Shown here one piece after another: positions 1 through 64,000 of a DNA stretch of 64,000 nucleotides. Origin of the DNA: Spirosoma sp. 48-14 (GTDB lineage: Bacteria; Bacteroidota; Bacteroidia; Cytophagales; Spirosomataceae); the NCBI RefSeq assembly GCF_001898575.1, contig NZ_MKUD01000063.1, forward strand, positions 385,215 to 449,214, written 5' to 3'. The notes beneath the pieces are model-generated. The model had not been told where the DNA came from. It did not search any database and worked only from the letters and a program-made list of their open reading frames with translations. How positions within the stretch are numbered: the first letter of the stretch is position 1; every line of letters begins with the position of its first letter. The position numbers were made by a program, and so were the translations under genes.

Positions 1-1
1 A

Positions 2-646
2 CGACTGGGCTATACGGTCACAATTCCCGACCATGCCGAGAGTGGCCGAACCTACCTGTCGAAAGGCCTGGTTGATGAAGCTCGAAAGCTCGCTATTCGA
101 AACGTGACCCTGCTGAAAGACCAGGTAACCGCCGAAACGCCGTTGATAGGCTTAGAACCTTCGGCCATTCTAACCTTCCGCGACGAATACCCTGATCTGG
201 TGCCTACTGAACTGAAAGCCGATGCCCAGCGCATTGCCAAAAACGTTTTTCTGTTCGAGGAATGGCTGGCTCAGGAAGTTGACGCCGGACGAGTGAACAA
301 AAGTTTATTTACCGAAGAAGCCAGACTGGTGAAAGTACACGGCCATTGCCATCAAAAAGCGCTCTCGTCGATGGTTCCGGTAAAAAAGGTGCTATCCTTA
401 CCCGCCAATTACAACGTACAGTTAATACCATCCGGCTGTTGCGGAATGGCCGGGTCGTTTGGGTATGAAGCGGAACATTACGAACTATCGATGCAAATCG
501 GGGAGTTAGTCTTGTTCCCTACGGTACGAAAAGCTGAAACGGCTATCATTTCGGCTGCCGGTACAAGTTGCCGCCATCAGATCAAGGATGGAACTGGCCG
601 AAAGGCCCAGCACCCCGCCGAGATTTTATTTGATGCGCTGTTGTGA
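2..646 (+). CDS. FAD-binding and (Fe-S)-binding oxidoreductase, C-terminal part (partial)
   Basis: The reading frame is open from the window edge, so only about the last 214 residues are present. They match the C-terminal iron-sulfur half of the YdiJ/D-lactate dehydrogenase-like family. A GHCHQKAL segment lies near visible residue 112 and a SGCCGMAGSFG segment near residue 145; these are the cysteine-rich CCG features that bind iron-sulfur clusters in glycolate oxidase/heterodisulfide reductase-type subunits. The tail GTSCRHQI...HPAEIL is typical of the fused FAD plus Fe-S proteins. The family oxidises 2-hydroxy acids and passes electrons to the respiratory chain. The substrate cannot be told from this fragment. 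The stop is followed directly by a palindromic repeat. Confidence 0.85.
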   Translation, partial: RLGYTVTIPDHAESGRTYLSKGLVDEARKLAIRNVTLLKDQVTAETPLIGLEPSAILTFRDEYPDLVPTELKADAQRIAKNVFLFEEWLAQEVDAGRVNKSLFTEEARLVKVHGHCHQKALSSMVPVKKVLSLPANYNVQLIPSGCCGMAGSFGYEAEHYELSMQIGELVLFPTVRKAETAIISAAGTSCRHQIKDGTGRKAQHPAEILFDALL

Positions 647-649
647 TTC

Positions 650-733
650 TTTTCCGACAGGATTTACAGGATGAACAGGATTTTTGGCTTATAAATGGAT
701 AATCCTGCTCATTCTGTAAATCCTGTCGGAAAA
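650..733. repeat. Intergenic palindrome, 33-bp arms
   Basis: Arms at 650-682 and 701-733 are reverse complements with two mismatches. They consist of CCTG-rich units (ACAGGATTTACAGGATGAAC type). The palindrome fills the gap between the oxidoreductase and the next gene. It could act as a transcription terminator or be a dispersed extragenic palindrome; there is no long T-run after it. Confidence 0.8.
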
Positions 734-784
734 CCTTTTGCGTTTCCAGTAGTTCTTTTTAAACCTAAAACGTTCACAGTTCTC

Positions 785-1837
785 ATGGAAAATTCAAATT
801 CATCAGCCCTTAGCGATGGCGCTCAACAGGCCAATCTGGTGTCGAACGAAAACGCAGAAGCGATGTTCGGTGCCGATCAGGGCGAAACAAATATGGTCAA
901 ACTCGTCGACGGTAAACTGACTCCTATTGGTGATACCGACGATGACGTTGTGGATGAACAACTTCGTAATCGGTATAGCTCCGACGAAGAACGAACCGTA
1001 CAGGGCGATCCATCGCGGGGAAAAACGTACGAAAATTCGGAAGCCTCATTGCACGTAGGCGAAGGTGTCGATGAAGCCATCTTACCGAATGATCCAATTG
1101 CTGTTGCCGATATTACGGGAAATCCGGATTCGGGTTCAACGATAGCAACTGGCCTTCCATCGGAAGACGAACCCAACAATTCGACCAATTCGGACTCGAA
1201 AAGCACATCGACCAATTCGTTTGCAGGCTGGAATTATATTGGCGGAGGCCAACCGTTGAGCAGCAACGGGATTCAGAACATGGTTCCGCCTACACCCGGT
1301 ACACCCGATCCAACGCAGCCTATTCCACCAACGCCCGGTGTGCCTCCGGAAACGCCCCCTACTCCACCCACACCCGGCCCTGAAATCCCTGACTTACCGG
1401 ATACCCCAAAGCCAGCCGTTCCCGATATTCGGAATGGCCTTACTCCATTGAGCACATTCACAGCTACGGTAGCGGCTCCGGCCGAACCGAAGTCGGCCAA
1501 TGCAGAGAAGGGTACGCAATACGAAGGGATTCATAAGGATATAGCCGAAGCAGCAAAAGCCGTTCCGGGTACGGAGGAAGGTATGGAAGACGCTCCTGAT
1601 ACGGGTGATTCGGCTCGGCCCTACGATGTAAATGCCAAAGATCCAGCTCAGAACCAACCCGGCGAACGGCCTGAAGAAGGCCGGGAAGCAGAAAAGTTAC
1701 CCCGCGAAATGGCCGATGAAAGTAGCATTGCGGCACAAAATATGATTTCTGGACCCGATCGTTCCGACCAGAAATCGACCGAAGGGCTCGACCGGAAATA
1801 CAACGACCTGGACGCTACCCGCGACATGGCAACCTAG
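785..1837 (+). CDS. Acidic, proline-rich, probably disordered protein of unknown function
   Basis: I do not recognise a family. The protein is about 350 residues, with no signal peptide and no membrane segment, so it is probably cytoplasmic. The first 150 residues are rich in Asp, Glu, Ser, Asn and Gly. Residues about 163-207 are an extreme proline/threonine stretch with repeated PPTPG units, and the rest is again acidic and Ala/Glu-rich. An upstream in-frame ATG at 695 lies inside the palindrome, so the ATG at 785 (MENSNSS) is the better start. Composition suggests an intrinsically disordered protein, perhaps stress-related; that is inference. It is followed by a strong bidirectional hairpin. 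Confidence 0.6.
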   Translation: MENSNSSALSDGAQQANLVSNENAEAMFGADQGETNMVKLVDGKLTPIGDTDDDVVDEQLRNRYSSDEERTVQGDPSRGKTYENSEASLHVGEGVDEAILPNDPIAVADITGNPDSGSTIATGLPSEDEPNNSTNSDSKSTSTNSFAGWNYIGGGQPLSSNGIQNMVPPTPGTPDPTQPIPPTPGVPPETPPTPPTPGPEIPDLPDTPKPAVPDIRNGLTPLSTFTATVAAPAEPKSANAEKGTQYEGIHKDIAEAAKAVPGTEEGMEDAPDTGDSARPYDVNAKDPAQNQPGERPEEGREAEKLPREMADESSIAAQNMISGPDRSDQKSTEGLDRKYNDLDATRDMAT

Positions 1838-1852
1838 TGACTGAATACTCCA

Positions 1853-1908
1853 AAATCTGAAAGCGCCCAAAACAGTGAATGATTACTGTTGAGGGCGCTT
1901 TCAGATTT
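1853..1908. terminator. Bidirectional terminator hairpin
   Basis: A perfect 16-bp inverted repeat (1853-1868 with 1893-1908; core AAGCGCCC/GGGCGCTT) lies between two convergent genes. A-rich and T-rich outer ends allow it to stop transcription in both directions. Confidence 0.75.
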
Positions 1909-1928
1909 ATAAATGACTTGATTAATAG

Positions 1929-2834
1929 CTATTTTTTTAGTTCGCTCTTTACTCTTCGCACAAACTCGTCTGAGACACTCGCGAAATTGGCGACTTCTGC
2001 ATCCGTAAATTTCTCAGCAAGCAGCAGTTTACGGACCACTTCAATGCTTTTTTGCTCATATCCTTCTTCCAAGCCTTCTTCTCTGGCTAGCATTTTAATT
2101 GTGTCGATGATACCCATAGCTTTCTGACTTCCGGTTAGCAGTTCAATCTCCTTATCAAAGTTACGATTTATGTCTGGATCTCCAATGTAGACAAACGTCT
2201 TCAAAAAGAACAGAAAACGTTGTATTTGTTCGCTGTCGTAGCGTTGGCTTTGAATCAACGCTTTGGCAATGGTCAGTCGTTCTTCCCCCAGTTCTTTTTC
2301 AGGAATTTTGCCTAACAACAAAGCTTTCTGGGCCGCCAGAACGATGAGCGCAAACGGATTAGCCATTGCTATCAACTCACTTTCCGAATGATCGAGAATA
2401 TGGTAAGCGTTGTATTTGTACGTGATCTCAGTTCCTAAAAACCGTTTGTGGTACTGATCCGGTCGGGGTTGATTTTTACCACCTGTAAACACCGCCAGGG
2501 CAACAATATCCACTTCATACCGATCATAAATACGGTACCAGTATTGCAACATCCGATGAGCGAATCCACGCGTATCGTCACCCTGAATTTCCAGGTGTAC
2601 TAAAATCCATTCTTCAGTACCGTCCAGCAGCCAGGCTTTGACCAGCATATCTACAAATCGGGAACCACCCTGCTTTTCCAGTTCGGGAAAGAGTTCGCTC
2701 AACTCCTTGTCCATGAACTCAAAACCTCGGTTCATGTCGAATAACTCGTCAGCCTCTGGAAAGAAAAATCGTAATAAATCAGGAAAAGCTTCCTCAAAAG
2801 CGCTTTTCAATAAAATGTCGTTCTTTCTACGCAT
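1929..2834 (-). CDS. Rpn family recombination-promoting nuclease (PD-(D/E)XK type)
   Basis: This is a full-length 301-residue protein. The N-terminus (MRRKNDILLKSAFEEAFPDL) and the block EEWILVHLEIQGDD near residues 75-90 match the Rpn/YhgA-like family, in which an E-x-Q-type motif forms part of a PD-(D/E)XK nuclease core. The HRMLQYWYRIYDRY segment follows as usual. Family members are often labelled putative transposase, but the characterised Rpn proteins are DNA endonucleases that promote RecA-independent recombination and have been linked to phage defence. There are no terminal inverted repeats or target duplications here, so it is not part of an insertion sequence. A TATCTTTG element ends only a few bases before the start codon, suggesting a nearly leaderless mRNA. 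Confidence 0.8.
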   Translation of the reverse strand: MRRKNDILLKSAFEEAFPDLLRFFFPEADELFDMNRGFEFMDKELSELFPELEKQGGSRFVDMLVKAWLLDGTEEWILVHLEIQGDDTRGFAHRMLQYWYRIYDRYEVDIVALAVFTGGKNQPRPDQYHKRFLGTEITYKYNAYHILDHSESELIAMANPFALIVLAAQKALLLGKIPEKELGEERLTIAKALIQSQRYDSEQIQRFLFFLKTFVYIGDPDINRNFDKEIELLTGSQKAMGIIDTIKMLAREEGLEEGYEQKSIEVVRKLLLAEKFTDAEVANFASVSDEFVRRVKSELKK

Positions 2835-2838
2835 CGGG

Positions 2839-2846
2839 CAAAGATA
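2839..2846 (-). promoter_or_regulatory. Bacteroidota-type -7 element (TATCTTTG)
   Basis: On the minus strand TATCTTTG matches the Bacteroidota -7 consensus TAnnTTTG exactly. It lies 4 bases before the ATG of the Rpn gene. A T-rich stretch about 22 bases upstream could serve as the -33 element. The short distance implies a leaderless or almost leaderless transcript. Confidence 0.5.
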
Positions 2847-2914
2847 GACGATGTGCGGACGTGTAGTTAAAATCCACTGTTCCAGTTACCTTTATCTCAA
2901 AAATTCTAATCTCC

Positions 2915-3595
2915 ATGAAACGATTACTGATTCTGAGCGTACTCTTTTGTCCATTATCCTTCACATTTCCCCCAAAATGGACCTCGTTATTTGACGGAAA
3001 AACGATAAAAGGCTGGCACAGCTACCATAAAGATGGGATTGTTGGCTGGTATGTCGAAGATGGGGCCATGACACCCGACGGTACGGGCGGTGATCTCGTT
3101 ACGGATAAGGAATACGAAAACTTTGAGCTGGAGTTTGAATTCAAAATCCCCAAAGGCAGCAACAGTGGTGTGGTGTATAAAATCATCGACAGCCCGGAAA
3201 TTAAGTCAACCTACATGTCGGGGCCAGAGTATCAGGTGATTGACGACAAAGGCTATCTGGATGGTGACGGAAAACCCTATAAGTTGAAAGATACGCAGTT
3301 AACCGGTGCCAACTACGACATGATTCCCCCGGCCGATATGAATGCAGCCAAAGCACCGGGCGAGTGGAACAAAGGCCGTATTGTAGTAAACAAAAACCAT
3401 GTGGAGCACTTCCTGAACGGCAAAAAAATGGTCGATTACGAATACGGTTCCGACAACTGGAAAGCACTGGTTGCCAAAAGTAAGTTTGCCAACTGGCCTT
3501 ACGCAACGCCCCATGCAAAAGGCAAAATCGCCCTTCAGAACCACAGCCCCAAAGAGCGTGTCTGGTACCGGAATATCCAGATTCGGGAATTATAA
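2915..3595 (+). CDS. DUF1080 (3-keto-disaccharide hydrolase-type) secreted protein
   Basis: The 226-residue protein has an N-terminal signal peptide (about residues 1-18) followed by the hallmark WTSLFDGKTIKGWHSY of the DUF1080 family. Downstream FELEFEFKIPKGSNSGVVYK and the C-terminal GKIALQNH...VWYRNIQIREL blocks complete a concanavalin-like beta-sandwich. The family includes 3-keto-glucoside hydrolases and is common in Bacteroidota carbohydrate metabolism. It is probably periplasmic or outer-membrane associated. It stands alone, with an inverted repeat after its stop. Substrate unknown. Confidence 0.88.
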   Translation: MKRLLILSVLFCPLSFTFPPKWTSLFDGKTIKGWHSYHKDGIVGWYVEDGAMTPDGTGGDLVTDKEYENFELEFEFKIPKGSNSGVVYKIIDSPEIKSTYMSGPEYQVIDDKGYLDGDGKPYKLKDTQLTGANYDMIPPADMNAAKAPGEWNKGRIVVNKNHVEHFLNGKKMVDYEYGSDNWKALVAKSKFANWPYATPHAKGKIALQNHSPKERVWYRNIQIREL

Positions 3596-3609
3596 AGAAC
3601 TAGTCAGTT

Positions 3610-3693
3610 GTGGTCCGTTGCCTTCGGCGTCATTCATGGTCATTAGTCGCATTCCAATAATAACAATCCCTGACGCCGAAGGCAACGGACCAC
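3610..3693. repeat. Perfect 23-bp inverted repeat
   Basis: GTGGTCCGTTGCCTTCGGCG... at 3610-3632 is exactly complementary to 3671-3693, with a 38-base loop. It sits between the DUF1080 gene and the remnant DUF1028 gene. It has no T-run and looks like an extragenic palindrome rather than a classical terminator. Confidence 0.8.
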
Positions 3694-3706
3694 GAATGCA
3701 ACTGGC

Positions 3707-4110
3707 TTATTTTTTACGTTTCCAGTCATTTAGTTTTTTCCGCAAAGCCTCTACTGCGTTTATTGTATTATTGATGCCATACACAATCAAATTCAAGTAT
3801 GGCCTCTGTCACCACACCGCTTATCACCACCCAGTTTCGCGCCCGCTTCCAGAATTTGTTCGGGTGGAGCATCAACCATAATCATCCGTCATGCCTGCGT
3901 ACGGGCTGCTCCACTGGCCTGCACAACAACAGCCCCTTTCCCCGGCACGATTGACCCGATACCATAAACGCTGTACGTACAGGAGGCCCCCGCTATCCCA
4001 ATGGCTTTGGTTTGAGGATCAATAAGTATGATCGACCAGGTTGCGTAAGCCTGTATGACGCTAGCGGTCAGTACCAAACCAATCAGACTCAATCGTTGAA
4101 GAGCTTTCAT
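3707..4110 (-). pseudogene. Decayed DUF1028 family gene (internal deletion and frameshifts)
   Basis: Reading from an ATG at 4110, MKALQRLSLIGLV gives a signal peptide, followed by ATWSIILIDPQTKAIGIAGA and GIGSIVPGKGAVVVQA, the characteristic start of DUF1028 (Ntn-hydrolase-like) proteins. The frame stops at 3889 after about 73 residues. Further fragments of the same family lie downstream on the same strand: APPEQILEAGAKLGGDKRCGD (3880-3800 region) and, in another frame, AVEALRKKLNDWKRKK ending at a TAA at 3707. The middle of the usual roughly 300-residue protein is missing. This is a gene remnant, not a functional gene. Confidence 0.75.
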
Positions 4111-4233
4111 GTGGAAGAAAGTAGTATAGACATTTTTGGGTAACTTACGATTCTGTAGGTATATCGCCAATACATTTGGCAAACCAACACTGGTTAATAG
4201 GGTAACAAGCTGCTAATCGCTACTTTGGGGTCT

Positions 4234-5709
4234 ATGATTCATCTTATTCAGCAAGCTCATCGCCATTCATCCACTACGGCCATTCTGGCTAACGGTCAAG
4301 GATATACGTACAAACAACTGCTGGAGGATTCGGCAGCGTTTAGCCAGCAGTTGCTCAACGGCCAGAGCGATCTTGCCGAAGCACGCGTAGCCTTCATGGT
4401 CGAGCCGGGGTACGACTATGTACGAGTGCAATGGGGCATCTGGCGTGCCGGGGGTATCGCGGTGCCGCTCTGCATTACGTATCCGCCAGCCTCCCTGCAA
4501 TATGTGATCGACGATACGGCAGCCAGCATTATAGTAGCCTCTGCCCGATACACGTCTGTTCTCCAACCACTTGTTGACGCTAAGAATCTGCGTTTTATCG
4601 AGCTAACTCATCCAGAAAGCAATCCGCCTGTTGAACTGCCCGACGTTGACCCAGCGCGGGGCGCGATGATTCTGTATACCAGTGGCACAACGAATCTGCC
4701 TAAAGGGGTGGTGAGCACACACGCCAATCTGGAAGCGCAGATGACAACCCTCGTCGAAGCCTGGGAATGGCAGCCAAGCGATCATATTCTTTGCGTATTG
4801 CCCCTGCATCATGTGCATGGTATTGTCAACGTAATCGGGTGTGCGCTCTGGTCAGGCGCCTGTTGTGAGTTTCTGCCAGAATTTTCGCCCGCAGCCGTCT
4901 TCAACGCCTTTCAGCAGGGAGCCATTAATCTGTTTATGGCTGTGCCGACCATTTATTTCAAACTGATTGCCTATTGGGAAGGGCTACCGACCAATGAGCA
5001 GCAGGCTCTGACAAACACGATGCGCTCGTTCCGGCTGATGGTTTCTGGATCCGCAGCCTTGCCCGTGACGGTCATGGAGAAGTGGGAACGGGTCAGTGGT
5101 CATGTGCTGCTGGAACGCTATGGTATGACCGAAATTGGTATGGCGATCAGCAATCCGTATCGAGGGCAACGGGTGCCAGGGCATATTGGCCAGCCGCTAC
5201 CGGGCGTTGGTGTTCGACTGGTAGATGAAGAAAATAATCCAGTAGCCGACGGCCAGCCTGGCGAAATTCAGGTGAAAGGGCCGACCGTATTCCGCGAGTA
5301 CTGGCAGCGGCCACAGGCTACTCAGGAGGCCTTTACCCCAGATGGCTGGTTCCGAACGGGCGATGTAGCGGTGGTTGACGAAGGAAGTTATAAAATTCTG
5401 GGACGCAGCTCGGTCGATATTATTAAGTCAGGCGGCTACAAGCTGTCGGCGCTTGAAATCGAAGAGGTATTACGCACGCATCCAGCCATCGGCGATTGCG
5501 GTGTTATCGGACTGCCCGACGAAGAATGGGGCGAAATTGTGGGCGCGGTACTGGTGACCAAAGAGCCGATTGACCTAACCGACCTGAACCAGTGGATGCG
5601 CACCCGAATGCCTGCTTACAAAGTACCGCGCCATTATCGGATTGTGACCGAACTGCCCCGTAATGCCATGGGTAAAGTGACGAAAAACGACTTAAAACAA
5701 ATTTTCTGA
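4234..5709 (+). CDS. AMP-forming acyl-CoA synthetase, malonyl-CoA synthetase (MatB/ACSF3)-like
   Basis: The 491-residue ANL superfamily enzyme activates a carboxylic acid to acyl-AMP and then acyl-CoA. The P-loop YTSGTTNLPKG is near residues 145-156, followed by LPLHHVHGIVN and FMAVPTIYFKL, which are especially close to malonyl/methylmalonyl-CoA synthetases of the MatB/ACSF3 group. GRSSVDIIKSGGYK and the final PRNAMGKVTKND carry the hinge and the catalytic lysine. An upstream TTG at 4225 is possible, but ATG 4234 (MIHLIQQ) fits better. It is the first gene of a probable three-gene unit with a tiny membrane peptide (3-base gap) and a sodium symporter, which may import the acid. Malonate as substrate is inferred, not shown. 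Confidence 0.85.
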   Translation: MIHLIQQAHRHSSTTAILANGQGYTYKQLLEDSAAFSQQLLNGQSDLAEARVAFMVEPGYDYVRVQWGIWRAGGIAVPLCITYPPASLQYVIDDTAASIIVASARYTSVLQPLVDAKNLRFIELTHPESNPPVELPDVDPARGAMILYTSGTTNLPKGVVSTHANLEAQMTTLVEAWEWQPSDHILCVLPLHHVHGIVNVIGCALWSGACCEFLPEFSPAAVFNAFQQGAINLFMAVPTIYFKLIAYWEGLPTNEQQALTNTMRSFRLMVSGSAALPVTVMEKWERVSGHVLLERYGMTEIGMAISNPYRGQRVPGHIGQPLPGVGVRLVDEENNPVADGQPGEIQVKGPTVFREYWQRPQATQEAFTPDGWFRTGDVAVVDEGSYKILGRSSVDIIKSGGYKLSALEIEEVLRTHPAIGDCGVIGLPDEEWGEIVGAVLVTKEPIDLTDLNQWMRTRMPAYKVPRHYRIVTELPRNAMGKVTKNDLKQIF

Positions 5710-5712
5710 CCA

Positions 5713-5835
5713 ATGGACTTTCTGACTGCGTTTCCGTACTGGTTCATTATCGTGATCATGATTCTCAACGCCATTGCAGTTCAGTTCATGAACATCGACA
5801 TCCGTAACGACGACAAAAAAATGGATAATGAGTAA
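5713..5835 (+). CDS. Small single-span membrane peptide (40 aa)
   Basis: A 40-codon ORF starts 3 bases after the synthetase stop. The translation begins MDFLTAFPYWFIIVIMILNA, giving one clear hydrophobic helix (about residues 8-26) followed by a charged tail (NIDIRNDDKK). Its last codons and stop (ATGGATAATGAGTAA) fall in the left arm of a palindromic repeat. The position directly before an SSS-family symporter resembles small accessory subunits of other symporters. I know of no named family for this sequence, so function is unassigned. Confidence is moderate because of its size. Confidence 0.5.
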   Translation: MDFLTAFPYWFIIVIMILNAIAVQFMNIDIRNDDKKMDNE

Positions 5836-5911
5836 TGGATAATGAATACCTCCTACTGAATTTCAGTGGAATCCATTATCAATTATTCATTATGCATTGC
5901 TCATTATCCAT
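5821..5911. repeat. AATGGATAATG-family intergenic palindrome
   Basis: The arm ATGGATAATGAGTAATG (5821-5837) pairs with 5895-5911 with one mismatch. Further complementary ATTATC/GATAAT segments lie inside. The same sequence family recurs near 10708-10776 and 25594-25675. It overlaps the end of the small peptide gene and ends 6 bases before the symporter start. Confidence 0.75.
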
Positions 5912-5917
5912 CATTCT

Positions 5918-7474
5918 ATGGCCTACTTCTCCGAACATGCTACGGTGCTGATTTGCATGGTAGTTTACCTGATTTCACTGATTACGTTTGGCTGGTATCT
6001 GCAACGGCAGGCCAGCAAAACCGTGGGCGAATACTACGTAGCCGATCGCAGGATACCCGGCTGGGTGGTATCGCTGGCCTTCTTTTCAACCTTTGTCAGC
6101 ACCAACACCTACATCGGTCAGGCGGGCGAATCGTTCCGGTACGGCCTTTCCTGGACCTGGGTGGGTGTTTTCTGGGCAGTGTTCTGCATCATTTCGTGGC
6201 AGATTTTAGGTCCCCGCATGCGGAATCAGAGCATCCGACTAAAGTCGTTTACCGTACCCGATTATTTTCAGTTGCGCTACCAGAGCCAGCTTTCGCGCAG
6301 CATCCGGGTGTTATCAGCCGTGATTATTCTGTTTGCAACGGTCTGGTACATGACGGGTATTGCCAAAGGCTGTGCCCACCTGCTTCAGTCGTTGCTCGAT
6401 ATTCCTTATGCATATGGCGCGGCCTTCATGCTGTTCTTCACCTGTTTTTATACCATTGCGGGCGGGATGTACGGCATCATGTGGACCGACGCTGTTCAGG
6501 GTATTCTGATGTTCATTGTAGCGATCATCATGCTAGCCTTGCCCTTCATCTACGTAGGAGGGTATGATGCGCTGATGGCTAAAATTGCGTTCGTCGATCA
6601 TGTGTCGAAAAAAGGAGCCCCTATTGGCAATGGATTGGTGACGTTTGGGCAACTGACCTCATTTACCTACATCGTCGGGATTGGCCTGTCGATTGGCATG
6701 AAACAAATCTCCGAACCCAAACTACTCATCCGGTTCTATACTGTGAAAGACAAGGCAGGCATGAAGTTCGCCATGACCTGGACGCCCATTTTTATGGGTG
6801 TTTCGCTCGTTTGCGTCATGGGTCTGGGCGCTTTGGTACACGGCATGGTAAGTAGTGACGAAGCGGCCCAACTCATCAACAATACTGACGAAGTGGTGGG
6901 CTTTATGCTCAAGAAATTCAACAATCCACTCATTAGTGGTATCTGTCTGATGGGGTTATTTGCGGCTGGGATGGCGGCACTGGCATCGGTCACGCTGGTG
7001 GTGGGAACAACCCTTGTGAAAGACATCTGGAATGTCTGGCAACCGATGCCTGTGGAGAAAATCATTCCCCGCACCAAAGTGGTTATGCTGCTCTACTGCA
7101 TCATCGTGTATTATTTCACCATCTTCCCACCTGCCGATGTGGTCGAATTATCCGCTTTTGCCGGGTCGGTCTATGTAGCCAGTTTCTTTCCAACCATTTT
7201 TGGCGGGTTATATTTCCGCTGGGGGACCGATCTGGGTGCCGTCGCGTCGATGCTGGCGGGGATTGTGGTCAATATCGTCTGGCGGTTTGGCGTCCGAACC
7301 CGTTACGAGAACCTGGGCGACATTCACGAAGTATTTCCGGCGTTTCTGGCGTCGTTTGTGGCCTATGTGCTGGTGAGCCAGCTAACGGCCCAACGAAAAC
7401 CTACACAAGACCACCTGGCAACGGTTTTCGGCGAAGAATCGAAGCTGGATTTTATTCCATCCGCCAATCGTTAA
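5918..7474 (+). CDS. Sodium:solute symporter (SSS family)
   Basis: The roughly 518-residue integral membrane protein has about 13 hydrophobic segments. The region EYYVADRRIPGWVVSLAFF, the following FVSTNTYIGQAGESF, and the GGMYGIMWTDAVQGILMF block near residues 190-210 are hallmarks of the SSS (SLC5-like) family, which couples sodium entry to uptake of sugars, vitamins or organic acids. ATG 5918 (MAYFSEHA) is preferred over a start 7 codons upstream in the repeat. Being third in a unit after an acyl-CoA synthetase suggests an organic acid or pantothenate-like substrate, which is inference. It is followed by a hairpin at about 7505-7535. Confidence 0.9.
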   Translation: MAYFSEHATVLICMVVYLISLITFGWYLQRQASKTVGEYYVADRRIPGWVVSLAFFSTFVSTNTYIGQAGESFRYGLSWTWVGVFWAVFCIISWQILGPRMRNQSIRLKSFTVPDYFQLRYQSQLSRSIRVLSAVIILFATVWYMTGIAKGCAHLLQSLLDIPYAYGAAFMLFFTCFYTIAGGMYGIMWTDAVQGILMFIVAIIMLALPFIYVGGYDALMAKIAFVDHVSKKGAPIGNGLVTFGQLTSFTYIVGIGLSIGMKQISEPKLLIRFYTVKDKAGMKFAMTWTPIFMGVSLVCVMGLGALVHGMVSSDEAAQLINNTDEVVGFMLKKFNNPLISGICLMGLFAAGMAALASVTLVVGTTLVKDIWNVWQPMPVEKIIPRTKVVMLLYCIIVYYFTIFPPADVVELSAFAGSVYVASFFPTIFGGLYFRWGTDLGAVASMLAGIVVNIVWRFGVRTRYENLGDIHEVFPAFLASFVAYVLVSQLTAQRKPTQDHLATVFGEESKLDFIPSANR

Positions 7475-7500
7475 AACCGTTTTTCTACGATCTCCAAACT

Positions 7501-7547
7501 ATAAATCTCCCGGCAGATGCCGCCGGGGATTTATTAAAACCAACCTA
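7501..7547. repeat. Dispersed repeat with CCCGGCAGAT hairpin, copy 1
   Basis: The segment ATAAATCTCCCGGCAGATGC forms a hairpin with GCCGGGGATTTAT and continues into AAAACCAACCTAT. A second copy with the same order lies at about 17659-17706. The hairpin may terminate the symporter transcript. Confidence 0.6.
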
Positions 7548-7593
7548 TTTCTGAAAATTCCTGATCGGTCTGGACGAAGCCATTTTGGGCCAA

Positions 7594-8985
7594 TCAAAAT
7601 TTAGTCAGGCCCAAATCCCAATTATCGGTGCGAAACGGGATAACAGGTAAACCTTCTCGGCTGAACAGATTTGGTTCGGGGGCGTCGCGAAAAGCAAACC
7701 GCACAGCTACGGGAGTTTTAACGCTCTCGGCCCAAACCTCAATCTCATTGCCGACGATCCGGGCCTTGGCTTTTACAAACACCTGATCGATACCCGCAAT
7801 GCCAAATTCAGTCAGTTCATTCCCTGTACTCATGAACCCGTTTGGTACTTGATCGAACGTAAGCCGAATTACCGAACCACGTATTTGCATCGACCGATAT
7901 TTAGGGCTTTTATAGGCGATTACTGGTCGCTTGTAATTCTCAGCTAACGCCCAGTTTGCCAGCCGATTACCAACCTCTTTTTTAAAGATCGGATGTACAT
8001 CATCCAGATTATCAGCTAAATCAGTTGTAACAACCATACCCGTTTTGGGTATATCCATAGCGTTGGCTTGGGCTTCCCGAAGTAGTGGCGTTTCAAATTT
8101 TCCTCCGTACCGATACGGAGCCAGTTGTACGTAGTAAAACGGAAAATCAGTCTGCCAAAGCCCTCGCCAACCCTCAATCAGCAGGTGCATGAGCCGGTAA
8201 TAGGCTGGTGCATAATGCCGGTTCGATTCACCCTGATACCAGATCACTCCTGCAATAGCAAACGACGTAATAGGGGCAACCATGCCATTGTACAACCAAC
8301 CGGCTTTGGCAGGTGCCCATTGGTTTTGGGGCATCATCTGAATCGAGTGACGCGTCTCGGGGTAAAGCATAGCCAGTGCTTCGGGCATCCAGGATTCAAT
8401 CTTTGTGGCACCCCACGACATATCAATCAGGCCAATCGGGACATTCAGGCCTGCATGCAGCTTTTTACCGAAAAAATAACCGACCGCACTAAAGGCTTTC
8501 AGACTAGCCGAATCACAGATTTGCCACCGCCCTTTTACATCGTCCTGAGGTACAGGAGACGACCGTTTTGTCATCTTAAACAGGCGAATACTCGGATTGA
8601 ACGCCTGTGGCAACTCAGCCTGCGCATCTTTAACGCCCCCTGCCGCACTCAGGCCCATATTCGACTGACCCGAGCAAAGCCATACTTCACCAATCAGGAT
8701 GTTGGTCAATTGGATGGTCGAACTCCCCGCAATGGTAATCGTATGAGGCCCACCAGCGGCTGGTGTTCGTAATCGAACTTTCCAGGTAGCATCGTCGGAG
8801 CAGGTTACGCTTATGGGTCGATTGTCCCAACTGGCCGTGACGATGATTTTTTCCGGCGGACTCCCCCAACCCCAGATGGCAACATCCGTCTGTTGCTGCA
8901 ATACCATATTCGATCCCAGAATAGACGGTAAGCTAACTTCAGCTCTGGCAGCCAGAGCCAGCAGGAAGAAGACTATGGTTTTCAA
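7594..8985 (-). CDS. Sialate O-acetylesterase-like SGNH hydrolase (secreted)
   Basis: The 463-residue protein begins with a signal peptide (MKTIVFFLLALAARA). The SASA/SGNH fold is shown by GEVWLCSGQSNMGLS near residue 100 (nucleophile serine), GVIWYQGESN near residue 245, and DNLDDVHP near residue 325 with the catalytic Asp/His pair. The family removes acetyl groups from sialic acid or from plant xylans and pectins. The first codon is TTG at 8985; no ATG lies upstream in frame before a stop. It is the last gene of the first SusC/SusD locus, so it probably deacetylates the imported glycan. A three-stem palindrome separates it from the FAD enzyme. Confidence 0.87.
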   Translation of the reverse strand: MKTIVFFLLALAARAEVSLPSILGSNMVLQQQTDVAIWGWGSPPEKIIVTASWDNRPISVTCSDDATWKVRLRTPAAGGPHTITIAGSSTIQLTNILIGEVWLCSGQSNMGLSAAGGVKDAQAELPQAFNPSIRLFKMTKRSSPVPQDDVKGRWQICDSASLKAFSAVGYFFGKKLHAGLNVPIGLIDMSWGATKIESWMPEALAMLYPETRHSIQMMPQNQWAPAKAGWLYNGMVAPITSFAIAGVIWYQGESNRHYAPAYYRLMHLLIEGWRGLWQTDFPFYYVQLAPYRYGGKFETPLLREAQANAMDIPKTGMVVTTDLADNLDDVHPIFKKEVGNRLANWALAENYKRPVIAYKSPKYRSMQIRGSVIRLTFDQVPNGFMSTGNELTEFGIAGIDQVFVKAKARIVGNEIEVWAESVKTPVAVRFAFRDAPEPNLFSREGLPVIPFRTDNWDLGLTKF

Positions 8986-9025
8986 CAGCTTTATGTTTTA
9001 ACGAATTATATGGTGTCTATCCGTG

Positions 9026-9123
9026 GTGTCGGTTACTTTAACCGACACGTGAGGTTCCTCAAAACCTAATTCGATCTGTTCGGTTTTAAGAAACCTCACG
9101 TGTCAGCTATGAGTAGCTGACAT
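9026..9123. repeat. Compound palindrome of three hairpins
   Basis: Three nested or adjacent stems fill this gap: GTGTCGGTTA/TAACCGACAC (9026-9048), GTGAGGTTCCTCAAAACC with GGTTTTAAGAAACCTCAC (9049-9066 with 9082-9099), and GTGTCAGCTA-TGAG-TAGCTGACA (about 9099-9122). The last stem has the same skeleton as the hairpin at 31646-31667. Confidence 0.75.
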
Positions 9124-9224
9124 CACGATATGCTTTAGTCAGGATTTGACTTTTTTGATCAACCCTAAACTCCCATTTAGATCTCTCCTTGGGTCGGGGT
9201 GACAACATATAAAACCCCATAACC

Positions 9225-10685
9225 CTAAGCCCGCATACCCAGCTTAGTCAGCAATTGGGCAGCATCGCTCCAGGCTACTTCATTGGGCAGTTTATTGGTT
9301 TTGGCCGCAATGGAAGCCACAGCACCAGCCGCTTCGCCCATGGCAACGGCATTGCCCGTTACCCGATAACTGGCATGAGCTACAAAGTCGCCACTGATGC
9401 AACGTCCGGCCATCATTAGCCCATCCACATCTTTAGCAATCAGTGCCCGTAGTGGAATATCGTACGGGATCATTTTGATGCCACCCCGACCGATGGTTTC
9501 TACCTCGTTGGTTTTCCGATCAGCCGCGTGAATGTCGACGCCAAAGGTTGGCCGAACCACTGCATCCTCATGCCGAGCACCAACAACCAAATCCTGTTTG
9601 GTAACCGTGTAGCGACCATGAATCCGTCGGCCATCGCGAATACCAATCTGCTCAGGGGTAGCTACAATCTGCATACCTTCCCAGGGACCACCAAGTTTGT
9701 TCAGTCCCCGCACAATGTTGTACACTTCAGCTCTGGCCTGCACCGTGGCTTCGGTAATCTCGTCGGCGTCGAACGCTTTGATATTGTACTCATGGTTGAC
9801 CATAATCATGACCAGATTATCCCGAATCAGGAAGAGCGTGGGCATACCATACGAGGGCGTAATACCTGCCCTGGCAATCTCTTTTTTGAACGCTTCAACC
9901 GCCGGAACGTGCCAGTTCTTTTTATCGCCATCATTTGTGTAAAACGAAATGAATTGCTTCAGGGCCGCTGGATCACGCACAACGGCCAACGTATTAAGTG
10001 TCAGTGGCTGGCAGGGACATGTATCGCCACCATGCCCGATTTCCCAACTGTTGCCTGCCTGGGCTCCCACATCACCATCGCCAGTAGCATCGATGAACAC
10101 TTTTGCTTTCCACGCTTCACGACCCGACTTGGAATCGGTCACAATCGTAGTAAGCTGTTTTTTATCTTTATAAGCGGACGACACGCGGGTGAGCAACCGA
10201 AACTTTACACCCGCTTCGATACACATTTCTTCCAGCAACACCTTCATTTCGTCGGGGTGGTACACAAACTGATCGGCGATTTTGTTGCGACGAGCGTTTC
10301 GCTCATCGAGTTTCGCCTTGATTTCTTTGGTTAGCCCCGGCTTGTCGAAATCGAAAATGTAGGTCAGTAACCCGGCCGTCCAAACGCCCCCCAAACACCC
10401 GTGCACTTCGATCAACTGCGTTTTGGCTCCCGCACGAGCAGCCGTAATAGCGGCCGATACACCCGCCGGCCCAGCTCCACACACCACGACGTCGAACTCG
10501 CCTTTGATGGGTACATTGCGGGCGGGTTCTTTAAACTCGTCAGCCGTTTTCGATGCTGCTTCGGCATCTGATGCCAGTATAGGCAACGCAGCGGCCCCAG
10601 CTCCGGCAATCGTCGATTGAATAAATTTCCGGCGGTTCAGGCTGAACAGGGCCGATAGGCGGTTTTGATTCTCAGTTGGTTCCAT
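9225..10685 (-). CDS. FAD-dependent oxidoreductase with Tat-type signal
   Basis: The protein is 486 residues from ATG 10685 (MEPTENQNR); a longer frame to 10739 runs into a palindrome. The N-terminus has a twin-arginine-like signal (NRRKFIQSTIAGAGAAALP), so export as a folded flavoprotein is likely. The FAD-binding GxGxxG is VVVCGAGPAGVSAAITAARAG near residues 67-85, followed by a GGVWTAGLLT motif of the FAD_oxidored family; a second FAD contact occurs near the C-terminus (DGLMMAGRCIS). Family members oxidise or rearrange diverse substrates. The gene lies between SusD and the acetylesterase on the same strand, so action on a glycan-derived compound is inferred. Confidence 0.85.
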   Translation of the reverse strand: MEPTENQNRLSALFSLNRRKFIQSTIAGAGAAALPILASDAEAASKTADEFKEPARNVPIKGEFDVVVCGAGPAGVSAAITAARAGAKTQLIEVHGCLGGVWTAGLLTYIFDFDKPGLTKEIKAKLDERNARRNKIADQFVYHPDEMKVLLEEMCIEAGVKFRLLTRVSSAYKDKKQLTTIVTDSKSGREAWKAKVFIDATGDGDVGAQAGNSWEIGHGGDTCPCQPLTLNTLAVVRDPAALKQFISFYTNDGDKKNWHVPAVEAFKKEIARAGITPSYGMPTLFLIRDNLVMIMVNHEYNIKAFDADEITEATVQARAEVYNIVRGLNKLGGPWEGMQIVATPEQIGIRDGRRIHGRYTVTKQDLVVGARHEDAVVRPTFGVDIHAADRKTNEVETIGRGGIKMIPYDIPLRALIAKDVDGLMMAGRCISGDFVAHASYRVTGNAVAMGEAAGAVASIAAKTNKLPNEVAWSDAAQLLTKLGMRA

Positions 10686-10707
10686 GACGAGAGATATAGG
10701 AATAAAT

Positions 10708-10776
10708 AATGGATAATGTAAAATGGACAATGCACTCACTCACAGGCCAATAACTATCCATTTTGCATTATTCATT
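10708..10776. repeat. AATGGATAATG-family intergenic palindrome
   Basis: AATGGATAATGTAAAATGGA (10708-10727) pairs with 10757-10776 with two mismatches. It separates susD from the FAD oxidoreductase and belongs to the same sequence family as 5821-5911 and 25594-25675. Confidence 0.75.
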
Positions 10777-10786
10777 AAATTGACAT

Positions 10787-12232
10787 TTAGTACCCTGGAT
10801 TTTGGTCTTTTACCGGATCAATGGCGGTGTTATAGCTTACTTCCGAAACCGGAATGGGCCACAGATAATGCTTCTGAGCGATGGTTTTGCCTTTGGCAGC
10901 CAGAATGATTTCAGCAGCTTTTCCCGTTCGTTTGAGTTCGAGCCAGCGTTTGCCTTCATACTGAAATTCGTACCCCCGCTCCTTCACCAGCAGATTCAGG
11001 AATGCAGCCGCTGAACCGTAATCAGCAAGTTTAAAATCGACCGAGGATGGGGTGCCCGACGGCTTGCCATACGCCCGACGATGTACCTGGTTGAGGGCTT
11101 CCATTGCGGCTGCTGTAGGGCCATTCGCGGCCTGACTAGCCGCTTCAGCATAAATCAGTAACAAATCGGCGTAGCGGTACCAGCTTACGTCGTTGGCGGC
11201 TCCGGCAAATTCGAGTGAATTGGGGTCGATGTATTTTTTACTAAGTAAGGACGTGGCCCCAACCCCAATATTCCACGGATACCAAAGTGTTTTACGAAGG
11301 TCGGCGTTGTCCCAGTTGCTGTAGGCAGGTAAAGTACTGTCGTTGTACAGCCCAAATACACCACCGCCACCACCCAGCAGCTTGGTTCCGGGGTGATTCG
11401 TCAGTGTGGGGAACAGGTTGCCCTGACCGGGTTGATGCGAGAACTTCAGCGAAAAAATCTCTTCGCTGGTCGTGATGACATCCGGGCCGAATAGCTTCTG
11501 AAAATCATCGACCGTAGAGACCTGAACCAGCGCGTATTTATTGGCTTTAATCACTTCATCGGCCTTATCGCGGGCTTCGGCAAATTTACCAAGTTGCAGA
11601 TATACATCGGCTAGCATGGTTTTGGCAGCCCATTTTGTGGGTCGTCCAATGTCCGTCACCTGATCGGGCAGGCCCGTTTCGGCTGCCTGCAAATCCGACA
11701 AAATCAGCGCATAGACTTCATCGACGGTGTTTCGTTTTGCCGTAATATCGGCCATATTGGCTTCCGTTCGGATGGGAACTCCACTCCAGTTACGCACCAG
11801 ATGGAAGTAACTGAACGCCCGCAGAAACTTAGCCTCAGCGACTGATTTGGCAATATCGGCCTGACTGATCGACTTCCCGTTGGGTGCATTTTTAATCACC
11901 AGATTCGCATTGCGGATACTCAGATAAAAGGCAGACCACGCCCCCGATACCCGGCTGACATTGACGTTGTCCAGTCCCGCGAAATTATTCAGGATAGCGT
12001 AACTGCCCCGGCCAAGCCCATAGTCGGTATGGCCTTCCAGTACGGCGATATAAACGCCCATACCACTGGTATTGCTATCGCGCAAAGGCGTGTAAATGGC
12101 ATTGACTGCCGCCTGTACTTCGGCCAGCGTATTGTAGAATGTCTCTACCGCCAGCGATTTAGGCGCTTCCTTCAGCACATCCTCACAGGATGCCAGAAAG
12201 AGCGTGGAGAGGAGGAATAGGAGTTTTTTCAT
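10787..12232 (-). CDS. RagB/SusD family nutrient-uptake outer membrane lipoprotein (locus 1)
   Basis: The 481-residue protein starts at ATG 12232 (MKKLLFLLST) and has a lipobox FLASC, so it is a surface lipoprotein. SusD features include the early ETFYNTLAEVQAAVNAIYTPL helix pair, AEAKFLRAFSYFHLVRNWSGVP near residue 125, the TPR-like region TMLADVYLQLGKFAEARDKA, and the C-terminal LVKERGYEFQYEGKRWLELKR and PIPVSEV blocks. SusD binds glycan at the cell surface and caps the SusC channel. It lies downstream of susC with a repeat between them. Glycan specificity is not readable. Confidence 0.93.
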   Translation of the reverse strand: MKKLLFLLSTLFLASCEDVLKEAPKSLAVETFYNTLAEVQAAVNAIYTPLRDSNTSGMGVYIAVLEGHTDYGLGRGSYAILNNFAGLDNVNVSRVSGAWSAFYLSIRNANLVIKNAPNGKSISQADIAKSVAEAKFLRAFSYFHLVRNWSGVPIRTEANMADITAKRNTVDEVYALILSDLQAAETGLPDQVTDIGRPTKWAAKTMLADVYLQLGKFAEARDKADEVIKANKYALVQVSTVDDFQKLFGPDVITTSEEIFSLKFSHQPGQGNLFPTLTNHPGTKLLGGGGGVFGLYNDSTLPAYSNWDNADLRKTLWYPWNIGVGATSLLSKKYIDPNSLEFAGAANDVSWYRYADLLLIYAEAASQAANGPTAAAMEALNQVHRRAYGKPSGTPSSVDFKLADYGSAAAFLNLLVKERGYEFQYEGKRWLELKRTGKAAEIILAAKGKTIAQKHYLWPIPVSEVSYNTAIDPVKDQNPGY

Positions 12233-12240
12233 AAATTTTA

Positions 12241-12380
12241 AAGAGTGAATGAGCGAAAGAGTGAATGAGCGAAATCGGACCGCCGAAGCGGAGTGAGTAT
12301 TCCCACGAGGCCTGAGCGACATATTGCGTAGTTGTTTTTAGGACACATCGCTCTTTCACTCATTCACTCTTTCGCTCTTT
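12241..12380. repeat. Palindrome built from GAATGAGC/GAAAGAGT octamers
   Basis: Left units AAGAGTGAATGAGCGAAAGA... (12241-12272) face CGCTCTTTCACTCATTCACT... (12349-12380). The arms are made of tandem 7-8-base units and pair in several registers. The loop holds about 75 bases. The same unit type forms the perfect palindrome at 39873-39957. It lies between susC and susD. Confidence 0.75.
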
Positions 12381-12385
12381 GACCA

Positions 12386-15300
12386 TTAAAACCCAGCTCG
12401 CACACCAAAGGTGATGGACTTGGCAGTGGGGTAACTGTATTGATCGAAACCCTGAGCAATGGAGTTGGAGCCACCACTGGAGTTCACTTCGGGGTCCCAC
12501 CACGAATAGTTCGTAAACGTCAGCAGATTTTGACCACTGGCATACACCTGCATCGACCGAATCCAGGTTGCCCCCCATTTTAGAGTTGGCAGATTGTACG
12601 CTAACTGAATGTTTTTCAGCCGTAAGTAAGAGCCGTTTTCCACAAATCGATTGGAGACGTTGACGCGTGTGGTACTGCTCACGAGCGGGTATTTGGCGGT
12701 GGTGTTAGTGGGTGTCCAGTGATTCAGAAAAACCTCGCGCGGCATATTCAGCCCATAACCGTAATCGACCGTATTATTGATGGCACTGGTATTGAAAATA
12801 TCGTTCCCCTGCGTGCCCTGCAAAAAGAGGGTCAGGTCGAAGTTTTTGTACGACATGCTGGAATTGAAGCCGTAGATAAATTTCGGATTCGGATTGCCAA
12901 TAAAAGTTTTGTCGCGAACGGTAATGGTCCCATCGCCATCCATGTCCTTGTATTTTATTTTGCCTTTATCGTCGTACCCATCTTCGATATAGCCCCAGAA
13001 CATGCCCATCGGCTGGCCTTCCCGAAGAATATTTCGCGTATCGGTAATGGCCGATATGTCGACAAAAGCACCCAGAATATCTTGCCCACCGTATAATTTC
13101 AGCACCTTGTTCCGGTTCAGCGCCACATTCGTGTTCACATTCCACTTGAACGCGCCCGTCAGAATATTGGCATTGATCCCCAACTCCAAGCCTTTGTTCT
13201 GCACTTCGCCCACATTCTGAATGGTGGTTGTAAAGCCCAGAGACGACGGTAGTTGTACGGTATTCAGCAGATCACGAGTGTTTTTGATGTAGTAATCGGC
13301 CGTGATCAGTATACGATTTTGCAGGATACCCAAGTCAATGCCGATGTCCTTTTGCTCCGTAGTTTCCCATTTCAGATTGCCGGGCAGGTTTGTACCGGGC
13401 GAGTAGGCCGTATAAAGCGCATCACCAAAGATGGTTTTTCCCGAATATAGTTGATTCAATGTAGCATAAGCATTGATCGCCTGGCTACCTGTAAGTCCCC
13501 AACTGGCCCGAAGCTTCAGATCTGAAACCAGGGTGCTGTTCTTCAAAAACTCTTCGTTCGAAATCCGCCACGCCAGGGCACCGGATGGAAAGTAGCCCCA
13601 CTTACTGCCTTCGCTGTACTTGGACGACCCATCGGCCCGGAAACTAACCGTCGCCAGATATTTACTATCGAATGCATAGTTGACCCGGCCCAGATACGAC
13701 AACAAAACCGACTTGGAATAACCCGATGCTGGAATACCGGGCGTTCCGGCCGCGCCCAGATCAGACGTCTGGCTGGAATTGCTGATGTAGTTGGCCCCGC
13801 TGCCGCTCAATGTCGTTGTCAGAAAGTCCTGGTACGTGAACCCGGCCACGGCCGAAATGCTGTGCTTTTGCCGGATGGTTTTGTTATAGCTAATGGTATT
13901 CTCATTCAAGAGGCTGGTCAGTTGCGTTGTACTCACACTGGCGTTGCCCGTTGAGCCGAAATAGTTAGTCGTTGTATAGGAGTCGGTGCGGTCGTCGGAG
14001 TTTTCGATACCACCCGAAATTTTAATGGTCAGCTCAGGAATGGGGTTGTAAATAAACGCGGCATTGGTCAGAACCCGGTTGCCTTTGGTCAGGCTGCTCT
14101 GTTCGTTCAGTATATTGATCGGGTTCCGTAGCTGGGTATTGACAAACGCATAGGTTGTGCCAAATACTTCGTAAGAGCCGTCGGCTTTGTAAGGCCCTAA
14201 GACGGGTGGGGCCGATATGGCTCCGGCAATGAGCGATCCGCCCCGGTTGCTACCCTGGCTATTCTGGGCGTTCGTCGTGATTTTGGTTAACGTACTGGCA
14301 AAGTTGACCGATAGTTTTTTGCTGAGCGCATGGTTGATATTGGTCCGTATGGAGTAGCGGTTGTAGTCACTGCCGCGAATGATTCCGTCCTGGCTGAACA
14401 CACTTCCCGACAGTGAAAATTGCGTTTTTTCGTTTCCCCCACTGATGTTCAGCGATGCCGTTTTCATGGGGGCCGTCTGAAAAACCAGGTTCTGCCAGTC
14501 GGTGCCCTGCCCGAACGCATTGATCTGGTCCTGGGTAAAATAGGGTTTCAACCCATCGTTGGCCGCCTGTTCGTTGTAAAACGTCGCGTATTCTTTGGCG
14601 TTCATCATATCCAGCTTTTTGCGTAGGGTTTGCGAACTGTAGCTGGCTTCAAAATCGACCGTAGCCTTGCCCGCCTTTCCCCGCTTGGTGGTGATGAGTA
14701 CAACCCCATTGGCACCACGGGAGCCATAAATAGCGGTGGCCGAAGCATCTTTCAGGATTTCGATGTTTTCGATATCAGCATTGTTTAATACGGTCGGATT
14801 ACTCCCCGACAGCGGGAAACCATCCACTACATACAGCGGCTCGTTACTCCCCTGAATCGAGTTGGTCCCGCGAATCCGCACGCTGACACTCCCACCGGGA
14901 GCACCCGTATTTTGTAATACCTGCACCCCAGCCGCCCGACCCGACAACGCCTGTAACACGTTCGTAGCCGGATAGGCGTTCAGGTCTTTGGCCTTCACCT
15001 GAGCCAGCGACCCCGTCAGGTCGCTTTTCTTAACCGTCCCATAACCTACCACCACCACCTCATCCAGCGACTTATCATCGGGTATCATTTGTACATCGAT
15101 AGTACTTCGGCTACCGATGCTGATCTCCTGATTCTGATAGCCCACAAAGGAGAAGACCAGCGTAGCCGCTCCATCTGGTATATTCAGTCGGTATTTTCCT
15201 TCGGCATCGGTGGTGGCGCCACGGGTCGTATTCTTTACGACCACACTTACCCCAGGAAGCCCTTCACCCGTTTCGCTTTTGACGATTCCCGAAATGGTTC

Positions 15301-15793
15301 TTTCGACAACTACCGGAGCCACTGCCTTTTCGGCCGATAGTGTGGTAGCTGACCTATTGTCAACGAGTTGGGGCGTTGTGGAGGTCTGTGCATTTAGCAT
15401 CGGCGTTTCCGAACGGACGTCGGCTGTAGGCGACTTTCCCGGCTTTTTTTCGCCAATCACCATGTACACCCCACTTTTCACTTTCTTGTAACGAAGTCCC
15501 TGAGGACGCAGAATTGTATCCAGATTTTTTTCCAGCGAAGCCGCTGGATCGACCATCGAGGAAAGTACCGTCTGATCGTTGATTAATTTGTCTTCAAATA
15601 AAATATCGACGTGGTAACGCGCCTTAAACAAATTGAGTACATCCCGGAGTTGAAGCGTCTGCGAAGCGGTCATGGAGGACTGAACGGGCTTTTGAGTAGC
15701 CCAATTGGCAGCCATCACCTGTGCTTCTCCGGGGTAGCCATTCAGCAATACGCTGATGAGCAAAGCCACTGACGAGCGGAGAGCCTGTTGCAT
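12386..15793 (-). CDS. SusC/RagA family TonB-linked outer membrane transporter with STN domain (locus 1)
   Basis: The 1135-residue protein has a signal peptide, then an STN domain (residues about 45-115: LRDVLNLFKARYHVDILFED) that can contact the FecR anti-sigma factor. A carboxypeptidase-like beta domain follows (residues about 165-250: ISGIVKSETGEGLPGVSVVV), then the TonB plug (EVVVVGYGTVKKSDLTGS... and SVRIRGTNSI) and a beta-barrel ending in VRAGF. It imports glycan pieces delivered by SusD with energy from TonB. The STN domain indicates trans-envelope signalling to the sigma/anti-sigma pair just upstream. Overlapping ORFs on the other strand are shadows. Confidence 0.95.
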   Translation of the reverse strand: MQQALRSSVALLISVLLNGYPGEAQVMAANWATQKPVQSSMTASQTLQLRDVLNLFKARYHVDILFEDKLINDQTVLSSMVDPAASLEKNLDTILRPQGLRYKKVKSGVYMVIGEKKPGKSPTADVRSETPMLNAQTSTTPQLVDNRSATTLSAEKAVAPVVVERTISGIVKSETGEGLPGVSVVVKNTTRGATTDAEGKYRLNIPDGAATLVFSFVGYQNQEISIGSRSTIDVQMIPDDKSLDEVVVVGYGTVKKSDLTGSLAQVKAKDLNAYPATNVLQALSGRAAGVQVLQNTGAPGGSVSVRIRGTNSIQGSNEPLYVVDGFPLSGSNPTVLNNADIENIEILKDASATAIYGSRGANGVVLITTKRGKAGKATVDFEASYSSQTLRKKLDMMNAKEYATFYNEQAANDGLKPYFTQDQINAFGQGTDWQNLVFQTAPMKTASLNISGGNEKTQFSLSGSVFSQDGIIRGSDYNRYSIRTNINHALSKKLSVNFASTLTKITTNAQNSQGSNRGGSLIAGAISAPPVLGPYKADGSYEVFGTTYAFVNTQLRNPINILNEQSSLTKGNRVLTNAAFIYNPIPELTIKISGGIENSDDRTDSYTTTNYFGSTGNASVSTTQLTSLLNENTISYNKTIRQKHSISAVAGFTYQDFLTTTLSGSGANYISNSSQTSDLGAAGTPGIPASGYSKSVLLSYLGRVNYAFDSKYLATVSFRADGSSKYSEGSKWGYFPSGALAWRISNEEFLKNSTLVSDLKLRASWGLTGSQAINAYATLNQLYSGKTIFGDALYTAYSPGTNLPGNLKWETTEQKDIGIDLGILQNRILITADYYIKNTRDLLNTVQLPSSLGFTTTIQNVGEVQNKGLELGINANILTGAFKWNVNTNVALNRNKVLKLYGGQDILGAFVDISAITDTRNILREGQPMGMFWGYIEDGYDDKGKIKYKDMDGDGTITVRDKTFIGNPNPKFIYGFNSSMSYKNFDLTLFLQGTQGNDIFNTSAINNTVDYGYGLNMPREVFLNHWTPTNTTAKYPLVSSTTRVNVSNRFVENGSYLRLKNIQLAYNLPTLKWGATWIRSMQVYASGQNLLTFTNYSWWDPEVNSSGGSNSIAQGFDQYSYPTAKSITFGVRAGF

Positions 15794-15816
15794 GTGAGTA
15801 AGTAAAAGGTTAGGAG

Positions 15817-16845
15817 TTAATTCGTAAAGGTTACGTTGTTGTTATCGCGGTGGTAGTTGATCTGGAGCAGATCGGCCACCAGTTTGATCAGTTCGTTGGC
15901 ATCCTGAGCCGGAAAAGCTCCCGAAATGGTCCGATTGGCCAGTTCTTCGCCTTCTATATGGACAGTCAGGCCATAGTTATCGTGCAGGGTCTGGGCAATC
16001 TCACGCAGCGACGTAGTCTCGAACGTAAAGCGGTGCTGTTTCCACGACGATGCATTTTCAGGATGCGAGGTTTGTTTAAAGGCCAATTTGCCCTGCGCAT
16101 CAAGTGTGACCAAATCACCGGGTTTCATAATCATGGCGGGTTGATCCGGTTGTTTGGGCAGGGTCAGAGCCACTTTCCCCGACCGCAATACAACCTGCGT
16201 CCGGCGCTCCCGACTAAAAACTGTAAATTGCGTCCCCAACACATTCACGGCCAAGCCTTTCGGCGTCAGAACGACAAATCGCTGGTGATTCGGAAGATGA
16301 CGCACCGAAAAATCGGCCTCTCCGGTTAGTTCAACCTGTCGGCCAGCCGTTTCCGCTGATAAGAGCGGAATACGACTTTCGGAACCGAATCCAAATCTGG
16401 GGAAACGAATGCGGGAATTGGCGTTCAACTCCACAACCGACCCATCAGGCAACAGGCAGTGTTTGGTTTCGCCAAAGCCAGTTTCGATGGTTTTGTAGCG
16501 AATAACGTCGCCAGCCAGCCAATTGCCGATGCCCAGGATCAGGAGAACAGAAGCAGCCGCCAGCCAAATCCCCAATCGGCTACTATGCCACCACTGAACC
16601 GATGTATCTTCGACCGGAGAACTTACCCGAACGGTACTACCTATACGTTCCTGGGTAGCGTCAAAAGCGTTCTGCCAGTTGGTCGTTAGTTGGAGGTTGG
16701 CAAGTTCCCACTCATGCAGCCACTGGTAATACGTATCCTGATTACCGGGTTGGGCCAGCCAGCGTTCAATTGATTTTTTCTGGAGTGGACTCACCTTTCC
16801 GGCGAAATAGTCGAAAGCGAGCGTTTTATTCACAAGTTCTTCCAT
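15817..16845 (-). CDS. FecR family anti-sigma factor with DUF4974 (locus 1)
   Basis: The 342-residue protein starts at ATG 16845 (MEELVNKTL). The N-terminal cytoplasmic part is followed by one membrane helix near residues 110-125 (LGIWLAAASVLLILGIGNWL). The FecR domain follows (FGETKHCLLPDGSVVELNANS... and VNVLGTQFTVF), and the C-terminal DUF4974 domain (SLREIAQTLHDNYGLTVHIEG...) contacts the STN domain of SusC. It holds the ECF sigma factor inactive until the transporter signals substrate. It lies 43 bases after the sigma gene and 23 bases before susC, consistent with one transcript. Confidence 0.93.
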   Translation of the reverse strand: MEELVNKTLAFDYFAGKVSPLQKKSIERWLAQPGNQDTYYQWLHEWELANLQLTTNWQNAFDATQERIGSTVRVSSPVEDTSVQWWHSSRLGIWLAAASVLLILGIGNWLAGDVIRYKTIETGFGETKHCLLPDGSVVELNANSRIRFPRFGFGSESRIPLLSAETAGRQVELTGEADFSVRHLPNHQRFVVLTPKGLAVNVLGTQFTVFSRERRTQVVLRSGKVALTLPKQPDQPAMIMKPGDLVTLDAQGKLAFKQTSHPENASSWKQHRFTFETTSLREIAQTLHDNYGLTVHIEGEELANRTISGAFPAQDANELIKLVADLLQINYHRDNNNVTFTN

Positions 16846-16888
16846 AACAAAGGGGTTTGGGGAATGACACAGTGTGGCCGTTTTACCC

Positions 16889-17539
16889 TTAGTGTAACCC
16901 GACAAAAAGTAAGCAAACCATCGTCAGAATGGCCCGTCGGATTTGAGACAAGGCCCGAGACAAATGAGCTTCTACGGTTTTCAGGGCAATGCCCAATTCG
17001 GCCGCGATCTCCAGATTCTTCCGGTTTTCGAATCGGCTCATCAGAAACACACGTTGGCATTGCGACGGTAACTCCTTGATGACTTTCTCCAGCCGCTGAA
17101 AGGTTTCATCGTATTCAACCAGCGTTTGGGGTGACTCTTCCGCCCCGGCATACTCCATCTCGTCAATCGACGCCGGGGTACGGTTGCCCGTCAGTTCGTC
17201 GCGCAGGTAATTATAGGCTCGATGGCGTACGGCGGCATAGAGATAGGTACGATAGGTAAATTGTACAGAGCGATGCGCATCGGTTTTCCAGAGCTGATAA
17301 AATACTTCGCTGACAATATCTTCGGCTACCTCACGGGTATACACAAAGCGCAGGGCGTGGCTGCAAAGAGGGTTATAATAAAGCCGGAACAGGGCTTCGA
17401 ACCCTTTTTCCGACGATTCGGCGAAGGCCGCTCTGATAAAAAACTCGTTATCCACAACGGCCGTTGCGTGACTGCCCGCACGCAGGGGGCGGGGTACATC
17501 ACCTGAATCGAAGCGCTGATATCCTTCTGGTTCGGTCAT
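16889..17539 (-). CDS. ECF RNA polymerase sigma-70 factor (locus 1)
   Basis: The protein is 216 residues from ATG 17539 (MTEPEGYQ). Region 2 is GFEALFRLYYNPLCSHALRF and EDIVSEVFYQLW; region 4 is ELPSQCQRVFLMSRFENRKNLEIAAELGIALKTVEAHLSRAL, with the helix-turn-helix at the end. The C-terminus ends in a hydrophobic LTMVCLLFVGLH. It is the first gene of locus 1 and probably activates the downstream susCD transcript when released by FecR. A start 10 codons upstream (17569) is possible. Confidence 0.92.
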   Translation of the reverse strand: MTEPEGYQRFDSGDVPRPLRAGSHATAVVDNEFFIRAAFAESSEKGFEALFRLYYNPLCSHALRFVYTREVAEDIVSEVFYQLWKTDAHRSVQFTYRTYLYAAVRHRAYNYLRDELTGNRTPASIDEMEYAGAEESPQTLVEYDETFQRLEKVIKELPSQCQRVFLMSRFENRKNLEIAAELGIALKTVEAHLSRALSQIRRAILTMVCLLFVGLH

Positions 17540-17658
17540 AAGATTACCGGTCAAGTACGCGAATGACACGAATATTGGCGATTACCCTTAGTCGAAAATA
17601 ACTTTTTTGTGAAAATTTTTCCCTGATTTTCACAAAAACACCACGAAAGGCCTATAAA

Positions 17659-17706
17659 ATAAATTTCCCGGCAGATCACCACCGGGAATTTACCAAACCA
17701 ACCTAT
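17659..17706. repeat. Dispersed repeat with CCCGGCAGAT hairpin, copy 2
   Basis: ATAAATTTCCCGGCAGATCA... CCGGGAATTTACCAAACCAACCTAT repeats the segment at 7501-7547 with several substitutions. Both copies keep the hairpin and the trailing AAACCAACCTAT. It lies between the end of locus 2 and the sigma factor of locus 1. Confidence 0.6.
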
Positions 17707-17750
17707 CAATGGAACACGATCATTATGATGCCGGGCCGACCTCCTAAAAA

Positions 17751-19091
17751 TCAGCGTTCTATCCGTTTATGCATCTTTGCTTCGTAATACGCCGGAAGCA
17801 CAATAAAGAACCGGGACGTATAGAGCTGTTTCCAATCATAATGTGTCAAAGCCCCCATCAGATCAGCCTGATACTGATCAATCAACGTCTTGTTGCCCGA
17901 CAGTAACACAACCCAGCAGGCCCAGAGAGGCTCCCGCATGTGTTTGTCTTCGTACACCCGGGCGGGCGATAGTTTGGCCCATTCGCGTCCCTGTTGAAGC
18001 GCTAATGCCAGCGTCGTAGCAATATCGGGCTGCGGCTTCCAAAGCTCGTTCAGCGTCCGCCAGTTTTCGTTGAAAGTAATGGTGTGCTGATTATCAAACT
18101 GTTTATAGCGCGACAGATGCAGGGCTGCTTTTTCGGCCGTCCGATTTAACCCCTGCCGAAATTTCTCCCGAATGGCGGGCACTTGTTCCAGTTCAATTAA
18201 GGCTTTCAGATTGGCCTGTGATATGCCTGTGATCCAGAATTCGTTTTCGGTTATGTTTCCTTTTTCAGGGCTGACGGTTTCGTAGGGAATCCCCTGAGCG
18301 CACAGTTCCAGTCGGGTTAGGGAATCACCTTCGGGAATTTCATTCAGCCGTTGGTGATAGCCGTCCAGCCATTTCTTGTCGTGAGTCAGGTCGAACAGTG
18401 CTCGATAGATGAACACCAACCGAGCCGAAATTCGGCACCCTTTGTCGGTCAGGTTGCCCCGAAAACCATAGTCTTCGCGGTCACAGGGGAGCTTCCAGTC
18501 TAATTTTTCCAGCGCATTAGCCACTTTTTCGACCAGTTGAATAAGTTTCTGCTGCTCAGCCCGGTCGGGGATTCCACTTTTGATGTACCGCCACATACCG
18601 TAGAACCATGGCCCGGTCTGATCGTCGGACCCGGCCACATGGTGACTCTGTCCATCGTCGGCAACGCCCCGCGCAATGAACCCTGGTATGTGCCCAATAG
18701 TAGCCAGCCGGACCATCCCATTGGCTATTTTACGAGCCTCAAGTGCATCCTCCCGTTTCCGGCTGATCTTCCAGCGATTACATAATCCATCGATATAAAT
18801 TCCGTTAAAAAAAGCCCCGTTTTCGATGGGCGAAAACCAGGATAAGCCATTGGGTTTATCGGTATTGCATTCTTCGGCTGTTGGCATAAAGATCGTCCCA
18901 TCCCGGCCCGCATAGTCATACAGAATCCCATATTTCGGGCTGATAAACCGTCGATTGATCTCCTGATGCGCCCGCTCGATCTGCTGCTCAAGCGTGGAAG
19001 GAGCAGTTTTAGATGGCTTCGATTGAGAGTAAACCACTGAAGCGTGGCAAAAGCAACCCATTAAGAGCCAGTAATAAGTGGGTATTTTCAT
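17751..19091 (-). CDS. Secreted protein of unknown function, paralogue of the next upstream gene
   Basis: I do not recognise a named family. The 446-residue protein has a signal peptide (to about residue 22) and a helical, aromatic-rich body. Shared motifs with the protein at 19242-20573 are SPIENGAFFNGIYIDGLCNRW (residues about 85-105), PGFIARGVADDGQSH, GSDDQTGPWFYGMWRY (near residue 155) and the C-terminal REPLWACWVVLLS. The spacing and conserved acidic and aromatic residues suggest an (alpha/alpha) toroid glycosidase or lyase, which is inference. It is the last gene of locus 2 and probably processes the glycan imported there. Confidence 0.6.
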   Translation of the reverse strand: MKIPTYYWLLMGCFCHASVVYSQSKPSKTAPSTLEQQIERAHQEINRRFISPKYGILYDYAGRDGTIFMPTAEECNTDKPNGLSWFSPIENGAFFNGIYIDGLCNRWKISRKREDALEARKIANGMVRLATIGHIPGFIARGVADDGQSHHVAGSDDQTGPWFYGMWRYIKSGIPDRAEQQKLIQLVEKVANALEKLDWKLPCDREDYGFRGNLTDKGCRISARLVFIYRALFDLTHDKKWLDGYHQRLNEIPEGDSLTRLELCAQGIPYETVSPEKGNITENEFWITGISQANLKALIELEQVPAIREKFRQGLNRTAEKAALHLSRYKQFDNQHTITFNENWRTLNELWKPQPDIATTLALALQQGREWAKLSPARVYEDKHMREPLWACWVVLLSGNKTLIDQYQADLMGALTHYDWKQLYTSRFFIVLPAYYEAKMHKRIER

Positions 19092-19117
19092 TAAGATTTG
19101 GGGAAATTAACCAACAG

Positions 19118-19226
19118 CCCACCGCTTTAGCTGTGGGTCTATAAACAATCAATTACCGCGCATTCAACCGTTAAAACGGTTATGATAACATCGACCTTTT
19201 TTAACACACACAGCTAAAGCAGTGGG
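19118..19226. repeat. CCCACCGCTTTAGCTGTG palindrome with inner hairpin
   Basis: CCCACCGCTTTAGCTGTG (19118-19135) pairs with 19209-19226 with one mismatch. An inner hairpin AACCGTT-AA-AACGGTT lies near 19168-19184. It resembles a small non-coding mobile or REP-like element and separates the two paralogous genes. Confidence 0.7.
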
Positions 19227-19241
19227 TTAATAGAATCTTCA

Positions 19242-20573
19242 TCATAACTTTTTATGATTCCGAAGGCGAAACCAAACGGCTTCGACGGGAAAAAACTGTG
19301 AGTAATACAGCTTGTCGTATTGAAAATGTCCGATAGCCCCCAGCATCTCAGCCCGGTATTGGTTGACCAGATTTGTATCGGGAGATAAGGCGACAATCCA
19401 CGACATCCAGAGTGGCTCCCGCACAAAACCCAATTCCTGATTTCGACGTGGGGATAGCTTAACCAGTTCAGCCAGTTGCGCGGCCGAAACATCTAAGGCA
19501 TCCTGTTCACTGTGTTGTGGTGTCCACCATTGGTTCAGTTGCCGCCAGTCGTGCAGATAGGGTTTCAAGTCGTTGTTATCCAACTGATGCCAGCGGGCAA
19601 TGTCGACAGCAGCACTGCGGGCACTGGCATTCAGCCCCTGTTCATACGCCTGCTTCAGGGTCAGGTCCGTTTCCATTTCCCAGAGCGCCCGCACATCCAC
19701 CGTACTCGTAATACCCGTCCAGCGAAACTGCTTCGGCACATCGAACTTCATCCCATCGGCACAGATTTGCAACCGGCTCCGGCGAGGTTCACCACCCAGT
19801 TCAGCGGCCGCTTCCCGATACAGTTTATCCCAGTTGGGATTGCCCGTCAGTTGATGCATCGCTTTCAGAATGAACAGCAGCCGAGGGGCACCTTCCCAGG
19901 TAAAAATGGCAAAGCTGTTCCGATACCGGGCAGGTGCATAGGACATAGTCGGTAGTCGCCAATTAGTCGATACTAATACGTTCGCGACCTCCTCCATTTT
20001 AGTGATGATCTGCCGACGTTCGGCGGGTTCGGCCATGTCGGAATAGAGATACCGCCATAGTCCGTAAAACCAGGGCGATGTCTGATCATTGGAGCCCATC
20101 GAGGGTGGAGTTTTACCATCGGTTGCTACACCACGGCCGATAAAACCGGGTGTATCGCCCACCGACGCCAGTAACAACAATCCCTGCACCAGCTTTCGGG
20201 CTTTTTGTCGGTCGCTCTCCTGATGCCGATGCAGCCACCGCTGACAAAGCCCGTCCAGGTACAGTCCGTTGAACATGGAGCCGTTTTCAGTCGGTGTCCA
20301 CCAGCCTAGTGCATTGGGTTTGTTCTGCCGAAACTCTTCTGCTGTTGGTCGGTCGAAATGTCCGTCAGCCTCAGCAAAATCGATCAACACCTGATGTTCA
20401 TCCACGAACCGACGCCAGATTTCCTGGTGAGCCTTTTCCATATTCAGACTGTCGGCCGTCCCCGAAAAAACGGGTCCGTCGGGAACGACCGATGCCGTTG
20501 GCAGGAACGCACAAAGTCCGATTACAACCAGCCCCGCGACGACCAGTTTACCTGCTTGATAAAGCCTGCTCAT
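19242..20573 (-). CDS. Secreted or anchored protein of unknown function, paralogue of the downstream gene
   Basis: The 443-residue protein has a hydrophobic N-terminal segment (residues about 9-27) that may be a signal peptide or anchor. Core motifs are TPTENGSMFNGLYLDGLCQRW (residues about 91-111), PGFIGRGVATDG, GSNDQTSPWFYGLWRY and REPLWMSWIVALS, all aligned in order with the protein at 17751-19091. Its start overlaps the susD stop by 4 bases (ATGA), so translation is probably coupled to SusD and it should act on the same substrate. No family name can be given; a glycan-active (alpha/alpha) toroid is inferred. Confidence 0.6.
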   Translation of the reverse strand: MSRLYQAGKLVVAGLVVIGLCAFLPTASVVPDGPVFSGTADSLNMEKAHQEIWRRFVDEHQVLIDFAEADGHFDRPTAEEFRQNKPNALGWWTPTENGSMFNGLYLDGLCQRWLHRHQESDRQKARKLVQGLLLLASVGDTPGFIGRGVATDGKTPPSMGSNDQTSPWFYGLWRYLYSDMAEPAERRQIITKMEEVANVLVSTNWRLPTMSYAPARYRNSFAIFTWEGAPRLLFILKAMHQLTGNPNWDKLYREAAAELGGEPRRSRLQICADGMKFDVPKQFRWTGITSTVDVRALWEMETDLTLKQAYEQGLNASARSAAVDIARWHQLDNNDLKPYLHDWRQLNQWWTPQHSEQDALDVSAAQLAELVKLSPRRNQELGFVREPLWMSWIVALSPDTNLVNQYRAEMLGAIGHFQYDKLYYSQFFPVEAVWFRLRNHKKL

Positions 20574-22066
20574 TTCCAGTCCGGGTTCTGTTCGAGCTTG
20601 GGGTTGGCCCGGATTTCGTCCATCGGAATGGGGTAGTAACGGTGTTTGGCCTGCGGAGCCCGCACCGGATACACCTCATTGACTGCCTTCGGAATCACGG
20701 TTAGGAAGGTATTCGTCCGGGTCAGGTCGAACCAGCGGTCGCCTTCGGCAAAAAACTCCCAGCTTCGTTCTTGGAGCACCGCACTGATAAAGTTGTCTTT
20801 GCTCAACCCCGTTTGTAAATCGGCCAGCCCTGCCCGCTTCCGAATAGCGTTAATGTACTGATAGGCCGTTGCAGTAGGACCGTTCTGCCGCGCTTCGGCC
20901 TCAGCAGCAATCAGATACATATCGGCCAGCCGCAGCATTGGTACATTGTTCCGCCCCTTCGCTCCGATTGAGTTTTTGTCCATGTACTTTTTGATCAGCA
21001 CCCCCTTCACCGTATAGGGGGTAATGTCTTTTTGCAGAATCACTTTCCCGGCCACACTGATGTAAGTCGTGTCGAGCAGTTGCCGCCGTTTGTCCTTCGG
21101 GTCGAAGGAGTCAAAGAACGACTGAAAGGCAAACAGCGACCCAAAGGTTGAGTTGCCATAGTCGCGTCCGGCACTGTTTGGCGGGCCACACAAGCCCATC
21201 ATCGTTGTAGCCCGCGCTTTTGTACTGTAATCGCCCTCGAAGGCAAACATATTCTCCTGCCGGGCCAGGTCTTCTTTCTCCACATTGTACAGATCCAGTA
21301 CGTCGGTCATGAGGCTATATTTCCCTGAATTGATTACCTCAATGGCTTTCGCTTTAGCCGTTGCCCAATCCTCGGCATACAGAGCTGCTTTAGCGTATAA
21401 TCCAGTAGCCGCTTCTTTCGACGGTCGTCCTTTTACTGTCGATGCCGAATACGAGGGCAATTTGGCGATTGCGTCGTCCAGGTCTTTGTAAATCTGTTTG
21501 TAGACATCGGCTTTCGGGCTTTTAGCTACCAGCGCATCCGATTCACTTTTGCTGGGTGATGTCCGAATCACCACATCCCCAAAGCTTTTGGCCAGGGTAA
21601 AATGATACAGCGCCCGCAAAAACTTAGCTTCACCGACAATGGCATCCCGGCGTGTGGTCTCCATATTAATGGATGGTACGCGTTCGATGACCCAGTTCGC
21701 ATTTTCGATGCCTTTGTAACAAAACTGCCATAAACCCAGCGGGCTCTCAGCCGTACGCCCAAAACTTTTGGAAGACGAATAATCCGAATCGTAACTGTAG
21801 AGCGCAAAGACGTTGCGGCCTACCACCGGCTTCACCCAAAGCTGATCGGCCGCAAAATCGGAGGCCAGCACCATAGGAGCCTGATCGAACAGGTCGTTGA
21901 TGGAGCCATAGGCGGCTGTCAGGGCCGCTTCAGCATCCTGTGAACTCTTATAAAAATCGGTGGTGATCACGGACGAATACACCGTTTCGTCCAGGCTCTG
22001 ACAGGCGCTGGCACAAACAGCGACGACAAATGCTGCCAGGGTGGATTTAGAAAAATAGCATTTCAT
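20570..22066 (-). CDS. RagB/SusD family nutrient-uptake outer membrane lipoprotein (locus 2)
   Basis: The 498-residue protein has a signal peptide and lipobox (VVAVCASAC). SusD features include TTDFYKSSQDAEAALTAAYGSI near residue 38, GEAKFLRALYHFTLAKSFGDV near residue 145, a TPR-like block (TGLYAKAALYAEDWATAKAKA) and the C-terminal LQERSWEFFAEGDRWFDLTR and YPIPMDEI segments. It lies 19 bases after susC and overlaps the next gene by 4 bases, so the three are probably one transcript. Confidence 0.93.
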   Translation of the reverse strand: MKCYFSKSTLAAFVVAVCASACQSLDETVYSSVITTDFYKSSQDAEAALTAAYGSINDLFDQAPMVLASDFAADQLWVKPVVGRNVFALYSYDSDYSSSKSFGRTAESPLGLWQFCYKGIENANWVIERVPSINMETTRRDAIVGEAKFLRALYHFTLAKSFGDVVIRTSPSKSESDALVAKSPKADVYKQIYKDLDDAIAKLPSYSASTVKGRPSKEAATGLYAKAALYAEDWATAKAKAIEVINSGKYSLMTDVLDLYNVEKEDLARQENMFAFEGDYSTKARATTMMGLCGPPNSAGRDYGNSTFGSLFAFQSFFDSFDPKDKRRQLLDTTYISVAGKVILQKDITPYTVKGVLIKKYMDKNSIGAKGRNNVPMLRLADMYLIAAEAEARQNGPTATAYQYINAIRKRAGLADLQTGLSKDNFISAVLQERSWEFFAEGDRWFDLTRTNTFLTVIPKAVNEVYPVRAPQAKHRYYPIPMDEIRANPKLEQNPDWK

Positions 22067-22085
22067 AAAAGTCAGGAGTTAGTGG

Positions 22086-25000
22086 TCAGAAGGTACACTG
22101 AAGGCCAACGACATACGATTTAGCTGCCGGGTACGTACCATTGTCGTAGAACAAAGCGTTGGAGCTGCCGTAGTTGTTCGACTCGGGGTCCCAGCCCTGG
22201 TAGTTGGTTATCGTAAACAGGTTATTGCCACTGACGTAGGCCCGAATGCTCTTGCTGAATTTGGTACGGGGAAGGTTATAAGCCAGTGTCAGGTTCTTGA
22301 CCCGGATGTAGGAATTATCCTCTACCCAGCGATCGCCCACAGGCAGGTTCGTTCCCTGGGCCGGTTTCACATACTCGTTATTCGGATTGGTGGCCGACCA
22401 GCGATTGGCCATACCTTCCAGCAGATTGACCTGTCCCGAAGGGGTCTCGAATGTAAACCGGAACCCATTGAACAGTCGGCTACCCTGTACGCCCTGCACA
22501 AACCCACTCAGCTCGAAATTCTTGTATTTTACCGAACTCGAAAAGCCGAAAAAGTACTTCGGCTGTGCATTGCCGACAATCACCTGATCATCCGTACTGA
22601 TCTTGCCATCGCCATTGACGTCCTTGATTTTGAAGCCACCCGTCCGGGCGTCGTACCCAGGCAGAAAGGTCTCGCCCGTCTGGTTGATGCCGTCCAGAAT
22701 ATAGGTCCGATAAACACCCAGCGGGTAGCCAACTTTTAGAATCGAATAGCTCGACAAGGCCAACTCCTGCTGAATACCATCCAGTGCCAGCACTTTATTT
22801 TGGTTAAAGGTTATATTCCCCGACGCGTCCCATTTGACGATTCCGGTTAAAATCTTCCCGCTAATACCGAGTTCAAATCCCTTATTTTCGATGGAGCCAT
22901 AATTCCCCGTGATGGTTGTGTAGCCCGACGACCAGGGCAACGCTTTGGTGAACAACAGGTTATCGGTACGCTTATGATAGTAATCAGCAACCACGTTCAG
23001 GCGGTTGTTAAGCAAAGCCAGATCGACACCAATATCAAGCTGAGTAGCCTGCTCCCATTTCAGATCGGGATTAGCAATGGCTGTCGGGTTGATGCCCGTC
23101 TGGACGTTGTTGTTGAAATTGTAGTTGTAGCCCTGACCGCTCACCGTTGCCAGCGACTGATACGACCCAATGGCTCCGGCATTCCCGGTTACGCCATAAC
23201 TCGCTCGTACTTTCAGGTCGGTGATAAACGTGACGGGTTTCATGAAATCTTCTTCAATGACTCGCCAGGCACCCGATATGGCCGGAAAAAAGCCGTATTT
23301 GTTGTTCGCTCCGAATTTGCTCGATCCGTCGATCCGGCCCGTCAGGTCCAGGAAATACCGATCTTTGAAGCCATACGAAACCCGGCCCAGATACGATACC
23401 AGGCTACTTTTACTACGCGAACTGGACAAGGCATAGACCGTTGCATTGCCCGTTGCGTAGTTCTGCGTAAAGTCGTTGCCAAAGCCGGAAGCCGTTTGAT
23501 TATTGGTTTGTAAAATATCGGATTGGGTCGCGTATACGGCGGTGATATTGAGGGAATGATGCTGGCGAAAAACGTTTTTATACGTCAGGATACTCTCATG
23601 CAGGAGCGAGCGAAAATAGTTGCTGTTGTTGCTGGCACTACCGTTGACGGCATTGGGGTTATTGAGCGAAATCGAATCGACGATAGAGCGAGGGGAATAC
23701 TGCTCCTGCAACCCAGATGTCAGGTCGGCGTTGAAACTGGCCCGGTAGGTAAGCCCTTTTACAATGGCGACTTCCAGGTACAGATTACCTAACAGACGAT
23801 TATTGGTCGTATAATCCTTTTTAGCCAGTTCGCCCATTGGGTTGACTGTTTCCCGGTAGCGGCCGTTCATCTGATCGGCAAAGGAATAGACGCTACCATC
23901 GGGTCGAAAGGGAAGTAATACCGGCGGAGCAGCCACCGCCCGACCCAGAATCCCCTCACGAGCGCTGGTCACGTTCACCCCCGTCCCGCCCGCATTGACC
24001 CGGTTTTCGTTCGTGACGGTATAGTAGAGGCTGGTACCGAGTTTAAACCGGTCGTTGATCCGATGGTCAATATTGGCCCGAAAGGCATACCGTTTGTAAT
24101 TGGTCGATTTGATGATGCCGTCCTGATTGAAGTAGTTGGCACCCAGCGCAATCTGGGTTTTATTATTACCGCTGGTTACCGACAACTGGTGGTTCTGGAT
24201 CATGGCCTTTCGGAAGATCAGATCCAGGTAGTTAGTGCCTTTGCCGACGCTAGCCGGATTGGGATAAATAACGGTCGGGTTATACGTGTCGTTTTCCAAC
24301 TGAGCAAATTGCGACGCATCCAGAATACCCAGTTTTCGGGTAGTTTCCTGCTGGCCCACATAGCCATCATACGTCACGTTGGTCACGCCATCTTTCCCCC
24401 GTTTGGTCGTAATCAGGACTACCCCATTGGCGGCTCTGGCTCCATAAATAGCGGTTGCAGCCGCATCTTTCAGCACTTCTACCGACTCAATATCCGACGG
24501 GTTTATCTGCGACAAAGGGTTAGCGGCATTAACCGCCGACGTAGCCGAAATCTGAATACCATCGATTACATAGAGCGGTTCCGAGGTTCCGTTGATCGAG
24601 TTGGTGCCCCGAATGCGCACGCTGATATTGCCGCCGGGTGTCCCCGAATTCTGACGCATATCGAGTCCAGGTACACGACCCTGAATACCCTGAGCCAAAT
24701 TAGCGACGGGTGTCACTTTTAACTCCTCGGCTTTCACCGACGCGATAGAGCCTGTGATCGAGCTTTTGGTACGCGTGCCATACCCAACTACCACCACTTC
24801 GCCCAAGGCTTTGGTGTCAGGAGCCAACTGCACATCGATAGTAGAACGACTGCCAATAGCCATTTCCTGATTCAGATAACCAACAAACGAAAAGACCAAC
24901 ACAGTGCCTGATTCATTGTCAGGAATGGAAAGTCGATAGCGTCCATCCACATCGGTGGTTGTACCGCGTGTAGTATTTTTCACCACCACACTCACACCCG

Positions 25001-25457
25001 GTAGCCCCTGCCCTGTTTCGCTTTTCACCGTGCCCGTGATAGTTCTGTCGGCAGCTTCCAGATGTGCCTGCGATGGACCCGTATCGCCCACATCATCGGC
25101 CGATGGGCCGGGTACAATGGCAATCTGACTGCCCGTTACCACGTACCGCAGTTGCAGGGGTTTTAACAGCCGTTCCAGAATATCGGCCAGTTTTTCGTCT
25201 GTAGCCGCCAGCGACACCTTTCGGTCGATCTGAACAATCTGCCGACTGTAGACGAACTTGATATGCGCGGTTTTTTCCAGCGTTTGCAGAGCCTGCCGGA
25301 ACGTGTTGTTATCCAGCCGGATACTGACTCGCTGATCAAGGAGTTCCTGGGCATTTGCTGCCAGAACGCCGTTGACCAGCCATACCGTAAGCAACAATTG
25401 GAGTAGCGAGATTCGCATAAGCATCCGAATCGTTTCGTGATTTGTAAACTTGTACAT
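22086..25457 (-). CDS. SusC/RagA family TonB-linked outer membrane transporter with STN domain (locus 2)
   Basis: The 1123-residue protein has a signal peptide (RISLLQLLLTVWLVNGVLAA). The STN domain is at residues about 45-115 (FRQALQTLEKTAHIKFVYSR), the carboxypeptidase-like domain at about 140-235 (ITGTVKSETGQGLPGVSVVV), then the plug (GEVVVVGYGTRTKSSITGSI, SVRIRGTNSING) and a 22-strand-type barrel. The carboxypeptidase-like and plug regions are nearly identical to those of the locus 1 SusC, while the STN and barrel parts differ, as expected for related transporters with different substrates. A hairpin terminator pointing against the gene lies about 90 bases upstream. Confidence 0.95.
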   Translation of the reverse strand: MYKFTNHETIRMLMRISLLQLLLTVWLVNGVLAANAQELLDQRVSIRLDNNTFRQALQTLEKTAHIKFVYSRQIVQIDRKVSLAATDEKLADILERLLKPLQLRYVVTGSQIAIVPGPSADDVGDTGPSQAHLEAADRTITGTVKSETGQGLPGVSVVVKNTTRGTTTDVDGRYRLSIPDNESGTVLVFSFVGYLNQEMAIGSRSTIDVQLAPDTKALGEVVVVGYGTRTKSSITGSIASVKAEELKVTPVANLAQGIQGRVPGLDMRQNSGTPGGNISVRIRGTNSINGTSEPLYVIDGIQISATSAVNAANPLSQINPSDIESVEVLKDAAATAIYGARAANGVVLITTKRGKDGVTNVTYDGYVGQQETTRKLGILDASQFAQLENDTYNPTVIYPNPASVGKGTNYLDLIFRKAMIQNHQLSVTSGNNKTQIALGANYFNQDGIIKSTNYKRYAFRANIDHRINDRFKLGTSLYYTVTNENRVNAGGTGVNVTSAREGILGRAVAAPPVLLPFRPDGSVYSFADQMNGRYRETVNPMGELAKKDYTTNNRLLGNLYLEVAIVKGLTYRASFNADLTSGLQEQYSPRSIVDSISLNNPNAVNGSASNNSNYFRSLLHESILTYKNVFRQHHSLNITAVYATQSDILQTNNQTASGFGNDFTQNYATGNATVYALSSSRSKSSLVSYLGRVSYGFKDRYFLDLTGRIDGSSKFGANNKYGFFPAISGAWRVIEEDFMKPVTFITDLKVRASYGVTGNAGAIGSYQSLATVSGQGYNYNFNNNVQTGINPTAIANPDLKWEQATQLDIGVDLALLNNRLNVVADYYHKRTDNLLFTKALPWSSGYTTITGNYGSIENKGFELGISGKILTGIVKWDASGNITFNQNKVLALDGIQQELALSSYSILKVGYPLGVYRTYILDGINQTGETFLPGYDARTGGFKIKDVNGDGKISTDDQVIVGNAQPKYFFGFSSSVKYKNFELSGFVQGVQGSRLFNGFRFTFETPSGQVNLLEGMANRWSATNPNNEYVKPAQGTNLPVGDRWVEDNSYIRVKNLTLAYNLPRTKFSKSIRAYVSGNNLFTITNYQGWDPESNNYGSSNALFYDNGTYPAAKSYVVGLQCTF

Positions 25458-25546
25458 AACTTGGGGGTAGGTCTAGTTATTCCGGGCAAAGGAGTAGCTA
25501 TACCGGTCGGCGGTGGCCCGAAATAGCCGCCAGATCGGTCAAGTGC

Positions 25547-25579
25547 GCCCGTTATGTTGCAGCATAGCGGGCTTTTTTT
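25547..25579 (+). terminator. Intrinsic terminator on the strand opposite to the sus operon
   Basis: GCCCGTTATG (25547-25556) pairs with CATAGCGGGC (25563-25572) with one wobble and is followed by a run of seven T on the plus strand. All neighbouring genes are on the minus strand. It could end an antisense transcript that starts near or inside the susC 5' end. Confidence 0.55.
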
Positions 25580-25593
25580 AATGGATAATGGGC

Positions 25594-25675
25594 AATGAAT
25601 AATTGACAATGAATAATGTATAATGTGCTACCAGAGGCTCACTCATTGAGCATTATGCATTGTCAATTATTCATT
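25594..25675. repeat. AATGGATAATG-family intergenic palindrome
   Basis: AATGAATAATTGACAATGAA... (25594-25618) pairs with 25651-25675 with two mismatches. It lies between the anti-sigma gene and susC of locus 2, ending a few bases before the fecR stop. Confidence 0.75.
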
Positions 25676-25681
25676 TACTTT

Positions 25682-26800
25682 TCAACAGCCTTTGCTGGTA
25701 ATAATGATGCGGGCATCCACCACTTCGTACGAAGCGCCGATAGAAGCACACAACAACTGAAGCTGATCGTAGAGCGAAACACCCGCCAGAGATGCCGTTA
25801 GGGTGCAATGCCGCAGCGCCGACGCGTCGTAAATAATCTCCACCCCATACGCTTTCTTTAACCGCTCGAAAACTGCTGTCGCCGGGGTATCGTCGAACGT
25901 AAACGTTTCCGGTGTTTCGGATGTCGTGGGAAGCAGGTTCGGTTTCGCTACCAGCTCTTTCTGGTAACTTCCCTGGCTGGCATCGTACGTTACCTGTTGA
26001 TTGGCCGTCAAGACAACGCCTGCTTTGGGCACATTTGGAGACGATCGGGCCGAAGCCCAGTCTTTCTGATTCATCACCGACACTTTGCCCGACAGAACGG
26101 ACACCATCATTCGGGTATCGCCGGGCCGAGCCTGCACCCGGAATCGGGTACCTAATACGCGCGTTACCAGGGTTCCGCTATAGACCAGAAACGGGCGCTT
26201 CCCTTCATGAACGACCGAGAACAGAGCATCACCTTTCAGGTATACTTCCCGTTTCTCCGAATCAAAGGTGTGTGGATAGGAAGCCTGGCTATGAGCCATC
26301 AGGGTCAACTGGCTCCCATCGGGTAAGGAAAGTTGTACGGGTTGCGAGGTGCCATTGACCTGATTTACCCATTTATCCGTGGTAGGCTCATCGACCTTAG
26401 ATGGATTATGAGAAACAGTTGTCGAGTTGGCTTCACCGCGATTGGCAAGAAACCACCCGCCAGCGCTCAGTATGAGCAACACCATAGCGGCTGCCAGCCA
26501 TCGGTACTGGGTCCATAGGTTTCGCTGAACGGGCCAGTTCGACTGTACGGGTACGTGCCGGGTCAGTTTCACGATCTGTTCTACCTCCCGTTGCTCCTGA
26601 TCAGCCGAAAGACTATGCGGACGGTGTTTGAGGGCTTCGGCCATGTCTTTAGCCAATAGCAGGGTATCGCGCTGGTCGGGATGCTGCTGCTGCCACTGCT
26701 CCCAGAACTGACGGGCTTCAGGATGGTTGTGTTTTACCCAGGCCAGAAACCAGCTATCCGTCAGAAAGTCTTCGACGGTATACTGTTGATAAGCTTTCAT
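25682..26800 (-). CDS. FecR family anti-sigma factor (locus 2)
   Basis: The 372-residue protein starts at ATG 26800 (MKAYQQYTVEDF). A membrane helix lies near residues 100-116 (WLAAAMVLLILSAGGWFLA). The FecR domain contains QLSLPDGSQLTLMAHSQASYP and LVTRVLGTRFRVQA, and the C-terminal DUF4974-like part is ATAVFERLKKAYGVEIIYDA with a final QLQLLCASIGASYEVV. It should control the sigma factor encoded 70 bases upstream and receive the signal from the STN domain of SusC. The end of the gene abuts a palindrome. Confidence 0.9.
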   Translation of the reverse strand: MKAYQQYTVEDFLTDSWFLAWVKHNHPEARQFWEQWQQQHPDQRDTLLLAKDMAEALKHRPHSLSADQEQREVEQIVKLTRHVPVQSNWPVQRNLWTQYRWLAAAMVLLILSAGGWFLANRGEANSTTVSHNPSKVDEPTTDKWVNQVNGTSQPVQLSLPDGSQLTLMAHSQASYPHTFDSEKREVYLKGDALFSVVHEGKRPFLVYSGTLVTRVLGTRFRVQARPGDTRMMVSVLSGKVSVMNQKDWASARSSPNVPKAGVVLTANQQVTYDASQGSYQKELVAKPNLLPTTSETPETFTFDDTPATAVFERLKKAYGVEIIYDASALRHCTLTASLAGVSLYDQLQLLCASIGASYEVVDARIIITSKGC

Positions 26801-26870
26801 ATCGTGTGGGAGTAAGCCGTTTCGGTTGTTAATAGGGACATTTTTCGGGATGATACTCAGCACATCGTCT

Positions 26871-27509
26871 TTATTTTGTGAACGATTCGTGCAGCAACCA
26901 GCCCGCCAGCAGCGAGAGTAGTGACGGCCAGCTTTCACGCAGGCGAGTCAGTCCCCGATGCAAGAGATTGGCAACCGACTGCTTATTGACGGCCAGTATA
27001 TCGGCAATTTCCTCGTTCGACAATTCGGCATAGAATTTCAGGTGAATGGCCTCCCGCTGCCGATCCGACAGTTGCGCCAGTAATGCATTCAATCGAGCCG
27101 TCTGATATTCCGACAATTCGGTATGGATCATGGCCTGCTCCGCCGTTATTTCATCTGAACTCACGTCATCGAACGGCATGCTATCGTCGCTCACGACGGC
27201 CGAATGACGCATCACTTCCCGATGAATTTTGCGTCGAAGCGACTTGTAGAGATAGGGTCGGATGTAGGGCGTCTGTACAATCTTGTTTCGGTAGGTCCAC
27301 AAGTCCAGAAACAGGTCTTGCAGGCAATCTTTCAGCAGATCAGAATCGCGGGTGAAGCGGCCACCGTAGAAGTGGAGTTCCCGGTAAAAATGCTGGACCA
27401 ACCCCTGAAAAGCCGCTTCCTGCCCCTCCCGGAACTGTTGCCAGAGTACGGTTTCGTCGGTTCGCTCCCAGGTGCGCTGTGCGGTATGACTCAGGTCGGG
27501 CTTCAGCAT
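26871..27509 (-). CDS. ECF RNA polymerase sigma-70 factor (locus 2)
   Basis: The 212-residue protein has region 2 (EAAFQGLVQHFYRELHFYGGRF, LLKDCLQDLFLDLW) and region 4 (LSDRQREAIHLKFYAELSNEEIADILAVNKQSVANLLHRGLTRLRE) with a clear helix-turn-helix. It starts locus 2 and is divergent from the AAA/HNH pair, with about 200 bases of AT-rich sequence between them. It probably drives expression of the downstream anti-sigma/susCD genes when the glycan is sensed. Confidence 0.93.
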   Translation of the reverse strand: MLKPDLSHTAQRTWERTDETVLWQQFREGQEAAFQGLVQHFYRELHFYGGRFTRDSDLLKDCLQDLFLDLWTYRNKIVQTPYIRPYLYKSLRRKIHREVMRHSAVVSDDSMPFDDVSSDEITAEQAMIHTELSEYQTARLNALLAQLSDRQREAIHLKFYAELSNEEIADILAVNKQSVANLLHRGLTRLRESWPSLLSLLAGWLLHESFTK

Positions 27510-27709
27510 AATCTTCCTCGTTATCCGTAATTCAATGAGTAGCCTGATGGATGATTCCGGGCGGTTACGCTGGTTAATAGGGGCGATAATTCAAATAATA
27601 CTCAGGATTGTGCAAAAATTGTTGAAAAATAAGTTTCTGAGTTCTTTTGCCCCCAGCATTGTATCCATCAGTATAACCATGACACTGACTTTTCTTAATT
27701 TTACCCACT

Positions 27710-29026
27710 ATGTATATCCGACGCATCGAAATCAATAATATACGCTCCATCGAGCATTTCGAAATGACGTTCCCCGAAGGTCAGGAAGCAGGCTGGCACG
27801 TGCTGATTGGCGACAATGGCTCGGGGAAATCGACTATTGTACGGTCAGTAGCGTTGGCGTTGTTGGATTATGAGGATATTAATGCTACTCGTCAGAGTTG
27901 GGATGATTGGTTAAAAAAAGGGCAACAGTCTGGCAATATTACTTTAGACGTATTACCCCAAAAAGGATATGATTCAGAAAGCCAAGAAGTTGTAACGAAT
28001 AAAGTTAGCCTAAAAAAGGATACTAATAAGCCCAGAAACGTTGAAATTGATGAGGTTATATTTCGAGGATCAATAAGGTATAACAGCATTAAAACTGAAT
28101 CCATTTCTGAGAATAATGCATCATATAAGCGACGTTATTTTATAAAGAATGCTTGGTTCTCTGCTGGTTATGGGCCTTTTCGTCGCTTTACAGGTGGTGA
28201 CCGCCAAAAGGAGGAAGATTTAGAAAGATCAAACCCAAAACTAGCAGCACATTTATCAATATTTGGGGAAGATATCGCTCTATCAGGCGCCTTAAATTAT
28301 TTAAGAGAGTTATATCTATCCAGCTTAGATACTGAAGATGAGAGTAGTAGTATAGCTGAATTTGAGTTAATGATGCTAAGTGACTTTATCAATCTTTCAA
28401 ACTTATTGCCTAATAACACAAAGATTGGGCGAGTAAATAAAGACGGAATTTTTCTAAAAGATGGGAATGGCACCACAATCTCAGTATTACAAATGAGTGA
28501 CGGGTATCGTTCTATACTCAGTTTAGTAATAGACTTATTACGCCATCTTATAAGGGCCTATAATATTCACGATATATATGATTCATATAATAAAGACAAG
28601 AAAATAGATTTCCCCGGCGTCGTTCTCATTGATGAAGTAGATGCGCACCTTCACCCTACCTGGCAAACGAATATTGGGCAGTGGTTCACCAAGTATTTTC
28701 CTAATCTTCAATTCATTGTCACCACACATAGTCCACTTGTTTGCCGGGCGGCTGAGAAAGGCTCAATCTGGCAACTACCTGCCCCCGGTAGCGATGATGT
28801 GGCGCATGAAATAACCGGCGACGAAAAGAAACGATTAGTCTATGGCAACGTGCTGGATGCCTACGGGACCAATGCATTTGGTGATAATGTAGCCCGCTCT
28901 GAATCGGCCAATGATAAGCTCAACGAACTGGCTGAACTCAACATTAAGTCGATTATGGGTCAGATTTCACCCGACGAAGAAAAACAGCTCAATGCGTTAC
29001 GCAGCATTTTCCCAACCCAAGGATGA
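27710..29026 (+). CDS. AAA family ATPase, Septu PtuA-like
   Basis: The 438-residue ABC/SMC-like ATPase has a Walker A motif GDNGSGKST near residues 34-42 and a Walker B motif VVLIDEVDAHLHP near residues 303-315. A switch histidine lies in TTHSPLVCRAAEKG near residue 337. The middle (residues about 80-290) is AT-rich in codon use, unlike its neighbours, which suggests horizontal acquisition. The stop overlaps the next gene by 4 bases (ATGA). An AAA15-type ATPase coupled to an HNH nuclease is the architecture of Septu (PtuA/PtuB), also found as retron effectors. No reverse transcriptase is nearby. The assignment to Septu is by architecture only. Confidence 0.8.
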   Translation: MYIRRIEINNIRSIEHFEMTFPEGQEAGWHVLIGDNGSGKSTIVRSVALALLDYEDINATRQSWDDWLKKGQQSGNITLDVLPQKGYDSESQEVVTNKVSLKKDTNKPRNVEIDEVIFRGSIRYNSIKTESISENNASYKRRYFIKNAWFSAGYGPFRRFTGGDRQKEEDLERSNPKLAAHLSIFGEDIALSGALNYLRELYLSSLDTEDESSSIAEFELMMLSDFINLSNLLPNNTKIGRVNKDGIFLKDGNGTTISVLQMSDGYRSILSLVIDLLRHLIRAYNIHDIYDSYNKDKKIDFPGVVLIDEVDAHLHPTWQTNIGQWFTKYFPNLQFIVTTHSPLVCRAAEKGSIWQLPAPGSDDVAHEITGDEKKRLVYGNVLDAYGTNAFGDNVARSESANDKLNELAELNIKSIMGQISPDEEKQLNALRSIFPTQG

Positions 29027-29859
29027 TTAAATTACCCGATGTTCAGCCTGAGCAGAAAGTACTGGATTCATTAACCGCGTTTCAGCAAGAAATCGATAGC
29101 CAGGATGGATTCGAAGCGCAATCTGCTCTGGCCAAAACCAGTTTTAGCAACCGAAACAGGAAAGGAAATGCAACATTTGATGAAGTCAAAAAAGCCTTGA
29201 CGCACATGTGCTCTGGGGCTCGTCGGTGTGTGTATTGCGAGGATTCCGTTGCCGATGAAGTTGAACATATTTACCCCAAAGATTTATACCCTGAAAAGGT
29301 CTTTGACTGGAATAACTATGTGTATGCTTGTGGCAATTGTAACGGGCCTAAAAACAATAAGTTTGCCGTTTTCCGGGCTGATTCGGGAGAATTTCAGGCG
29401 GTTAATCCACCTCGTGGTACTCTATCCATAAAGCCACCTAACGGTGAGGCCGTTCTCATTAATCCACGACTAGATGATCCGCTGGAGTTCTGTATGCTTG
29501 ATCTGAAGGACACGTTTAAGTTCGTCATTATCAAACCCAAAGGCTCTAAAGATTACCAACGAGCGGAATATACATTTGATGAAGTTTTACGATTAAATCA
29601 TGTCGAACGTGAATTTCTTCGACAGGCTCGACAGGAAGCCTATGGCGATTATAAGGCTCGCTTGCGTGAGTTTATACATCACCGTGATGTAGGAAGTCCA
29701 CAAGTACAACTCGATAGTATGATTGATCAGTTGAGAAAAAAGGGGCATCCTACCGTTTGGCGGGAAATGCAACGCTATCACAAACGAAAGATCCTTGCCC
29801 AAATTGACAAGGATCTCGATGATTTATTTGATCAGGCTCCTGAAGCGCTGAACTGGTAA
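29023..29859 (+). CDS. HNH endonuclease, Septu PtuB-like
   Basis: The 278-residue protein has a zinc-finger HNH core: CVYC near residues 69-72, EVEHIYPKDLYP (residues about 79-90, with the catalytic His after Glu), FDWNNYVYACGNCN (95-107) and PKNNKF. The spacing resembles the TIGR02646/PtuB-like HNH proteins. The start overlaps the ATPase stop, so translation is coupled and the two proteins probably form a complex. By analogy the ATPase would control DNA or tRNA cleavage during phage infection. It ends 25 bases from a convergent sulfatase gene. Confidence 0.8.
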   Translation: MIKLPDVQPEQKVLDSLTAFQQEIDSQDGFEAQSALAKTSFSNRNRKGNATFDEVKKALTHMCSGARRCVYCEDSVADEVEHIYPKDLYPEKVFDWNNYVYACGNCNGPKNNKFAVFRADSGEFQAVNPPRGTLSIKPPNGEAVLINPRLDDPLEFCMLDLKDTFKFVIIKPKGSKDYQRAEYTFDEVLRLNHVEREFLRQARQEAYGDYKARLREFIHHRDVGSPQVQLDSMIDQLRKKGHPTVWREMQRYHKRKILAQIDKDLDDLFDQAPEALNW

Positions 29860-29883
29860 GTTTATGAATTAGCTAGCATTAGG

Positions 29884-31341
29884 TTATTGCGTGATCCGGC
29901 CGGGTTCACGGACGTTGGTACCGGCCCGCTTCTGAATGTCGTCGCCCAGATCGGCGCGGGCTTCTTCAGCGATTTTTTCCAGTTTGGCGACAATCTCAGG
30001 ATGTTGCTCCCGAACGTCGTAGCGCTCACCCGGATCACGACGGAGGTCATACAAACCTGCCGAAAACTCGTGCGTTTCGGTACTGGGCCCTGGCTTCCCG
30101 TTCTGCCCCGGCAGAAATCCTTCGTAGGTACGACCCGGATGCGCTAACACCAGTTTCCAATCACCTTCCCGAACGGCTTCCAGGCTGTTTTTGCGGTAAT
30201 AGTAGTAGAACTTATCGCGAGGAGTGACGGATTCATCGCCTTTGAGCAGGGCAATCCAGTCGACACCATCGATGCGGTTTTTAGGAAGTCGGGCACCGCA
30301 GAGCTTGGTTACGGTCGGCAGAATATCCAGCGTAGTCAGGAGCTTATTGCATACCCGGCCTGCTGGCACCACGCCCGGCCAGCGAACCAGGCAAGGCACC
30401 CGGTGCCCGCCCTCAAACGACGTTCCCTTTCCTTCGCGGAAGCCGCCCGACGAACCCGCATGATCGCCGTAGTTGAGCCAGGGACCATTATCGCTGATGA
30501 AAATAACGAGCGTGTTTTTGTCCAGATTCTGTTTTTTCAATTCGCCCAGAATCTGTCCGACGGACCAGTCCAGTTCGGTCAGCACATCACCAAACAATCC
30601 ACGGGCGGTTTTCCCTTTAAACTTGTCCGAAGCTGCCAGTGGTACGTGCGGCAGCGGATGTGGGACATACAGAAAAAACGGAGCATTCTTGTGTCGACGG
30701 ATGAAGGAAAGCGCTTTTTCGGTCACTGTTGAGGTGATTTTGCTGGCGTCGTTCAGGTCTTTGATCTCTTCTTTAGGCTCGTTTCCTTCAATCCAGTTCA
30801 GCGGAGGATAGTGTGCCTGCGCCTGCGCCGGATGAAGCGGCCACATATCGTGCGAATAGGGTACACCATAATACTCATCGAAGCCCTGTTGAAGCGGTAA
30901 AAACTGCTTCCGGTCGCCCAGATGCCATTTTCCAAAAATACCCGTAGCATAGCCACGCTCCTTGAGCAAGTCAGCCAGGGTTTCTTCGTTCGGGTTCAGC
31001 CCGATAGGCGAGTTAGGCCCAAGAGCGCCCGAAATACCCAGCCGATTTGGATAACAACCCGTCAGCAGAGCCGCTCGCGATGCACTACAGACGGCCTGAG
31101 CAACCAGAAAGTTGGAGAATCGTGACCCTTCGGCGGCCATGCGATCCAGATTCGGAGTTGTGTAGTCCAGCGCTCCGGTTACCGATAAGTCGCCATAGCC
31201 CATATCGTCCATAAAAAACAGGACAACATTGGGCGGAGCCGGAGCCGGTTTCTCAACCCAGGCACTGATCAGTAAACCAACGCCAAGCAAAGTGAAGGTA
31301 CTAACTAATAGATGCGACAATCGTCGGGGAAGTAAGTTCAT
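29884..31341 (-). CDS. S1-type sulfatase with CSASR maturation motif
   Basis: The 485-residue protein starts at ATG 31341 (MNLLPRRLSH) with a signal peptide or anchor near residues 10-28. PPNVVLFFMDDMGYGDLS supplies the metal-binding Asp pair, and VCSASRAALLTG holds the cysteine that would be converted to formylglycine; the third position is Ala instead of the classical Pro. GKWHLG and ISDNGPWLNYGDH complete the active site. The enzyme would hydrolyse sulfate esters of glycans in the periplasm. A possible small-gene remnant lies directly upstream. Confidence 0.9.
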   Translation of the reverse strand: MNLLPRRLSHLLVSTFTLLGVGLLISAWVEKPAPAPPNVVLFFMDDMGYGDLSVTGALDYTTPNLDRMAAEGSRFSNFLVAQAVCSASRAALLTGCYPNRLGISGALGPNSPIGLNPNEETLADLLKERGYATGIFGKWHLGDRKQFLPLQQGFDEYYGVPYSHDMWPLHPAQAQAHYPPLNWIEGNEPKEEIKDLNDASKITSTVTEKALSFIRRHKNAPFFLYVPHPLPHVPLAASDKFKGKTARGLFGDVLTELDWSVGQILGELKKQNLDKNTLVIFISDNGPWLNYGDHAGSSGGFREGKGTSFEGGHRVPCLVRWPGVVPAGRVCNKLLTTLDILPTVTKLCGARLPKNRIDGVDWIALLKGDESVTPRDKFYYYYRKNSLEAVREGDWKLVLAHPGRTYEGFLPGQNGKPGPSTETHEFSAGLYDLRRDPGERYDVREQHPEIVAKLEKIAEEARADLGDDIQKRAGTNVREPGRITQ

Positions 31342-31355
31342 GGCAGGTAGTTTAG

Positions 31356-31588
31356 TCAAAATTCCGGGTTGATTATTTCCCATTCGTTGATATGCGTTGG
31401 TCTATGTTCGCTTGCCCCGATAGCCTCAAACTGACGCAGCAGGTCGGGTTTCTCGTCCGCTACATTCATTAGTCGTTTCATTAACATCGTGGGCCAGATC
31501 GTACCTAATCCAAGCAGCAGTAAAAGAGTAGCTATTAGCGCCAGTCTATTGACTTATTATTGTCTCCGCTTGTCCGCAATTGAACCAT
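31356..31588 (-). pseudogene. Possible small membrane-protein gene broken by a frameshift
   Basis: From an ATG at 31588 the frame reads MVQLRTSGDNNKSIDWR and stops. Starting at the same point in another frame it continues LALIATLLLLLGLGTIWP and then about 40 more residues ending INEWEIINPEF at a TGA at 31356. A single-base shift would join both into a roughly 70-residue protein with one membrane helix. I do not recognise it. The alternative is that the sequence is simply non-coding. Confidence 0.35.
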
Positions 31589-31645
31589 GGAAAAAGTGCT
31601 TTCTCCACAAGTCGTATGTGTTGTCGGTTAGTAGCAACCTCGCCG

Positions 31646-31667
31646 TGTCAGATGTGAGCATCTGACA
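31646..31667. repeat. TGTCAG-n-TGAG-n-CTGACA hairpin
   Basis: TGTCAGATG-TGAG-CATCTGACA is a perfect 9-bp stem with a TGAG loop. It matches the skeleton of the third stem at about 9099-9122, with complementary changes on both sides of the stem. Confidence 0.65.
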
Positions 31668-31677
31668 GCACACACGT

Positions 31678-32079
31678 CTAATAGTCCACGCGTTTGCGGC
31701 CCTCTTTCACGTCAGCTTTACGCTTCTTCTGGCTAATGCGTTCTTCAATTGAAGCTTTGGAAGGCTTGGTAGCTTTGCGGGGTTTGGGTGTTTCGAACGC
31801 TTTTTCAACCAGCCGATAAAACTTCCTGGTGACTTTCTCCTTATTGGCTAGCTGAGTGCGCTCGGTTTGATGGGTCAGGACCAGTTCGCCCTCTGTAGTT
31901 AGTTTAGTTGCTAACTTCTCTTCCAGGATAGCCCGCTCATCGTCGGAGAGCAACGTCGAGTGACGAACATTGAACCGCAACTCCGCTTTAGTGGCAACTT
32001 TATTTACATTCTGGCCTCCCGCACCCCCACTGCGGGCAAACTGGTATTGAATTTCGGGCTGTAATCGTGTGGCATCCAT
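31678..32079 (-). CDS. arfB: Alternative ribosome-rescue factor, class I peptide chain release factor-like peptidyl-tRNA hydrolase
   Basis: The protein of about 134 residues has the catalytic GGQ motif in ARSGGAGGQNVNKVATKAELRF near residues 15-36 and a very basic tail (RKATKPSK... KKRKADVKEGRKR) that would enter the empty mRNA channel of stalled ribosomes. It releases nascent peptides from non-stop complexes. Length and distance from start to GGQ match ArfB (YaeJ) when ATG 32079 (MDATRLQPE) is used; an ATG at 32115 is an alternative. It is a single gene, and a TACCTTGC sequence just before the start may be a promoter. Confidence 0.88.
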   Translation of the reverse strand: MDATRLQPEIQYQFARSGGAGGQNVNKVATKAELRFNVRHSTLLSDDERAILEEKLATKLTTEGELVLTHQTERTQLANKEKVTRKFYRLVEKAFETPKPRKATKPSKASIEERISQKKRKADVKEGRKRVDY

Positions 32080-32248
32080 ACCGGGCAAGGTAAGTAACAA
32101 ATCAGAAAAATCCATCCTTCCAGCGAACAATCCCCACACGCGTCAGTTCAATTTCAAAGCAAACCAATACCACGGGTGGAAGGCTCTAGCGAGTTAATAA
32201 ACCAAAAGCCTTTCGCACGAAACAACACTTACTCAACGAAACGAACCA

Positions 32249-32626
32249 ATGATTTCCAACGATCAAACTCAGATTGCGCTTATTGATGAAACCGTCAATA
32301 CGCTCGACGGAAACATCGACACTATCACCGCAACAGATGGGCTATCGCTCATCGATAAATGGCTGAACCGCCTGGAAGATGTCAGCGATGAAGCCACCGA
32401 CGATATTGCCGAAACACTCGAACGGCTTCGGCCTGAACTGGATGCTGCTCAACGGTACAACCGGATCGATAACCGCCAGATTGCGAATCTACTACAGGAC
32501 CTGATTGAGCAAACCCGTACCATTGCGACTACGGTTGAAGCCACCGCTGAGCAGGTAGAGCTTTCGCAATTGATTGCCCTTCTTGAAAATCTGCATCGCC
32601 AGGCAGTGAGCCATCTTGACAGGTAA
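32249..32626 (+). CDS. Small helical protein of unknown function, array member 1
   Basis: A 125-residue protein with no signal peptide, predicted all-helical. It belongs to a tandem set of five. The shared core is an N-terminal segment (TLDGNIDTITATDG) followed by LIDKWLNRL near residues 38-46, an acidic helix ending in LERLRPEL, then IANLLQDLIEQTRTIA and a C-terminal helix (LSQLIALLENLHRQA). It is the most divergent member. No known family was recognised. The first gene of the array is separated from the second by 173 bases, while the others are tightly spaced. Confidence 0.75.
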   Translation: MISNDQTQIALIDETVNTLDGNIDTITATDGLSLIDKWLNRLEDVSDEATDDIAETLERLRPELDAAQRYNRIDNRQIANLLQDLIEQTRTIATTVEATAEQVELSQLIALLENLHRQAVSHLDR

Positions 32627-32799
32627 ACGATGCTCAATCAGGATGTATTTCTTGCCTACCCCACTCATACAATACCCTTCTGGTGGACAAAAAACCCAAA
32701 CAAACACCCAGTTAGTAAGTTATTCTAAGATCAATCACCGACAGACTGGGAATTGTCGGCCTACATAGTCGCCCGGCCTGTTGCTAACGTTTAAGCAAT

Positions 32800-33159
32800 A
32801 TGGTTTCTCACGCATTGGATCAGCGGTTATTTGATCAAACAGATAGCCTTACTGACGAACACAATTCCATCGTAACGTCTACGCCCGGACGTGTCGATCT
32901 CATCGACGGTTGGCTGAAAGTGATTCAAGGTAATGAGCGAACAACACTCATCGAAGAAAAGCTTACGGCTCTACGGGACCAGCTCCAGCTGAATCATCCC
33001 GATCCAGACCAGGTACGGGCTTTACTGTTAGACCTTGCCGACTTAACCTCACTAATCGCTCAGGGTTCACACATGCAGGAACAAACCGCTTCCAAACTGG
33101 AAAATCTGGCTACCACACTCCGTAAACTAGCGGGTGTTCAGGTGGTCGAAACGCGATAA
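32800..33159 (+). CDS. Small helical protein of unknown function, array member 2
   Basis: A 119-residue protein. Core elements in order are SLTDEHNSIVTSTPGRVDLIDGWLKVIQGN (residues about 14-43; GRVDLIDGWL aligns with the same block of the other members), LRDQLQLNHPDPDQVRALLLDLADLT, and the C-terminal ASKLENLATTLRKLAG. No signal peptide or cysteine pair. A short hairpin (CCGACA/TGTCGG at 32738-32759) precedes it and may mark a separate promoter or processing site. Function unknown. Confidence 0.75.
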   Translation: MVSHALDQRLFDQTDSLTDEHNSIVTSTPGRVDLIDGWLKVIQGNERTTLIEEKLTALRDQLQLNHPDPDQVRALLLDLADLTSLIAQGSHMQEQTASKLENLATTLRKLAGVQVVETR

Positions 33160-33181
33160 ACTCCTGTTAATCATTTTCACT

Positions 33182-33529
33182 ATGCTAGGAACGAATCAAT
33201 GGGAAGCGAGTATGCTCGATAATACGCTCGCTATATTCCGTACTAATAGCCAGCCTATCTCTCCCGACCAGGGTATTACGCTGATTGATGGTTGGTTACA
33301 AGCCTTACAAGGTGACCCAAATATGGAGCAGCTTACAGGGCAACTTACTGAGTTGCGTACGGCTTTGCAGGATACTTCGCCCAATACAAAGTACATACGA
33401 CAGCTAATGGCTAGCCTGGCCGACAAAGCGCAGGCTATAGCCGAAGATGAAAACTCCGAAGGCACCTGGACGGGTGGTTTGGAAAGCCTGTCTAAAATTT
33501 TACGCCATTATGGCGCCCCTACTAGTTAA
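33182..33529 (+). CDS. Small helical protein of unknown function, array member 3
   Basis: A 115-residue protein from ATG 33182 (MLGTNQWEAS), 22 bases after member 2. The longer frame from 33134 would overlap member 2. It shows the clearest array signature: ISPDQGITLIDGWLQALQGD near residues 30-49, followed by LTELRTALQDTSPNTKYIRQLMASLADKAQAIA and GLESLSKILRHYG. The pattern ITxDQGxxLIDGW is shared with member 4. Function unknown. Confidence 0.75.
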   Translation: MLGTNQWEASMLDNTLAIFRTNSQPISPDQGITLIDGWLQALQGDPNMEQLTGQLTELRTALQDTSPNTKYIRQLMASLADKAQAIAEDENSEGTWTGGLESLSKILRHYGAPTS

Positions 33530-33570
33530 CGACAATTACAACCCCATCACCACCATAAACAAGACTACCT

Positions 33571-33921
33571 ATGGAAGCAACAGAAACAACACTCGAACAC
33601 CGGATGCTGATTGATACATTGGGTGCATTCGGCGATGGAACACACGCTACCATTACAGCTGACCAGGGAATTTTACTACTCGAAGGCTGGCGAAATGCTC
33701 TTCCCGGCAATGTCGGCACGGAACGCATTCTGGGGGAAATTACGGCCTTGCGCGACCACTTAAGATCAGGTCATGTGGATGGTGAAAAAGTACGCCAATG
33801 GCTTTTGAACATGTCCAGCCACATGATGATCCTCTCGCATGAGCCTTCAGTCGACAGAGATACTGTGCCCCAGCTCCAACAACTAGCAACAGTGCTCCGC
33901 AATTTTACTAACCAGATCTGA
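33571..33921 (+). CDS. Small helical protein of unknown function, array member 4
   Basis: A 116-residue protein, 41 bases after member 3. ITADQGILLLEGWRNALPGN (residues about 28-47) aligns with member 3; then ITALRDHLRSGHVDGEKVRQWLLNMSSHM and a C-terminal VPQLQQLATVLRNFTNQI. It ends one base before the start of member 5, so the two are probably translated from one mRNA. Function unknown. Confidence 0.75.
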   Translation: MEATETTLEHRMLIDTLGAFGDGTHATITADQGILLLEGWRNALPGNVGTERILGEITALRDHLRSGHVDGEKVRQWLLNMSSHMMILSHEPSVDRDTVPQLQQLATVLRNFTNQI

Positions 33922-33922
33922 T

Positions 33923-34273
33923 ATGTTTACGCACGAAGATGCCTCCGAACTACTTGATTCGACCATGACCGTTCTGGAAAGCGAATCGGGCTCCACCACG
34001 CCCCAGGATGGCTCACCTATTATTGACCAATGGCTGACTCAACTGCATCAGGCGGACAATGCGGGCCCGATTGCCCAAACGCTTGAACAGGTGAAAGAAC
34101 AACTACAGATGGATTCCATAAATAGTGATGAACTCTGTCGGTTATTGAACACGCTGGCCACTCAAACATCGGAGTTTAGTACAATGATGGGTTCAGAAGG
34201 CGACATGGCCACGCGGTTGGAGGCTCTTTCGGCGGGACTAAAACTACTGGCAGGGCAGGTCAATCATGCTTAA
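33923..34273 (+). CDS. Small helical protein of unknown function, array member 5
   Basis: A 116-residue protein starting one base after the TGA of member 4. It keeps STTPQDGSPIIDQWLTQLHQ near residues 25-44, the acidic LEQVKEQLQMDSINSDELCRLLNTLATQT segment and the C-terminal ATRLEALSAGLKLLAGQ. It is followed by a perfect 11-bp hairpin, which would end the array transcript. Function unknown. Confidence 0.75.
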   Translation: MFTHEDASELLDSTMTVLESESGSTTPQDGSPIIDQWLTQLHQADNAGPIAQTLEQVKEQLQMDSINSDELCRLLNTLATQTSEFSTMMGSEGDMATRLEALSAGLKLLAGQVNHA

Positions 34274-34284
34274 GGTTGGTTAAA

Positions 34285-34314
34285 CACTCGTCCGCCATTG
34301 TTCGCGGACGAGTG
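34285..34314. terminator. Hairpin between convergent genes
   Basis: CACTCGTCCGC (34285-34295) pairs perfectly with GCGGACGAGTG (34304-34314), with an 8-base loop. It lies between the end of the five-gene array and a convergent minus-strand gene. There is no strong T-run. Confidence 0.6.
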
Positions 34315-34332
34315 AAACCATTAGCAGCAGGG

Positions 34333-34974
34333 TTAATTGTCTGAAACCGCTTTTGCTAACGAATACCATGCCTGATTCAGGGTCTTTTGAATTTTCTGCC
34401 AGTCGGCCTCCGTCATTGCCTCGCCCCGCTGATCCCGAAACAACATGGCGTCGGTACGTAACCGGCCGTATTCGGCACAACGCTCAACCGGAATCTGGTA
34501 CAGATTAGCTACCGTCTGTGCCTGAAGGCTGGCCCATTCAACAGGCGGATGTTGCTCCCGCTCCCGACGGATAATCCACCATTCCAGTTCATGGCGGGCC
34601 GCTTGATTTACATTAAATGGCTGTTTACTGATAGCGCTAATAGCTCCATAAAACGCTTCCAGGTCAGGCAGGGCGCGGTTGTAATCGGCCCTGTTTTTTC
34701 CATCTTTAAATAGAAACGCAGCTTTGGCCGCGTGATAGGCAATAACAAACGACCGCCAGAATGGAGCGTCTACCTGCCTTCGCACCAACTCGGCCGACTG
34801 CCAGAATAGCTTCAAAGGCTTCCGTTTGTAGTAGGATCGCCACATATCGGTATCGAGTCGGGCCACGTCGGCCGGATCAAAATGACGCAGATCAACCTTA
34901 TGGGGCCTATATACATCAACGAGTATCCAACCTATTAACAGAGCCAGTACGACCTGTGCTATTCGTTTCATCAC
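34333..34974 (-). CDS. Membrane-anchored protein of unknown function
   Basis: The 213-residue protein has an N-terminal hydrophobic anchor (residues about 5-21: AQVVLALLIGWILVDVY) and an otherwise soluble helical body rich in Arg, Trp and Tyr, for example DTDMWRSYYKRKPLKLFW near residue 42 and ARHELEWWIIRREREQHP near residue 127. I recognise no named domain. It would face the periplasm. Convergent with the paralogue array and downstream of the FG-GAP gene, with which it may or may not be co-transcribed. Confidence 0.65.
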   Translation of the reverse strand: MMKRIAQVVLALLIGWILVDVYRPHKVDLRHFDPADVARLDTDMWRSYYKRKPLKLFWQSAELVRRQVDAPFWRSFVIAYHAAKAAFLFKDGKNRADYNRALPDLEAFYGAISAISKQPFNVNQAARHELEWWIIRREREQHPPVEWASLQAQTVANLYQIPVERCAEYGRLRTDAMLFRDQRGEAMTEADWQKIQKTLNQAWYSLAKAVSDN

Positions 34975-35038
34975 CTTTTAGGACCACTCGTTTTCATTGT
35001 AAACCCGTACGGTTCTCCCCCTTACATTGAGTGGCAAA

Positions 35039-36289
35039 TCAGTGCTTTAACTGATTCCAGTAGATCAGCACATTGAGTGTTGCCCGACCCGATGCAATGA
35101 GATCTAAGTCGCCATCGCCGTCCAGATCAGCCGCTTGAATATCTTCGCAAGCCATCCGTACACGATCGTCGATGGGATAGCCCCCTACGTTATCCTGCTC
35201 CTGCGGTTTGTATAGCCGAACCCCAACTTTCTTTTCAGCATTTGGATTACGCCAGCCTGCTACAATCTGATCGCTGCCCAGTCCCAGAAAATCGCCACAA
35301 ACCAGTGCATGACCCTGGTTGAATATGTCGGTGAGTATGCTGATTTGCTTGTCCGTAACGGCTTTTCTGCCTTTCTGAACCGAGTAAGCCCCCGTTTCAA
35401 CCTGGAGCAGATTACCATGCATGGGCTGAATGGTCACAATCGATTTCCCCTTATCCAGCCGTCGGATTTCACCGATACCGTCTACGCCTTTATTCAGGAG
35501 TGGTAACGCATTACTGGCCCCTTCATCATCGACTGAGCGCCATTTGTTCTTCCGCCATTCAAAAATCTGACCGCCTTCTTTTCCGGCTACAATGAGCCCT
35601 GTGGCATCGCCATCTTCCCAGATTTCAAAGTTATGCGTCAGGTGCATGGTTGAGTCAACCAGATGCCGTTTCCAGCTATCGCGCGGGTTTTTCGGAAACT
35701 CATACCCCCAGATTCGGACGCCCTGTCCGTTCCCATTCCGATTATGCAAGCCATGCAGCGGCACTACGATCAATTGATAGTTCTTCCCCACTTTTGCCCA
35801 GCGCATCCGGTGGGTAGTTACCTCGTGCGGCAGTCGGATTGGTTCCCAGCGCTGGGTAGGGTCCTGCGGTCGGACCAGATAAAAAACGGCCCCCGATTTC
35901 GTACTGTCGTCGGTTTCGGCAGGATTCCAGCCAGCGCCCACGGCAACTTCTACGCGTCCATCGCCATCGAGATCACGGGCGGCAATGCACACATTGTCTT
36001 GCGGAGTCAGGTTGGCAGCCATCACGTACCGTTTCCATCGGGCAGAGGTATCGCCCGCCATACGGGCACCCGGATTTTTATACCAGACAAACTCTTTCTG
36101 ATCGGCCAGCAGTATATCTGATTGCCCATCGCCGTCTACATCGCCAATAGCCAGACCATACCCAATACTAATCTGATTATCAACCACCTGAACCTTAAAA
36201 TTCGGCATCCCTGACGGGGATGAACCTGGTTGAGCCACTGCGGACGCAACAACGGCAAGACCCAGAAGTAAGAAGAAGGCGTTTTTCAT
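35039..36289 (-). CDS. FG-GAP/VCBS repeat secreted protein
   Basis: The 416-residue protein starts at ATG 36289 (MKNAFFLLLGLAVVASAVAQ) with a clear signal peptide. Calcium-binding loops of the FG-GAP/VCBS beta-propeller type are visible: IGDVDGDGQSDILL near residue 50, ARDLDGDGRVEVAVGAG near residue 100 and AADLDGDGDLDLIASG near the C-terminus. Such propellers bind ligands or carbohydrates, and in Bacteroidota often accompany glycan-degrading genes. No enzymatic motif was seen. Confidence 0.85.
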   Translation of the reverse strand: MKNAFFLLLGLAVVASAVAQPGSSPSGMPNFKVQVVDNQISIGYGLAIGDVDGDGQSDILLADQKEFVWYKNPGARMAGDTSARWKRYVMAANLTPQDNVCIAARDLDGDGRVEVAVGAGWNPAETDDSTKSGAVFYLVRPQDPTQRWEPIRLPHEVTTHRMRWAKVGKNYQLIVVPLHGLHNRNGNGQGVRIWGYEFPKNPRDSWKRHLVDSTMHLTHNFEIWEDGDATGLIVAGKEGGQIFEWRKNKWRSVDDEGASNALPLLNKGVDGIGEIRRLDKGKSIVTIQPMHGNLLQVETGAYSVQKGRKAVTDKQISILTDIFNQGHALVCGDFLGLGSDQIVAGWRNPNAEKKVGVRLYKPQEQDNVGGYPIDDRVRMACEDIQAADLDGDGDLDLIASGRATLNVLIYWNQLKH

Positions 36290-36332
36290 GATGGATGTTG
36301 TCTTACAGACCAAAGTCGACTCAATTCGGCTT

Positions 36333-37193
36333 CTACCGAATCAGGCTTACCCGCTCGCCCAACAGCATCACCCGATAAGGCGTATCGTATTGCTGGCAGG
36401 CACGCACAAAATCAGCCGGGTCAGCGGTATTGAATGCAAACAGATCATAATGGTGCGGTATCACAAGCTTAGCGCCAATTTCTTTTCCTAGTCGGGCAGC
36501 TTCCTCGGCATCCAGATTACCAGCTACCCGTCGTTCGGGTTTATTGCCATTGATGGGCAGGAACGCTACATCGACCTGAAACGGCCGTAGTAATTCGACC
36601 ATGCCTTCATACCAAAGCGTGTCGCCGGAATGGTACACACGGTACGACCTTTCGTGGCCCAGTCCAATCTCCACTACAAACCCCATGAACTTAGGTCGCC
36701 CTTCGGCATCTCGTTCGAGTTCGTTATGTGCAGCCGGAACCCCGTGAAGGACAAAGCCTTCGACCGTAACTGACTCCCCATCGACCAGACCAATAGGCCA
36801 ATTCATATTACATTGAAGCCGGTCGGCAATGAAGGTTCGGTTCGCTTCGGGAATGACCAGTTGAATCGCCGGATTTGCCTGAATTAACGGAAGCAATGTT
36901 TCAGCATCCAGGTGATCGGTATGGTTATGGCTTGATGTTACCACATTGACTCCCGTCAGCATATCTGGTTTTGTAACCAACTCCGAAATACGCACATGCG
37001 GCTTATCAGTGTTGGCATATTTACGGCTCAAGGAATCGGACAGATACGGATCGAACAGCAACTGCTTACCGGCATATTGGAGGAGAAAACCACTTTGGCC
37101 AAGCCACCAGATATGTAGGGTATCGGGTTGCTCACAAGCGGCTTCAATATCAGCCAATAGGGTGTTGTCTTTTTTAAAGGCAGGTTTCAGCAT
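36333..37193 (-). CDS. MBL-fold metallo-hydrolase (UlaG-like)
   Basis: The 286-residue protein has the metal-binding motif SHNHTDHLD near residue 88 (HxHxDH pattern), GxSGFLLQYAGKQLLFDPYLS near the N-terminus, YHSGDTLWYEG near residue 195 and the final IPHHYDLFAFN histidines. This is the metallo-beta-lactamase fold of the UlaG/L-ascorbate-6-phosphate lactonase-like group. It is the last of a minus-strand run with two short-chain dehydrogenases, 18 bases after the first of them. Substrate unknown. Confidence 0.87.
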   Translation of the reverse strand: MLKPAFKKDNTLLADIEAACEQPDTLHIWWLGQSGFLLQYAGKQLLFDPYLSDSLSRKYANTDKPHVRISELVTKPDMLTGVNVVTSSHNHTDHLDAETLLPLIQANPAIQLVIPEANRTFIADRLQCNMNWPIGLVDGESVTVEGFVLHGVPAAHNELERDAEGRPKFMGFVVEIGLGHERSYRVYHSGDTLWYEGMVELLRPFQVDVAFLPINGNKPERRVAGNLDAEEAARLGKEIGAKLVIPHHYDLFAFNTADPADFVRACQQYDTPYRVMLLGERVSLIR

Positions 37194-37211
37194 ATGGGTA
37201 GCCCTGGTGAT

Positions 37212-38066
37212 TTATGATTTCTTCAGTCCGCTTATGCGTCCCACAATCCAGTCGACGAGTCGGGTGGGGAGCCGGGGTATTAGCCAGCCTATCAACTTAT
37301 TCGGTACAATGGCATAGCGAATTCTGGGCCGTGCCGTTTCATGAATAGCTACGATACGTTCGCCTAGGTAATCGACCGAAAAGCCATCCGCTTCGGACGT
37401 TTCGACCTGTTTCAAAAACCATTGCATGGCCGGATAATAGGGTGTAGCCTGATAAGCACTCATATCCGTTCCTTTACTCCAAATGGGTGTTTTTACCGCA
37501 CCAGGGCCGACAATAATCACCTTGATCCCAAACAAAGCCAGTTCCCGGCGCAGGCTATGCGAAAACCCTTCGACGGCAAACTTCGATCCCACGTACGCGC
37601 TCATAAAGGGAATCGCCACTTCCCCGTTTACCGAACTGATGTTCAGAATACGACCAGGTTGAACGGGGTGATCAGGCCTAGCGCCCAGTAATGGCAGAAA
37701 TGCCTGCGTTACCTGTACCAGGCCAACCACGTTGACATCAAAATGCTGCCTGAAAACATCCATCGGCTGGTATTGTACAGGACCGCCAAAAGCAACGCCC
37801 GCATTATTGACTAACCCACCCAGCCCGCTACCCGCCAGCCGTTGGGTTAGGTAGTCGGCAGCGTTCGAAACAGCTTCCGAATCAGTCACATCAAATACGA
37901 GCGGTTCAAACAGAGGGCCAAATTCGGCCTTCAGTTGATCGCCATCCTGTAGTTTACGGACACTGCCGAATACCGTGTAGCCGCGACCGATGAAGTGTTT
38001 GGCGGCTCCATAGCCAATGCCGGTCGATACCCCTGTTATCAGAATAGTCTTACTGATCGCTTTCAT
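37212..38066 (-). CDS. SDR family NAD(P)-dependent oxidoreductase 1
   Basis: The 284-residue classical short-chain dehydrogenase has a nucleotide-binding TGVSTGIGYG motif near residue 12, NNAGVAFGG near residue 87, a catalytic Ser in ISSVNGE near residue 144 and YVGSKFA near residue 157 (Tyr-x3-Lys). An unusual C-terminal extension (VPNKLIGWLIPRLPTRLVDWIVG) is amphipathic and could touch the membrane. It lies between another SDR gene and the MBL hydrolase. Substrate unknown. Confidence 0.9.
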   Translation of the reverse strand: MKAISKTILITGVSTGIGYGAAKHFIGRGYTVFGSVRKLQDGDQLKAEFGPLFEPLVFDVTDSEAVSNAADYLTQRLAGSGLGGLVNNAGVAFGGPVQYQPMDVFRQHFDVNVVGLVQVTQAFLPLLGARPDHPVQPGRILNISSVNGEVAIPFMSAYVGSKFAVEGFSHSLRRELALFGIKVIIVGPGAVKTPIWSKGTDMSAYQATPYYPAMQWFLKQVETSEADGFSVDYLGERIVAIHETARPRIRYAIVPNKLIGWLIPRLPTRLVDWIVGRISGLKKS

Positions 38067-38105
38067 GACGTAAAGCTACGCGGAACTCCTTAAGTCAGGC
38101 ATTCA

Positions 38106-38840
38106 TCAGCCATTTTTCAGCATCCGGTCGGCAAGTCCGGGAACCAGGCGGTGAATAATCCGAAACAGCTTCACTTTCCCAACATTCACGACCTGCCGCC
38201 CATGTTCTACCCCCCGAATCAGTTCATCGGCTACTTGTTTGGGCGAAATCTTTCCCCTGCCTCGTCCGGTAGTCATGGGCGTATCGACCAGCGGAAGCAC
38301 AACATCGACAACCTGCACCGTTGAATCTTCTAACTGATACCGTAAGGCTTTCGTGAGTACCTGCAAACCCGCTTTCGTAGCCGAATAAACCGGAGCCGAC
38401 CGTTTGGGCGAAATACCTAATCCCGATGTGATGTTTACAATAGCCGCTTCGGGTTGCTGGCGTAACTGAGGAAGCAAGGCATCGCAGAGTTGAATTGCGG
38501 CCGTCAGATTGACCTGGATTTCACTACCAATTCTTGACTGACCCGAAGCGTCGTCGCCGAGGAGGTAATTGAACTGCACTCCAGCGTTGTTGATTAAAAC
38601 CGAGCAGTCTGGAAAACGCTCCTGAACCGTTTGAATCAGGTCCGCTACCTCCGAAGGCACTGACAAATTACACGAAAGGAAAGTAGCATCGGGGTAGCCA
38701 TCGCGCAGCTCAGCCATTCGTTTTTCGTTTCGCCCAACCACTACCAGCCGATTTCCACGGTTATATAGGCTATGCAGAAGCGCCAGCCCTACCCCCGACG
38801 TTCCTCCGGTCAGCAGAATGGTTTTATTCGTTAATTTCAT
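38106..38840 (-). CDS. SDR family oxidoreductase 2
   Basis: The 244-residue short-chain dehydrogenase starts at ATG 38840 (MKLTNKTIL), whose first bases overlap the end of the darcynin gene by 17 bases. Motifs are TGGTSGVGLAL near residue 11, NNAGVQFN near residue 82, catalytic Ser in NITSGLG and YSATKAG (Tyr-x3-Lys) near residue 150. It resembles DltE-type SDRs. Overlap indicates translational coupling in an operon. Substrate unknown. Confidence 0.9.
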   Translation of the reverse strand: MKLTNKTILLTGGTSGVGLALLHSLYNRGNRLVVVGRNEKRMAELRDGYPDATFLSCNLSVPSEVADLIQTVQERFPDCSVLINNAGVQFNYLLGDDASGQSRIGSEIQVNLTAAIQLCDALLPQLRQQPEAAIVNITSGLGISPKRSAPVYSATKAGLQVLTKALRYQLEDSTVQVVDVVLPLVDTPMTTGRGRGKISPKQVADELIRGVEHGRQVVNVGKVKLFRIIHRLVPGLADRMLKNG

Positions 38841-39174
38841 GGCGTTGCTGGCTGGCTTCAAATTCCCGAAAACCGTTTTCGACCGACACAATCACATCGA
38901 CCAGTTCAATGTAGGGTTTCCCAAACAGCGATGTATCGCGCAGGGACTCTATCAGAAAATAGTAGTGTCGTAAATCCGTACAAGAAATCAGCAGCACGTC
39001 CGACACACGGGCGTGAAAGGCCTCAGCATCAAATAAGCGGCTCGACACCTGCGACTGGTAACTTACCAGCACAGGAGCTACTTCGGCTGTAAAAATGGCA
39101 TTACGCTCTGCGCGTGTTAGTTGCAGCCAGGCAGGTAAAGCTCGGTATAGCACAAAGATGGTGTACGTTGTCAT
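38824..39174 (-). CDS. Darcynin family protein
   Basis: The 116-residue protein (MTTYTIFVLYRALPAWLQL...) matches the small darcynin family, a dimeric alpha-beta barrel-like fold of unknown function found in Bacteroidota and Acinetobacter. Recognisable segments are LPAWLQLTRAERNAIF near residue 13 and LRHYYFLIESLRDTSLF near residue 70. It is the second gene after the Crp/Fnr regulator and overlaps the following SDR. Its role is not established. Confidence 0.75.
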   Translation of the reverse strand: MTTYTIFVLYRALPAWLQLTRAERNAIFTAEVAPVLVSYQSQVSSRLFDAEAFHARVSDVLLISCTDLRHYYFLIESLRDTSLFGKPYIELVDVIVSVENGFREFEASQQRHEINE

Positions 39175-39227
39175 AAACAAGTTTTAATTGGTTATGACAA
39201 AACAAGCATCCCATAACTGGCCAGGCA

Positions 39228-39241
39228 TTTACATAGGTAAA
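39228..39241. promoter_or_regulatory. TTTAC-ATAG-GTAAA palindrome, candidate regulator site
   Basis: A perfect 5-4-5 dyad lies between the end of the Crp/Fnr-type regulator gene and the darcynin gene, a position where a Crp/Fnr dimer could control the downstream genes. Only the symmetry and location support this. Confidence 0.3.
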
Positions 39242-39250
39242 GAAATGTGT

Positions 39251-39817
39251 TTACCGATCGGCCCGAATCCGGCTTAGCTGCGTTGGGGTAATGCCCAGGT
39301 GCGAGGCAATATGGTACTGCGGAATGGCCTGCTCGATGGCAGGGAAATTGCACTTAAATTTTTCGTAACGGGCTTTAGCATCCAGCATGACCAGATCGAT
39401 TTCTCGCTGCTCTTTAATCAGAAACAGGTGTTCGGCCTGCTTACGAGCCAGCCGTTCAATAGTCGGGTGTTCATCGTACAACGCTTCAATTTGTCGAAAA
39501 TCGGCCGTCAATACTGAACAAGGGGTTAAAGCCTGAACCGACAAAGGACTTGGACGATTAAGTAACAGGGCATAATAAATACCCATCAGGTCATTTTCGA
39601 TGAAAAACGTTTTGTTGTATTCGACTCCATCGGGCGACGTAGCGAAGCATCGAAAAATTCCGCTTATGACAAAGGCGACGCTATGGGTGCTATCGCCAGC
39701 CCGCACAAAAAATTCATGCTTAGCCAGGAGCTGAGGGGTGAATAATCGGCCAAATGCAGCCTTTGCTTCTGGTGTAAGTGCAACTAATCGATCGAGTTGA
39801 CGAAACAACGTTTCCAT
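39251..39817 (-). CDS. Crp/Fnr family transcriptional regulator
   Basis: The protein is 188 residues from ATG 39817 (METLFRQLDRL). An N-terminal cyclic-nucleotide-binding-like beta-barrel (residues about 20-110: KHEFFVRAGDSTHSVAFVISGIFRC) is followed by a C-terminal helix-turn-helix (YHIASHLGITPTQLSRIRADR). No FeS cysteine cluster is present, so it is not a canonical Fnr. The gene heads a run with darcynin, two SDRs and an MBL hydrolase. Its recognition site may be the dyad at 39228-39241. Confidence 0.88.
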   Translation of the reverse strand: METLFRQLDRLVALTPEAKAAFGRLFTPQLLAKHEFFVRAGDSTHSVAFVISGIFRCFATSPDGVEYNKTFFIENDLMGIYYALLLNRPSPLSVQALTPCSVLTADFRQIEALYDEHPTIERLARKQAEHLFLIKEQREIDLVMLDAKARYEKFKCNFPAIEQAIPQYHIASHLGITPTQLSRIRADR

Positions 39818-39872
39818 ATTCCGCAAAGTACGCGATTCAGTCAACCAATTCGTTGTAAATTGAGTTACCGAT

Positions 39873-39957
39873 TTAAAGAGCGAATGAGTGAAAGAGTGGA
39901 TGAGTGAAAGCTTTTCTGCGAATCACTCATCCACTCTTTCACTCATTCGCTCTTTAA
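39873..39957. repeat. Perfect 35-bp palindrome of GAATGAGT/GAAAGAGT units
   Basis: The arm at 39873-39907 is exactly complementary to 39923-39957, with a 15-base loop. The arms contain tandem octamers (GAATGAGT, GAAAGAGT, GGATGAGT). The right arm ends 3 bases before the ATG of the next gene. Same unit family as 12241-12380. Confidence 0.85.
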
Positions 39958-39960
39958 GAA

Positions 39961-40527
39961 ATGCAGGACATTGAGCCGTTTTATGGTTGGGAAAAGTACT
40001 ACAACGCTTCGGAAGATGAGCGATCGCCATTTCACGAGCGTGAGTACAATATGCAGCAATACGAGAACACGATTTATGGCTATTACATCCACCCGCTATG
40101 GGATGAAATAGGCTCTGAAACGCTGTATTGCAAGATTCTGTTCGCCAATTACGACCGTGAGTTTGTGGTTATCGAACTCTTTGGGGAATGGAACGACACC
40201 TTACATAACGATATTATGTATTTGAAAAGACAGGTGGTCGATCCGCTCGTTGGTGAGGGAATTAAGTATTTTATTCTCGTCACGGAAAACATCCTCAACT
40301 TCCACGGCTCCGACGACAGCTATTACGAGGAGTGGTTCGAAGATGTGGAAGACGGCTGGATTGCAGCCATTCATTCGCCGGAGTTCATTGAACGTGAATG
40401 GAAGAAATACCACCTCGACTATTACATCAACTTCGGTGGTACGCTCGACATTGCCAACTGGCGGACCCTAAAACCAGCCGGTCTGTTTGAACTAGTCAAC
40501 ACGTTAATCGTAAGAAGGTTAGGATAA
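39961..40527 (+). CDS. Conserved cytoplasmic protein of unknown function
   Basis: A 188-residue, aromatic- and acid-rich protein (MQDIEPFYGWEKYYNASEDE...) with no signal peptide or membrane helix. Features include YGYYIHPLWDEIGSETLYCKIL near residue 40, a beta-rich centre, and EWKKYHLDYYINFGGTLDIANW near the C-terminus. It resembles conserved hypothetical proteins of Cytophagales. No motif suggests an activity. The start follows the long palindrome directly. Confidence 0.7.
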   Translation: MQDIEPFYGWEKYYNASEDERSPFHEREYNMQQYENTIYGYYIHPLWDEIGSETLYCKILFANYDREFVVIELFGEWNDTLHNDIMYLKRQVVDPLVGEGIKYFILVTENILNFHGSDDSYYEEWFEDVEDGWIAAIHSPEFIEREWKKYHLDYYINFGGTLDIANWRTLKPAGLFELVNTLIVRRLG

Positions 40528-40691
40528 GCGAAGCAGAAAGAGAGGAGCGAGAATAAAGACACTTACTATCGCCTTTTATCACTCCGCCTTTCTTCTTCTC
40601 CTCCCCTACCTCCTTTCCTCCCGCTTCCCCTTGCTTTTCCTCTTGTTTCTCGTCAACTTTCGCCCATTACCAACATCCCACAAAACATCCT

Positions 40692-41171
40692 ATGGATACG
40701 AATGATAAGGCAAAGGCTACCGAGCAGGCTCAGGCCGCTAAAGCAACAGCCGCAGAAAAATTAGAAGCCTTCAAAACGGAAGCCAGCCAACACCTTGATG
40801 ACACGGCTGCCCAGCTCGATGAACTAAAAGATAAACTAGTGGCACAGGCCCAGGAGTTTGGCAAAGACATTGACATTGAAGGGATCAAAGCCAAGGCAAC
40901 GGAGCATTTTGAGGCCGCCAAAGCGTCTACAGCCGAAAACCTCGCTAATCTACAGGCCCAAGCCGAAACCGTTTTTGCCGCAGCTTCGGCCAAAGCCGAT
41001 GAATTATCAGATGCTGCCGAGGATAAATTCGATGAGTTGAAAGCCGATGCCGCCGTACAACTGGAAGCTGCTCAGGCTAAGTTGGATGAGCTAAAGGCTG
41101 AAGCTGCTCTCCAGATCGAAGTTGCCAAAGAAAAAGCCAAAGGTGTTTGGAACCAGTTGTTTGGTGAATAG
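40692..41171 (+). CDS. Alanine-rich coiled-coil (LEA/apolipoprotein-like) protein
   Basis: The 159-residue protein consists almost wholly of Ala, Lys, Glu, Asp and Gln, in 11-residue-like helical repeats (KADELSDAAEDKFDELKADA). It has no signal peptide and ends in a hydrophobic KGVWNQLFGE tip. This composition resembles late-embryogenesis-abundant and phasin-like proteins; it may protect membranes or proteins during stress, which is inference. The upstream 150 bases are polypurine followed by polypyrimidine. A perfect bidirectional terminator follows. Confidence 0.75.
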   Translation: MDTNDKAKATEQAQAAKATAAEKLEAFKTEASQHLDDTAAQLDELKDKLVAQAQEFGKDIDIEGIKAKATEHFEAAKASTAENLANLQAQAETVFAAASAKADELSDAAEDKFDELKADAAVQLEAAQAKLDELKAEAALQIEVAKEKAKGVWNQLFGE

Positions 41172-41180
41172 CTCGGGGCA

Positions 41181-41237
41181 ATTCGTTAAAAAAAGCAGCC
41201 TGACTCATGTTAAGTCAGGCTGCTTTTTTTAACGAAT
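41181..41237. terminator. Perfect bidirectional terminator
   Basis: The left arm (41181-41205) and right arm (41213-41237) are exact 25-bp reverse complements with A-rich and T-rich outer ends (AAAAAAAGCAGCCTGACT core). It lies between the convergent genes at 40692-41171 and 41241-41603. Confidence 0.88.
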
Positions 41238-41240
41238 TAA

Positions 41241-41603
41241 CTAGCCGCCATGTTTGGGGCCATGAGGTGGGTGTCCTGGGCCTCCGGTTCCACTAGCGGG
41301 TGGTGTAGCCGTACCACTATGCGGTGGGCCATCCGTACCACTGTGGGGAGGTGTATCGGTGCCCGAATGAGGCCCGGTAGCCGTTCCACTGTGTGGGGGG
41401 CGAGGCCCACCGGGACCGTGCCCATCCGTACCGCTATGCGGGGGCGTATCAGTGCCCGAATGAGGCCCGGTAGCCGTTCCACTGGTCGTGGCACTAGTAC
41501 GGGCCGCGTTCGTCGAATCGGGCGATAGGTCCGAGCTTTTTGTGCAGGCATACCCAACCAGCAAAGCGGTTACTACGCAGCCTGATACAATTAATTTCTT
41601 CAT
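41241..41603 (-). CDS. Repetitive PHSGT lipoprotein
   Basis: A 120-residue lipoprotein with lipobox LLVGYAC near residue 20. From residue about 46 it is low-complexity, with repeats of PHSGT followed by A, D or G and TPP/TGP/HGP spacers, ending in PGHPPHGPKHGG. A 32-base exact direct repeat in the gene (41359-41390 and 41452-41483, 93 bases or 31 codons apart) shows recent tandem duplication. Function unknown; probably surface-exposed and disordered, and the repeat number could vary between strains. Confidence 0.7.
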   Translation of the reverse strand: MKKLIVSGCVVTALLVGYACTKSSDLSPDSTNAARTSATTSGTATGPHSGTDTPPHSGTDGHGPGGPRPPHSGTATGPHSGTDTPPHSGTDGPPHSGTATPPASGTGGPGHPPHGPKHGG

Positions 41604-41840
41604 TGGCGTATTGTTTAGGGAATAAATCAGTATTTCGTTTTATATCCTGTAAAAGCCTTACGCGAACTACTAGCTAAACGTGGCACTTTTAACGAAAAAT
41701 TAATCCTAAAAAATTTAAGCACAATAAGCTAACAATCAATGATTTACATTAACTATAAGTAAGTAATAACGCTTATACGACAGTTAAGTGCTTCCAACTA
41801 CTAGCTAGGATAAAAGGTCTTACTATAAATATGCATCGTT

Positions 41841-42260
41841 ATGAACCGTTTGGTCGCCTTCTTACTACTCTTCAGCCTAACCCATTGCCAGTTGTCGGAG
41901 GATATAATTCCGGATGACCCAATTACACCTGTAGCTGGCCAGGGGCTGCCTGGAACCTGGCAATGGTTTGAACGAGGCTACTCATCAGGGGCGGGTTATT
42001 ACCTCGACCCAATTCCGGCTAAACCAGCGCAGACACTGACGTTTTCGGCCGACGGGCATGTACAGGTTCAGGGCAGCGGTCTGATCAATTATCAGCCATT
42101 CAGCCAGTTTCGAATCGACACAACCGGCAGTGAAATTCTTATGCGTTTTTTGCCCAGTACGGCCAACTACTCAGAACGGATGATTCTAAAAGGTGATACC
42201 CTCCGCCTGTATCAATCCTGTTATGAAGGTTGTCATTTGGGATTTTTACGAATCAGATAG
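41841..42260 (+). CDS. Small lipoprotein with lipocalin-like body
   Basis: The 139-residue protein has a signal peptide and lipobox (LLFSLTHC). The rest is beta-rich: GTWQWFERGYSSGAGYY near residue 38, LTFSADGHVQVQG, and TLRLYQSCYEGCHLGFLRIR at the end. The pattern resembles lipocalin-like calycins common as Bacteroidota lipoproteins; this is a tentative match. Two cysteines near the end could form a disulfide. The upstream 200 bases are AT-rich without another gene. Confidence 0.6.
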   Translation: MNRLVAFLLLFSLTHCQLSEDIIPDDPITPVAGQGLPGTWQWFERGYSSGAGYYLDPIPAKPAQTLTFSADGHVQVQGSGLINYQPFSQFRIDTTGSEILMRFLPSTANYSERMILKGDTLRLYQSCYEGCHLGFLRIR

Positions 42261-42318
42261 AACGCCTGGGCCGGCTGGTAACTAACGAACTGAAAAGCAA
42301 CGAGAAACACCAGAAACC

Positions 42319-42347
42319 TTGATTTTTGGGTCAAATGCTTACCTTTG
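42319..42347 (+). promoter_or_regulatory. Bacteroidota-type promoter of thrB
   Basis: TTG at 42319-42321 and TACCTTTG at 42340-42347 fit the TTG-N18-TAnnTTTG pattern. The -7 element lies 21 bases before the GTG start of thrB. Confidence 0.5.
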
Positions 42348-42368
42348 CGCTTCGTTGATTCTTCTATC

Positions 42369-43298
42369 GTGGATTCTATTCGTGTGTTTGCTCCCGCTAC
42401 GGTGGCCAATGTGGCCTGCGGGTTCGATATTTTTGGATTTGCTGTTGATAATCCCGGCGATCAAATTACCCTTACTATTAGCGAGGAACCCGGCGTTCGA
42501 ATTACCGATATTCTGGGTGATGAAGGTCGTTTACCGCGCGAAGCGAGCCGCAATACGGCTGGTATTTCTATACAGACCTACCTCAAACACATTAACCGCA
42601 CCGATCTCGGCCTCGATATTTTGCTGCATAAGCAAATGCCACTCGGTAGTGGGCTTGGGTCTAGTGCGGCTAGTGCGGTAGCCGGTGTGTTTGCGGTCAA
42701 CGAACTCCTTGGGCGCCCACTCCCCGTCATAAAGTTGCTACCTTTTGCGATGGAAGGCGAACGAATTGCGTGTGGGTCAGCCCATGCCGATAACGTTGGC
42801 CCCTCCTTACTGGGTGGTTTTGTGGTTGTTCGGAGCTACCAGCCACTGGACGTCATTCGGATCGATACCCCAGCCAACTTATACTGTACGCTCGTTCATC
42901 CCGACATTGAGGTCAACACGAAAGATGCCCGGTTTATTCTGAAGAACGAGGTATCGCTGAAAAACACCATCACTCAAATGGGTAATGTAGCCGGGCTAAT
43001 TGCTGGTTTGATGACCCCGGATTACGACCTCATCAGCCGCTCACTGGTCGATGTGATTATTGAGCCGGTACGTTCCATTCTGATTCCCGAATTTAATGAA
43101 GCCAAACAGGCTGCCCTGGATAATGGCGCATTAGGTTGTAGTATTTCAGGTTCAGGTCCTTCGATGTTTGCCCTCAGCCGGGACGCACAAACGGCCGAAC
43201 AAATTGGTGCTGCCATGCAACAAGCCTTCTTGTCGGTCGGTATCACCAGCGAGGCCTACGTGTCCGAAATCAACAAACAAGGACCGAAAGTTTTATAA
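42369..43298 (+). CDS. thrB: Homoserine kinase
   Basis: The 309-residue GHMP-family kinase phosphorylates L-homoserine to O-phospho-L-homoserine for threonine synthesis. APATVANVACGFDIFGFAV near residue 7 and the ATP-binding loop PLGSGLGSSAASAVAG near residue 90 are diagnostic; HADNVGPSLLGGFVV and the C-terminal GCSISGSGPSMFAL complete the active site. The start is probably GTG 42369 (MDSIRVFAP). It stands apart from thrA and thrC in this window. The stop lies at the left edge of an octamer palindrome. Confidence 0.93.
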   Translation: MDSIRVFAPATVANVACGFDIFGFAVDNPGDQITLTISEEPGVRITDILGDEGRLPREASRNTAGISIQTYLKHINRTDLGLDILLHKQMPLGSGLGSSAASAVAGVFAVNELLGRPLPVIKLLPFAMEGERIACGSAHADNVGPSLLGGFVVVRSYQPLDVIRIDTPANLYCTLVHPDIEVNTKDARFILKNEVSLKNTITQMGNVAGLIAGLMTPDYDLISRSLVDVIIEPVRSILIPEFNEAKQAALDNGALGCSISGSGPSMFALSRDAQTAEQIGAAMQQAFLSVGITSEAYVSEINKQGPKVL

Positions 43299-43390
43299 TG
43301 ATTGAATTGTTGAATTGTTGAATGATTGAATAGCGGACGCATACCCTATTCAATCATTCAGCAACTCAATCATTCAACAATTCAATCATT
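43297..43390. repeat. Palindrome of TGAATGAT/TGAATTGT octamers
   Basis: Left units AATGATTGAATTGTTGAATT... (43297-43331) face TATTCAATCATTCAGCAACT... (43348-43390). The right arm has one more octamer. The outer ends overlap the stop codons of thrB and of the convergent transglycosylase gene. Confidence 0.75.
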
Positions 43391-44720
43391 ACAATTCTTC
43401 CCACGTCAATTGCCAGCCATCCAGTCGGGATGGGCGGGAAACACCGGGTTGTTTGGGCTGTTCAGTAGCGACCAGTTTTAGGGGAGAAACCTGCTGAGTT
43501 TGAGCGGAAGTCAAGCGGTCAGTACGGAGGAAGACCCGCCCCGAACCCGGATCAATGATCTCGACATGCGCCTGAATTAGATCGCCCACGGCAAAAGTGC
43601 GACCATTGAGCGTAACAGGCTGTACTACCTGGAACATACAGAGTTGCCCTTCCGTTACGGGCCCTTCGCTCAGGCTTCGAGTCACCAGCCGGACAACAGA
43701 CGACGATGGCGACGCGGCTTTTTCAACAGGAGCAGCTGGTTCTGTCGTTGTTACCGACACTTCGGATTTACGTTCAGGCTCCGTTTCTTCGTCATCGGTC
43801 AGTAGCACGACATTGGTCGTTGAATCGCTCACAAACACGGGCCCATCCTCTTCACCAGTCGTTGACAACCGATTGGACGCCAGACTTTCAAACGTTTTTT
43901 CATCAATATCAAACGAGGACAGGATAGTTGCCCGCTCAGCCGATGCAATGGCCTCCAGGCCATTACTGAGGGCGGCCAAATGCCGACTACTTAAGCGATC
44001 CCGATAATTTTGCGGGCGGGTAAGGAGTTCCTTTATAGCGACCGTCTGATACAAATACGCTTTGGTTTCAGCAGCGCGGTACGGCAACGCCATGGGGTGA
44101 ACGTTGGGGTGCTGACGGGTGAGCTGCTGGATATAATTAGGCCCTGCATTATAGGCCGTAGCAACCAGCATCCAGGAGCCCAACTGGTCGTATAAATCAT
44201 TGATATACCGGCAAGCTGCGTGGGTCGCTTTAACCAGGTTGAACCGTTCATCACGCCGACGCGATACATTTAACCCAAGCGACTGGGCTGTCTGAGGCAT
44301 CAACTGCCAGAAACCGGCCGCCCCTTTCCTCGACACGGCGTGGTTGGTAACGGCGCTCTCAAGTAAGGGGAGAAACTTAAAATCAGATGGAATCCGGTAC
44401 TGCTTCAGAATAGGCTCAATGAGTGGAAACACAACGGCCGCCCGTCGTTTTAATATAGTGAGATCTTCTGCGTAAGAAGCCTGCTGGTTCAACGTCCGAA
44501 TCCAACGCTGTACAATGGCAGGTTGATTGATTGGAATAATTTCTCCACAGAAGTGGACTGGGCTTTCATCATTGCTGGCCCCTTTCAGGTGAGTAGCCAG
44601 TGCTTTTACAGGCGCAGCAACATTTAGGGCAAGTAGTGAGTTAGTTTGGGCAACTGCCGATGAAAACATTAACGTGACGCCGACAAGTCCAGCCGCCACT
44701 ATCAGGGATAGTTTCGCCAT
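43389..44720 (-). CDS. Lytic transglycosylase (MltD-like, GH23)
   Basis: The 443-residue protein starts at ATG 44720 with a signal peptide. The SLT domain (residues about 110-240) has the catalytic glutamate in LPLLESAVTNHAVSRKGAAGFWQLMPQ and later VATAYNAGPNYI. A Ser/Pro/Thr-rich linker and a C-terminal beta domain (residues about 345-440: GPVTEGQLCMFQVVQPVTLNGR) follow. The enzyme cleaves peptidoglycan between MurNAc and GlcNAc, giving 1,6-anhydro ends. Convergent with thrB across a palindrome. Confidence 0.88.
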   Translation of the reverse strand: MAKLSLIVAAGLVGVTLMFSSAVAQTNSLLALNVAAPVKALATHLKGASNDESPVHFCGEIIPINQPAIVQRWIRTLNQQASYAEDLTILKRRAAVVFPLIEPILKQYRIPSDFKFLPLLESAVTNHAVSRKGAAGFWQLMPQTAQSLGLNVSRRRDERFNLVKATHAACRYINDLYDQLGSWMLVATAYNAGPNYIQQLTRQHPNVHPMALPYRAAETKAYLYQTVAIKELLTRPQNYRDRLSSRHLAALSNGLEAIASAERATILSSFDIDEKTFESLASNRLSTTGEEDGPVFVSDSTTNVVLLTDDEETEPERKSEVSVTTTEPAAPVEKAASPSSSVVRLVTRSLSEGPVTEGQLCMFQVVQPVTLNGRTFAVGDLIQAHVEIIDPGSGRVFLRTDRLTSAQTQQVSPLKLVATEQPKQPGVSRPSRLDGWQLTWEEL

Positions 44721-45071
44721 TAACAACTATGGGTTACGATGGATACCTACTCAGCCGCTCAGCCTGAACGGCACTCGATACATACGCGGCTTTATACTTC
44801 CGTGCAACAACCCACTCATTCAGCAGCCGCATTAAAACTCTTTGCTGAACAGTGCTAACGTATTTTCAGGAAACGATCGTTATAAAAGAACCAATCGTTG
44901 AATTCGTTGAGTCAGTAGTAGGAGACTGGGAGGCCCAGTTGCTGTCTAATAGAAGGCGAAAAAAACGCCGAAAAATCTGGCCAACGGGTGGCGGATGGCC
45001 ATTGTGTTCGTAAAAGTACAAATGTGGGCTAAGAAAAACAACATTTTAGCCTCAATTCGTGAAATCCAATT
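44721..45071. other. Intergenic region without a recognised gene
   Basis: This 351-base gap lies between two divergent genes (lytic transglycosylase and hexosaminidase) and should hold both promoters. I see no ORF, RNA gene or clear TAnnTTTG element. A small hairpin GGCTAA...TTAGCC (45028-45052) lies just before the hexosaminidase start. Confidence 0.5.
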
Positions 45072-47507
45072 ATGATTACCCGCTTTTTAGTATTCGTTGC
45101 GCTGTATTTTCTCTGGTCTCCCACCTTTTGCCAAACGACCGATCGGTACACAATTATCCCCCAACCAGCCCAGTTAGAGCCCCAGGCGGGTGAGTTCATC
45201 ATTGATCATACAACCACGATTCTAGTACCGGCTACGGATACAGAATTGAAGTCGATTGCAGACCAGTTCGCTCTCCAGGTCAGCCGAAGTACGGGGATTA
45301 GCCTTGGCGTCAGGCCAACGACCCAGGTTGCCTTGCCAGGGCAGACTTCCGGAACGAACCTCATTCAATTCCTCCCGCTTCGCGACAGCACAATGGGCCT
45401 GGAAGGTTATCACCTCGACATTACGCCCAGGCAGATTACAGTACAGGCCACTACCCCTAAAGGTTTTTTTTATGCCATACAGACCTTATATCAACTACTT
45501 CCACCGATTGTAGTACGTACAGGGGCTGGCGCTAAAGGTATAGGGAGTTTACTGGAAGGCAACTCACCAGCTCAGAGCCCTATGCTCCTCACGCTGCCGG
45601 TTCCAGCCTGCCACATTCAGGACAAACCGCGCTATTCGTATCGGGGTATGCATCTGGATGTAGGGCGGCACTTCTTTTCGGTGGATTTTCTCAAAAAATA
45701 CCTCGATCTGATGGCGCTCCACAAGTTCAATGCCTTCCACTGGCATTTGACAGACGACCAGGGTTGGCGCATTGAAATTAAAAAGTACCCGAAACTGACG
45801 CAGATCGGTTCACACCGGAGCGAGACCATCCTGGGGCACTACGACGAGTACGATCCGCAGGTGTTCGACGGAAAACCCTATGGTGGCTATTACACGCAGG
45901 ACGATATTCGCGAAGTAGTTCGGTATGCTGCTTCGCGCTACATCACAATCGTTCCCGAGATCGAACTACCAGGTCATGCGACGGCCGCTTTGGCATCCTA
46001 TCCCGAATTGGGCTGTTCACCTCAAAAAGGGTATCAGGTGGCGACCAAATGGGGGGTGTTTGGTGATGTGTTCTGCCCGACAGAAAAAACGTTCGCGTTT
46101 CTGGAAGATGTACTTACCGAGGTTATGGCCTTATTTCCAGGCCAGTACATTCATATTGGGGGTGACGAATGCCCGAAGAGTACTTGGCGCCAAAGTGCGT
46201 TTTGCCAGCAACTGATAAAGCGGGAAAAACTAAAAAATGCGAACGAATTACAACGCTATTTCATCAAGCGAATCGATCAGTTTGTTAGCTCGAAAGGCCG
46301 TCGAATCATCGGGTGGGACGAAATTCTGGAAGGGGCCAGCCCCAAACTTCGGCTGTCGGCTCAAGCTACCGTGATGTGCTGGCGGGGTATTCGGGGAGGA
46401 ATTCAGGCGGCACGTCAGCATCACGATGTCATTATGACACCCGGTCAGTTCTGTTACTTCGATCATTTACAGGGCGATCCGCAACAGGAACCGACGGGTT
46501 TCGGCGGCTCGCTGCCCCTGGCCAGCGTATACAGTTACGATCCTACACCTGCCGGGTTGACGTCCGAAGAAGCATCGCATATTCTGGGAGCACAAGGTAA
46601 TTTGTGGACTGAGTACATTCCGACACCGCAACAGGCCGAATACATGCTTTGGCCCCGCGCGGCTGCTCTGGCGGAAGTCGTCTGGACACCGCTGGCCCAG
46701 AAGAATTACCCCGATTTTCTGCGTCGGCTCATGGCCCATTTTACGCGCCTGGATTACCTGAATGTGTCCTATAGCCGTACGATCTTCGATGCATTACCAA
46801 TAGCCAAACCCACTGCCGAAAGACAGCTTGAGGTAAGCCTGATACCTACCGATCCAGCAATGGGTAATCTGATTCAAAACATCCGGTACACAACCAATGG
46901 CACAATCCCATCCAGCGAATCACCCCAATACGATAAGCCCATCCTTCTCACCCAATCCACCACTATTCGAACGGCAACCTTCTCGATGGGCAAACCAGTC
47001 AGTCAATCCGCCAAGGTTGAGAAAGACTTTATTGTTTCGAAAGCGACAGGAAAACCCTACACCCTGCTCAATGCCCCCACCAGCGGACGACCCGACAGGG
47101 GATATAGCCTTACCGATGGTAACACCGGCAGTGTGGGCGGGTATGAAGTGGCCGGAGTTGTGGCGTTCAGGAACGATTTCAACGTGATTGTCGATCTTGG
47201 GAAATCAGAAACGGTCGAACGCGTTCGGGTAGGCTTCCTGAAATACACCGCTCGAAACCTTTGCCTGCCCAAACAGGTCGACTTATCGGTATCGGAGGAT
47301 GGCAAAACATTCACACCAGTACTAACGGCAAAAACCAACGCAGCCGAAGGGGGCAAACGCGGTTTTGTCCGGCTCCCATTCGATTTCGCTCCTACTCAGG
47401 CCCGTTACATTCGTATCATCGCTCACAATGTCAATCTGGTACCGGCGGGGTTGCGCAATCCGGGTAAACCTGCCCAGCTGGCGGTGGATGAGCTTGAGGT
47501 CAATTGA
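45072..47507 (+). CDS. Beta-N-acetylhexosaminidase (GH20)
   Basis: The 811-residue secreted enzyme has a signal peptide (to about residue 20) and an N-terminal GH20b-type domain (RYTIIPQPAQLEPQAGEF). The TIM barrel begins at RYSYRGMHLDVGRHF near residue 190 and includes HWHLTDDQGWRIEIKKYP near residue 220 and HIGGDECPKSTWR near residue 360 with the catalytic Asp-Glu pair. A CHB_HEX C-terminal-like part and an F5/8-type carbohydrate-binding domain (about 680-810: SLTDGNTGSVGGYE) follow. It removes terminal GlcNAc or GalNAc from glycans or chitin. Not in a sus cluster here. Confidence 0.93.
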   Translation: MITRFLVFVALYFLWSPTFCQTTDRYTIIPQPAQLEPQAGEFIIDHTTTILVPATDTELKSIADQFALQVSRSTGISLGVRPTTQVALPGQTSGTNLIQFLPLRDSTMGLEGYHLDITPRQITVQATTPKGFFYAIQTLYQLLPPIVVRTGAGAKGIGSLLEGNSPAQSPMLLTLPVPACHIQDKPRYSYRGMHLDVGRHFFSVDFLKKYLDLMALHKFNAFHWHLTDDQGWRIEIKKYPKLTQIGSHRSETILGHYDEYDPQVFDGKPYGGYYTQDDIREVVRYAASRYITIVPEIELPGHATAALASYPELGCSPQKGYQVATKWGVFGDVFCPTEKTFAFLEDVLTEVMALFPGQYIHIGGDECPKSTWRQSAFCQQLIKREKLKNANELQRYFIKRIDQFVSSKGRRIIGWDEILEGASPKLRLSAQATVMCWRGIRGGIQAARQHHDVIMTPGQFCYFDHLQGDPQQEPTGFGGSLPLASVYSYDPTPAGLTSEEASHILGAQGNLWTEYIPTPQQAEYMLWPRAAALAEVVWTPLAQKNYPDFLRRLMAHFTRLDYLNVSYSRTIFDALPIAKPTAERQLEVSLIPTDPAMGNLIQNIRYTTNGTIPSSESPQYDKPILLTQSTTIRTATFSMGKPVSQSAKVEKDFIVSKATGKPYTLLNAPTSGRPDRGYSLTDGNTGSVGGYEVAGVVAFRNDFNVIVDLGKSETVERVRVGFLKYTARNLCLPKQVDLSVSEDGKTFTPVLTAKTNAAEGGKRGFVRLPFDFAPTQARYIRIIAHNVNLVPAGLRNPGKPAQLAVDELEVN

Positions 47508-47516
47508 TCCGGGATG

Positions 47517-47576
47517 ATAGAACGCAGATTTTTATGATCCATATGATTTACACAGGTTAAGAGATATGCGTTCTAT
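47517..47576. repeat. ATAGAACGCAGAT-family palindrome, copy 1
   Basis: ATAGAACGCA (47517-47526) pairs with TGCGTTCTAT (47567-47576), and TATGATTTACACAGGT lies in the loop. A second copy of the family is at 52332-52402. Confidence 0.6.
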
Positions 47577-47579
47577 AGG

Positions 47580-48314
47580 TTAATCAGCCGTCGAAAATTT
47601 GAGATTCCAGCGATTGCCTTTGGGCTGGATAATCAATTGAGAATACCCGCCTTCGCCATCGATGGTCAGTTGCTGTTTGGCAGCGTCATAAGTTCCTTTC
47701 GTCTTTTCTTTGCCAAACCAGGCTGTACGGAATAGTACCAGCACCTCCTGCATGGTAAACTTTTCCTTCGGCAGTTCCAGTAGCTGGGTTGCTCCCCCCT
47801 CGTAATATTGTTCTTCAAATCGGGCCCCATCGGCATACAGGTACTGATACCGTTCAATGGTGCCGTTGGTAGCGGGCAGCGTGGTCCGTTTGCCTTTTAC
47901 GGGCGAAATAGTCCGATAAAACGCATCCATCAGCGAAACACTGCCATCCATTTTGTCGCGTTGCAAAGGCTTATACCGAGACAGATACCCGTCAAACAAA
48001 TAGCCCTGCTGGCCATCACGCGTTTTTACGGCCACCCAACCACCTTTTACGGCAAACGAACCGATCGTTTCAGCAGTATAGGAACTACCCGGCTCTGGTA
48101 AAGACACCACTGTAAGTGCAGCGCCATTGGCTGGCACCGAAGCAATCTTGACCCCATCTTTCGAAGCCGTTTTTCGGAGTGTCAGGCTATTGGATGCATG
48201 CACATACACAATATCATTCACCTGAAACGGCTTATCTGTAGGCGCTAAAACAATCGAAGAAAGGAACGTAAGAAGACTCGATAAGGTAGGAATGACCAAT
48301 ATACTTTTTACCAT
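47580..48314 (-). CDS. Secreted protein with bacterial SH3 domain
   Basis: The 244-residue protein has a signal peptide (to about residue 23). Residues about 30-110 form an SH3b-like domain (NDIVYVHASNSLTLRKTASKDGVKIASVPANGA... GGWVAVKTRDGQQGYLFDGYLS). The rest (SLMDAFYRTISP..., then a beta-rich YSQLIIQPKGNRWNLKF end) has no named family. It is probably a periplasmic protein tied to the cell wall. It lies convergent with the GH20 gene across a palindrome. Confidence 0.7.
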   Translation of the reverse strand: MVKSILVIPTLSSLLTFLSSIVLAPTDKPFQVNDIVYVHASNSLTLRKTASKDGVKIASVPANGAALTVVSLPEPGSSYTAETIGSFAVKGGWVAVKTRDGQQGYLFDGYLSRYKPLQRDKMDGSVSLMDAFYRTISPVKGKRTTLPATNGTIERYQYLYADGARFEEQYYEGGATQLLELPKEKFTMQEVLVLFRTAWFGKEKTKGTYDAAKQQLTIDGEGGYSQLIIQPKGNRWNLKFSTAD

Positions 48315-48490
48315 ATGCAGACTAGTTTAAGCCGATTGGCGACGGTGGTTTTGAAACAGTTACCCCAAAACAGGGTTGGTTTGACAAAGAAATAGCGCGA
48401 AGCAACTACCTGTCGAATTTACTTATCTATCGTGCAAGTGTATGCAGTATGCTACTTCTCAGCCTGTTCTACGACCTTAACACACGAACG

Positions 48491-48937
48491 ATGCTCTTAA
48501 AACAATCAATTGTTCTGCTTTTACTAAGTTTAGGGACAAGTACATTTGCACAGTCGCCAATGAAAGTGGCAAATTACGCCTACGGCCAGCCCGGCACCGA
48601 CACCTATGAAGCGTTTAGCTTTTGGGTGAAAAATGAAAAACGGGCAACAATCGACTACACCTATGGCAAAGACCGAAAAGAAACACCCTTGCAGTTTGTC
48701 GGCAAATCGCAGCCTGGAAGCAAAGCCGGGTTTATGGTTCAGTTCCCTAACCACTATACGTTGTACGTAACACCATTGGGCAACCAGTTACAGGTAGTGG
48801 ATGAACAGAAAAAATACCGAAAAACGTTTAGCTGGCAATACGAAGGGCCCGTCAATGGCGTTGGAACCTTCTGCGATGTTTGCGCCCAGGATGAAAAAGA
48901 GGCCATGCGTTTGATTCAACAGTATTACCTGAAATGA
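48491..48937 (+). CDS. Small secreted protein of unknown function
   Basis: The 148-residue protein starts at ATG 48491 (MLLKQSIVLLLLSLGTSTFAQ) with a typical signal peptide ending in AQ. The mature part is beta-rich and basic (YAYGQPGTDTYEAFSFWVKN, KQYRKTFSW-like segments) and ends with a Cys-x2-Cys (CDVCAQDEKEAMRLIQQYYLK). I do not recognise a family. A longer frame from 48449 is possible but spoils the signal peptide. Confidence 0.6.
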   Translation: MLLKQSIVLLLLSLGTSTFAQSPMKVANYAYGQPGTDTYEAFSFWVKNEKRATIDYTYGKDRKETPLQFVGKSQPGSKAGFMVQFPNHYTLYVTPLGNQLQVVDEQKKYRKTFSWQYEGPVNGVGTFCDVCAQDEKEAMRLIQQYYLK

Positions 48938-49081
48938 ATGAGTGGATGGTTTAGAACTTACTTGATTTTGTCGCAAGTGTGAAAATGAGTGATTTGGTCA
49001 TTTTTCCCTCCGGCCGGAATGACAAAAAGTATTCAACAAACTCTTAAACAGTATCTCTATCGATAATTCATTCAATTCGTA

Positions 49082-49471
49082 ATGACATACTACGCAACTC
49101 AGGTGTTTGCCATTCGGGACCAGGTTTTTCCAGCGGCTTATCAGGTCAGGCAGATAATCCGGGCGAAACAGTTTATTGATAGCAACTTGGCCGAGCCGAT
49201 AAGCCTGGAAACGATGGCCCAGGTCGCGTTGCTGTCAAAGTTTCATTTTCTACGGCTTTTCAAACGGTGTTACGGTCGCACACCGCACCAGTATCGCACC
49301 GAACAGCGACTTATCCGTGCCAAACAACTTCTGCAAACCGGCCTATCGACGACCGAGGTCTGCCATGCCCTGAATTTTGAAAGCGTTACGTCGTTTATCG
49401 GATTGTTTAAAAAATACACCAGACAAACACCGTTGGCCTACCAGCAAAAAAAGCAATTTTCGAGAGCCTGA
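49082..49471 (+). CDS. AraC family transcriptional regulator (DNA-binding domain only)
   Basis: The 129-residue protein is almost only the AraC-type DNA-binding domain. First HTH: SLETMAQVALLSKFHFLRLFKRCYGRTPHQY near residues 40-70. Second HTH: STTEVCHALNFESVTSFIGLFKKYTRQTPLAY near residues 90-125. There is no effector domain, so activity may be set by expression level. The VOC gene 49 bases downstream on the same strand is probably co-transcribed. Confidence 0.9.
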   Translation: MTYYATQVFAIRDQVFPAAYQVRQIIRAKQFIDSNLAEPISLETMAQVALLSKFHFLRLFKRCYGRTPHQYRTEQRLIRAKQLLQTGLSTTEVCHALNFESVTSFIGLFKKYTRQTPLAYQQKKQFSRA

Positions 49472-49520
49472 ACGCTGTTTTCCGATTGATCTTTGCCCTA
49501 TTCAACAACTACTTCGTTTT

Positions 49521-49907
49521 ATGCGAATCAAACTGGTGAGTGTGCTGGTCGACGATCAGGAAAAAGCGCTCCAATTTTATACGAACATTTTGGGGTTCGT
49601 CAAAAAAACGGAAATACCACTGGGCGACCATCGATGGTTAACCGTTGTTTCTCAGGAAGAACAGGATGGCACCGAAATCGTACTCGAACCGATGGGCTTT
49701 CCACCCGCCCAAACCTACCAGAAAGCCCTGTTCGATGCCGGTATTCCTTTGACCGCTTTTCAGGTCGATGATATTGAGGCCGAATACCGCCGACTAACCG
49801 AGGTAGGCGTTTCGTTCAGCATGGCTCCCACTCCAATGGGCACCACTACCCTGGCCGTCTTTGCCGACACCTGTGGTAATAATATCCAGATTTATCAGAT
49901 AAACTGA
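49521..49907 (+). CDS. VOC family (glyoxalase/bleomycin-resistance fold) protein
   Basis: The protein is 128 residues from ATG 49521 (MRIKLVSVLVDDQEKALQFY). It shows the beta-alpha-beta-beta-beta modules of the vicinal oxygen chelate fold: YTNILGFVKKTEIPLGDHRW, GTEIVLEPMGFPPA, FQVDDIEAEYRRLTEVGV and FADTCGNNIQIYQI. The final E/Q-type metal position is Gln here. The family includes glyoxalases and drug-binding proteins; substrate unknown. Pairing with an AraC regulator is common. Confidence 0.88.
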   Translation: MRIKLVSVLVDDQEKALQFYTNILGFVKKTEIPLGDHRWLTVVSQEEQDGTEIVLEPMGFPPAQTYQKALFDAGIPLTAFQVDDIEAEYRRLTEVGVSFSMAPTPMGTTTLAVFADTCGNNIQIYQIN

Positions 49908-50104
49908 TTAGTAACAGACAAGCAAGCCACAAACAAATAAAAATCAATCTATTTTAATTAGTCCCATGATAGTCGCAACGTTTCGTCCAGTTAAGCTACT
50001 GAGATGGTACGGCTTACAACGATGGCACTTGAATACTCCACTAAAGCTTGTAGAAAAGACCGTAACCTGTAAATGCCTATTTTGCAGTCTGAATTCTTTC
50101 AACT

Positions 50105-52297
50105 ATGAAATTGGCTTATTTCCTCTTACCCTTCCTTTTGCTGGTGGTACTGTCGGTACAGGCGGCACCGGGCGATACACATATTATTATCGAAACCAGC
50201 CAAACGGCGCTGGTAATCCGAATCGACAAAGAGCAGATTCCTACGCTGGTTCATCTGGGAGCCAAACTTCGCAATACAACCGAATACGCAGCCATTCCAG
50301 CCAACGGGAAGCGGGGTGAAGATTATACGGGTATTTATAATTCGGTGTATACACCCGCCGGAGGTCGTAACCTGCTGGAACCAGCGATTCAGGTCACCCA
50401 TGCCGATGGCAACCCCTCACTCGACCTCAAATATATCCGGCACGAAACCCAGTCGATAGCCGATGGGGTCGTACTTACCAAAGTCTATTTGAAAGACCCG
50501 CAGTATCCGTTCGAGGTGACGCTGTATTATAAGGCGTATCAAAAAGAGGATGTCATTGAGCAATGGTCATCTATCCGACATACTGAGAAAAAGTCCGTTG
50601 TACTGCATAAGTACGCATCGGCTAACCTCTACATTCCGGCTCAAAACTATTACCTGACACACTTCCACGGCGATTGGGCCAATGAAATGAATCCGTCGAA
50701 AGTGCTGCTGACCGAAGGCATTAAAGTGCTGGATTCCAAACTCGGTACACGGGCCGATCTGTTCCAGCCGCCTTCGTTTCTGGTATCCCTCAATCAACCT
50801 GCCGAAGAAGACCAGGGCGAGGTCATTGCGGGAACCCTGGCCTGGTCGGGCAATTATCAGTTGGCGTTTGAAGTCGATCCACTTCACAATCTGCGGGTTA
50901 TACCGGGTATTAATCCATATGCATCGGCTTACAACTTAGCGCCGGGCGTTGAGTTTACCACCCCGGCTTTTCTGTTCACCTACTCCCAACAGGGCAAGGG
51001 CGGTGCCAGTCGCCATTTGCACCGCTGGGCCCGAAAACATCGTATTCCACAAGGCGAAGGCAACCGACTGACGCTGCTGAACAACTGGGAAGCAACCTAT
51101 TTCGATTTCAACGAAGAAAAACTAAGTTCGCTGTTCAAAGACGGTAAAAAACTGGGCGTCGATCTGTTCCTGCTCGACGATGGCTGGTTTGGCAACAAAT
51201 ACCCCCGCAACGACGACCACGCGGCCCTGGGCGACTGGCAGGAGAACGTCAAAAAATTACCGCATGGCTTGGGTTATCTGGTAAAAGAAGCTGAGAATGC
51301 GGGGATCAAATTCGGTATCTGGCTGGAGCCGGAAATGGTCAGTCCGAAGAGCGAACTCTACGAAAAGCACCCTGATTGGGTGATTAAACTGCCTAATCGG
51401 TCGGAGTATTATTTCCGCAATCAGTTGGTGCTCGACCTATCGAATCCGAAAGTACAAGACTTCGTGTACAATCTGGTGAATGACTTACTTACCAAAAACC
51501 CAACGCTGGGCTTTATCAAGTGGGATTGTAATGCAGTCATTTACAATGCCTATTCGGCTACCAATCTGAATCAGTCGAATCTATACGTCGATTACGTACT
51601 GGGCCTATACAAAGTGCTGGACCGGCTCCGGGCCAAGTACCCTACACTGCCCATGATGCTTTGCTCTGGTGGCGGTGGCCGAGTCGATTATGGGGCGCTG
51701 AAGTACTTTACTGAATACTGGCCCAGCGACAACACCGATGCCTTGGAGCGGATTTTTATTCAGTGGAATTACTCGTATTTTTTCCCCTCCATTGCCAGTT
51801 GCAACCACGTAACCGACTGGGGAAAACAGCCGATCAAATTCCGAACAGACGTAGCCATGATGGGCAAACTGGGCTACGACATTGTGGTGAGTAAACTAAC
51901 CGACGACGAACTACAGTTCAGTCAGCAGGCGCTGAAAACCTACGAACGCATCAAAACCACCATCTGGCAGGGCGATCTGTTCCGGCTGGCGTCTCCATAT
52001 ACAAACGATGTTGCATCTAGCCTGTACATTAGCGAGCAGCAGGATCGGGCGGTCTGGTTCACGTATCTGGTCAAAAATCGCTATAAAGCGGGTAGCCAGG
52101 CCCCTATTAAACTGAAGGGCCTGCGCCCCGACAAGCTGTATAAAATTCAGGAACTCAATGTCTATCCGGGCACACGCTCCGCTATCAATACAGCTAGCCC
52201 CACCTACTCAGGCAATTACCTGATGACCATCGGCTTCAACCCGCAGGTTGACACCCGCCGAACCAGTGTGGTACTGGAACTGACCGAAGCAAACTAG
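50105..52297 (+). CDS. Alpha-galactosidase (GH36)
   Basis: The 730-residue secreted enzyme has a signal peptide (to about residue 20). An N-terminal beta-sandwich is followed by a TIM barrel with FLLDDGWFGNKYPRND near residue 360, GIWLEPEMVSP near 405, the nucleophile in FIKWDCNAV near 475 and the acid/base in EYWPSDNTDALERI near 540. CSGGGGRVDYG is also typical of GH36. It removes terminal alpha-galactose from raffinose-type or galactomannan sugars. It is followed by a palindrome and then an FAD dehydrogenase gene on the same strand. Confidence 0.93.
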   Translation: MKLAYFLLPFLLLVVLSVQAAPGDTHIIIETSQTALVIRIDKEQIPTLVHLGAKLRNTTEYAAIPANGKRGEDYTGIYNSVYTPAGGRNLLEPAIQVTHADGNPSLDLKYIRHETQSIADGVVLTKVYLKDPQYPFEVTLYYKAYQKEDVIEQWSSIRHTEKKSVVLHKYASANLYIPAQNYYLTHFHGDWANEMNPSKVLLTEGIKVLDSKLGTRADLFQPPSFLVSLNQPAEEDQGEVIAGTLAWSGNYQLAFEVDPLHNLRVIPGINPYASAYNLAPGVEFTTPAFLFTYSQQGKGGASRHLHRWARKHRIPQGEGNRLTLLNNWEATYFDFNEEKLSSLFKDGKKLGVDLFLLDDGWFGNKYPRNDDHAALGDWQENVKKLPHGLGYLVKEAENAGIKFGIWLEPEMVSPKSELYEKHPDWVIKLPNRSEYYFRNQLVLDLSNPKVQDFVYNLVNDLLTKNPTLGFIKWDCNAVIYNAYSATNLNQSNLYVDYVLGLYKVLDRLRAKYPTLPMMLCSGGGGRVDYGALKYFTEYWPSDNTDALERIFIQWNYSYFFPSIASCNHVTDWGKQPIKFRTDVAMMGKLGYDIVVSKLTDDELQFSQQALKTYERIKTTIWQGDLFRLASPYTNDVASSLYISEQQDRAVWFTYLVKNRYKAGSQAPIKLKGLRPDKLYKIQELNVYPGTRSAINTASPTYSGNYLMTIGFNPQVDTRRTSVVLELTEAN

Positions 52298-52331
52298 TAG
52301 GCTGGCTATGGATCAGGCTTTCGTAGTTGCC

Positions 52332-52402
52332 ATAGAACACAGATGGTTATGATTTACATAGGTCTTAACTAATCATATAAATCATAATCATCTGCGTTCT
52401 AT
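52332..52402. repeat. ATAGAACGCAGAT-family palindrome, copy 2
   Basis: ATAGAACACAGATGGTTATG... (52332-52357) pairs with 52377-52402 with three mismatches. The inner TATGATTTACATAGGT matches the loop of copy 1 at 47517-47576. Confidence 0.75.
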
Positions 52403-52427
52403 TCTCTATAAAAGCGTAACATGTACT

Positions 52428-54086
52428 ATGCAAACAGACGCGGATGTCATTATTGTCGGCGCTGGTCTGGCAGGCCTGGTAGCTGCCGCTGAACTGGCCG
52501 ATGCCGGGAAGCGCGTTATACTGGTCGATCAGGAGCCGGAGCAAAGCATGGGCGGGCAGGCATTCTGGTCGTTTGGCGGCCTGTTTCTGGTCGATTCGCC
52601 CGAACAGCGACGCCTGAAGATTCGGGATTCGTACGAGCTGGCCCTCACGGACTGGATGGGCACAGCCGCCTTCGACCGCCCGGAAGATCACTGGCCCCGG
52701 AAATGGGCCGAAGCTTACGTAGCGTTTGCGGCTGGCGAAAAACGTTCCTGGCTACACCAGCAGGGCATCCGTTTTTTTCCGATTGTGGGTTGGGCCGAAC
52801 GGGGTGGGTACGGCGCTATCGGGCATGGCAATTCAGTACCCCGTTTTCACGTCACCTGGGGTACGGGGCCCGGCGTTTTAGCTCCGTTTGAGCAACGGGT
52901 TCGGGAAGCCGCTAAACGTGGGTTGATTACGCTGAAGTTTCGTCATCGAGTCAATGAATTGCTCATAACAAACGGTGCTGTGGATGGTGTTCAGGGTGAA
53001 ATTCTGGAGCCCAGCACCGTGAAGCGGGGTGAAAAAAGCTCCCGCGTTCCTATCGGAGACTTTACGTTTCGCGCCCAAGCTATTGTTGTTACGTCAGGAG
53101 GTATTGGTGCCAATCACGAACTAGTCCGGCAGAACTGGCCTAAACGTCTGGGAGATCCTCCTAACCATATGCTATCGGGCGTACCCGATCATGTAGACGG
53201 GCGTATGCTGGCTATTTCGGAAGCCGCCGGTGCCAATCTCATCAACCGCGACCGCATGTGGCATTATACAGAAGGCGTTCAGAATTGGGCACCCATCTGG
53301 AGCCAGCACGGCATTCGGATTTTGCCCGGCCCATCGTCGCTATGGTTCGACGCCCTCGGCAATCGATTACCTGTACCACTCTTTCCGGGCTTCGATACGT
53401 TGGGCACCCTGAGCCACATCCAGCAAACCGGCTACGACTACACCTGGTTTATTCTGAATCAGGCCATAATTCGGAAGGAATTTGCCTTGTCGGGATCGGA
53501 ACAGAACCCGGATTTGACGGGTAAAAGCTGGCGACAGGTGTTGGGCCGGGCAGTAGGCAAAAACGCTCCGGCCCCTGTCGAAGCATTCAAACAAAACGGA
53601 GCCGATTTTATCGTTAAGGATACGCTGGCCGATCTGGTTGATGCCATGAACAGGCTAGCGGGCGAACCGCTGCTCAATCTGGCCACTATTGAACGCGAAA
53701 TCGTAGCGCGTGACCGACAGCTACTTAACCCGTTTAGCAAAGATGCCCAGATCACGGCCATTCGGGGTGCCCGTCGCTATTTGGGCGATCGACTGATTCG
53801 AACAGCGAAACCGCACCCTATTCTTGACCCATCGGCCGGGCCACTGATCGCCGTCCGGCTGCACATTCTTACCCGTAAAACACTGGGCGGGTTGCAAACT
53901 GACCTTTCAAGTCGGGTGCTGAGAATCAATGGGGAGCCTGTTCCAGGGCTATATGCAGCGGGCGAAGTGGCGGGGTTTGGTGGGGGCGGTATGCATGGGT
54001 ATCGGGCATTGGAAGGTACATTTCTGGGCGGCTGTCTGTTTTCAGGACGCACCGCCGGTCGGGCAGCGGCCCAGGCTATTCAGTAA
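52428..54086 (+). CDS. FAD-binding dehydrogenase (KstD-like)
   Basis: The 552-residue flavoprotein has the dinucleotide-binding VIIVGAGLAGLVAAAELADAG near residue 8 and an early GGQAFWSFGGLFL block. Residues about 100-130 carry GIRFFPIVGWAERGGYGAIG. The C-terminal FAD contact is PVPGLYAAGEVAGFGGGGMHGYRALEGTFLGG. It belongs to the FAD-binding dehydrogenase group related to fumarate reductase and 3-ketosteroid delta-1-dehydrogenase. No signal peptide, so it is cytoplasmic. The specific substrate is unknown. Confidence 0.87.
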   Translation: MQTDADVIIVGAGLAGLVAAAELADAGKRVILVDQEPEQSMGGQAFWSFGGLFLVDSPEQRRLKIRDSYELALTDWMGTAAFDRPEDHWPRKWAEAYVAFAAGEKRSWLHQQGIRFFPIVGWAERGGYGAIGHGNSVPRFHVTWGTGPGVLAPFEQRVREAAKRGLITLKFRHRVNELLITNGAVDGVQGEILEPSTVKRGEKSSRVPIGDFTFRAQAIVVTSGGIGANHELVRQNWPKRLGDPPNHMLSGVPDHVDGRMLAISEAAGANLINRDRMWHYTEGVQNWAPIWSQHGIRILPGPSSLWFDALGNRLPVPLFPGFDTLGTLSHIQQTGYDYTWFILNQAIIRKEFALSGSEQNPDLTGKSWRQVLGRAVGKNAPAPVEAFKQNGADFIVKDTLADLVDAMNRLAGEPLLNLATIEREIVARDRQLLNPFSKDAQITAIRGARRYLGDRLIRTAKPHPILDPSAGPLIAVRLHILTRKTLGGLQTDLSSRVLRINGEPVPGLYAAGEVAGFGGGGMHGYRALEGTFLGGCLFSGRTAGRAAAQAIQ

Positions 54087-54142
54087 GCAAACATTTTCGG
54101 GCGTATCGGTCTTATACTAGACTACCAATTACTCCATACGCC

Positions 54143-54577
54143 ATGAAAAATTTTGTTGTCCGAAAAAAGATTAGCCTGAAAGCCACCCCTGAACAGGTTT
54201 GGAACGCCCTCACCAATCCCGAGAAAACGAAAAAATACTTCTTCAACTGCGAAGTATTTTCAGACTGGGAAGTAGGCAGTACGATCCTGTTTACCGGCCG
54301 TATGTTTCTCATCCGAAAAATTGAGTTGAAAGGCCAAATCCTAAAGTTTGAACCCAATAAGCTCCTCAAATACACGCTGATGAACGACGGAGCGGATGAA
54401 GAATCAGGGGATTTTTCGACCGTAACCGATGAACTGACCTACAAAGACGGCAAAACCATCCTTTCCATTACCGACGATGTAGGCCCGGCTAAAGGAGCCG
54501 AAGAACGCTACGAACGTTCGCTGAAAGGCTGGGATAGTATCCTGAAGGGATTGAAGAAAGTGGTGGAAGCACCTTGA
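54143..54577 (+). CDS. SRPBCC (AHSA1-type) domain protein
   Basis: The 144-residue protein has the START-like SRPBCC fold: FVVRKKISLKATPEQVWNALTNPEKTKKYFF at the N-terminus, a central DWEVGSTILFTGR, and a C-terminal helix ERYERSLKGWDSILKGLKKVV. Such proteins bind hydrophobic ligands or, in Aha1-like cases, Hsp90; bacterial members are mostly of unknown role. Convergent with the T9SS gene, 13 bases apart. Confidence 0.88.
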   Translation: MKNFVVRKKISLKATPEQVWNALTNPEKTKKYFFNCEVFSDWEVGSTILFTGRMFLIRKIELKGQILKFEPNKLLKYTLMNDGADEESGDFSTVTDELTYKDGKTILSITDDVGPAKGAEERYERSLKGWDSILKGLKKVVEAP

Positions 54578-54590
54578 TGCTTACCAGAAA

Positions 54591-56213
54591 CTACAATTTC
54601 ATAATGCGCCGGGCCGTTTTCCTGTCGCCAACGTTGATTAGCAACAAATAGCTGCCATTCGGATAGTCGGTCATGGGGAGTACGGCCGTTTCCTGCTGCG
54701 TTTCTTTCCTGTACAACGACTGACCAACCAGATCGACCAGTTCCAGACGAGCGGATTGTTGGCCAGTTAGCCCCCGAATACGAATTGTCAGTGATGAAAC
54801 GGTTGGATTCGGGAACACCTCTACGACCTCGGCTAACGTAGGATCTTCTATACCTAAAAGTGGGTTGATCAGGACTGAAACTGGAACCCGCTCGCTCTCG
54901 CAGGAGCCTATTTTCTGAGCCACGTAATACGTAGCCGGCCCTACCTGGTTAGTCGCTGGCTTCGGCGCCACACTGGAGCCCTCACCACCCGTCGCATCAG
55001 TACCGTACCATACTAAGGACGCCGTACTATCGGTCGTTGTGGCACTTAGCGGCATCGCTACCTGACCCTGATAATAACTCACCACCATGGTAGCCGTAGT
55101 AGGCTTCGAAGGCGTGGGATTGACGGTTACAGTTAGAAAAGTAGCCCAAAACATAGCATCAGACCATGAATAACCTTGATTTAATGAACAGCCTTTTTGG
55201 GGGTCCATTGGTTCCAGACTGAACATATAACGCTTTACATTTGGCGTACGCGTATCGGGAACAGGAGGATCGAATGTTGGGCCATTTGACGTATATAATG
55301 CAGGATTATCATAATAGACGACTCTGTAATTATCAGGTGCTGGTCCATGCCCATTCATATTTAGCGGATAAGCCTTTTCCCCCTGGCAATAGCTCAGACG
55401 GCCGTAACGGGGGTCTCCTTCGTCTGATTTCCACGGATTAGCTGGTGCAGGACCACGCCATGGCCGCCACAGAATTCTAACTTTTGTTTGTACACGCTCA
55501 CTTTCACAGCCATCGACGAGTTGCGATACATAATAGACTTTCTCATCTAGCGGATACACATAATAGGGTGGTGAGTTATAATAATTCTTGTATACATCGA
55601 ATTCTGCCCAGGTTTTACAAGCTATAGTATCCTGAATGGAATGCGATTCGCAGTATGGATAATGAGCGTAATCGGAGAAGTAATTATACTGTCCACCCAC
55701 ATACATTCTTGGTTCTGCTCCGTCGATAAGCTTCACTTTGACAGGAATGTAACGATCCCAATCTTTTGATGAATACCCATCGCAGGCTAACGTAAGCGAA
55801 TCGACCAACGGCGGGGCTGGCTTCGACTCGCCCCCTCTTACCAATAACCGGGTAGGGCTGGGCATGCCAATAACATCAGGATTTGTAGCTTTTACCCTAA
55901 CCGAATAAAATCGACCAGCAACTACATCCGCTGGAATAGTAGCACTCATGGGTATTCCATAGGTAAAAATGGGGTTCTTGGTAGGAATATCTATATACAG
56001 GCCACCATCTGAAATTTGGACCGTAAAAACGGTATTGGTAGAATAGCCTTCAATAGTGGACAAAGACGAAGTTGAAACAGTGAACGAAGAGCCTGGGCAT
56101 GTAGCGGTAATACTTAGTGGCTTGGTTTCGAGTACGGTTTGAGCTTGTAGTCTAAAAACCAGGCATATGAAAATAAGCCCTGCCCAAATGGGCCAAAGTA
56201 TACGATAAGTCAT
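54591..56213 (-). CDS. Secreted Ig-like protein with T9SS type A sorting domain
   Basis: The 540-residue protein starts at ATG 56213 (MTYRILWPI) with a signal peptide. The centre contains several beta-sandwich, Ig-like repeats, including YYVAQKIGSCESERVPVSVLI and an earlier YYVSQLVDGCESERVQTKVRI, each with a paired Cys. The last about 75 residues (EVFPNPTVSSLTIRIRG... NGSYLLLINVGDRKTARRIMKL) are a type IX secretion sorting domain, so the protein is exported and either released or attached to the surface. No enzymatic domain was recognised; an adhesin-like role is inferred. Confidence 0.85.
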   Translation of the reverse strand: MTYRILWPIWAGLIFICLVFRLQAQTVLETKPLSITATCPGSSFTVSTSSLSTIEGYSTNTVFTVQISDGGLYIDIPTKNPIFTYGIPMSATIPADVVAGRFYSVRVKATNPDVIGMPSPTRLLVRGGESKPAPPLVDSLTLACDGYSSKDWDRYIPVKVKLIDGAEPRMYVGGQYNYFSDYAHYPYCESHSIQDTIACKTWAEFDVYKNYYNSPPYYVYPLDEKVYYVSQLVDGCESERVQTKVRILWRPWRGPAPANPWKSDEGDPRYGRLSYCQGEKAYPLNMNGHGPAPDNYRVVYYDNPALYTSNGPTFDPPVPDTRTPNVKRYMFSLEPMDPQKGCSLNQGYSWSDAMFWATFLTVTVNPTPSKPTTATMVVSYYQGQVAMPLSATTTDSTASLVWYGTDATGGEGSSVAPKPATNQVGPATYYVAQKIGSCESERVPVSVLINPLLGIEDPTLAEVVEVFPNPTVSSLTIRIRGLTGQQSARLELVDLVGQSLYRKETQQETAVLPMTDYPNGSYLLLINVGDRKTARRIMKL

Positions 56214-56526
56214 AGTTGGATGGGTTAGCCAATGCATGACGAATATAGTCATACACCTAAGAACCAAAAACATCCGTTAGGGTTTAAGTTACCCGTCAGC
56301 CAAATGAAAAAGCCTTTTTTAACGATCTACTTAGTCTTTGGCGATTAAGTTGAAATCCATAAAGAGTGAGTTACAGGTTAGCCAAAAATGGCCAAATAAA
56401 ATAGCCCTGTCATGCCTCCGACCTTTATTTGTCTTTGGGTAAGTCGGCCGTTAACCATAGAAATTAGGGGTATCCGTTTGCTTTTCTGACGAATTGAGCG
56501 GTTCTTGTAGGTATATCTTCTTCTTC
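56214..56526. other. Intergenic region between divergent genes
   Basis: This 313-base gap separates the T9SS protein from the permease and should hold both promoters. A TTTATTTGTCTTTGGG stretch near 56426-56441 loosely resembles a plus-strand -7 element. I see no ORF or RNA gene. Confidence 0.5.
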
Positions 56527-57996
56527 ATGGCAGAAAACGTCTCTAATTCCGTTTCGTCGGTCGACACCGCCGAACCCACCGAATTTAATCGTTCATTGAG
56601 TCTCCTCGACTCTACACTTATAGTATCCGGCTCCATGATTGGCTCCGGCGTTTTTATTGTATCGGCCGACATGGCCCGCAACCTGGGTTCGTCGGGCTGG
56701 TTGCTTATGCTCTGGGTACTGACGGGCGTATTGACGGTAGCCGCTGCGCTGAGTTATGGTGAGCTGGCGGGCATGATGCCCAAGGCGGGTGGACAATATA
56801 TCTATATTCAACGCGCTTTCGGCCCTTTGACTGGCTTCGTCTATGGCTGGACGGTATTTATGGTTATCCAGACCGGAACCATTGCGGCTGTAGCCGTGGC
56901 TTTCACCAAGTATACCGCTGTCTTTATTCCGGCTTTAGGGCCAGATAATGTGCTACTAGCGCTTGGACCTATAAAAGTGACGCTCGGGTCATTGTTTGCC
57001 ATATCGAGTCTGGTATTCCTTACCTGGCTAAATAGCCGGGGGGTGCAAAGTGGGAAATTCATTCAGAACGTATTTACCTCCGCCAAACTGATTGCTCTGC
57101 TGGGTTTGATCGTGATTGGTATTACTATCGGGTTGAGTAGCGGTTTATTATCAACCAACCTGACCAATGCCTGGGAAGCCAGTACGACATCAGCTACCGG
57201 CGACGTAATTCCACTGGCGGGTATGGCGCTGATTCTGGCTTTTGGTACGTCGATGATTGGATCGCTATTTTCGGCTGATGCCTGGAACAACGTGACGTTC
57301 ATTGCGGGAGAAATCAAGAATCCGCGCCGGAATATTCCTTTAGCCCTGTTTTTTGGCACGCTGATCGTAACAACTATTTACTTTCTGGCGAATGTATCGT
57401 ACCTCTCCCTGCTTCCCCTGAAAGGATCGCCCAACGGCACCGACATCATCAGCCGGGGTATTCAGTTTGCCGTTGCCGACCGCGTGGCCACAGCCGCTGT
57501 TGAAACCATATTTGGTAACGTAGCGGTCGCCATTATGGCCGTGCTGATTATGATTTCGACCTTTGGCTGTAACAATGGGTTGATCCTGGCAGGGGCACGA
57601 CTCTACTACGCCATGGCAAAAGACGGGCTGTTTCTGAAACAGGCATCACACCTCAACCAGCATGCTGTGCCAGGCCGGGCACTTTGGGTTCAGTGCATCT
57701 GGGCATCCGTTCTCTGTCTGTCGGGCAAATACGGCGACCTACTGGACTATTGTACCTTTGCTTCGCTAGTGTTTTATATGGTAACCATTGCCGGACTTTT
57801 CCGGCTTCGTCGCACCGAACCGAATACCGAGCGACCGTACCGGGCGTTTGGCTATCCGATTGTTCCAGCACTGTACATCGTTGCAGCACTGGCCATTTGT
57901 ATCATTCTACTGTATACCAAAACATTCAACACGGGTATGGGTCTGCTAATTGCCGGATTGGGTATACCCGTTTATCTATTAACCAAGCGGAAATAA
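56527..57996 (+). CDS. APC family amino acid permease
   Basis: The 489-residue membrane protein starts at ATG 56527 (MAENVSNSVSS). It has about 12 hydrophobic helices. LLDSTLIVSGSMIGSGVFIVSADMA near residue 26 holds the GSGxF-type substrate-binding motif of the APC superfamily, and MMPKAGGQYIYIQRAFGPLTGFVYGW near residue 90 is characteristic of the LAT/amino-acid exchanger branch. It imports or exchanges amino acids; which one is unknown. It is followed by a hairpin at 58003-58043. Confidence 0.9.
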   Translation: MAENVSNSVSSVDTAEPTEFNRSLSLLDSTLIVSGSMIGSGVFIVSADMARNLGSSGWLLMLWVLTGVLTVAAALSYGELAGMMPKAGGQYIYIQRAFGPLTGFVYGWTVFMVIQTGTIAAVAVAFTKYTAVFIPALGPDNVLLALGPIKVTLGSLFAISSLVFLTWLNSRGVQSGKFIQNVFTSAKLIALLGLIVIGITIGLSSGLLSTNLTNAWEASTTSATGDVIPLAGMALILAFGTSMIGSLFSADAWNNVTFIAGEIKNPRRNIPLALFFGTLIVTTIYFLANVSYLSLLPLKGSPNGTDIISRGIQFAVADRVATAAVETIFGNVAVAIMAVLIMISTFGCNNGLILAGARLYYAMAKDGLFLKQASHLNQHAVPGRALWVQCIWASVLCLSGKYGDLLDYCTFASLVFYMVTIAGLFRLRRTEPNTERPYRAFGYPIVPALYIVAALAICIILLYTKTFNTGMGLLIAGLGIPVYLLTKRK

Positions 57997-58002
57997 TCCG
58001 AT

Positions 58003-58043
58003 GATCGAACATGGATTGGTGTGATGCCGGTCCGTGTTCGATC
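58003..58043. terminator. Hairpin after the amino acid permease
   Basis: GATCGAACATGGA (58003-58015) pairs with TCCGTGTTCGATC (58031-58043) with one mismatch. It probably ends the permease transcript; the T-run is weak. Confidence 0.5.
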
Positions 58044-58171
58044 AATTGGCAACTTTACACTTCACCTGCTCCTTTCTACAATTCACCCGCCTTCTTTCGC
58101 AACTGGCCGACATGTAGCTCGTCAAGGTGTTTCAGCATAGCTAGTTTTGTTCTGTTAACCAACAACTACTT

Positions 58172-58864
58172 ATGAACACCTTAGAACGTCCCGATACCTT
58201 CCGCAAGGTGCATAAAGCACTGCGCAAAACGTTGTTCGATACCACCTATTTAGCCGGTCGCACCGATTTTACGATCGACCATGAACTGGAAGCGTTAAAA
58301 ACCCAGGTTAACGAGCTAGTTCACTTCCTGCATATGCATGCGCACAAGGAAGAAACGTACAGTTTTCCCCTTATCGAAGCCAAATGTCCCGGTGCATCGG
58401 CTCATGATCAGGCCGAACACGAAAAAATCGATCAGCTCATTGCCGATCTTGAGCATCGGTTGGCAACCACCCAGGCCAGCCCGTTAGCTGTCCGGCCTGG
58501 CCTGGGTTATGATTTTTACCTGGCACTTAATCGGTTTGTATCGGTCTACCTGATGCATATGGACGAAGAAGAAACCGACACCACTGCGCAAACCTACGCC
58601 CTCTGTACGGATGAAGAGATTCAAGGCGTTACGCAGAAAATCATTGCCAGTATGTCGCCAGCCGATGCCGGTTTATCGTATCGGTATATGATTCCAGCCC
58701 TGCATTCGGGCGAACGAACAGCTTTTTTCAAGGAAGTACAGGCAACCGCTCCACCTTTTGTTCTGCAAAACCTTTTAAGCGTCGCCAGCACAACGCTCTC
58801 TGCTCATGAGTTTCAACAGCTAGAAACCGCTGTAGTAAGGCGGGTGGAAACCCGCAATTTTTAG
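58172..58864 (+). CDS. Hemerythrin domain protein
   Basis: The 230-residue protein has the HHE four-helix pattern for a di-iron site: HFLHMHAHKEETYSFPLIE near residues 51-70, HDQAEHEKIDQLIADLEHRL near 79-98, and YLMHMDEEETDTT near residue 130. Such proteins bind oxygen, NO or sense iron and redox state. The C-terminal half (residues about 145-220) is extra. The last dozen codons and the stop run into a palindrome (about 58834-58895), so the C-terminus may be altered by repeat insertion. Confidence 0.82.
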   Translation: MNTLERPDTFRKVHKALRKTLFDTTYLAGRTDFTIDHELEALKTQVNELVHFLHMHAHKEETYSFPLIEAKCPGASAHDQAEHEKIDQLIADLEHRLATTQASPLAVRPGLGYDFYLALNRFVSVYLMHMDEEETDTTAQTYALCTDEEIQGVTQKIIASMSPADAGLSYRYMIPALHSGERTAFFKEVQATAPPFVLQNLLSVASTTLSAHEFQQLETAVVRRVETRNF

Positions 58865-58895
58865 GCATATAACGCGGGTTCCTACCCGCGTTACT
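58834..58895. repeat. GCGGGT palindrome at the end of the hemerythrin gene
   Basis: GTAAGGCGGGTGGAAACCCGC and GCGGGTTCCTACCCGCGTTAC face each other around TTTTTAGGCATATAAC. Each half is itself a small GCGGGT/ACCCGC hairpin. The last hemerythrin codons and the stop lie in it. Confidence 0.7.
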
Positions 58896-58967
58896 ATAAG
58901 TGCAGTTCATTTCATAACTTATTGGCTCATCGAACCGTTTGTTTGTCAATGAATGACATAACGGCAG

Positions 58968-59594
58968 ATGGCAGATTTCCAGGAAAACGAAACCCTACGC
59001 ATGGAAACCTTCAGCGATGGGGTTTTCGCCATTGATATTACGCTGCTTACATTTCAGTTGAAAACGCCCAGTCTGCGGGCTGCCACCTCCAACCATTCGC
59101 TGGCTTTAGCGCTGTTTCATCAATGGCCAAATTACATCGCCTATTTTGTTAGCTTCACAACCATCTTTATCATCTGGCTTAATCATCACCGGATGTATAA
59201 TGTCATCCAGCGCAGCGATGTCCGGTTTATGTTTTACAACGGCCTTCTGCTACTGCTAGTCAGCATTATTCCGTTTACGACCTCGCTACTCGCCGATTAC
59301 ATCAACACCCCGGCACATTCGCTTTCGTCGGCGCTGTATATGTTCCTTTTCTCGGGGATTTCCTGGGTCTTATTTGTGATGTGGAACTACGCTACCGACA
59401 ACTATCGGCTCATTAAACACCCCGTAGGTGATGTACGTATACAAACCATTCGGACCAGCCAGCTGCTTAGTGCCCTTACGTATGCGTTTGCCGCTGTTGT
59501 ATCATTCTTACTGCCGTTCCTAAGCATTCTGGTTGGTTTGGGGATGGTCGTCTATTTATCCCAATTGAAATATCACTGCAACAAAGTCGTTTAA
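58968..59594 (+). CDS. TMEM175-type potassium channel family protein (DUF1211)
   Basis: The 208-residue membrane protein has the family signature METFSDGVFAIDITLLTF near residues 12-29 (FSDGVFA motif at the start of helix 1) and about six hydrophobic segments. Bacterial TMEM175 proteins form tetrameric, leaky potassium channels. It lies 15 bases before the M23 peptidase gene, so the two may share a transcript. Confidence 0.85.
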   Translation: MADFQENETLRMETFSDGVFAIDITLLTFQLKTPSLRAATSNHSLALALFHQWPNYIAYFVSFTTIFIIWLNHHRMYNVIQRSDVRFMFYNGLLLLLVSIIPFTTSLLADYINTPAHSLSSALYMFLFSGISWVLFVMWNYATDNYRLIKHPVGDVRIQTIRTSQLLSALTYAFAAVVSFLLPFLSILVGLGMVVYLSQLKYHCNKVV

Positions 59595-59609
59595 TGCTAT
59601 AGTATAACT

Positions 59610-60983
59610 ATGGTAATCAAGTATTATTCTCACCTACTTTTAGCAGGACTTGTCGCTGGCTGGCTTAGCGCCTGCACAGGTGTTGGACCGGCCACCAATT
59701 TGTTTCGTTCCACGTCGCCCCATGATCAATACAGCCAATCGCTCAAGGAGGCAAAGCTGGATCAGACCGCCCTGGGTACCGATTGGCTAGGTGCTGCTGA
59801 CCGAGCCCTCCACGACTCGCTGAAAATCACGGTGCCGTATCGCGAAAGCGGCTATTTTTCGGCTAACAAAGCATTTGCTGTAGGCTATCGGCTGGATGGG
59901 CAACGGGGGGATCGGTTCCTGGTTCGGGTAGAAACCCAGGGCCAGAAAACCACGCAGATTTTTATCGATGTATTTTCGCTTGACGATCGAAACCGAACGT
60001 CCTTAATGGCAGCATCGAAAGCCGATACGAATGTGCTGACCTGGGAGCCTCGAAAAAATCAGACGTACCTGATCCGTATTCAGCCAGAACTGCTCCGAAG
60101 TGCCAGTTACACCATTTCAATTACGCGTGAACCCGCTTTAGCTTTTCCCGTCAAAGGGCTCGATAGTCGTCAGATCAGCAGCTATTTTGGCGCAGCCCGC
60201 GATGGAGGCCGCCGTCGGCACGAGGGTATCGATATTTTTGCTCCCAAAGGAACGCCTGCACTCGCTTCGGTCAATGGCATTGTTACAGGCGTTGGCACTA
60301 ACTCGCTGGGTGGCAACGTCGCCTTTCTGACGGATAACGAACGAGAAATCCGGCTTTATTACGCTCATCTGGACAGTTGGCATGTCACCAATGGGCAACG
60401 CGTTGCGGTAGGCGATACGATTGGCTTCGTGGGTAATACCGGCAATGCCCGTACGACTGGCCCTCATCTGCATTTTGGCATTTATGGCCTGACAGATGGA
60501 GCTACTGACCCGCTCCCTTTCGTCAGACTCGGACGCGGCCCAGCCAAACAGATGATCCTGGCTAGTGGCCGTTTAGGTGATTCGGTACGTGTGTCGGCCG
60601 CGAAATCGCTGGTTCGCCTGTCACCTGGCAGTGATTCGCCCATCGTGCGTGAGTTGCCTAAGTCATCAGCGTTAACCATTCTCGGTGGAACGGAAACCTG
60701 GTTGCGAATCGAAACGCCTGATGGCCTGACAGGCTATATTCTCAATAGTACTACAGAAACGCCCAAACAGCCCGTTCGGCGTTTAACGTTATCGACACCA
60801 GGCACGCTACGGGATGCCGCTGGCGAGCAGGCGGGGATTATCACCACATTACCTATAGGCTCTACCGTCGATGTGCTGGCCCGAACCGATGTCTTCCAAC
60901 TTGTCCGAAGTTCTACTGGAAAAACAGGCTGGTTACCAGTACAAGCTAACTCGGCCCAATCTGTCAATTCGGCCGTTCGTTAA
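59610..60983 (+). CDS. M23 family metallopeptidase lipoprotein with SH3-like tail
   Basis: The 457-residue protein has a lipobox (GWLSACTG) and, after a beta-rich part (residues about 60-180), the M23 peptidase domain. RRRHEGIDIFAPKGTPALA near residue 200 (HxxxD) and the HLHFGIYG motif near residue 290 bind zinc. Two SH3b-like domains follow (about 330-390 and 395-450: VRLSPGSDSPIVRELPKSSALTILGG; TLRDAAGEQAGIITTLPIGSTVDVLA). It should cleave peptide bonds in peptidoglycan at the outer membrane. Confidence 0.87.
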   Translation: MVIKYYSHLLLAGLVAGWLSACTGVGPATNLFRSTSPHDQYSQSLKEAKLDQTALGTDWLGAADRALHDSLKITVPYRESGYFSANKAFAVGYRLDGQRGDRFLVRVETQGQKTTQIFIDVFSLDDRNRTSLMAASKADTNVLTWEPRKNQTYLIRIQPELLRSASYTISITREPALAFPVKGLDSRQISSYFGAARDGGRRRHEGIDIFAPKGTPALASVNGIVTGVGTNSLGGNVAFLTDNEREIRLYYAHLDSWHVTNGQRVAVGDTIGFVGNTGNARTTGPHLHFGIYGLTDGATDPLPFVRLGRGPAKQMILASGRLGDSVRVSAAKSLVRLSPGSDSPIVRELPKSSALTILGGTETWLRIETPDGLTGYILNSTTETPKQPVRRLTLSTPGTLRDAAGEQAGIITTLPIGSTVDVLARTDVFQLVRSSTGKTGWLPVQANSAQSVNSAVR

Positions 60984-61000
60984 AGGGCCACAAAATATTG

Positions 61001-61017
61001 TTTAGAAACTATCTAAA
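61001..61017. promoter_or_regulatory. TTTAGA-N5-TCTAAA dyad
   Basis: A perfect 6-5-6 palindrome lies 16 bases upstream of a TATCTTTG (-7 type, 61033-61040) in front of the DUF6686 gene. The same half-sites (TAGA-N5-TCTA) occur at 61422-61438 before ferritin. Location suggests a repressor site, perhaps iron-responsive. Confidence 0.45.
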
Positions 61018-61032
61018 TTAATAGTTTCGGCT

Positions 61033-61040
61033 TATCTTTG
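61033..61040 (+). promoter_or_regulatory. -7 element TATCTTTG before the DUF6686 gene
   Basis: An exact match to the Bacteroidota -7 consensus, 20 bases upstream of the ATG at 61060. No clear -33 TTTG is seen; the TTTAGA dyad occupies that region. Confidence 0.5.
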
Positions 61041-61059
61041 TTTGTTCATTTGCGTACCC

Positions 61060-61422
61060 ATGACCAGTAACGTACCGACAACCTATCAGGAAGTCTTCCG
61101 AACCGACAAAGGTGTTGTTTATCAATGTGATGCGAGCTACCGCCTGATTCTGGAATTCTGGAATACCCGCACCCAATTTTCAGCACGCGACTTTGCCCAT
61201 TTCCGCCGTATGGTCGAAACCATCGACATCCGGCAGATGGCGCTTAGCACAGCCGCATCCGATGACGTTGAAATCCTGACACTACCCCGTTCAGAACGTT
61301 GCTATGTGCTTACCCTATGCGAGATTGTTCATTTGCGTGAGTTGCTCAACGGTGCCAAACTTATGCTGGACCTGAACTCCATGCTGCGCGAATGTGGCTG
61401 TACCCTACCCCAGCCCGCATAA
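61060..61422 (+). CDS. DUF6686-type protein
   Basis: The 120-residue protein from ATG 61060 (MTSNVPTTYQEVFRTDKG) has the pattern VYQCDASYRLILEFWNTRTQFSARDFAHFRRMVETID of the DUF6686 family found in Cytophagales, and later LPRSERCYVLTLCEIVHLRELLNGAKLMLDLNSMLRECG. No signal peptide. Three or four cysteines are present but without a clear metal motif. It precedes the ferritin gene on the same strand, with a shared type of upstream dyad, suggesting a link to iron. Function unknown. Confidence 0.7.
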   Translation: MTSNVPTTYQEVFRTDKGVVYQCDASYRLILEFWNTRTQFSARDFAHFRRMVETIDIRQMALSTAASDDVEILTLPRSERCYVLTLCEIVHLRELLNGAKLMLDLNSMLRECGCTLPQPA

Positions 61423-61438
61423 ATAGATTACGTCTAAA
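61422..61438. promoter_or_regulatory. AATAGA-N5-TCTAAA dyad before ferritin
   Basis: TAGA-TTACG-TCTA keeps the same half-sites and 5-base spacing as the dyad at 61001-61017. It lies just after the DUF6686 stop and before a terminator hairpin. Confidence 0.4.
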
Positions 61439-61453
61439 TTTCTTGATAGTCAG

Positions 61454-61484
61454 CCGGCTTTATAACATGAGCCGGTTTTTTTTG
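61454..61484 (+). terminator. Intrinsic terminator after the DUF6686 gene
   Basis: CCGGCT (61454-61459) pairs with AGCCGG (61470-61475), followed by about nine T. It ends the DUF6686 transcript and may leave ferritin with its own promoter. Confidence 0.6.
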
Positions 61485-61525
61485 TTTTTTTGGGAAAAGA
61501 TCTCACCGGCAACAGCCATTTACTT

Positions 61526-62059
61526 ATGAAAGACTTAGCAAGACTTCGCACCGCAATTAAAGAGAGCGTTGAGCTGGCGTTGAACCAGCAAATACAGATG
61601 GAAATGGTATCTTCCTCGAAATACCTGGCGATGGCAGGCTGGTGCGACCGTAATGGACTAGACCACTGTGCAGGCTTTTTTTACAAGCAGTCGGACGAGG
61701 AACGTCATCATGCCATGAAGCTTTTCCACTACCTCTGCGACCAGGGCGCTACGGCTTATTCGCCCGAAGTTCCAGCCGTTGCGCAGGAATTCGACTCGCT
61801 AAGGTCTGTATTTGAAGGGGCTTTAGAGCAGGAAGTGTCGGTAACGGACTCGATCAACCGCATTATCGGCATCTGCCGTCGCGAAAGTGACTATGCTACT
61901 GAAGAATTGCTGAAGTGGTATGTAAAAGAGCAAATGGAAGAAGAGTACATTGCCCGTCGCTGCCTCGAACTGATCGACCAGATTCCATCCGACCAGATTT
62001 ATTATCTCGATAAAAAACTCGCCAGCGTTACTTACGATGGCAACGTATTTGACGAATAA
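61526..62059 (+). CDS. Ferritin (non-haem, bacterial type)
   Basis: The protein is 177 residues from ATG 61526 (MKDLARLRTAIKES). The four-helix bundle shows ferroxidase residues: QMEMVSSSKYLAMAGW near residues 27-42, QSDEERHHAMKLFHYL near residues 60-75, EQEVSVTDSINRIIG near 106-120 and EQMEEEYIARRCLELID near 142-158. It stores iron as a mineral in a 24-subunit shell. The longer frame from 61490 begins in the terminator region. A strong terminator follows. Confidence 0.9.
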   Translation: MKDLARLRTAIKESVELALNQQIQMEMVSSSKYLAMAGWCDRNGLDHCAGFFYKQSDEERHHAMKLFHYLCDQGATAYSPEVPAVAQEFDSLRSVFEGALEQEVSVTDSINRIIGICRRESDYATEELLKWYVKEQMEEEYIARRCLELIDQIPSDQIYYLDKKLASVTYDGNVFDE

Positions 62060-62080
62060 CCAACCTATGAGAACGTAGAA

Positions 62081-62109
62081 AAGGCATCTGGTATGGATGC
62101 CTTTTTTTA
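62081..62109 (+). terminator. Terminator after ferritin
   Basis: AAGGCATC (62081-62088) pairs with GATGCCTT (62096-62103), followed by a T-run. Confidence 0.8.
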
Positions 62110-62112
62110 TGA

Positions 62113-62409
62113 CTACCATTTGGGTGGTGGCGATTGAGAAACGGCCTTCGTTGGTGTATCGATAGGCACCGTATTCCAGGACGTATCGATAGGTAGCGCT
62201 GCTTTGATTGTATCACAATCCTGTAACCGCTCCTGCAATTCGTTGATTTTACTCTCCTGCTGAGTCAGATTTCTCTGAAGATCAATTGTGGCGTCTTCCA
62301 GTCGTTGATGTCGATTATAAGCCACACCAAGCAACGCCATAATGCCTAACAGCAGCACGATGACAACTGCCACGAGCGAATAAATAACTCCTCGGCTTAC
62401 GGTGGACAT
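62113..62409 (-). CDS. Small protein with membrane anchor and coiled coil
   Basis: The protein is 98 residues from ATG 62409 (MSTVSRGVIYSLVAVVIVLLLG). One hydrophobic helix near residues 6-28 is followed by a charged coiled coil (QRLEDATIDLQRNLTQQESKINELQERLQD) and a Pro/Ser/Thr tail. I recognise no named family. It is probably anchored in the inner membrane with the coil in the periplasm. Convergent with ferritin. Confidence 0.6.
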   Translation of the reverse strand: MSTVSRGVIYSLVAVVIVLLLGIMALLGVAYNRHQRLEDATIDLQRNLTQQESKINELQERLQDCDTIKAALPIDTSWNTVPIDTPTKAVSQSPPPKW

Positions 62410-62455
62410 AACCTCAAAACGAAAGGCACAAAATAACAAAAAGGTATGCCCATAA

Positions 62456-62487
62456 AAAAACCTGCCCTTTGCAGAAGGCAGGTTTTT
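62456..62487. terminator. Bidirectional terminator
   Basis: AAAAACCTGCC (62456-62466) pairs with GGCAGGTTTTT (62477-62487). A- and T-rich outer ends on both sides. It lies downstream of the DUF4136 gene. Confidence 0.8.
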
Positions 62488-62509
62488 ATTTTACTACTTT
62501 GAAACGCCC

Positions 62510-63079
62510 TTAACGAGCCGCGCCATAATCCTGACCGGCACTTTCAGGGAAGTTTTTCATGATACTGGAAACCGTTTCGCGGAATGCCTGATCACGATCA
62601 CGTTCTTTGTTCCGGGTGTTTAGCTGCCCCGTTGCCCAGCCTTGCCAGATGATATCGTTGGTACGAGCATCCAGTACGTTGATTACCACACGGTTCTCTT
62701 CATACTGCCGCGAATACACATTGTTGCCCATGCCACCGTACCACCACGAATAAGGCGAGTACATATTGTTCGACTGGATTTGCTGACGATCTTTCGAATC
62801 CATAAAAAACCGAACCACCAGATCCGCTTCGCCCTGTGTTACAGGCTTGTAGCCACGCGATTTCAGCGACTGGTCAAGCGCATCGGCAATCCGACGCTGG
62901 TTGAGGTTGCTACCTACAATGGGGTCAGCATTCCGTTGCCGATCAGCTTCGATCCGGTAGGTCGTAAACTGACGAACATTCACTTTAGGATCGTAGTCGT
63001 ATTTTACTGTAATAGCAGGAGCACAGGACGCCAGCGTACCGACGACGAACAGACTAGTTATTATGCCTTTGAGTTTCAT
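62510..63079 (-). CDS. DUF4136 domain lipoprotein
   Basis: The 189-residue protein has a signal peptide and lipobox (VVGTLASCAP). The mature part matches DUF4136: YDYDPKVNVRQFTTYRI near residue 27, LDQSLKSRGYKPVTQGEADLVVRFF near residue 70 and VVINVLDARTNDIIWQGWATGQL near residue 130. Such lipoproteins sit in the periplasmic leaflet of the outer membrane; their role is unknown. Confidence 0.87.
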   Translation of the reverse strand: MKLKGIITSLFVVGTLASCAPAITVKYDYDPKVNVRQFTTYRIEADRQRNADPIVGSNLNQRRIADALDQSLKSRGYKPVTQGEADLVVRFFMDSKDRQQIQSNNMYSPYSWWYGGMGNNVYSRQYEENRVVINVLDARTNDIIWQGWATGQLNTRNKERDRDQAFRETVSSIMKNFPESAGQDYGAAR

Positions 63080-63446
63080 GTATTTTGAGTCGTTAAATGG
63101 TCCTTAAACCGCTTAATTAACGTTAGAGAAATAGTCATTCGTATATGACAACTTAATAACAACAAAAGTGCTTCATGCGTTTCGATCCTGGGTTAAATAT
63201 TTAGGCAGAAACAGATCATTAAAAGTCTGATAATCAACACCCCTACTTTACAATTAAGTAATTTTAACAACGCTTTAACCTGGCCCGGTCAACGGGCGCT
63301 TGCAGGCTTGCCCCAGTACTTCTTCTTTCTTTTTCTATGACGCAATCAGGCAGGAAAGCGTTGCAATGAGTTAGTAAAAGTTACGAAAAAATAAAGCCGC
63401 TCCCTGATCAGGGAACGGCTTTATTTTTTTAACGGTAAGTCGATGA
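63080..63446. other. Intergenic region with atpG terminator, no gene seen
   Basis: This 367-base AT-rich gap lies upstream of the DUF4136 gene and downstream of atpG. Near its right end is the terminator at 63386-63430. I see no ORF longer than a few codons in a sensible context and no recognisable RNA gene; a small RNA cannot be excluded. Confidence 0.45.
63386..63429. terminator. Terminator of atpG
   Basis: AAAAAATAAAGCCG (63386-63399) pairs with CGGCTTTATTTTTT (63416-63429), with an inner perfect TCCCTGA/TCAGGGA stem. It would stop the minus-strand atpG transcript. Confidence 0.85.
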
Positions 63447-64000
63447 TTAGCCATTAGCCAACGCTTCGGCACCACCCACAATTTCAAGAATTTCGGTAGT
63501 AATCGCAGCCTGCCGGGTCCGGTTGTAGACCAGTCGAAGCTCTTTCAGCAGTTCGCCGGCATTCTCGGTTGCTTTATCCATAGCGGTCATCCGGGCACCA
63601 TGCTCAGCTGCATTTGAATCCAGAACCGCTTTATACAGTTGAATCTTAATTGTTTTTGGAATCAGTTCCGTCACAATCTGCTCCTCCGAGGGCTCGAACA
63701 GGTAGTTGATGGAAGTAGCTCCCCCCGCAGGCGACTCAGCCGCTACGATTGGCAGCATCTGTTCAGTCCGAATAATTTGTACCGCTGCATTTCGGAATTC
63801 ATTATAGACAATCTCTACCACATCGTAACGACCATTGGCAAAGCCTTCCATAGCCTCTTCGGCCGCAGCCCGGACCGTACCAAAATTGAGTGAATTAAAC
63901 GTATCGATGTGATTGGTATTCACTTTAAAGCCACGGCGCTGAAACGCTTCTCCACCTTTCTTACCAATGGCCATAATTTCCACATTGCCCGAGCGAGCCT
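63447..64000 (-). CDS. atpG: ATP synthase F1 subunit gamma (start outside the window)
   Basis: The frame is open through the window edge, so the N-terminal part is missing; about 184 C-terminal residues are visible. RSGNVEIMAIGKKGGEAFQRRGF near the edge and the C-terminal ARMTAMDKATENAGELLKELRLVYNRTRQAAITTEILEIVGGAEAL are diagnostic for the gamma subunit, whose C-terminal helix forms the rotating central shaft of F1. Upstream atp genes should lie beyond 64000. A strong terminator follows, so atpG ends its transcript here. Confidence 0.95.
   Translation of the reverse strand, partial: ARSGNVEIMAIGKKGGEAFQRRGFKVNTNHIDTFNSLNFGTVRAAAEEAMEGFANGRYDVVEIVYNEFRNAAVQIIRTEQMLPIVAAESPAGGATSINYLFEPSEEQIVTELIPKTIKIQLYKAVLDSNAAEHGARMTAMDKATENAGELLKELRLVYNRTRQAAITTEILEIVGGAEALANG

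Follow-up and report, generated by a model that had tools for sequence, protein, structure and literature searches.

Proteins of the WXG100/EsxA type are helical proteins of about 100 residues with a conserved Trp, and their W-x-G motif lies between two helices. Csp proteins bind copper via many Cys residues in their core, and phasins occur with PHA synthase. The EcsC protein is probably membrane-associated, and DUF2382 (YsnF-like), DUF2383 and DUF937-OmpA proteins have general-stress or envelope roles. We compared these systems with an array of five small genes in the window, that is, the whole 64,000-nucleotide stretch of Spirosoma sp. 48-14 DNA that was analysed. The five genes were shown to be the remainder, under strong purifying selection, of an ordered array that can hold as many as ten distinct paralogs.

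The array genes and their homology

The array and the features next to it are the following:

31678..32139, minus strand: RF-1 domain protein, ArfB-like (PF00472, E 5e-15), divergent neighbour of the array
32249..32626, plus strand: array member 1, clade D, ORF of 125 aa
32627..32799, plus strand: gap between members D and G, the place of clade E and in some relatives also of F
32800..33159, plus strand: array member 2, clade G, ORF of 119 aa
33182..33529, plus strand: array member 3, clade H, ORF of 115 aa, containing the stretch EGTWTGGLESLSKILR
33571..33921, plus strand: array member 4, clade I, ORF of 116 aa
33923..34273, plus strand: array member 5, clade J, ORF of 116 aa
34285..34314, no strand assigned: hairpin, supported by its folding z-score, separating the array from the convergent minus-strand gene at 34333-34974

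The first-pass annotation had described five paralogous plus-strand ORFs of 115-125 residues in tandem; these were present and could be aligned over their whole length. The gaps between them measured 173, 22, 41 and 1 bases. Member 3 has an alternative upstream GTG start at 33134, which would give a protein of 131 aa, but the ATG at 33182 is the start consistent with the rest of the family. The end-to-end alignment of the five window proteins revealed seven invariant columns (D13, G31, W38, L64, L105, L108 and L112). Identity between the paralogs was 22-31%, so the strong divergence noted in the first pass holds between paralogs, but not within each orthologous line.

Helix composition alone earns some score, as profile A4 (which omits the short fragment L092:3999-4196, one of 133 members found) matched designed coiled coils in the PDB with E-values down to 9e-8; a leave-one-clade-out and shuffle test was therefore performed. 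Against a profile lacking their own clade, the five window proteins scored 72.3-93.2 bits. The best shuffled copy per protein reached 11.2-17.8 bits (2,000 copies made per protein, 1,889-1,986 of them scored), and reversed sequences reached 1.6-14.2 bits. Judged by these scores, the similarity of the five proteins is true homology, and chance low-complexity helix composition, which had been named as a possible source of the likeness, is excluded.

The family has no name in the libraries searched (Pfam, NCBIfam, PHROG and PADLOC). Among the matches listed, none of these claimed any of the five proteins, in agreement with the initial impression of an unrecognised family, nor did they place each ORF in a different known family. 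Among the Pfam-A matches listed, none reached the curated cut-off of its family, either for the five window proteins or for ten distant members. The 45 members of profile A2 gave weak and scattered Pfam matches with a best E of 4e-4 in the 25 families listed of 61, judged beyond the first member by E-value alone. In NCBIfam, the first A2 member remained far under the cut-offs, and the other 44 matched scattered unrelated models with a best E of 8e-4 in the 25 families listed of 39, judged by E-values alone. PHROG and PADLOC returned only stray weak rows for the family (best PADLOC E 0.0018). We found no description of the array family in the literature searched, which spanned part of the journals and dealt with the Spirosoma proteome, EcsC, DUF2382/DUF937 and paralogous tandem or helical families; PMC12675980, in the portion available, names no such protein.

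The hairpin that had been noted at the array end exists. It comprises an 11-bp perfect stem with an MFE of -26.3 kcal/mol and z-scores of -6.7 on the plus strand and -7.1 on the minus strand. It is flanked by convergent genes, has no U-run on the plus strand and was not among the calls of the terminator scan. It is possibly a two-way terminator, a label that we infer because of the missing plus-strand U-run and the position between convergent genes. A sigma-70 scan of 31900-34600 detected 3 promoter-like sites versus 3.3 expected, no excess over chance, and thus showed nothing on an operon.

The divergent ArfB-like RF-1 domain gene was found beside the array in 19 of 19 mapped array loci, all of the window's genus, and was absent from the array's side in the Fibrella array L067. 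We also observed a Septu-type defence pair at 27710-29859 of the window (plus strand), in which a PtuA-matching AAA ATPase (PADLOC E 3e-149) overlaps a PtuB-matching HNH protein (E 8e-102). Among 20 further stretches compared, of 14-17 kb each, none had a clustered relative of the pair, which may be a recent insertion.

Clades, gene order and distribution

A FastTree tree of 137 members, all short proteins, was midpoint-rooted. Its clades hold one copy per locus, and the five window genes fall into five separate clades: D (17 members, support 0.917), G (14 members, 0.98), H (24 members, 0.957), I (19 members, 0.978) and J (22 members, 0.998). Clade H has its own conserved stretch. Clade C, with 3 members and a support of just 0.334, is provisional, and L111:3511-3840 belongs to no clade.

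Naming the members A-J, we found the gene order to be identical in 24 of 24 loci, and the same order across species suggests that each paralog has its own job. Complete ten-member arrays (A-J) were present in S. lacussanchae (L093) and S. sordidisoli (L096), and the window's genome retains D, G, H, I and J. Members D, E, F, H and J extend to the loci of Fibrella and Rudanella, from which G and I are missing. H-I-J occurs alone in L091, L094, L105 (a short contig) and L106; in S. telluris and S. arboris (L091 and L094) it is kept at the array locus. In genomes G020 and G022, a B-D-E block lies at a separate place with its order intact (L081 and L082), and the arfB-side locus of G020 (L022) contains H-I-J. 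The E of L082 and the members of L022 were assigned by sequence outside the tree, and the E of G020 by its tail. Clade H is present in every one of the 23 named loci by construction, as these loci were found with clade H.

Clade E comprises the long member, with a Ser/Gly-rich tail. In ten loci (L090, L092, L093, L095-L098 and L101-L103), this tail is long and of low complexity with conserved islands, namely STVGG... and a C-terminal GGRSQY, which is GGRSS in Fibrisoma. The window has lost E, and no remnant of it was found in the gap 32627-32799, where tblastn with the E protein of G004 gave only a chance match (E 7.1); window positions 32687-32799 matched the G004 bases that immediately precede G (94% over 114 columns). 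In S. panaciterrae, L089:5159-5437 (plus strand) is a member E minus its helical domain. This in-frame loss left an open frame of 92 aa with a few start residues followed by a Ser/Thr/Asp-rich tail ending in NGRSQY.

The dN/dS ratios of orthologs among the window, G004 and S. panaciterrae were 0.04-0.14. In particular, clade D gave 0.14 against G004 and 0.10 against S. panaciterrae, clade G gave 0.05 and 0.07, and clade I gave 0.04. The clades hold one copy per locus and the ratios are low; the members are therefore distinct paralogs under purifying selection. The proposals that the set is fast-evolving and that repeated duplication is a recent process were not borne out.

The closest named relatives of the window belong to Spirosoma. 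The clade H search yielded 23 loci, mostly from Spirosoma (panaciterrae, validum, telluris, endophyticum and others), with the remainder from Fibrisoma, Fibrella, Rudanella, two further lineages and one record labelled Flavobacterium sp. The array of that record (SUN052, L109) is D-E-F-H-J, the same as in Rudanella L110; perhaps the assembly is misnamed or contaminated, or the array was transferred. Conserved tandem copies, which the first-pass annotation had proposed to look for, thus occur in other genomes. Relatives of member 2 were found in 25 of 39 genomes, comprising 25 of 25 from the window's genus and 0 of 14 others. Profile A2 matched 81 of 222 genomes of the family-rank taxon, including 36 from the window's genus; this genus is not represented among the 20 non-matching genomes listed, and 121 more are unlisted. 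Searches with A2 in the order and in the phylum gave matches in 32 of 194 and 6 of 345 genomes, respectively. The broader profile A5 matched 11 of 395 genomes of the phylum and 6 of 146 in another class of the phylum, that of G620. These tallies retain weak partial matches in G291 and G323 (order), in G623 (A2, phylum) and in G520, G518 and G663 (A5, phylum). Genomes carry up to ten members, and the window's genome has just five, two extra rows (E 0.04 and 0.33) being noise.

An origin from a mobile element was considered and rejected: clade H had no relative in the viral contigs, plasmids or phages searched, and two solo relatives had none in the plasmids searched.

Structure, neighbours and candidate functions

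The AlphaFold2 model of H contained five helices with a mean pLDDT of 82.3 and a pTM of 0.77, and that of J contained five helices with a mean pLDDT of 77.7 and a pTM of 0.68. We predict that the array proteins fold into acidic bundles of five helices, nearly devoid of Cys, whose helix 2 carries an invariant Trp. The five window proteins have a pI of 4.1-5.4 and are hydrophilic (GRAVY -0.24 to -0.47). Cys was found in 2 of the 137 members, never more than one each. Trp38 is the sole residue invariant across all 137, and it was equally invariant in an alignment of 34 that included distant solo members. Foldseek returned nothing at E 0.001 or better for H or J against the PDB, or for H against viral models. 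The VIA-align rows for both had Z-scores of 9.8 or lower, inside the stated helical-bundle background, so no fold family is claimed or excluded from VIA-align.

Two-domain A-B fusion proteins of 240-253 aa were found away from the array in three genomes (L066, L080 and L086), with the first domain in clade A (support 0.912) and the second in clade B (support 0.999). Two of the three have common neighbours, named by eye as glucosamine-phosphate-deaminase-like and oxidoreductase genes, and may represent one event. Four solo copies in Spirosoma (three in G024 and one in G009) lie beside a DUF937-OmpA-type and a membrane-type protein, and those of G024 are also accompanied by DUF2382-type proteins. 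The three G024 clusters (L026, L078 and L079) are similar, each with a membrane-type protein, the solo member, one or more DUF2382-type proteins and a DUF937-OmpA-type protein; Pfam was run on L079 alone, where the membrane-type protein had no Pfam match. The solo relative L068 adjoins a DUF2383 gene. Many solo copies in g12 genomes have ordinary neighbours by eye, such as a ribosomal protein gene and TrmD-like genes, and the N-termini of L069, L071, L127 and L131 read by eye as lipoprotein-like.

In the class of G620, an EcsC-family gene was located directly upstream of one to three members in six of six family-bearing genomes (L070, L123-L126 and L129), and a PF12787 search of the class found all six places, five over the cut-off and one (G786) under it. 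EcsC is common in this class (73 of 146 genomes). Five loci of divergent EcsC relatives had no adjoining family member, a sixth was cut by a contig end and G742 was left out. Within the order, EcsC was found in 24 of 32 genomes with the array family versus 22 of 162 without it. By genus, the counts were 9 of 11 versus 11 of 82 when g86 and g97 (G291 and G323) were left out, and 9 of 13 versus 11 of 80 with all 13 genera. The Fisher p values of 1e-11 by genome and 7e-6 by genus are both inflated by kinship. EcsC was missing from eight family-bearing genomes of the order, namely G235, G244, G259, G277, G291, G302, G315 and G323. The order searches for the family, EcsC and PHA synthase covered 194 genomes each with shared handles and were taken as the same draw, most non-matches being unlisted. 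In the 23 Cytophagales EcsC loci inspected, which represent 20 places, no gene of the family lay nearby (flanks of 1.5 kb for 18 loci and about 8 kb for 5). The link to EcsC is thus not a general one.

None of these clues to function (the A-B fusions, the neighbours of the solo copies and EcsC) is decisive. The best explanation, possible rather than probable in our estimate, is that the array encodes non-catalytic helical modules with neighbour-specific pairing that form a modular cytosolic assembly or act as adaptors in stress or envelope functions. The products would be stable helical modules without catalysis, which would associate with particular neighbours, at least in the case of A and B. 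The paired modules would build a cytosolic helical assembly or adaptor set, used in general stress or in upkeep of the cell envelope; in other Bacteroidota, the same module occurs alone, with a lipoprotein-like signal or beside an EcsC-type protein. Because members were gained or lost by lineage, such an assembly would have a modular make-up rather than a fixed set of ten parts. The assembly, the stress role and the membrane link of the array products are what we infer. The heteromeric-complex subunits suggested in the first pass would be favoured by the A-B fusions and the fixed order, while the optional loss of members counts against a strict complex.

The main rival, which we regard as credible if somewhat doubtful, holds that the paralogs are sub-functionalised adaptors, each acting by itself, as monomer or homo-oligomer, with a partner of its own elsewhere in the cell, and that the order reflects shared transcription only. 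The one-by-one loss of members, the solo relatives standing alone with varied neighbours and the separate conserved stretch of clade H all agree with it. However, the A-B fusion in three genomes and the order retained in displaced blocks are more easily explained by contact between neighbours.

A stricter form of assembly is improbable. In this form, up to ten distinct five-helix subunits would form polymers or layers in the cytosol, arranged as their genes are, and an EcsC-type partner would anchor them at the membrane; the result would be a protective scaffold that can be induced. The order of D, E, F, H and J would predate the split of Spirosoma, Fibrella and Rudanella, and the E tail with its GRSQY end would connect or target the structure.

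There is little probability that the proteins coat storage granules or lipid surfaces, as amphipathic bundles of the phasin or apolipoprotein type would by opening on such a surface. The bundles are Leu/Ala-rich, the EcsC neighbour is probably membrane-associated, and three distant members match Apolipoprotein below threshold (E 0.007-0.03; 14.6-16.5 bits, the cut-off being 90). Against this, the window proteins are hydrophilic, and PHA synthase (PF07167), found in 27 of 194 genomes of the order, mostly as partial matches, occurs in only 1 of the 32 family-bearing ones. That single genome (G291) has a weak partial family match, and the window's genome has no PHA synthase; a phasin function is thus unlikely.

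Array-multiplied immunity proteins or antitoxins against peptide toxins, another proposal of the first pass, are very unlikely. The proteins are small helical bundles, and Tsi6, PisI and EntA-im appear among the low-ranking fold matches. However, the lines follow the species in a fixed order with the low dN/dS given above, the PADLOC rows are stray, the phage, plasmid and viral records searched contain no copy, and inspection by eye of the neighbours of the 19 mapped array loci revealed no toxin. Csp chains ranked near the top of the Foldseek lists for both models, with no E-value better than 0.27, and recurred in VIA-align at Z-scores not above 8.0; copper storage by metal-binding four-helix bundles of this type is refuted by the lack of Cys in the family.

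The locus presents an unnamed family that expanded into an ordered set of paralogs, kept distinct under strong selection, and that reaches at least one other class of the phylum. Ordered, distinct paralogs seem unusual for small helical proteins without a recognised motif, and they raise the testable question of whether assembly among the paralogs follows the order of the genes. Entry points are offered by the invariant Trp, the A-B fusions and the EcsC neighbour, and the alignments can be used as the seed of a Pfam entry.

Comparison with known systems

The small up-down helical bundles Csp1/Csp3 (e.g. 5fig and 6ei0) and PA2107 (3kav) recurred for both models. In VIA-align, H matched Csp with a Z-score of 8.0 (5fig_C, 82 aligned residues, 2.4 Å) and J with 7.1 (5arm, 90 aligned residues, 3.3 Å), inside the helical-bundle background. 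Csp and PA2107 were not among the PDB sequence matches of the family profile, and the array proteins lack a Cys core.

WXG100/EsxA matched the family profile weakly (E 0.088). The array models have five helices, and in the window members no Gly stands two positions after the invariant Trp, its contexts being WLN, WLK, WLQ, WRN and WLT; without a W-x-G motif, membership of WXG100 is unlikely.

The DUF2382, DUF2383 and DUF937-OmpA genes adjoin some solo relatives in Spirosoma and one other genus, a link by guilt by association; unlike those solo relatives, the main array adjoins the RF-1 domain gene. The EcsC family (PF12787) is a different protein. It is not adjacent to the array family in the Spirosoma loci examined, but it is a gene neighbour of the family in the class of G620 and is enriched in the family-bearing genomes of the order.
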